The notes under the pieces are model-generated. The model was not told the DNA's origin. It was given only the letters and a program-made list of their open reading frames with translations, and did no database searches. Both the position numbers and the translations under genes were made by a program. Below, in pieces: positions 1-64,000 of a stretch of DNA of 64,000 bases (within the stretch, counting starts at the first letter, position 1; each line of letters starts with the position of its first letter). Where the stretch lies: assembly GCF_947623445.1 (NCBI RefSeq), contig NC_135242.1, positions 3,410,001-3,474,000 on the forward strand, in the 5' to 3' direction. This stretch comes from Clavelina lepadiformis. Its lineage: Eukaryota > Chordata > Ascidiacea > Aplousobranchia > Clavelinidae.

Positions 1-1235
1 GTTTACATTTAACAACTTCCGTTGTATTACTTCCTTTTTTAAATATCGTTTCTTGGTGCCAAATGCAAAGTAATAAAATTGCTCACTGAATAATTTGTAC
101 ACCTTACGGCATCTATTAATCGCTTCAATTGTATAGATATCATGCCACGTGGTTTCAATATTACAAACTGTAGCAGCCGATGGCGAAATTTCAACCTAGA
201 TAAGATCTTTCAGGGTTTATAGTTTAGTTTAATTTAATCATGGTAGATAAAGAGCAGACCGCTGAAAAGTTGTTGAGCTTTTCCTCTTGTTCTGTTTATC
301 ATGTTGAGAGTCAAAATAGCCGAAGGCAAATCAGATAAAATTGAATCATAACGAACAGTTGAGGCAGACTTGTACAGTGCAAATTGAGCATTGCAAATGT
401 ATATTTAAGCATCAGGTTCTTGAAACATGTTTGCCAGTCGTTTTTGCATCCTGTCAACATCGGAAGTTTTTTGAAAATGTAGGCTACTAATTTATAAAAT
501 CCAAATTTTCTTCATTACTTTTTACTTGGCCAATTCGTGTTTTCTGTTGTGTTTTTCTTAAAATATATCTGACACACGCAGAGCGCATAAGTAATTTAAA
601 CAACATTGCTCACTATATCAAAAGTATTAATTGCCGATACAATTTTACTTCAGCAAATCGTATACCTAAAAAATCTGATTTGTTTTGATTTTGGTGATTT
701 TGTGGCGTTAGTTACTTTTTTACTGTCGGTGCCTTTTCATGGGATTAAACAACACGCTGCCATTTTTTCAATCACGATTTTAGCAGGTTCTTATGAGGAA
801 TGAGAAAAATAAACAAACATTATTTCCACTCGAACATTTTACAATATTATTTAAAAACAATCTTTATATAAACTTTGGTAGACACCAATGCGAGAATGAA
901 GTTCACATTTGAAGCAGTATTAGACATGAAATGACGTCATCAGTTCTGTAAATTGTCGAACTTTAGCAATGCATGCATGGAATGAATACAAGAGCCAAAA
1001 CAGTAGAAAGCATTTTATTAATCAAACGTTTTAATCGATACTACAAATATTTTCAATCTACAAACTGGATGCATTATAGCTATGACTTATGAGCAGCTAT
1101 GTACACAGTTTTCTGTATGTGAAGCACGGCCGTACCAAACACACAAAATTTGCGTATTTATTAACATTGAACAAAAAGCTATTTTTGGAATACTAGGCAC
1201 GCTTCGTGACCAATAAGGGTCCAAAACATGGCATT
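1..1235. other. Non-coding flank, 3' side of the first gene
   Basis: No coding exon with convincing splice sites or family similarity was found on either strand. The only ORF, near 606-803 plus, is short, hydrophobic and without recognisable motifs. TTTATT near 1155, which reads AATAAA on the minus strand, could be the polyadenylation signal of the gene ending at 1236. Confidence 0.5.
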
Positions 1236-2231
1236 TCAAGCGAGAGAGTGTGCAGATCTACCGGCCGTCTCCAGCCAACGCAGAATATAGGAATGTTTTC
1301 TTCTGTAATTGGGTGTCATGTTACGCACCAAAGGTAAACCGATTTGATCAGTAAATCTCACACGTTTCTGTGACGACACTTCGTCGTCATAATCGTTGTT
1401 TGATTTTTCATTGCTTTGAATATTTTGTAACCGAGACCGGTTTTGTTCTCTAATTATAACCCGGCCTGAAACTGGAAGCACCCGCAGCACTGGCGCCATC
1501 TTACGGGCGATCACATTCATGTCGTTTCTTCTCGGTCCGAAATATGACTCGAGTTGAGCGCGATAATTTCTTAGGTTCTCGGACTTAATTTTTGACGGTT
1601 GTCTGACTTGCCCAACTGGGGGCGTTGGAGGTTTGAAGCTTAACTTTTTTTCAAAGAGGGATTTTGCTGATGACAATTTGTAAAGCCCTCTGCTCCCTGG
1701 TGTAGTGTTTTTGCTATGATTATAATAAAATCTAGGTGACTTTGATGCCGGCAGGCTTCTATGCGTCACAGGCGGTGTTGGTGACGTCAAAGTTGAATCC
1801 ATGACGTTATCACTTGTGACGAAGGTTGCCACTGACGCAAACCCGCGATCAGCTTCGATAAACTTAGGCAGGGATGGTATGCTCACGTCTGACCTCTGAC
1901 GGCCATTTTTAAGCGAACGAACTCCGCTTTTGCTCGGTGTCAGGCATAACAGTTGCTGTGTCGTGCTCACCACTGCTGGGTGAGCGTGATTGTAAAGGCG
2001 ATTTCCGCGGTGATGGTAGTCGTACGCCGAAGCTGATGGCATAGATTCTCGGTTTCGAAGAGATCTGTAGTTCAAATATGTTACGCATGACTTCCGATAA
2101 TTAACAACTTAGGCCAAAGCCTACTTTTTAAATGCATGTTCATCTTACCTTACTCGACGCTCCCGGCTTAAGGAACTTTTACCCGCTGTCTCGTAAGGAT
2201 AATGCGGTGTCCCAGACATAACTGTTGCCAT
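1236..2231 (-). CDS. Small basic protein with a PP1-docking RVxF motif
   Basis: Two-exon model: 2149-2231 then 1236-2064, joined at GT-AG sites in phase 2, giving about 303 residues starting MATVMSGTPHYPYETAG. The family is not recognised. The protein is basic and rich in Ser, Arg and Pro, with proline clusters (SPTPPVTHRS, FKPPTPPVG) and no signal peptide or membrane segment. Near the C-terminus is KRVRFTDQIGLPLV. This matches the RVxF plus GLxL pattern by which glycogen-targeting subunits (PPP1R3 family) dock protein phosphatase 1, but no carbohydrate-binding CBM21 domain follows and the protein ends about 35 residues later. It may be a PP1 regulator of unknown target, or the motif may be chance. 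The large second exon is open throughout. The first exon is supported only by its ATG, phase and a good GTAAGA donor. Confidence 0.6.
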
Positions 2232-3296
2232 TCTTTTTAGATTTGTGTAAAAAGGGCCTACAAAAAAATCATGTGGGACGAGTTATTTACTCCTCGCGTA
2301 TTGAGACCCATGATTGTCCACTTTACACTTCTTTAAATAAAAATCAAATCCTGAAACCGACGAAATTAACATTTGCGACCTACTTTAGCAAGCAGCCACA
2401 TTTTTTTCTAATTTGAAGTTGCGTCAGTGATCATTCAGATTTCTTTTTCAATTAAGCATACCGATTAATTACACCATCAAATTATTGGAAATAGCAGAAA
2501 TAACTTGCTAAACTTCTTACAAACGTCTGCATTAAAAGATAAGAATAATGCCAACTAAGTAGCTACTGAAACGAATTTTTGCTTTATCTCTCGAACTTGT
2601 TTATTGTCACTAAAACCAAACCTTCTTTGAGATTGCAAAAAATCTCACTGTCAATTAATTGCAGTAGTTATTAACTGATAACAAGCACGTGTTTAACTTT
2701 CTTGTTCAAAACTTCAAACCTTACTTCAAGCTTTTCCTTACACGAATGCTTAGAGTACAATAATTGCTGAGAAACTAAAATATTTTTGTTATAGAAACGG
2801 ATAAGTCATCAGAGATCTATAATGACTAGCTTTGTCCATTGCCTGACTCCGTAAGAAATAAGCCTAACAGATTTCTACCTTTTCTAACCTAAAGGAAATT
2901 ATTCTGATGTGACGCAACAAATTTCCACTGGGTTTGTGGACTTGTTGAGAACAAAATACAAAGACATCGTATTTAAAACGATACAGATCATTGTCGAGAA
3001 ACGCGCGTTTTAGGGATCAAATAGCATGTTACCGCCCAATCATTGTTGTTACTCATAACAGAATGTATCAGAAACAGTCAGGGCTGCCGTGCGGCCATCA
3101 AAGGGAAAATAGAGATGTACAAGATGGCAAATCAAGAAATTAAGTCGTTCAGTTTGCGTCGTGGGAGTCAAAAAATTTGAAGTACGCTTTAAACGATACT
3201 GGACACAACATTTAACATTCAACCTTTCTCAATCCTGCAATCGTTTCAAAGACTCCCTATGGAGTAGAATTAAAGTGCTTTATTTATTATTTTATT
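2232..3296. other. Intergenic, upstream of the PP1-motif gene and downstream of MPP10
   Basis: AT-rich DNA between the start of the minus-strand PP1-motif gene and the stop of minus-strand MPP10. It should hold the promoter of the former and the 3' UTR of the latter. Short ORFs at 2225-2416 and 3161-3364 plus have no domain features; the second is antisense to the last MPP10 exon. No repeat or RNA gene was recognised. Confidence 0.5.
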
Positions 3297-5561
3297 TCAT
3301 CGATATTTTCTTTTTGTGCTCTGTTTTGTCTTTCCTTCTTCCAGTTTGCCGAAGAAGCTCTTAGACGAAGTGAGTCGGCTAGATGACTTTGCATTCTAAA
3401 AATCAATAAAAACTTCTTAACAATATTAAAAACATCTGTACATGAAATATGCCTGAATGACTTTTCAAAGCAATAGCAGTCAAAACAAATGTTAGAAGCC
3501 TATCCTTAACAACTTTACGCAACATACATGTCACATATTACAAAATGCTACTAAAGGGTTTTTGAGATAACAACATTAAAAAATAACAAAAATGCCAGAA
3601 TAATTGCCTTGATGATCGTAGTTTGGCTTCCTGGTGCTTTGGCAGCCTGCTCTAACTGTTTAATTGCCTGGACTGTTTTCAACTTTTCATTTGTATCAGC
3701 CAGCTGCAGAAGTTTTTCTTCTCGATTTTTGGCCCGAGCCTGGAAAAAATCTTAGGTGTAAGTTAACCAAAAGACACCACAATTATATATTGTGGAAACA
3801 GTGTCATTTTATTGATTATTTCATAAGACTAACTGACAGGACCACTATAACCTAGTAAAAACTGGTAAGCAATACACAGTCTGCACCTTTAAAGTTAATA
3901 CTATGAATTAACTAATTTAAACAAACTTTTGGCAGCTTACCACCAGTTACAAATGATCTGAGATATTAAAGAATGTTTACGAAAGCGTTTGTTACAACAA
4001 AGCTAACGGTGTAGGATGTCTTATAGTTACACTTTTCAATTACTTGTTATGAGTTATTAATTCATAAATCGAGTTATTTGTTTGTAGCATAAAAGCAACA
4101 GTTTACCTTTTGCCTGGCTGCTTTTTTCCGTCGTTCCCGTTTCCTATCAGTTGATGTCTTCTCCAAGTCTGATTTTAAATCTTTCTTTTCCATTATTTCC
4201 TCAGGAGCAAGACGATCAGCATTCGTATGTGTCACTGGTTGGACTTCTTCCATGGCCAGAGAAGGAAGATTAGTGATCACCTTGATCTCAGGATCTGGTG
4301 GAGCAGAACGAAAATGAAAATTAGACAATGCGTCAAGCTTTTTGAAAAGTTCGTGCATTAACGTTTTCAGTTCAATGCGTTCAGGGTCTTCTTTTTCTTC
4401 TGGTTTTTCGTTTGACATTTTTGTTAAATATTCTTTTTCGTAAATTTCCTGCAAAGACATCTTAGACTTTTCGGAGTCTAACACCACTTTCTTTTTGTAT
4501 TCCTGGGGATCCTTTGTCTCCTTGATTTTTCTGACAACATCATCATAAGCTTTATCTTTTATTCTCTGTCGTATCATTGTTTCCATGTCAAAAGTGTGTT
4601 CATCCGTAATGTCAGGTGCAGTTCGATCCGATTGGTTAAAAGTAAGTACTTCTTCAAGCAAACTGTTGACTGGTCGCTTATCTGAAGTCACTTCTCCTTT
4701 CATTTGCCAATCTGCTTCACCCAAAGCCTTTTCTTCCAGAGTTTTGATTTTCTTCGATATTTTTACCTGCTGCTTTGCATGATTTGATGACAAAGTGTCA
4801 TCAATAATCTTGTCTGCTTTGTCATTTATCTTGGGCTTAGCTTTTGTTGTTGGCTTATTAAGAAAAAAGTCTTCGTATTTCAATTGACGTGCAGAGACTT
4901 TATCGGTATCCTCATCAAAATTGCCATCATGAAAATCTTCCTCACTTGCGCTTTCATCATCTGGAAAACCTTGCTCATCATCCGAGGATGGAATGTCATT
5001 AAAATAATCAATTTCATCATCGCTGTCTTTCGCAGGAGGATGTTCGATTTCTTCTTTATCAAGAAACTTCTCCATCTGTCTCAAACTGAAGAATTCATCA
5101 TCAACTTCCGTAGCTTCTTCAACTTTTTCTTCATCTTCATTTTCTTCTTCAACATCTGACAAATGTTCATCAGTTTCCTCATCATCTGCAGCGCTGAGCA
5201 TTATTTTATCTTCTTCACTTTCAACATCGTCACCTGGCTCTTCATCAAGCTCATCCAGGTTTTCTGGAGTGCCATCACTCATCTTTACTAAACAGTGGGC
5301 TGTGCCTTTTGAACACGTTGTGACATTTTCATTGTTGTAGAGATCAATTTGCTGCCAGATTTGTTCGTCGTCAAATTCATCAAGAAGCAATTGTGACAAG
5401 GGGTCATTTTCAGAAGTTTTGTTGTGTGACTTGGCAAGTCGATACAATGAGGCACAGATGTCAACATATTTACTTGATGCAGCAACATCTCCATTCAAAA
5501 ATTGTATAGGGTTCACAGATAAGGCTTCAAAATCAGTTAAACTACTATCGCACCAATCCAT
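3297..5561 (-). CDS. MPHOSPH10: U3 small nucleolar ribonucleoprotein MPP10
   Basis: Nucleolar component of the U3 snoRNP / small-subunit processome that helps cleave pre-rRNA to make 18S rRNA. Three exons: 4107-5561, 3608-3739 and 3297-3395, all joined in phase 0, giving 561 residues. The N-terminal half carries long Asp/Glu blocks (for example DDEETDEHLSDVEEENEDEE). The MPP10 family region follows (FFSLRQMEKFLDKEE, IDYFNDIPSSDDE, YEDFF), then the conserved core (EDHGTL is not present; key strings are EKALGEADWQMKGEV and RPVNSLLEEVLTF). The basic tail is RKRERRKKAARQK. The last exon restores the family C-terminus (TSSKSFFGKLEE, like human SSQAFFSKLQ). The intron before it uses a GC donor (AAG|GCAATT). 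The start MDWCDSS is the first in-frame ATG and has no upstream exon signal. Identification is strong from the motif order; the last intron is inferred from similarity. Confidence 0.9.
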
Positions 5562-8500
5562 GATCAGGAACAGAAATTATATATATTTGCAACAACTTCA
5601 AATCATTTTACGGTCTAACTTGTAAACAACAAAGTGACGTTGACATTTAACCTACCAAACTACGACACAACATTGTAAAATTGCAATTTAGTATTTATAA
5701 TTTACAATTTATACTGGCAGACTGGTACTAATCGATCTTGAATTCATCAAACTGATCAGGATCACTGAAGGCTAAGCTGTTTACAAGCCAAACTACCCCA
5801 GTATAATGACATACCGGTATTTGGGCTGGTATAACCAGTTCTCACGGTATCCTAAATCGCACTCTACCTGTAATACATTGTAATCATAACAACAGCCTAT
5901 AGACTAGTACATTTATGTTACAAATCTGACTCTTATGCAAGTGTCTGCATAAAAACAATTTTATTGTATTGTTAATTTGTTGTCACTAACTGTGCGGAGT
6001 GAAAATTATAACCCGTTTTAGCACGATCTTAAGTGCCCCAAACACACAAAAATGACAAGTGTGACAAGCAAAAATGCTCAGACGCAATAAAAGTGCGCTC
6101 TTAGGTGCGTAATTACACAATAATGTACCGAGTTTGACTTATTAATCTTTAAATCAATCGAAAATTGATTGCACAGAAGTTCTATCCAAGCCATGAAGAG
6201 AAATATAACGCACCTTCTCGTTGCTGTAGGATGCTAGGACTAACTGTTGTAGTTTTGTAGTAAGGCACAATTGCTTTTGCACTGCCATATCGGGATGGAG
6301 TATTGAGGTATTATTAAGTCATAATTTCTTTTGCATTACCTCATAACTTCTTCCTAATCCGGTCTTCAAGTCGGAGTGCAAAACTACAATACAAATACAA
6401 CTCAAATAAGAAACCCTAATAAAACACGTGCTCACAAACAGCTCGTACAAAAAAAACTGTCCATGGATTTGCGTGGCTAAGTGAATTCGAGAAATTTACC
6501 AATCTAGCAATCCGGGCTTCTGCATTTATACCACACATCTGAACATGCAGTCGACCTTTCCTTCAAATACAGCCCGACAGCAAAGTATGGAGTATGGACA
6601 CATGGCAGTGTTATGTGTTGGGTACGGATAATTAACGGATATGAGGATTTCTTGGTGAAAAAAGCGCGGTGAAAACCTGAAATTGTGTTTATTTTCTCAA
6701 TAGATTTTTAATGCGTTAATTAGCTGAGTAAATAAAGTCAAGCTTTTTTATAGTTTAAAATTTCTTTTCAAAGAAATTGGAATTTCTGGCAAATTTATCG
6801 GATTCTTTAAATAGTAATCTGTCGGCTCGGTAGCCGAGTGGTTACTGGTTAGTTAGGTAGTGCCTTTTTATCACCCATTACAATAAGAAAAGGAGGTTCT
6901 TTCATTCAAATTGTGGAAAAAAGTTTCATCAAGCTTACCAACCTATAGGTTCAAAATCACTCGAGCATAACCATTTCTCTTTCATATTTTAATGAGTGAT
7001 AAAAAGCTCTACCTAAAATCATAGCATACCAAATAAAAGTTCACAATGATGACAACCAACACACAAAAGGATTATGCTAAATCGGAAAGTAAACAAAATA
7101 AGTTTAAAAAATCGAAATAACCGTTAAAGAACGTAACAAACCAACCTATCTCCTTTTTGATTTTTTAGTTCGTTTTTCTTAAGTTCTTATTCGGAAAAGC
7201 TCATTTTTGCTTGGATAGTTTGGTTTTGGTTTGGTTATGATTTTTATTCAATTAGACCACAGAACAATTAAAAAAGGTAACACAGTAAGTCACATCGCTT
7301 TTACTAATGTAAAGTGAAGAATTTTTGGCGTAAATATGTTTGCATTTTTCATTAATTAAAAATGAGTTAAAAGTTTTAATGATTTGAATAAGCTAAACCT
7401 ACTGTAGTAGGCTTTTTTCGATTAGTGACAGCAAATTTGAACAAAGAATGAAGAATAGAAACTTATTGCTAGCTTATTTGTTTCTGGTGAATTGTAGCCC
7501 GAAGGGTTGATATGCAGCGTCTCACTTGCCGCTGCCACTATGAGAAGGCACCACAGACGCAAAGTCCATGTAGCTAAGTAGTGTAGGCCTATATTGCCTA
7601 TATGGATTTATCATCTACATTAGGCCTAGCACAGTTGTTAGTTCTTTTTTATTTTGCAGAATGGGAACAGCGTAATTGTCCAAACATTTTTGAGTTTGTC
7701 CTAACTTTTGCAACAGCATCTCTTGGCAAATCTTTCCGTAACTATCACCGTAAAAATCTTCTATGTCATGTGTATACGCCAAGAATTTCAAATTTTGGGG
7801 AGCAAGTTCGGTGACGTAGGCCTAATAGACTCAGCCAAGTGGCAGTAGGACATTGGACAAAAAAAAACAATACGACGTATTAAAAATACACGCAGTTGCC
7901 TAAGGTCAAATCTTTACCAGGTGAAGCCAAGTTTCCTTTCGGTCTCACATATCACAATTAGCCTACGGTTAAAATGTGACCGTTGATAGCTGACACAACA
8001 GATCCATACCATCCATCCAAGGTCTGAGCCAAATCAAAGCCGATTCCCAGTTAACCTGCTGTAAGTCATAACTCATAACTCATAACCCTTTCTCAAAACC
8101 ACTAGGCTATATAGGCTAAGCTTCGTGGTTGCTTTAGTAAAATTTTTTATACCTATAACGCCATAATGCTGTTCATCATTATTGACTATGGTGATGATTC
8201 ATTGAGAATAATTTGTGGGCTTATGCAGGCTAGTTACTTGAAGACAGCTCTTTATGTGAAACCTTTTTGTATTTTGTAATGTTTTATCGCCGGTAATATT
8301 GCTAATTTCTTATTTATGGTATAACAGCGAACGTCTTTTGATATGACAGAAAAGTAACTAGCATGCTTTGTTTGTTTAGTGATGCTAAATGGCGAAGCAG
8401 CCTTATCAACGCAAATATATGTAGCATGGGTGGTGCGCAGAGAAACAAATCCTACTGCGTAATTTATTTCTTTTTCCTAATCAAGGTTATTTCTTAATAA

Positions 8501-10156
8501 ATGTTCATTGTTTACAAAACATTTGTTTTGTTTTGATCAAATTTAGCTAAGTTTGTTTAATTAGGCTAAGTAACAAAGATTCTTAAATAAAAATACCATA
8601 CATATCGTCTGCCTATAACTTATACTGAAAACAGTTTTAACGCAATTCCAAGAATCTTTAATTGTTTTTGATTTCGAGTCTGTTCTTTTCATTGCCAAAT
8701 TTATGGCTACCACAGATGTCTCACTTAAATCAGAACAGAACAAACGTCATTCGTAACCGAAATTATGGACATGTTTTGAAGAAGGTTGCCTTTCAGCTTC
8801 CGCAGCATCAAAGCAACATCAAAGCAACAATGGTCAACAAGTTACCGTCACTTGTCCATTGTTTTCAGGTGATCAAACATAGCAAGTAAACTTTTGCTGA
8901 CCGATATCGACAACGTTTCAACATCAAATTTATTGACAACTTGTCATTGGCAAGTATGGCATGTTGTTGTCAGGTGCTGTCGGCTTGGAGGAATCGTCCG
9001 ACATAATTTCAGCAGTATTATATATTTGATGTCGGGTCTAATCGAACCTTAACACACGTCATGTCGCGGTTTAAAACGTTACCTGTCTACTTCGAATATT
9101 CAAACAAGCGGTCGTGTGTATCTCGTAAATCTTTAGGTCTGGTTTGTTTTGAAATGCCTTCATGTCGGTTGCTATAGTAACTGTGGCGCAGTGCCGTAGA
9201 GGGGATAGTTATTTACGGGGCCAATATTTCGTTCGCTGTCTTTGTTGACCAAAATATTACCGTCGGCATGTGCATGGCATAATTTATCGTTTTGTTTGGA
9301 ACCATTTGTCCAAGAGAAAACGTCGACAACTTATATAAACGCCTCATAGTTGTCGGAAACTTTATTCGTGTTTCACTTATGTTGAATTGTGTTGCAAAAC
9401 ATTGTACACCGAAGAACAGAAGATATTTTAACTGCAAAGTAATCTTTGAGTAATCTTTAATCTTCTTTGTCGTAACGAAGTTGAAATTACAGGTGAGTTT
9501 TTTCTAAGCGGAAATGCCGGTAGCCTAATGTTAGCTGCGTTTACTAAAAATAAGATTTTTTGATATTTCCAACATTGCAATAGCTTTCGCTTAGATGCAA
9601 GGTCTGCAAGGCAATGTACTGCGCTGGTGTTTTCATCCAAAATAGCATCATGAGTTAGTTTTAAGCGTTGGGGCCAATACAAGGTCAACAAATAAAGAAC
9701 AAACAATATTCATCGATCCAGTAGAATATTAATAACATTGAAAATTCATTATCTGAATTCTAAGAACTGTTACCTTATTAAGTCAAGGGTGTGTTACGGC
9801 AAATCCCTGAAACAGAAAGTAATTTGCAAAGGTCGCAGGTGACATGTTCCCAAGACCGCATACTAATATTGACAAAACTATACGCCCACTTACTTGTTTA
9901 TTGTATGGTCAGATGCTGACATAGAAGGTTATAACGACGAGTCTGTATTGCTGCGAATTCCAGAAAGATTTATCTTTTGAGGAGTGAGGGCTGTAAATTA
10001 AAATTGATGCTTACGAAATAGTTGTAAATCAGCCACAAATTTTAGGATTTTCACTAAATTAAAAACATAAATTTAAGAATTACTTTTTAAATTTGTGCAT
10101 TTAATTTTTTTTAATTTTACAGTTGGATATAATTTTGAAAAAAGAAACTTATTTAG
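5562..10156. other. 4.6-kb intergenic region between divergent MPP10 and chitinase 1
   Basis: No coding exon could be supported. The ORFs here (7602-7814, 8662-8889 plus; 8561-8743, 9213-9437, 9428-9706 minus) are short, lack consistent splice sites and show no domain. It holds a MITE at 6856-7013 next to a tRNA-like stretch near 6831, and presumably the promoters of both flanking genes. The chitinase 5' UTR probably ends with the text just before 10157, because the same ATTYAGATGAAG context recurs at the second chitinase. Confidence 0.5.
6856..7013. mobile_element. MITE family 1, copy A
   Basis: A 158-bp non-coding element with imperfect terminal inverted repeats: GGTAGTGCCTTTTTATCAC on the left, and a right end whose reverse complement reads GGTAGAGCTTTTTATCAC. 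Its centre contains AAAATCACTCGAGC followed by ATAACCATTT, nearly identical to the centre of the element at 49244-49378, so the two are copies of one family. A TA flanks each end. No clear longer target-site duplication is visible here. It appears inserted just after a tRNA-like sequence (GGTAGCCGAGTGGTTA, from about 6831). Confidence 0.7.
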
Positions 10157-13100
10157 ATGAAGTTTCTAATACTTCTTTTCTCTTTTGCCGCTGTCGGCTT
10201 GGCTTTGCCAGCAGGTGGTAAGTTGTCGTGATTTGAAATATAGAAATATGACAAAAAAACATCAAAAAGAATCAAAAATTTATCGTAAATATATTTTACA
10301 CAAATTAGCATATATTGGCATATGAAGAAAGTTGTAATTTTTTACATAAAAGGTTTGATACCGATGATACAAAATTGACATTCGTTTTCGTTTTTATTTC
10401 ACTCTGATTCTGCACAATCAATTTAGATATAACTTGTACTTTTTAATCTTTTCCTGGTGTTGTCTTGCAAAAACCGGAAGTTACTGTAAAAGAATAAAAT
10501 ACTAAAAAAAACATTCTTTTGCCGAAAATTTCTTCAGTACATTTATTTCACAATATTTCTCTAATTCCAAAGAAAAATAAATATTTCGCATATAAATAAT
10601 GACAACTTTTGTATAACCTTCAGGACTGCCACGCGAAAAGCGTGACACTGCTGATGAATACCAACGGGTGTGCTATGTCTCCAACTGGTCGCAGTATAGG
10701 CCGGGCGATGGAAAATATACGATGACGGACGTTGATCCATTCCTCTGCACTCACATCGCCTACTCTTTCATTGAAATTGGAACAAATAACGAGGTGAGCT
10801 ACAGCCTCTCACTGATAATAATGTGTACGCCTAATTGAAAGAAATGATTTATTATCATTTAATATCCCATGCATAGCAACACCGAAATCGGAAAGCGTTG
10901 TTTGTATTTTAAATTTACTTGGCATGTAAAAATGGTGGCTACCGTGTAGCCAAGTGGTTTGAGCACCATGGATTCGTAATAAAGCATCCGTGTTTAATAC
11001 CTAAATAGTCGCGCTACAGTTGTAATACACTTTGGCCAGGCATTTATGACGCTGGCTAATGTTTATTATAGTTCAAATAAACAGTTCTGAATTCGGACAG
11101 TACTATAAAAAGAATCAAACAAATAAAAAGTGTGTGTCAATCAGAACTTGCGCAAAAGCTAGCTCGGTAACTGGAGCTTGATCGTTGGGAGTCATCGCTC
11201 GATCTAAGTTGTGCAAATACATTGCTCAGTTCGAAAATAAAGATCCTAATACTATAAGTCTACCAATGGCAAACACCCAACTGTTTCATAATGCATATTT
11301 TCACCAAAGTAATCATTTACTTGCACCCAGCCTATAAATATAGATAGTTCCATTTTACTTCCATTACAGGTCTCCAAGTAAAGTGATAGAACCAGCAGGG
11401 TATTTATCGTAAACAATTTTCAATTTTTTACGCAGCTAAAACTTCGAGAATGGAATGACGACCAACTTATTCCCCAGCTTCTTGCTTGGAAGCAAGCGAA
11501 CCCTGATCTTCTGATCACCGCAGCTGTCGGAGGCTGGAATTTCGGAACCGAAAGATTTACCGCAGTTTGCGTTGATGAACCAACGATGAGAGTAAGATTG
11601 TTGATTTTACAAACGGTGGTAGAATTTTTTAAAAAGTGGTGGGATGCAGCCGATTGGAGGAAACCTGTTTTCGGAGTTTTACAATCGAATTACTAGATGA
11701 CTAATTTTTACATACATTTGATGGTTGTTGCTCTTGAACTTTGCTTCCGAAAGAACTTTTGGTTTCAATCCCACTATTGGCCTATACACCCTGAATATAT
11801 TAGGGCTGGAATTAGACCGATTATATTGGTGGCTAAAGGCGTTCTTAGAAGAGAGTTCTTAGCGACTAAAGATTTTGTTAGCCATTAGCCAAAAACGTTC
11901 ATGTAGGAGAGAATTTGGAGCAAATTTCATCTGGTAATTTATTGACTCATGAGACTCACTTATCATCTTCATTTGTTGATTCATGGAAATATGCTGCTCT
12001 GTAAATCATTTCAATGCTTGAATACTTGGTTTTTCTGATAAGTTGCTAATACAACCCTTTTCATCACATTAATTAATAATAAACAGCAGTTTGGCCTATG
12101 ATTAACAATGTGACAGGACAATTAGCGACTATGGCAGCTAACCATCGGGCTAACACATATAAAATTTGTTCATGTCCTAGCCCTAGAATACATTACGTAA
12201 TGATATTTTCCAACAAGGGCAACTTACGCTAGGAAGGTGGGGCATAACACACTAAACCTACATCGAAATTCAATGCAATCATATCCTGTAGGAATCTAGC
12301 ATAGCCATGCACAGCCACCAGCTCTGTACGGCTGACGCGGTGTGTAGATTTCACCTGCTCGATTTTTGCTCTTTCACAGCATTTTGCCACGACGTCCGTA
12401 ACATTCTTACGAAAATATGGTTTCGATGGTCTGGACATGGATTGGGAGTATCCCGGATCAAGAGGAAGTCCTCCGGAAGACAAACAAAGATTTACCAGAC
12501 TCCTGGAGGTAGACAAAATACCATCTTTATAGCTTTTTATTATTATCTTTTTATCATATCTTTTTTATCACATCTTTTTATCATATATTTAGCCATTATG
12601 CTTATAATTAACGGATTTTGGTAGGACACAACTGCATCATTTGATTTGGCGATGCCCTAAAATCTTTTCTTCTCGGTCTTTGGTATATCAATAATTTTGA
12701 TGTTCTTTTGTTTAACTTTTCTATTTCTTCTTGGAGCTGCCAAAAATTAATCAAACAAAAATTATAATAAATTACACAATCTATAAACAGACACAGCACC
12801 TATTTTTATACTGGTTATAAATATAATTCTTGGGCGTAGTTTTCAACATGAGGTCATATTACAGTGTTTCGTTTGCCACTAGGATTGCTCAAAGTGTTCA
12901 TGCTTTTGTTGATTTAACCTCTAACACTGTAAGCAATACTTCTATTTTTGTACGGAAGAAACAGCTGCACGAGATCTGTCTTGTTAGTGCTGCTGTTGTC
13001 TTCTCACGACGGCCATCTTTTCTATTGAGACTTTTTTGTATGATGAAATGGTAAACGAATGGCTTAGTATAACCTGGACAAAAACCAAAGCGTTTATTTA

Positions 13101-15910
13101 GCTTAATGCACGTAAGATGCACACATTTTACAGATTCCCGGACCTTATACCAGAGGCGCTTCCTGAAAAAATACTTTCCTCAAAGCCGGTAAATTTTTTG
13201 CTATCTTTACAGATTCTGATGGAAGAATTTGTAGAGGAAGTGGCAAGTACTCCTGGCGAGGCCAGGCTTATTCTCACCTCCGCTGTAGCCGCGGGCGATG
13301 CAACAATCGAGTCAGCTTACGAAATTGAAAACATCTGCAAGTGAGTAAATGTATGGTGCATTATGCAGATGACGATCTATGATTAGCTTTTACTATGCTA
13401 CTGGTAATTGTTATTGCTAATTGCCGATTGTCCATCATGCTATATGCTAATTGTTGCGTGTTAGCATTCTTGATCTTGTCCACGTCATGACTTACGATTT
13501 CCATGGCGGATCGTGGGAAGATCTCACCGGTCACAATACTCCTCTTCGTGGCAACACTGGCCCCCCGTCGACTGCCCACTTTAACGTTGTATGTAAAAAG
13601 AAACTTTAACCTGATCACTTTATTACAATTTTACTGCAATTTTGAGGTAGGTTGTTTGATCTTATTTCTATACCGATGCAATTTTTTTGCAGGAAGATGC
13701 GATTGATATCTGGCTGGACGGCGGATGCAACCCTAAAAAATTAGTCTTGGGTCTGGCCACTTACGGAAGGTGAGACGAAAAATGGAAAAGAACTTTGACT
13801 TGTAACAAAATCAGTTGAAGCAAACACGAAAAGCAGAATAATTTTGTTGTTTGTGGGTATAAATTAATTTTATTTCCAAGGACGTACACTTTGGCCGACG
13901 CAGCAAATGACTATGGTTACAATGCTACTGGTACAGGGCCTGGTGACGCCGGTACATACACGAGAGAAGCGGGATTTTTGGCTTATTATGAGGTTGTTGC
14001 GATTGAACAGTTAAAGATAGCTATAACTCAAAATCATCTTCAGTAACTGTGAAAGCTTTTTTACGGCAAAGAAAACTCCAGTAATATTTTAACATGTCAT
14101 AAACTAGATATATTCGATGATTTCAAAAGGAACATTGGTTTGGAATGATGACGTTAACGCACCAGCTATAGTTGTTGGGGACCAGTGGATAAGTTACGAT
14201 GACGAGAGTTCTCACAAAACGAAGGTAGGATTTTTGTTCGCTTAAAATCTTACTTTCTTGTGTAATTATAGCAATTTATTGTGAAGCGTGTATGATTTCA
14301 AAGTTTAATAGAGTTTAGAGAAAGGAAAAGAATGGAGTAAGATTGTCTTATGATAACTTCTTTAATCTCAGATTAACTTTATGAGAAGCAAGGGTTTAGG
14401 AGGAATTATGGTTTGGGCACTCGACAACGATGACTTCAATGGCAAGTTCACCGGCCAACGATATCCTCTGCTCAGGTTCGAAAGGCAAAAAGGCGGGAAA
14501 AGTATCAAGCTATAACTTGCTTAAAAAAATCTTCGTGTTTTTAAATACAACTTGGATCTATCACTAGGTCAATTTATCACGAACTTACCGGAGAATATAG
14601 TCCAGGGTGCTTTGTTTCTCCCACAACAGCCGCGGTCACTTGGTGGCCAAACCCCGGCGCAACCGACCCTCCGCAGGAGGTTATCTGCTGGTACCCCACA
14701 CAGCCGGGTGAAACAACTCCCACATTCACCACAAAAACGACCCAAGACCCGGGCAATACCAATACCCCGCCGGTCACTACTGCCCCAACGAACCCGCCGT
14801 GCGAAGGTGAATGAATCGTAACTTTGAGTTAAAACAATTTATGCTTATTGGGAGGCTGAACCTAAGGCTCGCTTAAAGGAGAGCTACAATGATTGCACCA
14901 ACTTTAGGCGGCCTCTGAAAAACCATTTGTTGACAAAAATGTTCTTATTTTGATTATTTAAGAATTCATTGGCTTTAAGTTGACAAGAGAGAAAGGGCAA
15001 ATAACACCAAAAGCATCTAATACGAGGTTTCACTTAAAAGTTTGATAATTTTTGTGAGCCTCTGTGCTAACCCGTCACCAAACCTAAGACAAACTCTCAG
15101 AGTTATGTTAACATATAGGATTTACACACATTATCGAAAGTGTTTAATCTGTGCTACCTCTTATGGTTGGATTATTCCGACCTTAAACAGCCGTAGAAAA
15201 AGTGCCGTGAATTGGTTAATGGTTTTTCATCCGCTTGTTCTGTTATAATTTTGCGAAATTTCGCCGTTTATTTTGAAGGAAGCAATTGTGTGCCTTGCGC
15301 CGGAAAACCTGATGGCTTTTACCCAGATCCTGAGAGATGTGAATGCTATTACCAATGTCTCAACCACGTCGACACGCATAAATGCTGTGCGGTAAGTCTT
15401 TCTCATTTGGACATTACGCTCCGTTGACTTGTGGTCACTTTTACGTTGATTGTGCACAGAACGGCCTCCTCTGGAATGACCAACTGAGTGGTTGCGATTG
15501 GGATTACAACGTAGACTGCACTAACGACATCAACCCAACCTCGACAGCAACAACAACCCAAGCTACTGTTGCCCCAACCGACCCAAACACAGCAGCCCCA
15601 ACCGACCCGAACACTGCACCTCCCACAAATACCCCTCCTTCTGGTGGTGAGTGTTAGATTTTGACTCAAACCCAGCTGCCCAAGCAGGGCAGCTAGAAAC
15701 TAAAGCTTTTGCGTTAATTGTGTTTGATTCGCAGAAGATTTCACTTGTACCGATAAAGCCGACGGAAATTACGCGGATCCAGACGACTGCCACGTTTTCT
15801 ACCAATGCTCAGGTGGCCGAGTTATCGAAAAGCAATGCGCCGGTGGCACGTATTACGACGGCAACATTTGCAACTGGGAAGATCCGAACAACCCTTGTAA
15901 CCCGCAATAA
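10157..15910 (+). CDS. Secreted chitinase 1 (GH18 plus two CBM14 domains)
   Basis: Endochitinase of the vertebrate acidic chitinase / chitotriosidase type, predicted to be secreted. Fourteen exons: 10157-10217, 10624-10793, 11436-11591, 12380-12508, 13213-13340, 13465-13588, 13693-13769, 13881-13992, 14108-14224, 14372-14475, 14568-14806, 15279-15391, 15460-15646, 15735-15910. Phases agree across all joins, giving 630 residues. Signal peptide [20 protein letters not shown]. The GH18 barrel starts at [14 protein letters not shown]; the active site is [10 protein letters not shown] with catalytic Glu at about residue 152; MTYDFHG and [13 protein letters not shown] follow. A Thr/Pro linker leads to a first CBM14 ([20 protein letters not shown]), a second Thr/Pro linker, and a second CBM14 ending [12 protein letters not shown]. 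The exon 11 linker is longer than in the paralogue and includes two extra Cys. Polyadenylation signal at 15976. Confidence 0.93.
10930..11095 (+). repeat. Possible tRNA-derived SINE in chitinase 1 intron 2
   Basis: GTGTAGCCAAGTGGTTTGAG resembles a tRNA A box, and GTTTAATACC about 45 bases later resembles a degenerate B box. An unrelated tail ending in AT-rich sequence follows. A similar tRNA-like head (GGTAGCCGAGTGGTTA) occurs near 6831. The head-to-tail layout fits a tRNA-derived SINE, but no target-site duplication was found and only two candidate heads are seen in the window. Confidence 0.35.
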
Positions 15911-15975
15911 GCGCACAATGCCTTATTAATGGATATTAAAAGATACAGTCGTAATTAAACTTATAACCCGAATTG

Positions 15976-15981
15976 AATAAA
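15976..15981 (+). terminator. Polyadenylation signal of chitinase 1
   Basis: AATAAA, 66 bases after the chitinase 1 stop codon. Confidence 0.6.
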
Positions 15982-18216
15982 CATTAGTTGTTTAGGAAGG
16001 AGACCATGGTTTAACAGCGTTAAAAACGGAATAATACGAGATTTCTGTACGGAAATTGGTTAAATTCGTCACAGACAATAAGAGTGCTGTGCACGGGTAT
16101 ATGCTGGCATCAGCAAATAGAGAGTTATCTTGCTACTGCAAACGCTTCTTTGCGTTTTCAGTTAATGTGTCGAGTGATAGGTATACAGTGCTTGTCAAGT
16201 GACACTCGCTTAGGCTTAATTCTCACGTGATTCACATCCAGTTACACGATGACGTAATAACGATTATGACAACGGTTTACTGACAGGCAAAAGATCTTGT
16301 GTACCTGCTGTAAGGTTAACAGTATAAAAATGATTTACAAGACATTAAAGACATACCTCATAACACTGAATGCTTCTTCAAACTAGTAGCAACAGAAAAA
16401 ATGTGAAAAAAACGGTAAAAGATTGTTGACCGATCAGTATATAACGATGGCGTTCATGCATGAACGTAAAGTGGCGTCGGGAGAAGCCATATAAAGTAAG
16501 AAATCGGTTGACACGTTGGCAGATTAGATTGTTATTGACTGAAATTTTCAAAATGCGTTTCACAAAGTTTCGATCACTGCAATTGGTTTAGAAAGCAAAG
16601 TTAAAATAATCGTAAATTAAGCGTATATATATTAATGGCATTAAAGACACTTGCTCCTGTTCAATGTAAACGGAAGATCATTTGCCGATATAAGTAAGGG
16701 TTGATTTGCTGGAAGTCGTACCGGCGGACGTTTTTGTCCTCCCTCAAGATTGTGAATCGACCAGTGAACAATTATTCGCTTATAAAATGCCAAGTAGGCT
16801 ATCATGAGATTACACTCAACGCAAGGGAACGCAAACACGTATTATTAATAAAATTCGATGATTTTCGAGCATGTGCTCTATCATATTTGCAGTAATGCAG
16901 CATATTTAAAACAGATACAAAAACATATACTGAGAATCCTAAGCGCTACCAAAACATCAAACTTGTGTTGCAAGTTAGATCTTTGCAAAAAAATGATTTG
17001 AGTTAAATCGAGTCGTTTGACAAATAAGATTCAAGTCAAGTCAGGATTTTAGTTGATATCTTTGGCCAAACAATACAGAAAGCAAAAATACCTTTCCTGT
17101 CAACAACAAAATTTTGAAGAAAGTCAAAATTTGCTTCGTTTTGCTGAAAGCGTTCGTAGGCAAACAAACTTCATTTTGAGTTGCGCTTATGTTTGAACGA
17201 AAGAAAGAAAAGTTTTTTTTAATTCATTTACTTCTGAAACATAATCAATCAGAACTGACTCGAGTCAAGTCAAATTATTTGTTTACGTAGTTTCTTAAAA
17301 AGGGACTCGAGTCAAGTCAAGTGTTTGCAAAAGTTGACTTTTAGTGCCAAGTCATTAGAGGCATAGCATAACTAAAGAGTAAAGACTTTATTAAAGTTTA
17401 GACAAACTCATAGCGGAATTTAAATTATGTGTATGGCATGATTTATGATCTTGTTTGTAATTTGTATAAGCAAGCTTTCATTGGAAAATCCTCTATAGGA
17501 GCTTCAAACGCTCATTACATTAAACCACTGCCCACGCAAATCAGTTTCTGTGTTTGTTTTATTATGACGTCAAAGGTTTGGGCTTGCAAGATTTTGAGCT
17601 TTTATATTTCTTCATAACCCTATATAAAAAAATGCTATGTGCAGTTTACGTTTAAAAATTATATAATACAGTTCAAAAATAACACTTAATTCCGATAATA
17701 CAGCTACGCAATCCTCTTTGTACCTTTAAAATATTTAGCATTGGTGTCGAAATGTTTGTCAATAAATAAGACATACTGTCTACATTTATCGGTATGTATA
17801 CAGCATTATCTTTTTTTAGCAAACTCATTCCAAAATAGCTACTTAATAAAACGAAAATATTTCATGAAATAAAAATAGAAGCTTATTTACAAAAGGCACA
17901 GATGTAACATTCACACGGCCCATTCCAACATGGACCAAACTGTATTTGTATAAATGTATTACACGATCGAATGAAACTTCATAAAGTTATAACATCGCGT
18001 CTATAACCAAAAGTCGCAGCTTATCAGTTTATGTTTTGACGAGACAGGAGGGTACAGACAAGACTATACTCTGTAGTCTGTAGACTATATAGGTGTATAT
18101 AAGTGTACAGGCTTTTTATACTGAAGCAAATTCCATGTTGCAAGACATCGTTTATATGATGTAATTGCCTTTGTTTTTATTTTACAGCTGGTTAATCTTG
18201 ACAAGAACTTATTCAG
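15982..18216. other. Intergenic spacer between the tandem chitinases
   Basis: About 2.2 kb with no supportable exon. The short ORFs (for example 16378-16563 and 16641-16838 minus, 17429-17617 plus) have no recognisable features. The middle, about 16985-17345, holds a degenerate repeat built from CGAGTCAAGTCAAG-like words, annotated separately. The right end should contain the chitinase 2 promoter; the sequence just before 18217 (TTACAGCTGG) may be the end of a 5' UTR intron. Confidence 0.5.
16985..17345. repeat. Interspersed repeat with GACTCGAGTCAAGTC words
   Basis: Three blocks (around 17000-17045, 17258-17278 and 17296-17345) carry CGAGTC..CAAGTCAAGTC. The phrase TTAAAAAGGGACTCGAGTC precedes the last block. 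A reverse-oriented relative lies near 47095-47235 (reverse complement TTAAAAGGGACTCAAGG and GAGTCATTTGACA, compared with GAGTCGTTTGACA here). Two orientations far apart suggest a dispersed element with decayed ends. Family unknown. Confidence 0.4.
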
Positions 18217-23262
<5,046 letters not shown>

Positions 23263-24015
23263 GCATATTGTCGTGACGACAAACCGAGCCGTAATTGTAC
23301 TTGTCGCCCAAATTAATTGATTTTAAATGAATTATGTAATTTCCAAGGTGTAACAAAAGTTGTGTACGTAAATGGTCTTGCCTTGCTTTAATGCCGCAAT
23401 AAAGTAAATCCCAGATCCTTGACTTGGGTTTTGCCACGTTTTACGTCATGCAAGAATTACCAGGTTATGAGGTCATAATACATGCAAACCGGACGTCATG
23501 GTGCAAAGAAAGAAATACGTTAAAAATTTTATGGAAGCTTGAGCGAGTACAAACAGTGTATGGTAAAAATCTTTTCAAAAGCAACGTATGTTTAAAGAAG
23601 GTTAAACTGTCAGGTTATGCCATGTCTATAAAATGCACAAAATGTGGATAGTAATTCATTTCGATTATACCAATTTTACTGACAGAACGCGCAAAACTTA
23701 GACCTTAACCACTCTCTTCTAAACCAAAAAATTATCAAGCTTAGTCCGTTGACCAGAAGAAAAAGAGAAGGTAAAAACTTTCAAAGGCTAACGTAGTCAG
23801 ATTCTAACCCATGAAAGCTTGTCCACTCATGCGTACCAAGAATTCTTCACATGTTTTGAGTTCAATGCACCCCGTTAGAGACAAAAAAGAGTTCAAACAT
23901 GCATTAAGGTTAGCCCAGTGATGTCCAACCCCCCGCCCAGTTAAAAGGTTTCGTTGTTGTGCCTGGTGCTCAGTGATTGATCGTAGTCATTCGTTGTCGA
24001 TTGTAATATACGTGC
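23263..24015. other. Intergenic, chitinase 2 3' end to plakin-repeat gene
   Basis: Contains AATAAA at 23398-23403, 136 bases past the chitinase 2 stop and a plausible polyadenylation signal. The rest shows no exon. The ORF at 23424-23651 plus lacks any family feature. The right part is the presumed upstream promoter for exon 1A of the plakin-repeat gene. Confidence 0.5.
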
Positions 24016-25864
24016 ATGACGATGGATAATTATATCCGCACGCTGGCGCTGATAATACTTTTATGTCGCGCTGAAGCTCTTCAGATTGAATGTGATCAGC
24101 CGATAACGCCGGTCGTAGTCATCAGTATAGTCTGTACCATGGCGGTTATGCTCGTCATTCTATCTATTTATCTGCTATATAATCGCTGCAAGAGTAAAGG
24201 TGAGAACGGTTTAGTTTTCTAGAGAACTTGTCATTACTTTCAATACTTAAATCATTGGTTTTTTTAAAGGATGTTGTGCTGCATTGTGACGTGTCTAGTG
24301 GTTTTGTCACATCACATTGCTTGCGGTTTTACGGTTATCTTGTCCGAGGCTTGTGCTTCAAGCTATATCGTCATAACAACGATAGCGGATCGCGTTGATG
24401 TGTCAAGTACAGTCGCATTGCTTGCAGGCAAAACGTACAGTGAAGTTAAACCTGAGTCATTTAGCTTTACTTTAATGAAAACTTCTTGTTGTTTTTGGCT
24501 TCATTGTAGTGCTTGAGCATGTAGGAAAGTTTGAACAAGTTAATGTGCAGCACGAAACAGTTATTAGGCCGGTTAGCAAACAATTTTTATTACGTCAGAT
24601 AGGAAAGATTACGTCGTTATCAGGGGAACGTTAAGTACCAAGTATGATTGTGATATGGTACCTTCTTTCAAAGAAAAGTAATGTCTCATATTGAACTTTT
24701 GCGTACCTCTGATTCGGCTAGATCTGTTCCTTGAAATGTAAACTAACATCTCTGTAAATTTTTCTCCATGCATTGGTTTAGTTTGAACGTCTTTGTTTGA
24801 AGTTGGTCAATTTGTGTTGGTGTCAAATTTTTTCAGGAGACGATTTTCTTGTTGGGAATATATGTTTGGTGACATTACCTTTTTACGTAATTTAGGTCGA
24901 TTGGTTGATATGCTTGAGTGAATAAAAACTTCCCTCAGAAGGCGCACGGCGGCAATAAGGATCCAGTATTCTAGTCGCTATTTACCGCGCGAATAATGAT
25001 CGATTATTTGTACAACGCAACAATTTGAGTAAGAAAACAGGACATTTGACACGGCGTGCTCGCATAAAATCGTTGTGTGTTTTATGACGAAATAGTCACA
25101 GTGAAAGGGATCTGGGGTTGACGATCGTATTTGTTTACGGATGGCGTTTCGCCAGCCTACGTTTCATGATTTATTGCTTAGGTTACGAGCGTTTTGCAGT
25201 TAAAAGCCTTCTACCTGAGCTTGGCTTTCGTACACGCACAAAAGGTTAAAACTCTATAACAGGCGCGAGTGACTGACGTTGTCTATTTCGCTTTTCTTCC
25301 TTTTGAGATTGTCGTAAGTGTGCAGTTAGCGTGGCCCGCAAAGTTACCTTAGGTCGAATTTAGATGCTTGTTATTAGCAGGCAAAAATTAGCTGCGGACT
25401 TTCAGAACTTATTATATTGCATAAAATTATTTAGCATGGGCATTCATGGAGCGTTAAGGTTAAGTGCACCCGATGCTCAGTTGAGAAACAAAAAGGTTTA
25501 ATTAAAACATTTTCTTATTGAACGATATTAAACCAGCAACCCACAAACCATTGCAGCTAAGCCTCTACTTTCACGTGACAAAGCTCGCAAAACGAGAGAA
25601 AAGGTTTATTCAAAGCAAAAACACCACAACCAGAGTAGATGTAAATATTTTAATTGCAGGCGTTTCGAATAATAACTATTAACTACATTATTATATACTT
25701 ATTCTATATGCAAAATGCAATGCATAATGATAGTAATATGTGACGTTTCAATCTTTAGTAACGTTAGTTAATTTTTCACCATTTCGCTCTTAAGAAAAGT
25801 TCTACTCATGGAAAGGTCGCCTTAACTAATGAAAAGAAAACCTGGAGGTGCCGGGTATCGATCC

Positions 25865-25899
<35 letters not shown>

Positions 25900-26386
25900 T
25901 GTGAGCTACACCCCCGTGACGTTATTCGCTTTCGTAACAAAAATAATCACACCGCCGGTACCTGCCTAGTTCAACTGAAGTTGCTCAGATCAGAGGATCA
26001 GATTTTTATTTCCGAATGACGTAGTGCCCATGAAACAGCTTACTTACCAATCAAACTTAAAAAATACAAATTTAGCAACAAAGCTATTAAGGCTAACGGT
26101 ATTGATTAGCGACAAAATTAGCATCATGCTTTATTGTGCTATAACGAAAACGATTAGCATAGTAATTTTCTCTACCACAGTTAATGGCATAAAATAAAAG
26201 ATGCGATAGTCGGAATATTCTCACGGATTGAGGATTTCAATTAACTATGTAGCCTTCACGTACTCGAAAAAGAAGAGATTCTTATACCGGAATTAGAAGG
26301 CTACAGTTTAAGGCTGTAGGCTATGGCGACAAAGTTTCAATTTTAATGGTTCGCAAAACAAAACTGGAGGTGCCGGGTATCGATCC

Positions 26387-26421
<35 letters not shown>

Positions 26422-26567
26422 TGTGAGCTACACCCCCCTGTCGTCAACCGCTTTCGTAACAAAACAATGACACCGCCAACAATTAGACCATGCTTAAGAA
26501 AAGTCCTAAACTTGAATAGGTTGCTTTATCTAATAAAGGAAAAACTGGAGGTGCCGGGTATCGATCC

Positions 26568-26602
<35 letters not shown>

Positions 26603-29600
26603 TGTGAGCTACACCCCCGTGACATGCTATTGTCATTAATCCTTAATTACTTAACAAAAGATAAATTAACGTGTGATGACAACCTTTTCCATAAACCACT
26701 TGAAATCCCACTTAATCTCGAATGCTGTACTCTTTAATTGGGAGCAGCAGAATTCAACAGCTGTATAAGCAAGTGAAGAAAAAGGAAAGAAACAGGTTTT
26801 GTTTCATAATACAAGGTTTATTATATGAAAGTTAAGCAATTAAATTTCAAAGATATTTGAAAAGTTCATCGCAATTTTCGATGGAAATGTTAGATTCTGA
26901 TTAGGTTGTAAGTTACATTCAACACTTCACACGTGTAATGTTTTCACGCTTCGTTGGCCACGCAAACTGCAATCACGTGACACTTGTCGCTCTTAGTTTT
27001 TTGGTAAACATCATAGCAAAAATGTCTTTATTTTGGTCCATGACCTTTGGAGCTGGTATTCTGGAATTTTTTCTTGATCTGTTCACAATCGCCATCATAT
27101 TTGATGTAATAGCTTTGTTTTTCATGGGAAGGTGTATTTGGAATTGGGGTAAGTCGACCGAAGTACTTGTTGTTGTTTATGGAGGCTCTCTGGTTGTGCT
27201 CTTGGGAAATGTGTTCTGTGTTTGTTTTCTTGTGTGGTGAGGCGCTGTTTGCTAATATTTACTCTGTTGTTCGCGTTCATAAGTAATATTTTTGTTATAA
27301 AGGGATTAACAAAACTTGCGGTTATGATTTTTCATCGTTATTTTATTACAGCAACGCTCCCCAACAATGAGCAGAAGGCGGGATACAGCAATGTCGTCGA
27401 TGTCACTGATGAAACTGGTAAAGAATGGATGACTGTTTCGGAAAATATTTTTAAACTTTGAATTAAGGAAAAATCAGATTAATGTTTCCTTATGGTTTTT
27501 GAAAATGTTGCAAACAGCACAACGAGTATAAAAATAGACATATATACCGTATATATTTACAAATAGAAGTATATTAAAGACGTTCGGTTTATACTTTTTC
27601 TTTGGTGTATGTTTCTTTTAGAAATTTTTAAACATACGTCTCTTGTTTTCAATCGGAGGTTTTTTAAATAGTTTTTTACCTTCACCTAGCCTCAACTTCG
27701 ACCAGCAGAACCCCGATAGTGGTTAAAACATTTGTCAACGAATCTACCCAAACCGGCGACGCAACAACCGAAGAAAAATCGGTAAAATTTCCGCAATGCT
27801 TTCGTTTTCGGAACGCAATCAGTTAAAACAAAAACTCATTATCCGTTCATAATTAGTTTGCTGACTGACGCAATAAAACACCGTTTAACCAATTGTTGCT
27901 TTCTGGTTGCTAGGTCCAAGCCGATCTTGGCAATGTAATGGGCTCGGGTTTAGTTTTCGCCCCCATTGCAAGCACTCACACCGCCACAGCTTTTCTAGAA
28001 ATTAAAAAATCTGGTAGCGACGAAGGGGAAGTACTGGATGGCCCAGTGGGGAGTTCTTCGGAGTCATCGAGTTCAAGTTCAAGTTCTAGTTCAGATGACG
28101 AAGGTGAACTTTTTTTCGCAATATTCTGATTCCTGTTTAAACTAATTTTGCCAGAAAGCGGAATGGGCTAAATTACACCACACACAATCAAAGGAGCCTT
28201 TGCTGGTAATTGCTATCTCTTCAATTTAAGATGCTTGTAAGCCACTGTACCATGTGCACAGCTACCATCACACTTACGAATAATCGCATCAAAGGTGCCG
28301 CCGATTACGCAGTCGGCCGGAACGAATATTTTGTTACTTCAAATCGCGTTAAACTGCTTAATATTTCATCAGAGGACCATGCGACGGTGAAGAAAGAAGA
28401 TGATGGAAAATATGAACAACTTCCACCTCCAGTGGAACCAGAGGTTGAAACGATCGAGCATCAGACGCAAGAGCAAGATCCTCCTCCTGTCAAACGTGGA
28501 TCTTCCCGAGATGAGATTAAATTCAAGTCTGGGTGGAGGAAAACGGTCAAGCTGATGGAACTGGTTCGCGCCAAGTTAATTGAAGAGAAGAAGATTCTCG
28601 AACTCGAACGGGAAGAGGTATGACGTTAGCGTCTTGCGCGTCAACGTTTACAGTAAACGCTTCGGTGATTTTACAAAGCTATGTTCAAAATATTTTGCCA
28701 CGGTTATTAGCTAAGGAACGCTTGTGCTGGTTTCCTTAGGCCTGCTTGACGTGATGTGTTTATTTCTTCCAGGTGAGCCAAGAAGACGTTGAAAAGGAAC
28801 TCAGGCCCTACCTGATTGGCCAGTATCCAATCGCTGGGATCTATGACGACAGAAACGGACAGAAAGTAGCTCTTCTAGCGGCCCATAAGAAGGGCCTCAT
28901 TTCTAGAGGTGGCTGAATGTCTTAGATCCCTCAATTACAAAATATTGATTTTAGTTGAGATATGTTTGCTAACAATTGTCCAGCTATTTGTGTGTTTTAA
29001 AATTTTTCCGTTTCTTTGCGCACCAAACAATTCTCTTTGCGTGCGGTTGTTGTGGTTGATTGATAATAAGGCCTGTATGAGTATCAAAGTGAATCGATGT
29101 GGTCTTGAACAGGCACCGCGATGAGTTTGCTAGAAGCTCAAGCCGCCAACGGGAGCATTGCTGATCCCATGACCGGTCGTCAGATGTCGGTCGATGAAGC
29201 GTTAGAGAACAATTTGCTAGACAGACACTTTGCTTCTGTGCTTGGCCGAGCAGAAAGAGCTGTTCACGGGTACAAATATCGACCTACCGGCGAAGTTCTG
29301 TCGCTGTTTCAAGCCATGAAAAAAGTAAGTAGTTGGCGTAATATGGAATGCTTTCGAGCGAACGAACACTAGACCTAAGACAATATTCCTTTCAGCTTTG
29401 CCATTTCAGAATTGCAATTTAGCGCAGCGCAGCGCAGATCCGATATTCGACTTTGAAACGATAATATTCTGCTCATATGTCTCCTAGTTTGTTTATTTTT
29501 CCCAGAATTAAAAAACGAGTTCTTATTTCAGGGTTTAATCGTCGAAAATCACGGGATTCGTTTACTTGAAGCTCAGATCGCAACCGGAGGAATCATCGAT

Positions 29601-30309
29601 CCCGTCGCTAACATAAGGTTGCCAGTGGAAACAGCTTATGAGAGAGGTATGTATCATGTTTATCTGAGTTTTTTTTCAGTGGGTCGTTGTTATGTAACAG
29701 CTTGGCATTCGTCATCCATTTGTATATCGTGCGCCACCATGCGACGTACGATTTTCTGTTGTAAAACATAACTAAAAAGCCCACAAGCTCTTGCTGAGAA
29801 ACATTGTATTGTCTGCGAAGTCATTAGATTGGCAAATCAATTCCGCTAATTTTAAGTTTGCTGAGAAATTCGCTGCGGCATGCCTAATTGTTTTGGTGAT
29901 TCAAATCACGTGATTTAGGTTTGTTTGATGAAAACCTCCATCGAACTTTGGAGGACCCCAGTGACGACACAAAGGGATTCCTGGATCCAAACACAAATGA
30001 GAATCTAACCTATCTTGAACTGATGCAGAGATGTGTCGTCGATAAGGAAACTGATCTTCATCTTTTGCCGATCGTGAAACCTGAAGATAAACAAAATTAT
30101 AAGCAGCGGTAACTTTTTTCTCATGTTGATTTGCTGAAAAGTCCATTTATTAAATTCAAATCAGACAACCACTACTTGATCGGTTAAGCGCCACCTGAAA
30201 TACCTCTCTCATGATTTTTAGTTCGGCTTCCTTGGCCTCATCTATTCAAGGCAGAATGTCGAAAGAACCTTCGAGAAGAACAAGCACAGCAAGTTCAACA
30301 ACTGACTGA
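24016..30309 (+). CDS. Membrane-anchored plakin-repeat (plectin repeat) protein
   Basis: Ten-exon model, isoform A: 24016-24199, 27352-27417, 27690-27781, 27914-28103, 28262-28617, 28773-28908, 29113-29324, 29532-29646, 29919-30108, 30222-30309, giving 542 residues with consistent phases. Exon 1A encodes a signal peptide ([21 protein letters not shown]), about 11 exposed residues, and a membrane span ([20 protein letters not shown]) followed by a basic stop-transfer (NRCKSKG). The cytoplasmic part has a long Ser run then acidic residues (about residues 165-177), a charged helix ([20 protein letters not shown]), and from about residue 297 to 513 plakin repeats. Key strings are [40 protein letters not shown] and [19 protein letters not shown]. 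The Ser/Arg/Thr-rich tail ends TASSTTD. In desmoplakin and plectin such repeats bind intermediate filaments. A membrane-anchored version without plakin or spectrin domains is unusual. The exon 5 start is the least certain join. Confidence 0.8.
25843..25915 (-). tRNA. tRNA-Ala(AGC), copy 1
   Basis: A 73-nt cloverleaf on the minus strand: acceptor GGGGGTG pairs with CACCTCC, A box TAGCTCACATGG, anticodon loop CTTAGCATG giving AGC (Ala), T arm with GATCGATACC as B box, discriminator A. A T-rich stretch (TTTTCTTTTC) follows as Pol III terminator. It lies antisense in the presumed first intron of the plakin-repeat gene. All three copies share an identical body. Confidence 0.92.
26365..26437 (-). 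tRNA. tRNA-Ala(AGC), copy 2
   Basis: Same 73-nt sequence as the copy at 25843-25915, on the minus strand, followed by TTTTGTTTTG. The DNA 5' of this copy (CGCTTTCGTAACAAAA.. then CACCGCC on the plus strand) closely matches that beside copy 1, so the pair arose by local duplication of a unit larger than the tRNA. Confidence 0.92.
26546..26618 (-). tRNA. tRNA-Ala(AGC), copy 3
   Basis: Third identical 73-nt copy on the minus strand, 108 bases beyond copy 2, with a TTTTT terminator directly downstream. Its 5' flank differs from those of the other two apart from the shared GTGAC next to the gene in copies 1 and 3. Confidence 0.92.
27022..27148 (+). other. Alternative first coding exon (1B) of the plakin-repeat gene
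   Basis: An ATG-initiated exon ends at a strong GTAAGT donor in phase 1, the same phase as exon 1A, so it joins exon 2 at 27352 equally well. It encodes 42 residues with a hydrophobic segment ([20 protein letters not shown]) and a short basic end (RCIWNWG) but no clear cleavable signal peptide. Isoform B would be 523 residues with a signal-anchor. An in-frame upstream ATG at 26938 would add 28 residues. The use of two promoters is inferred from phase compatibility; it could instead be the only real start, with exon 1A a separate small gene. Confidence 0.6.
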
Positions 30310-30823
30310 CATGAACCCATTTAACCAAACCCTTTACAATCATAGACATCTCATATCTATATAGTTTGTTTGCTCAATCTCATTCCGAAATAACCGAAAC
30401 CATAAAACGAAGATTTTAGATTCACAGTTTTCTTACTTTTCTTCTAACTGCTGACGACTTACGGTGGAACATTTTTTAAGTGGGACGCGAGAATGATGTT
30501 TCGCTCTTTTTCTCAAATTTCGCTTGTACTGTATTAACATTAACTGAAACAAACAATGCAATTACCTTGCGCGTGCAAAAAAAAGAATTTATCGAAAATG
30601 GTTGTTGAATGGAGCCGCAGTTTTCTTTTCCTTCATTGCAAAAAGCCGCGAAAGTTTTTGATTTGAAAACTTACAACAGAGTACTGTAGAACAAAGTCCA
30701 GGGCAATTAGTCAAGATTATTTCGTCTTGTTGAGCAAAGCTGCATGATAGGTTTGCATCCAATCAGAGAGAGGCACGCTGTATGACGTGTCTGTGATTCT
30801 GATAACGACGGATAAGATTTGGT

Positions 30824-34017
<3,194 letters not shown>

Positions 34018-35211
34018 TGCGTTACCAGCCTTACAAAAGTAATGCTACTTTAACTCAATTCGAGGTTATTTTGAGACGAATACAAAATCTTACAATTTGT
34101 ATTTGTCAAATTTGATCTATAACTCCAATCATGAATTGCATTCTTAATCAGTCTCTACAACCTGGCTACACGTACTGGATTGTCTACCAATCAAAATGCC
34201 CGTATACATGTAGCCTGGAAAAGTATTGTTAACTGGCCAGAGTTGTCTCAACGGCAAGCAACGTCACTTCGACGCCTTTTCCTTATCTTGTTTCTTTATT
34301 ATCCTTGCGGAATTGAAACCATTTTCCCTATCAGCTTATCATCGCCTCTATATTTGTTACGTCATAGTCATTAGCAAATCTGTGTTGTGTTGAACTTTCT
34401 CCCAGCAAAATGTCTGAACCAAGTTGGAATTTTCTAAATGATTTTGGCAAAGAGTTGCAGTTAGAGGAATGACGTTAAAACAAGGTCCAAAAACTTCAAG
34501 ATTGCTGCTTTAATGATCGAATTCTCTTGGGTCGCGCTATTCAAGGACGACAACTGTTGTCACGTGACAAGCAGTTGCCAACTTGCTGACAAAACACACG
34601 AGTTGACTCCTGGTGACCTTTCTGGACTGTGAAGTCGTTTGGAACCGCGTTATTATTGATTCATGTTAAAATTAATTCAACCCAATGAAATTTGGGACAT
34701 CAAGTACAGAAGCGAATTTATCAAGATTCGGATTATTTTTATCAGCCTGAAAGTCGTAGACTTTTGCAGAACCATTTAAGATTGTGGGTATCGGTAATGG
34801 AGTGTAATTTGAACGTGTATGCCATTCGATAGTCTCGATTTACCCTAATATTTGTTAACGTTTTCTCATCTGGAACTGATTATCATGTTCACAGAACTTG
34901 GTTAGTTTTGTACCGCGCTTAGCTCCTATGGTTAAAGATAACTCATCTGCAAATTATGATAACGTTCGGTTAAAGATAATAAACCCGCTTTGCGGCAGTT
35001 TTCACACCAAGGCTTCGATTGGCAAACAACGGCTTGTTTTATTAGAAATGCGCGGCGTAAACAATTAGCACCATGTACGTCAATGAAACGCTTGGAACTA
35101 AATGGCATATATAAAACACGGATTAGAAACTTTAGACGGTTCTTATGGGTGTGAAAACAAACTGATCACATTAGAGATGCAACATTACTTCACTACGTAG
35201 AGCACACGTCA
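34018..35211. other. Intergenic, receptor promoter side and POLRMT 3' side
   Basis: No supportable exon. The ORF at 34180-34374 plus has no features. It should contain the promoter of the minus-strand receptor gene and the short POLRMT 3' UTR. No repeat was recognised. Confidence 0.5.
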
Positions 35212-38200
35212 TCAACTGAAGAAAAACACTGATTTTTTAACTTCATTTAAATCAAATTCCCCTTTCGTTGGGATATTACTCAGCAATTCGCGGAACCTAT
35301 CCCTTTGTGACTCGGCAATAAACTCTCCTGCTTCGTCGGAATCTGAGCCTTCTCTGGGAAGAAATTTGTAGAGGAATCCGGCAAGCTGTTCAAGGATAGG
35401 TTGTTGGTGTAATTCGATAAATTGCTCGCGACAAAGGACACTCATTTGGTCAACCGTGCAAGCGTGGGTCCAGTAGCAGTCGTGAACGGCGGAAAACGTC
35501 ACCCCAGCACTGCACAAAAAAGTGATCCGTAATCTTTAGACGATTTTACATGCACTGTATTCGGCCTTAATTACTTTAAAGAGGAAGCCCAAAACAGCTT
35601 TTCATGACAACTGAGAGGAACTTAAAATGAAAAGAAGTTTCATTCATATGAAATCGAACTTATTAAGTAACAGACGAGTTTGGGTTCACAACTATTCACG
35701 CCAGCTTACTGGTAGCAGTGCAGCGCAGTCAGCATCATATGAGTCGAGTCAAGCGAATGTACGAAATTTGGTGGAAAAGCGTTGCATTGTTTCATCACTA
35801 ACGGCGCCGTAGTCGGTCGCATGAGGTTCAAAGTCTGCAGCGGAGATTCAACGCGTTGGGCTACAGTTTTAAAGTAGGGCTGGACCGCACACAGTCCAAG
35901 CGTAGTCTTCCACTCGACTGAATGACCGCCCTTGGACAGGCAATACGCAAGGTTGGTCAACCATTTCTGCAAAAAAAGTAAAAATAAAATACTCACTTAA
36001 AAATTAGTGACATATGCATTGAAATTGAAGAGAACCCGGGTCAATTTTCCAGTAGAGAATTTTTCAAAAATTACGCAAACTACCGCTTGATTGTGCGGAC
36101 AAAGAATAATTTTTGGTGTGTTTTAGCAAGACAGCCAAACCTGAATGCTGGTTGCGCTTGTAAATATTGCAGAGATGCTCTGGAAGATTGCATTTACAAT
36201 GTATATGGAAGCTGGCATGCATTTGTTGGCTGGGAAGTCACTGATGTTCATCAATTGTCGTCTGATTTGAAGTGCACCGCCGTACCTGACAAGACGTAAA
36301 TCAACATCAGTGTTCATCAACGATATCAACACTGTTAAAGTTCCTGGAACTATGGGAGGGTGGAAGACCACATATATACAATGGGTTTTACATTGCCTGA
36401 TAAAAGATACAAATGTTTTGATGCAGACATTCAATTCAGTTATAACCACAACCATTATTTCCCAACGCTCTTCAGAGCGTTTCCTACACAACTTACAACC
36501 TAAAGTTCTGCTGCTTTTGTTACCTAGTAACACCATAAACAGTTGTCATGACTGTTTGTTTAACAACTTTTCGGCTTATGAACCCTTCCAAGTCTTTTGC
36601 AATCTCAACACCATTTTCTGCGTCTTTTTTGCGAATTTCGTCAACGATTTCAGCAACTCCAGTGTAGACGTCCTGAGGTGACTCTACAGCTTGGAGGTTT
36701 ACCTTGTAAAAAAGTTAAAGATTTTTATTACAATTATAAAGCAGCACACACTGAGCAAAACCTGCTCAAACAGAAGCAACTTGTTATGTCAAAACAATGA
36801 CATTACCACGTCACTCACTTGCTTGGCGCCAACTACATCTCTTCCGAGGGCAGCGTAATGCTGAAGTCCGTTGCAGGATCCATCTTGATAGATGGGCAGA
36901 TGAGAGACGAATTTCTCGGGATTAGAAGATCGTAGAGCGGCTGTGAGCTCTATGCACGCGGCCAAAGTCTGCCACGGATCGTCAGAGTCTTTCCACCAAC
37001 ACCGACCTTCCAGAGGATTGTCGGCGGAATCAAAGATTTCATCCAGCATCTAAGGAATTATTAATGAACACTCGGCTGAATATAAAACCTATCAGTAATA
37101 TTAGCGGAATTCACTCAGCAAACAACTGCATCACAAATGACATGGAACACAGTGGAATCTCAGCATCTCGCTATTTTGGGGGTTCATTTCAAACTCTTAA
37201 CATTTGACGCAAATGATTTATCAAGGCACACATAACATTTGTACATATTTAAATACATTGTGTCCCATCTCATTATTCAGAGGACCTCTCTTATCTGACA
37301 CAAATCTCTGGGAACGAAATTGTTTGGATTAAAGAGATCTCACAGTATTCTACTGACTGCCGTATAGTGTTTACTGTTTAAGGATGCTGTTGTGTAGAAG
37401 TTATAAATATAAACCAAGTATGGGCAATGGTGCTTAGACTGGACATATCAGCTTTAGCCAAGCAATTGTTGCAAAAACGCTTTTGTTTTGTAAGTACAAA
37501 GAGAATTAGAATTAAACACTCCTCCTTTGCTTGTCTCGAGATTAATCTACCTCATTTGCATACTGAAGTCTGGATTCCAAATTATCGTATTTCTTCTTTC
37601 CAGTTAAATTGACCAAATGAACTTTCAGCCACCGAACTCCACGTTCACCAAGTGGCCTTCCTTTGGCGAACAGAAAGATAGATCGGCTAACGTCATCACC
37701 TGAAGGTGAAAGAATTGAATTAAACAGTTTCAAACTGCATGTCTCCAGTATGCAACAAACTTACCCATGTAATTAAAATGAGGGGGCACAGGGTAAGTGC
37801 GCCCCCGGAAGTCCAGGTTATGGGGTAACCAAAACATTTTGTTGCGATAATAATTTGCAATTGAAAACTTGTATAACGCGTCTGCATGCAGACTGTTCAT
37901 TTCATATTTGGTTTTCTTTGCTTTGAAGTATTGGCACCTGAGCTGCTTTCGCTCATCATTTGGGGAATTTTTGACCAATTTTGGGTTCAAGTTGTATGGT
38001 ATTTCGGGGGGTGGAGGGGCAACCTTTAAAGTCGTATCACCACGAGAACGAAAAATTTTCAACTGTACGTCAAGAACCTTTTTGTTGATTTTCCATGCCA
38101 CGGAGCTAAGCACATTCAGTGCATCAGCTGTGGCACAGAGACTGTTCTTATATTCTTGTGGCTGGTCGTCATGCATATCCATGTATTTTTGCTGCCGAAT

Positions 38201-40657
38201 AAAATCGGTTGGACAGCAGACGAAGCCACCCTGGTCTGGGTGTATCCATGGCAACGGCGGGACAAGCATGGGAAGATGTTCCGTGGGAAACACAAATGAC
38301 CCCTTCATCTCATCCGCTTCTTTCACTAGCTTTGCATAAACTGGATGAGGTATAGTCATTCCATGCATCTTCTTGCCCCAAGTCTTATAAGAATTGAACA
38401 CGGCTGGTATGTTGCTGAAGTAAGCAGTAGGAACTGCAGTGTTACAACTTCCTATTCCAATTGTCAGCGTCGAGACCATTACCTCCAGTAATCTACGGCC
38501 AACAATGATTTTCCACAGGTTCTGCCATGGAGCGATTTTATTCTCCACTTGTATCTTGCCGTGCTCGCTTTCTAGCTTTTCCCAAACTTCCCGTAGCAAC
38601 TCAGTCGGTTTGTTCTGTTTAAACAGGTGCAGATATTCCTTATAAATTGTTTTTAATCGCTCTCTCGATTCTGGGGGAAAATCATTTTTCAGTGCATAAT
38701 GTTTGAAGACCGTATCCCCAATATCAAGGACGATTTCTTGAGTGATTTTACCTGAGTGTGGAATATGATGTAATTGATTTACGATGATGTCAGCGTACGC
38801 TTCGTCTGGGATAAGACAGAGAAATGGATAAAGTCCAAGATCATGAGACCTTCGATCAAACCATCGCTTGTGTTCTCTTTGTTTAATGACTCGAAACGCA
38901 CCCAACGCAGTCACTTTCCATTCTTCGTGCAACTTTTTTAGCTTGCGTCTCTGGGCCTGCTGCTTTAGCGATATAGGCTGTCCAGACATGACATTCGGGA
39001 CTTTCATGGTGCCCTTGACTTCCCTTTGCAATTGTTCATCAAGACTGGAAAGAAGCTGACCAAAACTCAACTCATCTGGTAAGTTTAAAGAGCGGCTTGA
39101 AAACTTTGTCTTGTACAAATCTTTCACGATTGAGGGAGGCGTATTCCTTTTTGGCTGTGTTTCTTGAAATTCAAAGTTTAGTTCAACTTGATTGAACAGT
39201 TCCAAAAGGTATTTAAAGGTTACGCCACGTCGATGGCAAGATTTCAAAACTTCCTCCACGGTGTACATTTCCTTAACTTTTCCAAGGAAGCTTTCAAAAA
39301 GACTGTCGTTTTCGTAACTACAAAACAATAAACACAAGTGATAAAATAATAATAATAATAAGCATCTAGAGGTTAATTCCCATGAAATTTCACTAACCAC
39401 ACACCTGAAATTGTTACATTAAAACTAAAAATTTCAAATTAATGATCAACGTTGAGTTGTTAACAGTACCGGAAGAAAAGTTTATAATTAACAGTACACT
39501 AAATTCAATGAACAACATTATACCGTTTAAATATTGCTAAAATGCAAGCACATGTATTGGGAGTTGGAATAAGTTGCATTTTTAACACTTTTGCAAAAAT
39601 CTGCTGAGATATCGCTATGACGTCAATGCTTTGTTGCTGACAAACAGCAGTAGATAGATTGACCAGTGTTGTCAGCAAGAAATCAATTGCCTACAAAATG
39701 AAGAGAAATTTAACACACAAATCAGTATCAGTTTGCTTTTAAAGCACACAGAACACATGTAAAGAATCTCAACGTACTTAAAGATTGAATGAATGGAAAA
39801 CCATCTATCATAGCTTTTACTTAAACTTTTCACTGCATATTGTGTTAATCGAAATAATAGAGTTGCATACCTTTAGATCATTTTCACATAACTGGCGTTT
39901 TACTACAGCTTTTACAGCTTCGTTGAGATGCCCAGTGTTTACGCAGGCTTGTATATAGTTGAGGAAAAAGCTGCTCCGTTTTCTCAAATCTTGAGCAGAG
40001 TAATCTTGTTTCTTCATAGGTTTATCGTCAAAACTTGTTTCTACAACAGGAAAGAACTTATGTTACCACAGTAACTCGAACAAAGAAAGCTACAACATAG
40101 AAATTGTAAAAATATCCTAAATTTTTGCCCCTATGATACTAGACCTTCAGTAGCAGCAGGTTCTCCTAAATCTTCCAGTGGCAAACAAAGCTCTTCCTCT
40201 TCTTCCATGTCCTTCCATGAATCTTCCAAGTCCTCTTCCAATTCATCTTCTTCGAGAGATTGCGTGGATGAAACATAATATGCGCGTTGTATGGGTGAAG
40301 CTAGCAGCCTCCTGTAATATAACTGGACACACCAGCTTGGATGCTTCAGGTCGGTTGATTTAAACTGATGGCTTCTGCGACGAGGAAAAGCTGAAGAAAG
40401 ATAACTGTAACTTAAAATCATGACATATGGTAAAAATGTTAAATAGCAGGGATGTTTTTTCACATTCAATAAACCAAAGAGATTCCCATGGCTTCATTTC
40501 AAGTTGCAATAGCTTATATTATGCAGGTTGCAGGCTAAAACTGCATACCTCCATAAACTGGCCGTCCCTTCAACCATAAACAGGAACATCTGCGAAGAAA
40601 TGCATCCGCTGATTGCGACTTTTGTAGAAAAGAGGTATACAAGTTGTTAAATGACAT
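35212..40657 (-). CDS. POLRMT: Mitochondrial DNA-directed RNA polymerase
   Basis: Single-subunit, T7-like RNA polymerase that transcribes mitochondrial DNA and primes its replication. Eleven exons: 40549-40657, 40145-40390, 39871-40040, 39524-39690, 37765-39317, 37551-37699, 36819-37049, 36524-36702, 36141-36285, 35710-35966, 35212-35509. All phases agree, giving 1167 residues. The N-terminus ([20 protein letters not shown]) is basic and lacks acidic residues at first, as in a mitochondrial presequence; an acidic stretch and a PPR-like helix pair ([20 protein letters not shown]) follow. Polymerase motifs are intact: [17 protein letters not shown], motif [19 protein letters not shown] (Asp about 854), motif [16 protein letters not shown] (about 919-933), and motif [10 protein letters not shown] (Asp about 1079). 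The C-terminus [14 protein letters not shown] matches the family end. It looks complete and functional. Confidence 0.96.
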
Positions 40658-43600
40658 GCTTCTTTCCCATTGCCAACAATGGCCTGTGCCAACTGCAAAT
40701 TGTCCGTTCAAGTATACTGCATAACTTAAAGAATCTTGACCATGACTTTCGTCTACATAATTTCGTCTTATCCTATAAAGAAGACCAATCTGCCCACATT
40801 TAAAATAACGGAATGAGATACCCTAGTGCAGAAATGCAATTCAGTGAGTCATTACAAAGCTGTCATACCTTACTAGCCTACCTCTAACGTATAGAATTAG
40901 GTTATCCTACATAATAACATCGACCTATAGACTATGTGCCTACTAAACTGACTCAATTGCAGAACTGAGAGAGTTCTGTCGTTGCTGAATATTAAAAGCC
41001 TAAAACTTACCATATCAATAACACAAAACATCTTGCAAGTTACGCTTGAGAAATGGCAATTATGCAGATTATATGAATAGAATACAAGAAATCGCAACCA
41101 TGTTAAAATAAAGGAACAAGAATAATACCAACAATTACGTAATATAATGGCAACTTTCTCTTACTACCATGCAGTAAAGACCTTCAAGCTTTGCACAACG
41201 TGAGGCGAGGTTACTCTACCATAACGATTGCAAAGACATCTTAACTGGAAACATAGGATGCTGGTTGAATCAAACGGAACTAACTTTGCTTCAAATAAAA
41301 ATGACAGGTTGATAATTAATGAAAGTTGTCTGATGTTACTGAATATGACTCTGCAAAAGCATATCAAATACTAGCAGTGGTTTTGTTTGCTTTAACGCTA
41401 TTTTAATCTCAATCTCAGATTGGGCTAATTATAAAAACTTCAAAAGAGAACCTGTTTAACTTTGGACAAATGAAATGTTTAACAAAGATCAAAAACAGGT
41501 AAAGTGTTAAAAAAGCACTTGAAATTTGCATTTGTTTCAATTTAAAGCTACTATTATGTAGTATCGTTATAATAATACTATATTTCCATACAATAAGCAA
41601 AAAGATTATTTATTTCTATCATTTCTTTTTTTCTAGAAGAAAATTTTTAAATTAATTCTCATGCTAAATGTTCTCTAAGCAATCTCCTTAATACTAGAAC
41701 TGATTTCAAAACGAAAGCGAATTACAAGATGTTTAAAGTTGTGATCTCCTTGACCTTTTGACATAATGTTTTATGTGAGTCACCTAGCATCACGATTACG
41801 TCACCCTTTTTTGTGTTGGTCCTATGACTAAATGCATGATGATCGAGATTGTGACGTGGTGGGCTAAAAGTTCATGTCAAGGCAGGACTATTATGAAAGT
41901 TTGCTTTCAGTAAGCCAGATAAATACGCCAGTCAATGCAATGCCAAACTTGCGCCACGCTAACGTAATACTTAGCCTATTACCTTACTGCATTAGGCAAA
42001 ACTGTAATCCTATAGCCTTTACCAAAAAATGGCAAGCCCACTTTCTGCGCCGTAGAAAGCATCATACAAACTTTTGAGTAGGGTAGGCTACTATACTAGT
42101 TACTGCAGTACTAGGTTATTCAGTCTAGCTATAGAGTTTTTCCAAAGTTACATTCGATTAAACTTTCAAAGTTAATCCTGGTAAGCACACCAGCTAGCCT
42201 TTGTGCAATTTGCGATTGACGTAAACATTTTTTGGTTCGTCACCGTCATCTGGCTGTGCACTTGTTTATTAAACCCCTTTTTTTGGTGTTTTAAGTTTTT
42301 TACTGTCTTGCCTCAATTTGGAACTGTTTAGTGTTCATCAGAACACTTGGCATTTTGGCTACTGGGCCGACTGTGGAATTAATTTCATGAATGCGTACCT
42401 AGGCTAACAGTATAAGGTGGTCATTTTTACGATGTAAGCATAATAACATGTTGCCAATAACCTGCAGTCGCTTCATTGCATAATCTCAGAATATCCACTT
42501 TCTTACCAACCATATTTTGTACGGTGTGAAGTGCAATGTGTATATGTTTGAGCAAAAATTAACTTTGTATATAAAGAATTGCTTACATTGTTTTGCGTTC
42601 ATATGTATATACTGTGTCTGTATGTATACCAGTAAAACTAAATACAAGAATTTTGGGTTTCGTATACAAGTGCACAACCAGATAACGTCACAATTTGATT
42701 AGCTGGGGTCTAGTATACAAAGGAATTCGGTGATTGTGCACTTGTATACTAGACCCAGAATTTTAAGGGCACCCATGGCAAATTCTTGCGGCTCCCCAGT
42801 TTAGGGATTGCTGCGCCAGCTTTATTGCTTAGCTTTCTTTATCTCCGGACTGCAGAGTATGGCCATTTTCAGCAAGATCTTGTACGTGCAACAACCGAAA
42901 ATGACAAAAACTTAGTGCGCCGAAGCACTGTCTAAGTCATGAAGTGAAAAATTACCCACCGAAAGTGCACCCATGCTAAACTCGCAGTCTGGCTTTATAC
43001 ATCTAACTTTTTAACAATAGGCCTAGTCTGTTTGTCATGCCATTACTCCATTTCACTGCAGGGCACTGCGTTCAAGCTCGAACGTGCTACTTGCCCACTG
43101 TTTTCTACTTATATGAGATTTAAACAATCCAGCTACCATTGATCAAAATGTTTATGCTATTTTGTTTGTACTATTGCTTCTAGTGCTAAACACAATTTTT
43201 TTGTAAGCCAGGTTTAAAAAAACTGTTAACAGGTTTAAAAACAAAAAATGGTTTGTATTCCCTGCATAGTGATTCCATTTGTTCTGTGGGTTTACCACAA
43301 ATTCCTTCAACCATGGATTTATCCAGTCATATCAAAGTTCTGGACTTCAAAACAACTCACTTCAAGCAGCAATGGAGAAGTCAAAAAAGTACTTTAAATA
43401 ATTTTTTTTTATGTTAAATGCGTACATTCTGCTTACAGTGAAGTGTATTGTAAAGGCAAATCTTTGGTGTCAGTTTGCTGCAATAGTTGAAACAATTCTT
43501 TGCCTGAAATTATGGAAGTCTCTAAATTATACTGACTGACATATTTAAATGCGATTTTGATACTATTTTGTTTAATGTTTTTGCAGTGTCCTTTCAACTC

Positions 43601-44235
43601 AACTGAAAACAAAGCTGAAGTAACTGCTGGTGGTGAAATGGCCAAAGATAAAAAGACAGATTAACCGCAAACAATTTTCTCTGTATATAGCAAAAGTAAG
43701 CTGCCTATCGCGGTCAAATAGAGCTCGCCAGTTGTCATTGTTGGTTCATTGTGTCATGTAGAAAAGGCAATTGGGTTTAAAGAAGCATCTCAATATCTCG
43801 TTCAGTGATACATATACATTTTTAAGTTTATTTCATTTGGTATATAGGCTACTTCAGATATCACATAGCGATTTTGTATCTTTGCTTATAGTCCACCATT
43901 TCCTATTTTTCGTGCTTGTGGTATGAGTGCAATAAATTAAACACTTCAAAAAATCTTTTAATGAAAACCCACAGCAAAGTAAATGATTGCAAGTAACAAG
44001 ATGATTGACAATAATTCAAGCATAGATAAAGCAGAGCCATAGACAATACAAATAATACAATACAAAAACCCATGCTAACTGCGTTGTAGCACATAAATAT
44101 ATAAAATCCTTGCCAACAAAATTCATCAAATTTCTATTTTAAGCCATTTATATCTCTAAAACACTGACTCATGCAATCAACTGATGACACAAACACAGCA
44201 TTGCATATTATACAATGTTAATGTGGTACCGACGT
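40658..44235. other. 3.6-kb intergenic region between POLRMT and TMEM161
   Basis: Minus-strand genes on both sides, so the left part should hold the POLRMT promoter and the right part the TMEM161 3' UTR. ORFs (40897-41097, 41164-41367, 43433-43645 minus and others) are short and without recognisable domains. A MITE lies at 42655-42756. CTAGTGCAGAAATGCA near 40822 resembles one end of that MITE family but stands alone. Confidence 0.5.
42655..42756. mobile_element. MITE family 2, copy B, with target-site duplication
   Basis: A 102-bp element with 23-bp terminal inverted repeats: the right end reads GGGTCTAGTATACAAGTG as reverse complement, and the left end is GGGTTTCGTATACAAGTG. It is flanked by the perfect 8-bp direct repeat AGAATTTT (42647-42654 and 42757-42764). 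The 8-bp duplication points to a hAT-superfamily transposase. An internal third end-like motif (GGGGTCTAGTATACAAA) matches the position of the one in the copy at 33414-33517. No coding capacity. Confidence 0.85.
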
Positions 44236-45717
44236 TCAATCTATCAAATAAGAATGATATAGCAAACCAAGGCTACTGGCCACAGTCCAGTTAAATGAAC
44301 TCCACCACACAATGTATGAAAACACGCCCCTGAGTAAGACGGGGGTGAAAATGGCTCGAATGCTGTACAAATTGCCTCCAACTGTATGAACCATGTCTTG
44401 AAGAGTTGAATCTGATAGTAATTGGTTGCTGGAAGCTTCATTATTCTGTACAATAGCAGTTGTCAGATTCATCACATTATCTTTGTAGTCAGCTGAAAAC
44501 GCCAACCAGGAATAGCCACCCATTGTCTTCAGGCACATGACAGAGCACAATACCAACACCAAGGGGCTAAGATACTGCACGGCTACAACGCCAAGATAGT
44601 AGAATACACGTGTTATTATTTTTTGAAGTTCAATGTTGGTAATCATCCCTGATTCTTTTCTTAGCTTCATCATTTTCTCATAAGCAATATTGAGATAAGC
44701 TTGCAGATGAATACGAAGCAAAGCAAGCCTCAAAAAACAGATGCAAATGATAAACAATATCCTCATAATCTCAAACTGGCTGTCGGTCAGCATGGGTGAG
44801 ACATCTTCCGACCTTCCAAGGCCAATTCTAGGATCTCGAATCAGGTCCCGTACAATCGGTTTTATCCACATGAGGGCAATAGCAGCAGGAGCAAAAAAGT
44901 TTAAATGAAGGAGAAACTGTGTGAAGGCATTCCCTTTTGAATATCTAAGAGCGTCAACGTACATTTGTGCCATTCTAAGAGCTGGGAAAGCAAAAAGAAT
45001 GCCCAAAAAGCTGCTGCAAGTGGCCAACAAAAGTTTAATCCCAGATATTGAGAAATGTCGCTTTTCAGGCACTGTGCTGTTTGTGGATGTGATGTTGTCA
45101 TTAATGTATGCTTCAATGCCAAATTCCAGCACGTCTTCTTTTATCATAAGTGTGCCAAGCGCTACTATGAACGAGAACATGCCGTATGTTATAGACATAG
45201 ATATTTCACCGCCAGCTTTGGCTTTCGCGTAAAGAACTAAAACTGAGCATAGGTTCTTCACAGCAAACCACATAGATAGCAAAATCCAAACCATGGATAT
45301 ATTGAACTCTTTAGTGGGATGCCAACTTTCGTAATAGATCTCAGTGCCAATGTATACGAAAATACTGAACAATGTATAATTGACAAGCCATTCATAGTCT
45401 GTATAATTTCTAAGAATAATGGTGTCAATCACGTAGACTGGTTGAGCATCGAGAGTTATTTCAAGTTTTTTGGAAACTTTAAAAGTTGTTGAATTCTTTT
45501 GATCGCTGTAGTTGTGACGACGATTTCTTGCTTTATTATTACTCTTATCTGAAGGCTTTCCAGCTAATTTTTTCAGTTCCTCATCGGTTGGATGTTTATA
45601 TCGTACCAGAGATCCGTTGCACATCAACCATCTTCCGAACGAATATATAGGCGTTAACTTTTGCATGAAACTTGCCATAATTAAAGTGAAACATAATTGA
45701 AACCCAAATACTGCCAT
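44236..45717 (-). CDS. TMEM161: Transmembrane protein 161
   Basis: Multi-pass membrane protein of the TMEM161A/B family. One coding exon of 493 residues, close to the roughly 480-490 of the vertebrate proteins. The start is set at 45717 because MAVFGFQLCFTLIMASFMQK matches the family N-terminus; the frame is open 15 codons further up, but a likely acceptor (TATATAG, then GTGCACATG) lies there, so an upstream 5' exon is expected. The family signature follows: LTPIYSFGRWLMCNGSLVRY then KHPTDEELKKLAGK, a basic loop, and about eight hydrophobic spans. Further landmarks are SWHPTKEFNISMVW, FPALRMAQMYVDALRYSKGN and a conserved C-terminal stretch near LLYHSYL. The molecular role is not settled; vertebrate TMEM161B is linked to cardiac rhythm, known from the literature and not visible here. 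A single uninterrupted coding exon among intron-rich neighbours is notable. Confidence 0.93.
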   Translation of the reverse strand: MAVFGFQLCFTLIMASFMQKLTPIYSFGRWLMCNGSLVRYKHPTDEELKKLAGKPSDKSNNKARNRRHNYSDQKNSTTFKVSKKLEITLDAQPVYVIDTIILRNYTDYEWLVNYTLFSIFVYIGTEIYYESWHPTKEFNISMVWILLSMWFAVKNLCSVLVLYAKAKAGGEISMSITYGMFSFIVALGTLMIKEDVLEFGIEAYINDNITSTNSTVPEKRHFSISGIKLLLATCSSFLGILFAFPALRMAQMYVDALRYSKGNAFTQFLLHLNFFAPAAIALMWIKPIVRDLIRDPRIGLGRSEDVSPMLTDSQFEIMRILFIICICFLRLALLRIHLQAYLNIAYEKMMKLRKESGMITNIELQKIITRVFYYLGVVAVQYLSPLVLVLCSVMCLKTMGGYSWLAFSADYKDNVMNLTTAIVQNNEASSNQLLSDSTLQDMVHTVGGNLYSIRAIFTPVLLRGVFSYIVWWSSFNWTVASSLGLLYHSYLID

Positions 45718-46503
45718 TATATTTGCTTCTATTGTCTCATGTGCACCTATATAAAAATGCATAGAAATTAGTATATAATAAACATATTTTAAACCCTTCT
45801 ACCATCAGTTGATCAGACTTCTGAATCAGTAAATAAGGCTTTCCAAGAGTCAATTATTGTTTTTCATGAAAAAAAACATAACTGGATTTGGGGCTTATAA
45901 TACACTGAACTAGTTCCAGCAATGTTTCACATATTCAAAGACGCTGCATTTAAAAGACTAATTGCTGAATTGCCACTGCAAAACTGGCTTGATTGAAAGA
46001 CTGTCCCCTCAAACATGCCATCTGACAGCTGCCTTTTTGTGTTTGAGTGAGAAATATTTTCTTCTTGTTGGTAATTGTAATTGGCAGCATTAGGTGCTAA
46101 TTATTCCGCACCTAACCAGACTAAAATTCAGAGGCTGAGAAGGTAATGATCGCTTGTTTCAGTTTTACAATCGTGGTCACAGATTTGAGACGTGAAAACA
46201 ACTAGCCAGACAGTGTAGACAGGCAGTTGACAACTTCTGCAGAAGAACTAAAACACTTCAACGCATAGGCTTAGCTTAGGCCTATACGGTAACGGTACAA
46301 GCCTGACTACGTGGAAGTAGTCAAACGTTGTTAGAGCACAATAAAAGTAATTGTGTGATTTCACACTACAAATTTCTTTTTTCACCGTTTCCGCTATTAA
46401 CCAGAAAAACAAAGTTAAAACAATAAAGACGCCTTCTTACCATGAAGCAGCGTGAACCATTCAGAGGTCATAAAATCAGTAGGTCACTACGATTGTACTA
46501 TTG

Positions 46504-46531
46504 ATAGATATCTTATATATAAGATATCTAT
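46504..46531. repeat. Perfect 28-bp palindrome
   Basis: ATAGATATCTTATA followed directly by its exact reverse complement, with no spacer. It lies about 790 bases upstream of the TMEM161 start codon on the minus strand. It could form a cruciform or be a dimer binding site; no function can be assigned. Confidence 0.8.
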
Positions 46532-47094
46532 GGTACTATTACCTACGTTACGCTTCGCTGGTTTTTATGGCGTCACTTCCAATTTAATGAACTGTTTGCT
46601 CGCAACTGTTTTAATCTTTTTGTTACGAAGAGCTTGTTTCAGACACTCAATAACGTAGACATAGGAAAAAAATCATTATAAAGTAAAACGTTGTGCATTG
46701 TTTAAGACTTAGGTAAACCGTGTTTTCAAACTTGTAAAAATGTTTATAAAATTGAGGGTTATTTTGTATTCTTGAAGTCTCTTTGCTTGAAGTAAAGCAC
46801 AGTTGTTCTTTATTTGATCAATTTGAATCGTTTTTTGAATTTTGGTTTCGGTTTTTAGAAAAATTTGACAATGACATACTCAATATAATTTAATTCTATC
46901 ATTGGATTAAGCACATGACTAAAAACCCATGACTACTTTGATTTCACCACATATAAAAAACGGGAATTCCCCTTTTTGACGGCTATTGGAAGTTTGGAAC
47001 AGGCTTTGGTTGAAGTAAGTTGGTGATGGAGAATGAATGCAATGCTAGAAAGGACAAACTGACAGAAGAATGGTGAACTATAAGGTTGGACCTT

Positions 47095-47235
47095 TTCCAA
47101 CTCAAGATGTTTAACAGACTTGTTATAGGACTCAATACGATTTTTTCAAAGACTTTCCTTGAGTCCCTTTTAAGGAAATAATTTTTAAGACTTGACTTGA
47201 GACAATGTGTCAAATGACTCGCAGAGTTCATTTTG
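47095..47235. repeat. Decayed dispersed repeat related to the one near 17 kb
   Basis: The reverse complement contains GAGTCATTTGACA, CTCAAGTCAAGTCTTAAAA and TTAAAAGGGACTCAAGG. These match, with changes, the blocks at 16985-17345, in opposite orientation. No coding capacity or clear ends. Confidence 0.35.
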
Positions 47236-48365
47236 ATTACAGGATTACGTTTCAGTATTAAAAAATTAAGGTAAACTAATATTTTTCACTTCTCTCCGAA
47301 CACATTAAAGTGTGACTTTAAATGGTTATCTTAAAATGTAAATCACTTGACTTCTGCTTGGACGATTCCTTTAATGACAACTTTGTTGATGTTGTGTAAT
47401 ATTCGGAACTAGTTAAAGCATATACATTAGAATTAGTTCAATACTTAACGTTTCTTATTCAGTAATAATATAAAGGCTGCCACTATTTTACCATAAAAAA
47501 ATGTGCGTTCAAAGCTATTTTTCACAGTTTCTTGTTAACCTAACTTAAATTTTATAAGATATTAATCTCAACCTAACCTAAATCTACCTTCTAATTTAAA
47601 TCTAACATCAATAAAGCACTAAATAGCTCTTATCAATTTTCTACATACCCATTCTCCTAAACGCCTATCTTTAACAACAAGCCGTGTGATCTGCATATGG
47701 TGAAATAGTCACTTCGTAATATAAATTACCGGTAACGTTACGCTAATAACGTTATTAGTTCATTATAGTTAAAACACTGGTCTTTATTTTCACTCTCACA
47801 TATATATTCTGATATTTCAGATTATCAGGATCTATATAGACCGACAGTATTGAGAAATTATAACGTCATATATAATTTTTTTTCTTGTACTTCATAAATC
47901 CTTTCTATTGAGGCCATCATGTCGCAATGTTGCGTATGTCAAATTAAATTGTTTGAAAATGTCCAATTTTTTAAATGCAAAGTTATCGTATTTTAAAGAA
48001 TGTGATTACTCAGTATCCATACTGCTATAGTCGAAAGTGTGACACACACTTGCATGAAACTCATCAACGTGCAAGTCTTATTTTAATGCCTGTTTATAAA
48101 AAACAATTCAAGGAAAGTTGGTTACTTGAATGCCGATTTAGAAAAGAATTATGGCTTCAGTGCAAAATTTTATCACGCCAAATTTGTGCGTCACAAACTG
48201 CCATACTTTCCAGCTGAGAGCAGCACGGTTTATTGTTGGAAAGGTAGAAAGGTTATGCTACAACTTAACAATCTAACAATATACTCTGTTTGCAGCTCAA
48301 GTTGTGTAAAAGTGATAAAATTGCAAACAATTTATAAGTTCGCTGTAAGGCTAAATTCATAAGCA

Positions 48366-48824
48366 ATGGAGGCGATTTTAACAGAAAAAATCGACCCAGC
48401 CATACTTCTCCAGTTTGAACACAAGTACAGACAAGAGCAGGCGATGAATGATTTGTCACAAACAACGAAATTTGAGTACGCCTGGTGTTTAGTACGAAGT
48501 GCTTATAAAGAGGATTGGAAAACGGGTCAAAAATTACTACGAGAACTCTACAGTCAAGGCGATGAACACGCCAAGCGAGATTACTTGTATTATATGGCAA
48601 TTGCTCAATATAAACTCCAAAATTATGACGAAGCGTTGAAATATTGTGAAGGTATCCTCACTGTCCAACCCGGCAACCATCAGGTAAAAGAACTAAAGCG
48701 ATTCATTGAAAGAGAAGTCATGAAGAAGGGAACATTGGGTATGGTTGCGGTTGGTGCGGCTGGTTTGGTGGCTGGTGTTGCAGCTATAGCAGCTACTGTA
48801 TTTGTTGTTGCAAGGAAAAAGTAA
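48366..48824 (+). CDS. FIS1: Mitochondrial fission 1 protein
   Basis: Outer-membrane adaptor of mitochondria and peroxisomes that takes part in organelle division. A 152-residue single-exon gene, the usual FIS1 length. An N-terminal arm precedes two TPR-like helix pairs (FEYAWCLVRSAYKEDWKTGQ; RDYLYYMAIAQYKLQNYDEA then LKYCEGILTVQPGNHQ). A C-terminal tail anchor (about residues 123-148, rich in Gly/Ala/Val, with GAAGLVAGVAAIAATVFVV) is followed by the basic end ARKK that targets mitochondria. The start ATG is the first in frame after stops. TDP1 follows on the same strand about 900 bases on, so co-transcription is not suggested. Confidence 0.97.
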   Translation: MEAILTEKIDPAILLQFEHKYRQEQAMNDLSQTTKFEYAWCLVRSAYKEDWKTGQKLLRELYSQGDEHAKRDYLYYMAIAQYKLQNYDEALKYCEGILTVQPGNHQVKELKRFIEREVMKKGTLGMVAVGAAGLVAGVAAIAATVFVVARKK

Positions 48825-49053
48825 CTTGGATGTTTTGCTGTTGATATTTATGGTTGAAGACATTATGTTCAAATTCTAGCTCCAAACCTGCTTTAAACTT
48901 TTTTTTGATACTTAATGGTGAGACTTCTTCTGTCATACTTTGATATCTTACAAGTCTGCCTATATTTCTGCTGCAAGGATATTGTACATGATGAATAATT
49001 TTCTTAGTGTTTTATTTTGTGATATATAATATTGTGTCTACTCTTTCTTGTTT

Positions 49054-49072
49054 TATATATATATATATATAT
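49054..49072. repeat. Short (TA)n tract
   Basis: About nine TA dinucleotides in the FIS1 3' flank. Simple sequence, likely length-variable. Confidence 0.8.
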
Positions 49073-49243
49073 TGGAAATTCAATGTGTTATGCTTGCATT
49101 GTATTAAATATTTTATGTAAAGCTTATTCATTATTTTTATTTGTCAATGACTGTTGTTGTTTGTTGTACTGTTAGTTGTTGACTTTAAGTTGTTTGAAAT
49201 CAGGATGTTCATAAATTTAACGGACTGATTGAATATTATCTTC

Positions 49244-49378
49244 GGTAGTGCTTTTTCCCCGTCTATTCAGAAGGCAAAATGTTCCTCCTTCAAATTGAGT
49301 AAAAAAGTTCACCGGCCTCTAAGTTTAAAATCACTCGAGCCTAACCATTTTTTCTTTCGCCTTCTGAGTTGTTCTACC
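49244..49378. mobile_element. MITE family 1, copy B
   Basis: A 135-bp element with ends GGTAGTGCTTTTTCC and (as reverse complement of the right end) GGTAGAACAACTCAG, plus an inner inverted repeat CAGAAGGC/GCCTTCTG. It is flanked by ATTATCTTC (49235-49243) and ATTATCTAC (49379-49387), an 8-of-9 match that looks like an aged target-site duplication. Its centre, AAAATCACTCGAGC then CTAACCATTT, matches copy A at 6856-7013. A 9-bp duplication fits Mutator-like or hAT-like transposases. It sits in the spacer between FIS1 and TDP1. Confidence 0.75.
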
Positions 49379-49725
49379 ATTATCTACAGTTGTTACATTG
49401 TTACATTATGTTACAGATAGTTGGCAAATTTGTTATGCACAGTGTGAGTACCAAATGCTATTTCCCTGAATTAAACATTGTTTTGTCACCTGACGTCATG
49501 AAGATGATTATATCAGGCTTTCGACTTAATCCATTGAATGAATTACCTCTTGCAATAATTCATAATTCTATCTGTATGGTATATAATTACAACTTTGCAT
49601 TAAACAATGTTGATGTGTGTTTGCATAGGATACTGGACGGAACCAGTATAAAGTACTTCAGATATTTCATTATCTAAACATGTAATTTTATTTAATTAAA
49701 CATTACATAATTTATCCGTACAAAA

Positions 49726-51471
49726 ATGAGTAAGACACATGGGTGGACTCTCTCTAGCAGTGAGGAGGATTCAAATTCTTCTGAAAATGATTCTGTTAAA
49801 TCTGATATTTCATCCACTACAGTTGATTTTCTTCCAGATGATGAAGATAAATCAGAGTGTCCATATGGAGAGAAATGCCACCGAGAAAATCCAGTTCAAT
49901 TTCAGGAATTCTCTCACCCATTAAAACGGAAAGCAACAGATGAAACAGTTGGAGTTACAGGGAAGAGTGAGGGAAGTTATTCAGGATATCCACCAGCGAA
50001 GAAAAAAAGACTTGATGAGCCGGGAAGTAGGATCTGTAAAGATCCTGTTGCTGTGTGGAAAGCCTCATCACCGTACTACTTTCTTTTAACAACATGTAAA
50101 GGAATTTCTGAAGAGTTTAATTACTTCAACCAGAAGGCTAGAGAGGAGAAGTTCATTCCTCCATCTTTAGGAATTCGAGAAATTTTGTCAGAAGATCACG
50201 GCACACTTCAGCGTTCAGCTCAATTTAATTACTGCATTGATATTGAATGGCTAATGGAGCAATATCCTAAAAACGTCCGAGATAAACCACTTCTGATCGT
50301 TCATGGGCAGCAAAGACAGTCTGGAGCAGCATTGCAAGCAGAAGTGAAAAGATTCTCGAACATAAATTTATGCCAGGTAGACCTGCCACCTTACGGAACT
50401 CACCACACAAAGATGATGCTCTTGTTGTATGAAGAGGGTCTCCGGATTGTTATATCAACCGCCAATCTTGTTCCTCAAGATTGGAGTCAGAAAACTCAAG
50501 GTTTTTGGATGAGTCCCATATTTCCACCGTTGGAGAGGAGTACGGCCACAGATTGTGAATTTAAGCGGGATCTTATTTTCTATTTAACGAGTTATAAAAA
50601 GAAATTGTTGAATGATTGGATTCAAATAATTGAAGGATACGATTTGTCATCAGCCAATGTTGTGTTGATCGCATCAACACCAGGTCGACACACTGGGTCA
50701 GCACTTTCCCACTGGGGTCATATGCGATTGCGTAAGGTTTTGCATTCAAAAATAAGAAGGGTAGATTCCAGCTGGCCTGTTATTGGTCAGTTTTCTAGTA
50801 TTGGTTCTTTAGGGGCCAATGAAAACAAGTGGTTGTGTGGTGAATGGTTGACAAGTTTGGCTTCCTCCAACGCAGGGACCTTTGCTGGTCGTGTCAGCAA
50901 CCTCCCCCCTCTGAAATTGGTATTTCCCACAGTTGAGAATGTTCGTCGTAGCTTGGAAGGGTATCCTGCCGGTGCCTCAGTTCCTTACAGCTCAGCAAAT
51001 GCAACGAAACAAAAGTGGCTTAACTCATACATGCACCAGTGGAATGCTGACAATACCGGGCGCAGTGAAGCATCTCCACATATTAAATCGTACACTCGCA
51101 TATCTCCGTATGAGACAAACGTTAGAGCAGCCTGGTTTCTATTAACCAGCGCTAATCTTTCAAAAGCTGCGTGGGGTGGGTTAGAGAAAAATGCTACCCA
51201 GCTAGCAATTCGATCGTACGAGCTAGGTGTTTTATTTATTCCTCCGACAACCCATGAGGACCTTAATCCACATGCAGGTGCTGCAAATAACACAGACGTG
51301 ATTCCTGATTCGTATTTTCATCTCAAGACTCATGTAAAAACAAAGTGCTCTTTTTTCGTACCGTTTCATTTGCCGTTAACTCGTTACTCCTCCTCAGATA
51401 AGCCATGGACTTGGGATGCGCCCCATACAGATGCTCCTGATCGACATGGTAACATATGGGTACCATCGTAA
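49726..51471 (+). CDS. TDP1: Tyrosyl-DNA phosphodiesterase 1 with N-terminal PBZ-like finger
   Basis: Nuclear repair enzyme that hydrolyses the bond between a topoisomerase I tyrosine and the DNA 3' end. Single coding exon, 581 residues. Both HKN half-sites of the phospholipase D superfamily are present: YGTHHTKMMLL (His227, Lys229) with STANL, and PHIKSYTR (His452, Lys454) with TSANLSKAAWGG. The N-terminus is Ser/Asp/Glu-rich. Residues 45-64 read CPYGEKCHRENPVQFQEFSH, which matches the poly(ADP-ribose)-binding zinc finger (PBZ) of APLF and aprataxin-like factors, except that the first zinc-ligand His is Gln58. A basic stretch (PPAKKKRLD) may be a nuclear localisation signal. Vertebrate TDP1 has a disordered N-terminus without this finger as far as is commonly described. 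No introns in the coding region, unlike most neighbours. Confidence 0.96.
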   Translation: MSKTHGWTLSSSEEDSNSSENDSVKSDISSTTVDFLPDDEDKSECPYGEKCHRENPVQFQEFSHPLKRKATDETVGVTGKSEGSYSGYPPAKKKRLDEPGSRICKDPVAVWKASSPYYFLLTTCKGISEEFNYFNQKAREEKFIPPSLGIREILSEDHGTLQRSAQFNYCIDIEWLMEQYPKNVRDKPLLIVHGQQRQSGAALQAEVKRFSNINLCQVDLPPYGTHHTKMMLLLYEEGLRIVISTANLVPQDWSQKTQGFWMSPIFPPLERSTATDCEFKRDLIFYLTSYKKKLLNDWIQIIEGYDLSSANVVLIASTPGRHTGSALSHWGHMRLRKVLHSKIRRVDSSWPVIGQFSSIGSLGANENKWLCGEWLTSLASSNAGTFAGRVSNLPPLKLVFPTVENVRRSLEGYPAGASVPYSSANATKQKWLNSYMHQWNADNTGRSEASPHIKSYTRISPYETNVRAAWFLLTSANLSKAAWGGLEKNATQLAIRSYELGVLFIPPTTHEDLNPHAGAANNTDVIPDSYFHLKTHVKTKCSFFVPFHLPLTRYSSSDKPWTWDAPHTDAPDRHGNIWVPS

Positions 51472-51642
51472 CTGAAATTTTTGTAAAACTGAGTATTTTT
51501 GCACTAGTGAAAAATTAATTTTATGCAAAGTGCATTGTATCAACGTATAAATGCTTATGTTTCACTTATTTCACTAAACCTTACGAAATTTGTGGATTGA
51601 ACACTTGGTGATTGTTGTTTGTACCCTAGATTTGCATATAAT

Positions 51643-53429
51643 ATGATAGGAGGCATGCTAAAGTTTTGTTACGTTCTCATATTTATACAAGTAATCTGTT
51701 ACAGTTTCGTCAGCCCCGAAAAGCTACCCCAAGTAGGTTCTAAATTAGTTACCATGCAAATTATTGTCATATCTAATTAATGCAGACATTATGCACTATG
51801 ATTTAAAAAACAACGTAAACAACAAAGAAAATAAGCAAAATTAGCTTCAGGTGAATGTATCCAGTTGAGACATATTATTTGAGCATTGAGTTTTGTTGTG
51901 TAGAACGATGAAGACATCTGTGCTTTGGTATCCTGCACTAGTTTGACACCGACAAACAGTTCTATTGAAAAATTCTGCAATCAGTCACGTGGATTGCTCA
52001 TGAGAGGACGATGCTGTCTTGACCTCAGCACAAACGCTATTTATGGGTAAGATGTTTTGAATCATTGCCAAGTTGAAATTATGCAAAGACTTTCCGCTAC
52101 CTTGGGATACGGTAGGTAAATATGCCGACATCATACCACTGAGAGCAGTGTAGCACTAGTCAGGCAGCTTTTTACTGTTCATGTCCACTTAGGGATTGTT
52201 TACTCCTAATCTATTTTTCAGTCGTTTTCACTGTGTTCCGCTGAATTTAAGTATTAAATATTAAGAATGTATTTTCACCCAAGTAGATTATCATTCAGAG
52301 TTCATGTCGAGTGCTCACATGCAGCACTTATGGAAGAGGTTAATCGCCAACGAAATCAGTTGTTTTAATCCAACGCTCTGAAATATCTCGTTTTTTTCTT
52401 AATGCAGAGTGGATCTTTCCTGGTGTAATATTTCGCATCTTGGATCCATGTTGCATGAGCAAGCTCCACAAGTTGTGAAATTGTAAGTGCTATAGCGAAA
52501 ATGTTGACTAAAATTTAGTTTTTTGGAAAACTTTTTGTTAGCTGCCAACTTTGAGAGAGTATCGAGAACAAAATTTTGCAGAAATCTTACTTTTAACCCC
52601 AATTTGAGAACGGACAACAAAACATTTCGTGGGTTGACCAAAGTCAAAGTTCTGTAAGTTGACGGTGCGCAATTGAATTTAAATTTGTAAATGCAATACC
52701 ATAGGAATGATTAACGAAAGTTCATAAGCACGCTTTAACGAAAATAAACTGTAGGAGTCTTCCCAGTCAGAATGGTTGCCCAAGTAACTGGACATGGTTC
52801 AACACAACCTGGAAAGCTTGGAACTTCACCAACAGTAACAAACATTATGAAGTTTGTTACAACCAGACCGACACTTGCGCTACACTCAAGACTTTTAACT
52901 GTAATTATGTTTTATATCCTTACGACTGTAATGTAGCATTTCTAGTGTCCTACTCACTAGTTATAAACGTAAAGAAGATTCACGCTCGTCGATGTGTCAA
53001 TGGGAGGCAAGCAACGACAGTTTTTTGGTGAACAGCACTCGAAACCGGACAAGATCGTTAAACTAAACCGCAAATGCCATTTTTTTCTGTTAGGAACGCA
53101 GTAAAATCCGTTCAGTGAGGAATCGTTTTAAATTTTGCTAAGACTTTTGAGGTCTGAGGGCACTTGTTCACATACCGTAGTAATTATTTTCACAGTTGCA
53201 TTTTATCTGCTTCTTTCTTATAGACTCGTGCCCAGAAAACTCTCAATGTCGGAATGATGGACCAGGAATGTTTCAATGCCTCTGCTCACATGGTTGGACT
53301 GGGTATAAATGTGTGCGTCACAGTCATGGAAAACCGAGTATTTCGATACTCATCGGCAGTTTCGGTTCTGCCACCTTATTGTCAGTGTTTTTCTGGTTAT
53401 CTGAGCGCAAGAATGCAATCAACAGGTAG
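51643..53429 (+). CDS. ATRAID: ATRAID-like EGF-domain membrane protein
   Basis: Orthologue of all-trans retinoic acid-induced differentiation factor (APR3), a type I membrane glycoprotein. Six exons: 51643-51732, 51904-52046, 52408-52482, 52582-52653, 52755-52900, 53224-53429, in consistent phase, 243 residues (human about 229). Signal peptide in exon 1 (MLKFCYVLIFIQVICYSFVS). Exon 2 ends GLLMRGRCCLDLS, like human LMLHARCCLNQ. Exons 3-5 carry a leucine-rich-like stretch (VDLSWCNISHLGSM, KTFRGLTKVKVLSLP) and several N-glycosylation sites (NLT, NTT, NFT). Exon 6 encodes an EGF-like domain (CPENSQCRNDGPGMFQCLCS, GWTGYKC), a membrane span (ISILIGSFGSATLLSVFFWL) and a short basic tail. The exon 5 donor (T|GTAATT) is weak and chosen mainly for phase. 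Polyadenylation signal at 53620. Confidence 0.9.
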
Positions 53430-53619
53430 ATGATTTCCTGCTGTTGCTTCGATTATGGCTTGTGCTGCGTTATACTAAGCGAAAATAGCTGTGCACTTTG
53501 CGTTTAGTTCCGTGCAATTTCTTTTTATGGCTGCATTAGATTTCTATTTTTGTACGATATTTTTAATGGTGCTTAGTTGCAGTTTAATTTGTCAATCCGA
53601 TTGAAGTGATTTTGTATTC

Positions 53620-53625
53620 AATAAA
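53620..53625 (+). terminator. Polyadenylation signal of ATRAID
   Basis: AATAAA, 191 bases past the ATRAID stop codon. Confidence 0.55.
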
Positions 53626-54260
53626 CGAAAAATTGGAGAAATACTGATTATTTTATTTGCGTGACCTTGTGTTTCTAGTGGCAGAAATAAGAGATAGAAT
53701 AGGAGGAATTGCACAATGTGCAAAATATGCGACGGTGCGCAGGAAAACACAGATTACCAGGAGCGTTTGCAATATCAAACTCAACAAATTCAAACGACAT
53801 CAATAGTTTCCACAAACTTACATATAGTTATTACTAATAATAGTAACAGGCAGTTAAATTACTTGCCGGTCGGTCCGGCGAAAAACTTTTGAAAAACGGC
53901 AAAAAATCCCCCCCAGGCCTGAATATATACAGAGACCTGCTTTTGTGTCAACTAATACCCCAAATATGATTGGCATGATGGAAAGTTTTCGTTAATGTCA
54001 AAACATGGATTAAAGGCATTTAATGCACAAAGCTACAAACACACGATGCTTCGCTAGAACTGGCAAAAATATGCTGCATGTATCGCGATAAACATCATCA
54101 GGCTGCCATGACCTAACACGGCGCGGAAGGCAACGTTAGAAATTACAGGAAAAATATTTGGCTAAACGCGATCTAAACACCTCAAGTAAAAATACAGTAA
54201 TCGAAATGGAACTTAGGTAAAGCTGTTTACAGATATATAAATAAACTGGATGTAAGATGT
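53626..54260. other. Convergent intergenic region, ATRAID and collagen 3' ends
   Basis: Between the ends of two convergent genes. No exon, RNA gene or repeat was recognised. The right part is the collagen 3' UTR. Confidence 0.5.
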
Positions 54261-57200
54261 CTATCCTGGTGGTGGCCCTTTAAAATTTGTTGCCGGTTGC
54301 GGAATCATCGCCCTCGCCGCACGCTCAGCAGTCTGATAGCATTCAGACACATCACATGTTCCTTTGTTGCCAGGTGGACCAGGCGGACCTGCTGGTCCAT
54401 TGGAACCGGGTTGGCCGCTTGGACCTGGTGAACCAGAAGGTCCTGCATACCCAACTCCTGGGGGTCCTTGAGCGCCTGTGGAATCAAAGATTTACTAAAA
54501 TTTTTCAGAATATAATACAATTTTGTACCATAGCAAAATGACTTTGTTCTGGGTATTGGTCACGTTCAGGTTTTGCGTTCCATTGTTTTACCGCACTTCG
54601 TACCTGGTGTGCCCGCTTTCCCTCTTCGTCCGGGCTTGCCGTGCCCAGGCGGACCTTGGACACCTTTTGGACCGGGATTTCCAGGTAACCCGTCATTTCC
54701 GTTAATGCCAGCAGTACCGGGTACGCCAGGATTCCCTGGAGTACCTGGTGCACCATTTTTACCAGGTGATCCCGGCGTTCCACTTTGACCTGGTCGTCCT
54801 GGTGCTCCAGGTTGTCCAACAATTTGGGACTAAAAAAAAGTAATTTTTGAGCAAAATATTATAAAACCATACATGGAATAACTAATCTTTTTGAAAGTTT
54901 TGCTTGAAATGCACCAGTACCGTGTCGAGTTTGCAAGAAACTGGAGCAGGAATATTCCAAAACCATTTTGTTGTAAAAAAACTTACATTCAATAAAAATG
55001 TTTACTTACTGGAGCAGGGATGCTGTTCATGATGTCTTCTCTCATTTTGTTGATGATCTTTGGCAGTTGCCTGTCGACAACTTGCTTTACAATTTCCTCA
55101 ACTAAATCCGTCAACTCCTCTTCCCCAATCACATCTCCTGGTTTTCCATCCTTGCCAGGGATCCCAACTCTTCCTGGTTTCCCTGGGCGACCATTACGTC
55201 CGTCTGTTCCCTTGATTCCCTGCAGTCCTGGCAATCCCTGAAAACCTCTGAGTCCACGACTCCCTTCCTCTCCGGACAATCCAGGCGGTCCAGTTGGACC
55301 GATAGGACCTTCTTGTCCTTTCGATCCAGGGAATCCGTCTTTTCCAGCTGACCCTTTCCCCCCCGGTTCTCCGATGGTTCCTTTAGTCCCCGGTGATCCC
55401 TAGAAACAAATCATGTTCTCTTTTTTAAAGGAAAACTGCGACGATTACATGATCATGTTCAGCTTTAATCCATCTTACATCTGATCCTGGCGGTCCTGGA
55501 CGCCCAGGCCCACCATCTTTTCCATTGCTGCCTGGTGTACCCTTGGAACCTTTTGAACCTGAAGGACCCGCTTCACCGTTTAACCCAGGCGGACCTCGTT
55601 CACCCTGAAAGTTGGAATTAAACGGTAAACGTAAATGAGTTGATGAAAACGTAGTCTGGTAGGAAGCACTGTAGGTCGTAGTCTACCTGTGCCCCAGGGG
55701 TTCCATCGCGGCCCCTGTCACCGTTTTGACCACGTATGCCGGGATAGCCCCTTTCTCCTTGCAGTCCAGGCCTTCCCGGAGGTCCCCTTTCGCCCTGGAT
55801 AAAAACAAAACGTCTGACACGTGGCGTAGACATATTGTAACAACGCAAATGATCTTCCAGCCAATACAAAATAATTTATTTTCTACCAACGTTATCAGGC
55901 CTGGTGGCTCACATTCTTTTACAACTATTTTTGTTAGAAGTCACTGACATGGAACTTACGTTTCTTCCTGGATCTCCGCGCGCTCCCCTCGTCCCGGGCG
56001 CCCCCTAAGAAGGCATTTTAAACCATTAACAATCATTTCACAGACAGAGTTAAGACGTGCTAAATCAAGCTAAATTATATTCTTCAAGGAATGCAATCTT
56101 CGAAAAAACTTCTCCAACTTACAGGAGCTCCTTTTTCGCCAGCGGCTCCGTCAGCTCCTGGCGGTCCCCTTCCGCCGTCGTTTCCGTCCCGACCGGGTGG
56201 TCCTTCAGCACCAGCGCTGCCCTTTGATCCCTGGGGAGTGAAAAACCACAATTTTACACCTCTGCTTGCCCTTGCAAAAATATATGAACGGGATAGACCA
56301 CGTGTAAGTGTTTCAGAGAAAGTTGCATTGAAATAGAAACGAAAAATATGAAATATTTACTTTGGCACCAACGCCTCCTTTGATTCCTTTTTCGCCGTCT
56401 TCACCGGGAATACCATCTGACCCTTCTTTCCCTGTCTCACCGGGTGGACCTGAGGATCCTTTTGCGCCCTGCAAAGATAAAACACGACGTTTGACACCAG
56501 GACATATAGTCTAGCTAGCTACTGAACAACAATCGCATCTTGACATGTTTATTTCGTTTTCCAATGGTTTTGCGAAGGCAATGTTACCTTACTTCCTGAC
56601 GGGCCGGCTGGACCTCTTAGTCCGGGTAATCCTGGAGGACCCTGAAGTTAACCAAAAATCGTAGTTGGCAGCGGTGTCAAAATGGTCAGAAATCGGAGGA
56701 ATTTTCTAGCAAACCTGGTCCCCTATATCTCCTTTTTCTCCGGTGCTACCCTTTTGGCCAATTTCACCCTTGGCTCCGTCTTTACCGTCCTTCCCAGGCG
56801 CACCCTGGTCTCCTTCGTCTCCCTGGAAAAACGAAGACTTTTAAGAAAATCCCAACTTAATCTAACTATAACTCTGGAGCACGAATACTTACTTTTTCTC
56901 CGATTGGTCCTTGTCTTCCGGTAGGACCTGGTCGTCCATCGCTTCCCTTTGTGACGTAAAAAACACAATTAATTAAAATTCGAAAAAGATTTATGCAACA
57001 AAATCTTTAGTAGTAATCGTTGATCTCTGTATTAACTTCTGTGGAAACTTACCGGGCTTCCATCTTCTCCGGCAGGTCCTGGTGGTCCCGCCGGACACTC
57101 CTGGCAACTTTCCTGGAATATTAGATGTCAATGGTAAGATGTGAGAACAGTTGTTATTAAATTATGCACTCGTGGTAAACTTTTTGAAGCAAAAAGTGGA

Positions 57201-60200
57201 AATTAGTCAACTACCCAGAAAATTAAATATTCATGTAGTAGAATAGTAGATCACTCACCTCGGGCATTACTTCAATGACTCGGCCCTAAAAACATTGTTA
57301 GATAAGTCACAGCCTATTTGATATTTTGAGTTTCGAGCAAAAGTAACTCAACTTACCGGTTCTCCTGGTGCACCGGGTTTGCCAGGCAATCCATTCTTTC
57401 CGGCTAAACCCTGGAAGAAAATAAACAAATGAAAAAACTCGCTGTGAGGAGGTTTTGTCTGACGTCAAGCACATACCCTGGGCCCTATATCCCCTTGGGA
57501 TCCAGGTTGACCCCGTGGTCCCGTCACACTCCTTCCGTCCCTCCCATCTAGACCAGGCGGACCACGTTCGCCTCGATCACCCGGTTTACCCTGGAATGAA
57601 GGTACAAATAAATTAATGAACACAATACAAATTAATTAATTAGGTTAAAGCATTTGGGTAAACTGAGTTCTCGGACTGGTTAAGTGTCGAAAGTTTTCAT
57701 CAAAGTCTGTTAAAAACAAAGCTCCTGACTAACGTCTTGCCCCGGCTGTCCCGGTTGACCATCGACACCGGAAGGTCCACGTCCTCCTGGAACCCCGTCA
57801 TTTCCGGCTGGGCCAGGCTGTCCGGGAAGTCCCTAAACGGACATAATAGTTGTGATAAATTACTTGAAAGCCATGATAGGTCTGACATCCAGTGGTTTAA
57901 ATTTAGTTGCAATAAAACTTACTGGTTGTCCTGGTTCACCTTGAACACCGGGTCCGCCAGGTATCCCTCCAGCACCTTTCTGTCCCTTTCCGCCTTTGTC
58001 ACCGGAGGGTCCTTCATCTCCGACGTCACCTTTCTCCCCCTGTGGTCCCCTCTGGCCAATGGGTCCAGGTTGACCTCGTGGTCCCTAAAATGTGCAAATA
58101 GTGTTTATGTGGAGGGGGCGCATATGTACAAATATTCCTCTCATTTTATCTAAAATTGTAATTTATTTTACTGTAGTAGAAAACACCTGAAATGGAAACC
58201 TAACGTACCTCTGGTCCCTCGGGTCCTTCCACTCCAGGGAAACCCCTCTGGCCATCTTCACCCTGTAAGGTTTAGGATCAAAACTTACAGAGCAAACCCA
58301 ATTGCAGATAAAAAGGAGTACAGCCATCTAACCAACATGGCACTTTAAATGTGAAAGTTCAATCACCTTTTCTCCGTCTTCACCATTCCGTCCCGGGGTT
58401 CCTGGTTCGCCTTTGTCTCCCGTGTTCCCAGTCTCTCCTATGTCTCCTTTTTCACCCTGTTCTCCTTGCTCACCCTGCGGACCAACTTCTGGTGGTGGGG
58501 GTTCTTCATACTAAAAACATCGCAGAAAAGTTTTACAAAAATTGCACAAGTCATCTGCATAGTACTGTTACAAAAAGGTAACGAACCGTGTGGATGGTTT
58601 CCGTGATACCGGGCTCCCCGGGACTTCCGGTTTCACCCTATTGGACGAAAGTGGAGAGTTAGATGTACATTTTCTGAAACAAGCTCATTTCATGGCAACA
58701 CTTGAACGTCTAAAATGAACAAACCTTCTCCCCTACTCCTCCTTCCTCTCCCTTTGACCCAGTCTCACCTGGTTCACCCTGGGAAGACAAAGTTACAAAC
58801 TTACTCCAGTACGACAGGAATAGAAAGTTCGGGAGTAATATTATCAAGTACAGGAAACAGATAACAAAGAAAAGCGCCACCATTGATCATAATTGAGCTA
58901 AGGTGTTTCTGATATCAAGTAATGATGCAACATAAGCAGGTTGCTTACCTTTGGTCCAGCTTGCCCGGGGGTTCCTCGTACACCTACATCGCCGATGTCC
59001 CCTTTTAATCCGTCCCTACCATCCCGTCCTGGAGGACCCTGGTCCCCCTGGTCCCCTTTTATCCCCCTCTCAGCGGCGGGACCTTGCGGACCTTCGTCAC
59101 CTCGTGGTCCCGGAAATCCCCTGGCACCTTCAGCGCCGTTGACACCATCGAGTCCCTGGTAATTATTGCAATAAGCGATCGATACCAAGCGTGCCGTAAA
59201 TGTTCTTCATTTTCTGAACTTACCGGCGCACCATCAGTTCCAGGCGTACCTGGTTCGCCTTGGGCTCCAGCTTCACCCTTGAGAAAGAGAAAATAATTTT
59301 TTAGCAAACATCTTTTGCAAATTATGACACGGTGTAAAGCTTAACAGAAGTCATGGTAAGACTAAGACCAGCAGGATGCAACCGGAACCTTTTGCCCTTT
59401 TTCACCGGGTTCCCCGTCTGCTCCTGGTTCCCCATCTGCCCCGTCTTCTCCATCGTTTCCTGGTGGTCCAGGCTCTCCGTGTTCACCCTGCAGTCCTTGA
59501 TCCCCGGTTTCACCCGTCATGCCTTTTTGACCCTGTTCACCCCCGTCCCCTTTCTCTCCGTCCTTCCCAGCTTTTCCCATTTGACCTTTTTCACCGGGTT
59601 CGCCCTTGAGAAAATTAAAAGAAAATTACGACAAACTCGGATATGAATTGCGAAATCAATTTTGCAGAGTGTATGCAGAAATGTACGAGTGAAAACATAC
59701 TGGCGGACCAGGTGGTCCGGAGACGTCTGACGCTGGTCCTTCTGGTCCTTCTTCGCCCGGCTCTCCACGCTCACCCTGAGTTAAAACACCAGCGAATGAG
59801 CCACTTGGCCAGTAAATTATTGTAACAAAACCATGAAATCCATGGACTTGTTTGTGAAACAAAATTGTCTCCAAACCGATGCAAAAGCACATTGTCTAGT
59901 CACTAGTGTGTTGTGCAAGGCATTTCCACATAGCTCCACGTGTCTGCAGCTGATTGATAACGGAAATTACGAAGCGCATGACGTAACGTTCTAGGGACAT
60001 GGCAACAAATGGTCATTCTTACTTCCCATGCTTGGGGGAAGGACCGTGTCTACTGTTTAAAGTGATTTATATGAAATTGGCGAGTTCTTAGGTTAACATC
60101 GAATAACGTGAATTAAACTATCTTGGGCGATATAAATAAGACAGTGTTCTTGCTGAAGCAGAAAATGACCCTTTGGACGAGTACAATCTCGCAACGTATG

Positions 60201-63200
60201 TTTTACCTTATCACCAGGAGTCCCTGGTTCGCCTGGCTCCCCGGATGGTCCACGCGATCCTGGCGGTCCCTGGGGACCTTCGTCACCCCTTAGGCCAACT
60301 TCACCGGTTTCTCCCTATGCAGAAGAAATGACAGTAATATATAAATAATGATTTGATGCAAGTAAACGCACAAGTAATGCGAGTAATTACGAATACATGA
60401 ATTACTGAAAGTTCATTTGCATTTTGTACATTGCAAAGTTAACGAGATAAAAATGACGTAATACTCGCCCTCTATTGCGTCACAATTACGCAACAAAACG
60501 AGCGATTTTTACCTTTTCTCCGCTCTCGCCCCGTTCTCCGTCGTCTCCCTGCAACAGAGAGAGGAAAATTTAGAAATCAATGTGATGCAGCATCAGTAAA
60601 TTTATTTTAAAGCTTTTCACCGCCAAATGTTTAGGATACCCACCGGAGGCCCGGGTTCACCATCGCGACCCGCATTTCCTTTCATCCCGGGTTCCCCGTC
60701 GTTTCCGTCAATTCCCGGCCGTCCATCTGACCCCGGTTCCCCCTAAAAATAAACGGATTAAGAATTAAAGTAATCAACGTAATCATAGACCTGTTGTCAC
60801 CTAATTCGAAAATAATAACAGCTTCACATGTAAGTTATACGTTGACGTTTGTTATGACATGACAGATGAAGCAATGAAACCTTTCTATTACAAAAGGCAT
60901 CGTGCCGCAACCTTTTAGAAAGATCGGTTGCATACGTGGTAAAACTTGAAAAAATAAGACAAAAATTATGATAGCAAAAGCCAAAGTAAACGCAATAATC
61001 ACGTTCGTAAAGGCGAGAAAACGGAATACAGCAAAAAAGTAATCTTAGCAAACATATTCTGCATTCTGGGAGGTCACTGACAGCGGGTGGCTTTGGTTTG
61101 AAGTGACCGTTTCTCCGGTAAATGCGTTTTCACACGTCTCGTCGACAGACCATGACGCCTTGTCAAGATTTCAAAGTTTAAGCATCAACAAACTTAAGCT
61201 TTTAAGCTGGTTTTTAAATAAAAAGCCGGTTATGCAACCCCCTTCCTCCCCACAAAGCATTTCGCCCAAATGTGCAAATATTAGCTCAATACAGTCTAGA
61301 CTTATTAAGAGATCAACGCTATTGCTTATCGGGCTGAAAGCTGGAATCTGCAGATCGCAGGAAAACCTCCCAGAGTTTGAAAACTCTGATCAAAAATTTC
61401 TTGTTGGATTAATGCAGCCGACTTTACAAACAAAACATCACAGAACGCAAAGAAAAACGGGGCGGGCTTAAAAACAGAATCTTCGTTTCGAAAGCTTGTT
61501 AAAATCCTAAGAATTATTGCTTACCTTCTGCCCCAAATCTCCATCTTTTCCCGCGTCACCCTTGACTCCCTGGAGGAATAATGTCATAATCAAAGGTAAT
61601 CTGTGACTTAAACGATTGTGATGTCTGACGTCACGATGTAATGTTAGTTTAGAGCTTACATATTTAAATAATACTTCAACAGTAGGTGATTTAAGAGCTG
61701 TAGAGCCACTTTAAAAGAATTTAAAAGATAAAAAATTACTTACTGCGCTTCCGGCCACCCCTCTTGCTCCAGGCGCTCCCTTCAAGAAAATTAAAAAAAT
61801 TAAAGAGGAAGAAATATTTTAAAAGAAGCGGATCACAACACCAACCTCTGCCCCGGCTTCGCCTTTCTCGCCCGCTGGACCCTGTTCCCCTCCTTCCCCG
61901 GGTTCTCCTTTCAACCCCGGTGCCCCTGGTTCACCCTGAAGATATTGACGGATCTTGGTTACGAAGTTTTTTTACGGAGGAACAACAAAAATCTAAGGGA
62001 GTGTGTTTAAGACGTAAAAAAACTGAAAACGAAATCCAATGCTCACATCCTTTCCGTCCATTCCGTTTATCCCATCTTGTCCGTTTTCCCCCTTATTCCC
62101 CTGTGTATAGAAAATAACTTTTCACTGATGTCTATCTTTCAATCGTCCGAGTTGCTTCATAGCAAAAGAGTGGAACTGTACCGCATTGGTGCAAAGCCCA
62201 TAATGGTACTTTCATTGCGCAACAGTGGACGCTTATTTTTCAAAATCAAAAAAGTCAACTCACACGGGATTCGAACCCAAACGTTTACCTTTTCCCCTGG
62301 AGGTCCAGCTGGGCAAACACATTCTTCCGCTTCTACAACCCGGGAAATACCCCCTGGCCGCTTTTCATTGGGGTTGGTTATTCTTGTGTCGTTTCCTTTG
62401 TAACCACCTGGGTTGTCCGGGTTAAAATTGGGAACATCAAAGCCAATGATCTCTTCGTCAACTTCGGGGGTTGTGGGTGATCCAGCCTGTAAAATTAGAA
62501 AGCGGATAAAGCTCATTTTTTAACCGTTTTGCCAATTCTTATAGATTGGACTTTTTATTGAATGGGTTGAAAGTTAACAATGTTGCCGTTTGATGTATAC
62601 TTGTGATTTTAATGGATCATCTTGGTTACAATCAATATTGGTTTTGATAACGCGGAGTAATGCGTAAAATATCCTACCTGTTTTGTTGTGGTTTCGATCT
62701 CAGGTGGAAGATCTCCGAAGGGATAATCCTCATCCGGTTCTGAAGGTTGCCTGTAAAAATGAAGCAATCATTACAGACAAAAATTCAAAAAATATCGTGA
62801 TTGCTTTCTTATTTCCCAATCTTTATATTACTTTATTCAACAGCAAACGCGACCGAAAGAAAACTTACGATTCTAATAAGATGTTTATGTCAAGATGTTA
62901 GATGTTAAGACGTTTGGTTACCAGGAAATAAACGCAAACGTCACAGATTTGGACAAGATAGGACGTCACAGTGACTCACGGGGTAGTTTCTTTTGACGTT
63001 GTTGTCTGGACTGGTGTCGTGACCTCTGTGGTTGTGACCTCGGGGGTCGTGACCTTAGGAGTCGTGACCTCTATGGTGGTTGTTTCTTCCGTTGTGGTGA
63101 CGTTAAAGTCATTTCTTCCAAATATGGGTGGACACTGTCAAATACGACTTCGATTGGTTATCTACCTGTGACGTAACCTATCACGTCATCATAACGTCAA

Positions 63201-63668
63201 GCACTCACGTCTTCAGCTTGTTTTCCTGGAAGCTCGCAGCATCTTAGCTCCTCGTAATCAGCGGATTCCGTCTCGCAGTACAACCTCATCGACTGGATTT
63301 CAAACTGAAATTTTAAAACAGCGACAGTTTTAGCGCTAGGTATGGAAACTGAGGTAACAATACGCGAGAAGCGGAAAATGCCAGTAAAAGTTTGGAAGTA
63401 AGAATGGGTCATCAGGGATTAAAGTAACCTTCCGCGAAAATGATTACGAAATAAACCAAGCGGCAAGCTCGAAAAATCTGCTAGAACTATACCAACTTGC
63501 CGGCTTGGACAAAAGCCTATGACGTCATCGTATGAGCTCACCTCGGCGGGGGCTTCCCTTTTCGTCCTCCCCAAGTAGGTTCTTCCCCCAATGTCTATCT
63601 CGTTCGCTTTTTGTCTCATTTTCTTGGTTCCCACTTTGTCGCAGTCGATGAACAAAGTCACCGAACCA
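54261..63668 (-). CDS. FACIT-type collagen alpha chain, 5' end outside the window
   Basis: Extracellular matrix collagen. Thirty-seven exons are seen, about 1340 residues. From the 5' side they are 63542-63668, 63209-63304, 62980-63134, 62678-62750, 62289-62486, 62047-62100, then many small Gly-X-Y exons, to 55010-55399, 54604-54829 and 54261-54475. Many lengths are multiples of 9 (27, 36, 45, 54, 99, 108, 162, 216). The first two exons encode the end of a thrombospondin N-terminal-like (TSPN/laminin G) domain: [18 protein letters not shown] and [21 protein letters not shown] Thr-rich segment follows, then [10 protein letters not shown] and interrupted triple helices. A helical non-collagenous break ([20 protein letters not shown]) lies before the last helices. 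The C-terminus has GTCDVSECY, the G-x-C-x4-C motif of FACIT collagens, and ends NFKGPPPG. Type IX-like is the best guess. The signal peptide and first TSPN exons must lie beyond 64000. Confidence 0.88.
62985..63095 (-). repeat. Coding tandem repeat, VTTP/EVTT segment of the collagen
   Basis: Within one collagen exon, about five degenerate copies of GAGGTCACGACY-like units encode [20 protein letters not shown]. The Thr-rich stretch sits between the TSPN domain and the first helix and is likely O-glycosylated. Such short in-frame repeats often vary in copy number. Confidence 0.75.
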
Positions 63669-64000
63669 CTGCATGAAGAATTGAATTTGAAACTTTCAGC
63701 ATAAAACAAGTATTATGGCAATATTCTGGGTGTATGAATTACAATGGTACCAACCGCTACAAACTGCTCAGAAGTAAGCAAATAACCATTTTCAAAAAAC
63801 TAAAACAAGATAACATAGTCCGTGAGGTGATCACGAAATACTTTTCACGCCGAACGGGAAAAAACAGAGTCGGCAACAAATCAGAACAAATCAGAGTATT
63901 TCATTAGTTTCGCACCAAAAAAAGGAGTTTGTTGGCTTGGTGATATATCAACAATAGACTTTCAAAATGGCGTCGCGAAAATCGCAGTAACAATGTTATT
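63669..64000. other. Right edge, probably collagen intron
   Basis: No exon with splice sites is seen. Because the collagen frame enters at 63668 through an acceptor (CATGCAG, then TGG), this stretch is read as intron leading to upstream exons outside the window. Confidence 0.5.

Follow-up and report, generated by a model that had tools for sequence, protein, structure and literature searches.

Can a plakin repeat domain (PRD) be fixed to a membrane by a short protein, without the plakin domain and the rod of the giant cytolinkers? The question is raised by a gene at positions 24016-30309 (+) of the window, by which we mean the whole stretch of 64,000 nucleotides of Clavelina lepadiformis DNA that was analysed (C3:3410001-3474000 in a searched genome of 209.1 Mb and 95 contigs). 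Based on the window and on the rest of this genome, we consider it probable that the gene belongs to a small family, in which one or two PRDs are carried on a short membrane-anchored tail that replaces the plakin rod, and that these proteins act as direct filament-to-membrane tethers.

The plakin-repeat gene and its domain

The initial annotation had proposed a gene with an N-terminal anchor, a linker and plakin repeats, and these parts were joined in a splice-consistent model of 10 exons. The model runs from the ATG at 24016 to the TGA at 30309 without a frame break and encodes 505 amino acids. All introns are GT-AG, with the nine junctions in phases 1,1,0,1,0,1,0,1,2. The predicted order in the product is signal peptide, transmembrane (TM) helix, Ser/acid-rich linker, one complete PRD and Ser/Arg tail. 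All exons lie on the plus strand. Exon 1A (24016-24199) encodes a signal peptide as read by eye, an ectodomain of 11 residues with one Cys, the TM helix and a basic stop-transfer sequence, and has a phase-1 donor. Exon 2 (27352-27417; juxtamembrane, with a GYSN motif) and exon 3 (27690-27781; linker) were placed both by the splice-consistent model and by a gene finder, and exon 4 (27914-28103) continues the linker with a Ser-rich acidic run. In total the linker, in which Ser and acidic residues are abundant, is about 165 residues long. It ends in exon 5 (28373-28617; alternative acceptor 28262), where the PRD begins with an N-terminal PR-like motif from about 28528. Exon 6 (28773-28908) holds PR-like motif and the first plakin repeat, and further repeats follow in exon 7 (29113-29324; Pfam match 29127-29243) and exon 8 (29532-29646; Pfam match 29562-29651 in the unspliced open frame). 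The PRD ends at about 30076 in exon 9 (29919-30108), and exon 10 (30222-30309) encodes the Ser/Arg-rich tail and the stop codon. Tail to tail with this gene, at about 30800-33060 (-), we observed open reading frames that by eye resemble a cys-loop (acetylcholine-type) receptor.

The gene finder was a simple score of splice sites and codon usage, with codons trained on four long open reading frames of the sister loci described below. When forced to start at 24016 it returned the identical chain with one difference, as it began exon 5 at 28262 and not at 28373. An earlier run with a low penalty over-split the loci even from forced starts and was discarded.

The plakin repeats read by the initial annotation were recovered when the spliced protein was compared with the Pfam Plectin family (PF00681), with four matching stretches and an E value of 4.6e-40. 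Matches of the same protein to TrbL_3, DUF5408 and NADHdh_A3 were below the cut-off and were taken as chance. Among solved structures desmoplakin 5DZZ was the best match (E 2.2e-117; best stretch residues 230-465), followed by 1LM7 (3.8e-69) and then by envoplakin, plectin and 1LM5. According to passages of two structural reports, 1LM7 is desmoplakin PRD-B and 1LM5 is PRD-C (PMC4782060, PMC8745463). Identity of the window PRD was highest to PRD-B (51.5%, 121/235), and lower to PRD-A (39.6%), envoplakin (36.3%), plectin (34.2%) and PRD-C (31.9%). Against the envoplakin PRD chain of 193 residues the match was ungapped over 190 residues, as expected for the 4.5 plakin repeats that make up a single PRD. 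A charged helix, earlier described as a module of its own (around residues 230-273), is present, but it is most likely the N-terminal PR-like motif of the PRD, because this region aligns to desmoplakin.

Sister loci and the putative filament-binding groove

In the whole genome PF00681 was found over the cut-off in at least 28 places, of which the window has 2, a conventional plakin 9 and five other loci 17. The conventional plakin was located by a six-frame search for the plakin SH3 (SH3_10), which gave one match, at C3:5074069 (-), 1.6 Mb from the window; an SH3 split by introns could escape such a search. This SH3 lies upstream of rod-like exons and several PRDs, as in a multi-PRD conventional plakin. 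In its rod, at about C3:5064400-5068800 (-), near-identical exon blocks are repeated, which suggests recent internal amplification.

The five other loci carry stand-alone PRDs. Two lie next to each other on the plus strand of C2, locus a at 4506.8-4518.5k, with PRDs a1 and a2 and a rough model, and locus b at 4519.1-4523.4k. A third, c, is found on the minus strand of the same contig (C2:4537.3-4533.6k). The remaining two, C6a (C6:2358.9-2352.6k, with PRDs C6a1 and C6a2 and again a rough model) and C6b (C6:13969.0-13965.6k), are on the minus strand of C6. In a, b, c and C6a a Ser/acid-rich linker stands before the PRDs, and in C6b the linker is acidic but less Ser-rich. The gene described in the initial annotation is confirmed, and counting it, six stand-alone plakin-repeat loci were detected. 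An unrelated single-exon open reading frame may sit inside C6a. Hydrophobic open reading frames with PPxY/PSY-type motifs and, by eye, a two-TM look were seen downstream of b (C2:4525087-4525581, +) and upstream of c (C2:4541627-4541151, -).

An unrooted tree was built from 17 PRDs, with few vertebrate rows; of the conventional plakin, the third PRD, a rough one, was not included. In this tree a branch with support 98/95 separates the PRDs of the window, a1, b, c and C6b from conv1, conv2 and conv4, three PRDs of that plakin. The partial conv5 grouped with envoplakin, plectin and desmoplakin PRD-C (96/97). Three of the eight stand-alone PRDs were outside the group; a2 and C6a2 paired weakly (81/77) and C6a1 was a long unplaced branch. 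A single founding PRD followed by duplication would account for five of the genes. For C6a, without a PRD in this group, the anchor may have been gained separately.

The function of these domains was considered from the groove. The envoplakin PRD binds vimentin via a groove with six basic residues, as described in a passage of PMC4782060. By alignment the window PRD has two of these six (R353 and R404). Among the sisters, a1, b, c and C6b have three and a2, C6a1 and C6a2 have two, and among the references desmoplakin PRD-B has four, and PRD-C, envoplakin and plectin have all six. Moderately basic grooves of PRD-B are also reported in part of PMC8745463. Partners should be at hand in this animal, as the intermediate filament family gave matches over the cut-off at six loci, a count in which lamins would be included and for which the filament-family model gave matches below the cut-off also in 5 of 14 control genomes. 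Binding of filaments by the window PRD is from these comparisons plausible; it may be weak, and clustering in the membrane might be needed.

An alternative, which we hold to be rather unlikely, is that the proteins bind a partner other than filaments at the membrane, with a scaffold or signalling role for a diverged PRD. The weakly basic groove (2/6) and the acidic character of the window PRD overall (30 K+R vs 38 D+E) are in line with this, and so is a PDZ domain in paralog b, at C2:4520682-4521062 (+) between the TM exon and the PRD. This PDZ is periaxin/AHNAK2-like, with E values of 8.1e-12 and 1.3e-9 against the periaxin and AHNAK2 structures 4CMZ and 4CN0, and its match to Pfam PDZ was below the cut-off (E 0.0023). 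However, the whole domain of the window protein is well conserved, including the PR-like motif, and the PRDs of the conventional plakin in the same genome have similar groove counts (2, 3 and 2 of 6, and 3 for the partial conv5). We therefore keep filament tethering as the preferred reading, and the PDZ of paralog b may allow the proposed family to reach other membrane partners.

Anchor-like first exons and the upstream neighbourhood

The hydrophobic stretch of exon 1A has 19 residues with a mean Kyte-Doolittle (KD) value of 2.98, a measure of hydropathy only, and is followed by a donor with a score of 10.7. The signal peptide, as read by eye, is likely cut after AEA. The first exon of paralog b has the same layout; the likeness is one of layout, as a search of the genome gave no significant sequence relative for exon 1A. 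When exons 1A and 1B, the latter being an alternative candidate first exon, were used to search the genome, they found themselves and one weak match (E 2.63), and exon 1B found only itself. Basic residues follow the TM segment in the TM-type anchor exons. The basic side of a TM segment faces the cytoplasm by the positive-inside rule, and the PRD would accordingly be predicted to be cytoplasmic.

At all six detected stand-alone PRD loci we found a first exon that is anchor-like and has a phase-1 donor. It is of TM type, with an ATG, in the window, a, b, C6a and C6b, and the weakest of these is that of C6b (KD 2.01, donor 7.6). The scan for TM exons used thresholds of KD 1.9 and donor 7.5. Its control was 374 kb of strand out of the 528 kb given by both strands of the window and of a further 200 kb, and contained two phase-1 TM exons, one in phase 0 and none in phase 2; a control stretch added from the strand of the conventional plakin gave one more phase-1 match. 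In the upstream intervals of five PRD loci, 20.0 kb in total, there were six phase-1 matches, two of them in the window, and an extra phase-2 donor for exon 1B, and at the control rate 0.11 phase-1 matches would be expected in these five intervals. The Poisson chance of six matches is 2e-9 (3e-6 at the upper bound of the control rate) and that of a match in 5 of 6 loci is 2e-8 (1e-5 at the upper bound), figures that are guides, since thresholds and intervals were chosen after the candidates had been seen. Near the loci the first TM scan also gave less marked hydrophobic frames, whose donors were weak, in other phases or missing.

In the 4.5 kb before c the TM scan gave no match. Reading the 5' end of c by eye, we saw a first exon of Cys-Cys/polybasic type, encoding MSFLLGCCGGRKKKKRGKKQK and ending in a phase-1 donor with a score of 11.2. 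This looks like an anchor by palmitoylation and a polybasic run. In 528 kb of strand (264 kb, both strands) the one exon of this type was that of c, found with a pattern that was defined after the exon had been seen. The window gene and its five sisters all combine an anchor-like exon ending in a phase-1 donor, a Ser/acid linker, less Ser-rich in C6b, and a PRD.

Exons 1A and 2 are 3.15 kb apart, with three tRNA genes between them. These are tRNA-Ala(AGC) genes found with Rfam, antisense in intron 1 at 25843-25915, 26365-26437 and 26546-26618 (all -), and their Rfam scores are identical. Exon 1B (27022-27148, +) is nearer, 203 bases from exon 2, and encodes a hydrophobic segment (KD 2.44) before a phase-1 donor with a score of 9.4. 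The protein might therefore start here, at 27022 or with the longer start at 26938, and exon 1A would then belong to another transcript, or the two exons would be alternatives as in dystonin; the protein would still be membrane-anchored. At the control rate only about 0.02 exons like 1B are expected in that 4.1 kb. Read from 27022, however, the segment of exon 1B contains Glu/Asp, and the signal peptide, the ectodomain and the basic run of exon 1A and paralog b are absent from it. The gene-finder score from exon 1B was also slightly lower than that from exon 1A (110.0 vs 117.6). We regard a start at exon 1B as rather improbable, and exon 1A as the preferred first exon.

If neither anchor exon is used and the start is elsewhere, the product would be a cytoplasmic stand-alone PRD protein similar to epiplakin, in which PRDs occur without a plakin domain (as stated in part of PMC8782857). 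The unforced gene finder agrees with this in so far as it skipped the anchor exons, choosing none of them as start in the three loci (window, b and c). In b it preferred the tail exons of gene a (180.5 vs 162.9) and in c a start further upstream. In the window it joined chitinase exons to exon 2 (146.2, vs 117.6 from exon 1A), a join that we rejected, as the chitinase ends in an exon of its own with a complete CBM_14 domain and a stop. Against a soluble protein speak the anchor-like first exons with the same donor phase at 6/6 stand-alone PRD loci and the strong splice sites in the window, and we think that only a small chance is left for it. A membrane-anchored product is the reading we continue with.

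The chitinase is a GH18 gene with CBM_14 exons at about 18000-23262 (+) of the window, and ends about 750 bases before exon 1A; the stop of its last exon is at 23260-23262. When the plus strand from 18000 to 27352 was compared with Pfam in three frames, with E values up to 0.1, we found GH18 and CBM_14 only, and no plakin or spectrin domain. The 505-residue model and this strand gave no Pfam match either to a plakin domain (SH3 with spectrin repeats) or to a coiled-coil or spectrin rod. The absence of plakin domain, spectrin repeats and any other rod, as first annotated, agrees with these searches, with the conventional plakin found elsewhere and, most strongly, with the like plan of the five sister loci. 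The initial annotation had itself raised the possibility that the repeat exons form the end of a larger plakin of conventional type. Known plakins have their PRDs at the C terminus of giant proteins, and an intron-split SH3 could be missed by the six-frame search, which covered SH3 genome-wide; this reading is unlikely, to the point of being nearly negligible, because a chitinase with its own stop (23260-23262) adjoins directly upstream and the one detected plakin SH3 is separate, 1.6 Mb off on the other strand with PRDs of its own.

The proposed tether and known plakins

If the gene is expressed as modelled, the signal peptide would target the protein to a membrane, whichever this may be, which it would cross once, leaving outside the 11 residues with one Cys. 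This single outer Cys, also present in b, could pair two chains. The linker of about 165 residues and the PRD-B-type domain would be placed in the cytoplasm, where the PRD would grip an intermediate filament by its coil. The linker would serve as a flexible spacer, with a charge that could be altered by phosphorylation, and binding could be adjusted by the Ser/Arg tail. Filament and membrane would in this way be tied directly, with neither a desmosomal plaque nor a giant cytolinker between them.

For the family as a whole we suggest, with our confidence equally divided, that PRDs in the lineage of this tunicate were released from giant plakins and gave rise to a family of proteins that tether intermediate filaments directly to membranes. 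The anchor module would have been swapped at a fixed phase-1 intron, giving a TM segment in five genes and a lipid-type Cys-Cys/polybasic anchor in one, with a periaxin/AHNAK-type PDZ added in one TM gene, so that each membrane or cell type could have its own rod-free, plaque-independent tether. If true, the sister group of vertebrates would have a minimal version of the machinery that links intermediate filaments to membranes. It would mean that PRDs can work alone and would provide a small construct with which the requirements of a PRD for holding filaments under load could be tested. It would also bear on the attachment of filaments to membranes in chordate epithelia apart from desmosomes.

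Known links between intermediate filaments and membranes are made by large rod plakins together with plaque or integrin complexes. Among the matches listed from the open-licence literature on plakins, anchors and tunicates, we found no TM-anchored PRD protein, and the available parts of two surveys that touch the subject contain no mention of a protein with an anchor and a PRD (PMC5620054, PMC9145010). The architecture had been called undescribed. This holds in so far as a short protein joining an anchor directly to a PRD was not found among the matches listed from the open-licence literature, and it is new only within that scope; a TM plakin isoform and a plakin without plakin domain are each known.

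In desmoplakin a plakin domain and a coiled rod come before the PRDs, and no TM segment is known. Its PRD-B (1LM7; the second domain of 5DZZ) is the closest to the window PRD, and desmoplakin has two further PRDs. We know of no PRD in periaxin or AHNAK; the likeness to their PDZ (4CMZ, 4CN0) lies in paralog b and is absent from the window gene model. Envoplakin has a single PRD, together with rod, plakin domain and linker, as given in passages of PMC4782060. The single PRD is common to envoplakin and the window protein, but the envoplakin PRD has 36% identity to that of the window, a fully basic groove and groups with C-type PRDs. In Ciona, the gene Cirobu.g00006733 ('plectin/desmoplakin/epiplakin') is enriched in the ACCs of the papillae, according to part of PMC7397655. 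It is a tunicate plakin relative.

To our knowledge, dystonin-a2 has no complete PRDs. This isoform of BPAG1 has an N-terminal TM domain, and isoform a3 a putative myristoylation motif; dystonin-a2 is described as a spectraplakin that has actin-binding and plakin domains and connects perinuclear membranes with actin and microtubules (part of PMC3352338). The window protein has in common with it that a plakin-family protein begins with a TM segment (here with a hydropathy of 2.98 over 19 residues), and differs in that no CH or plakin domain follows, as judged by Pfam in the model and the plus strand upstream. Of an anchor in epiplakin we are not aware. Epiplakin has multiple PRDs without a plakin domain and is reported in part of PMC8782857 to be absent from Ciona intestinalis. 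The window protein stands outside the epiplakin plan, and carries one PRD with an anchor exon in place of many PRDs that are unanchored.
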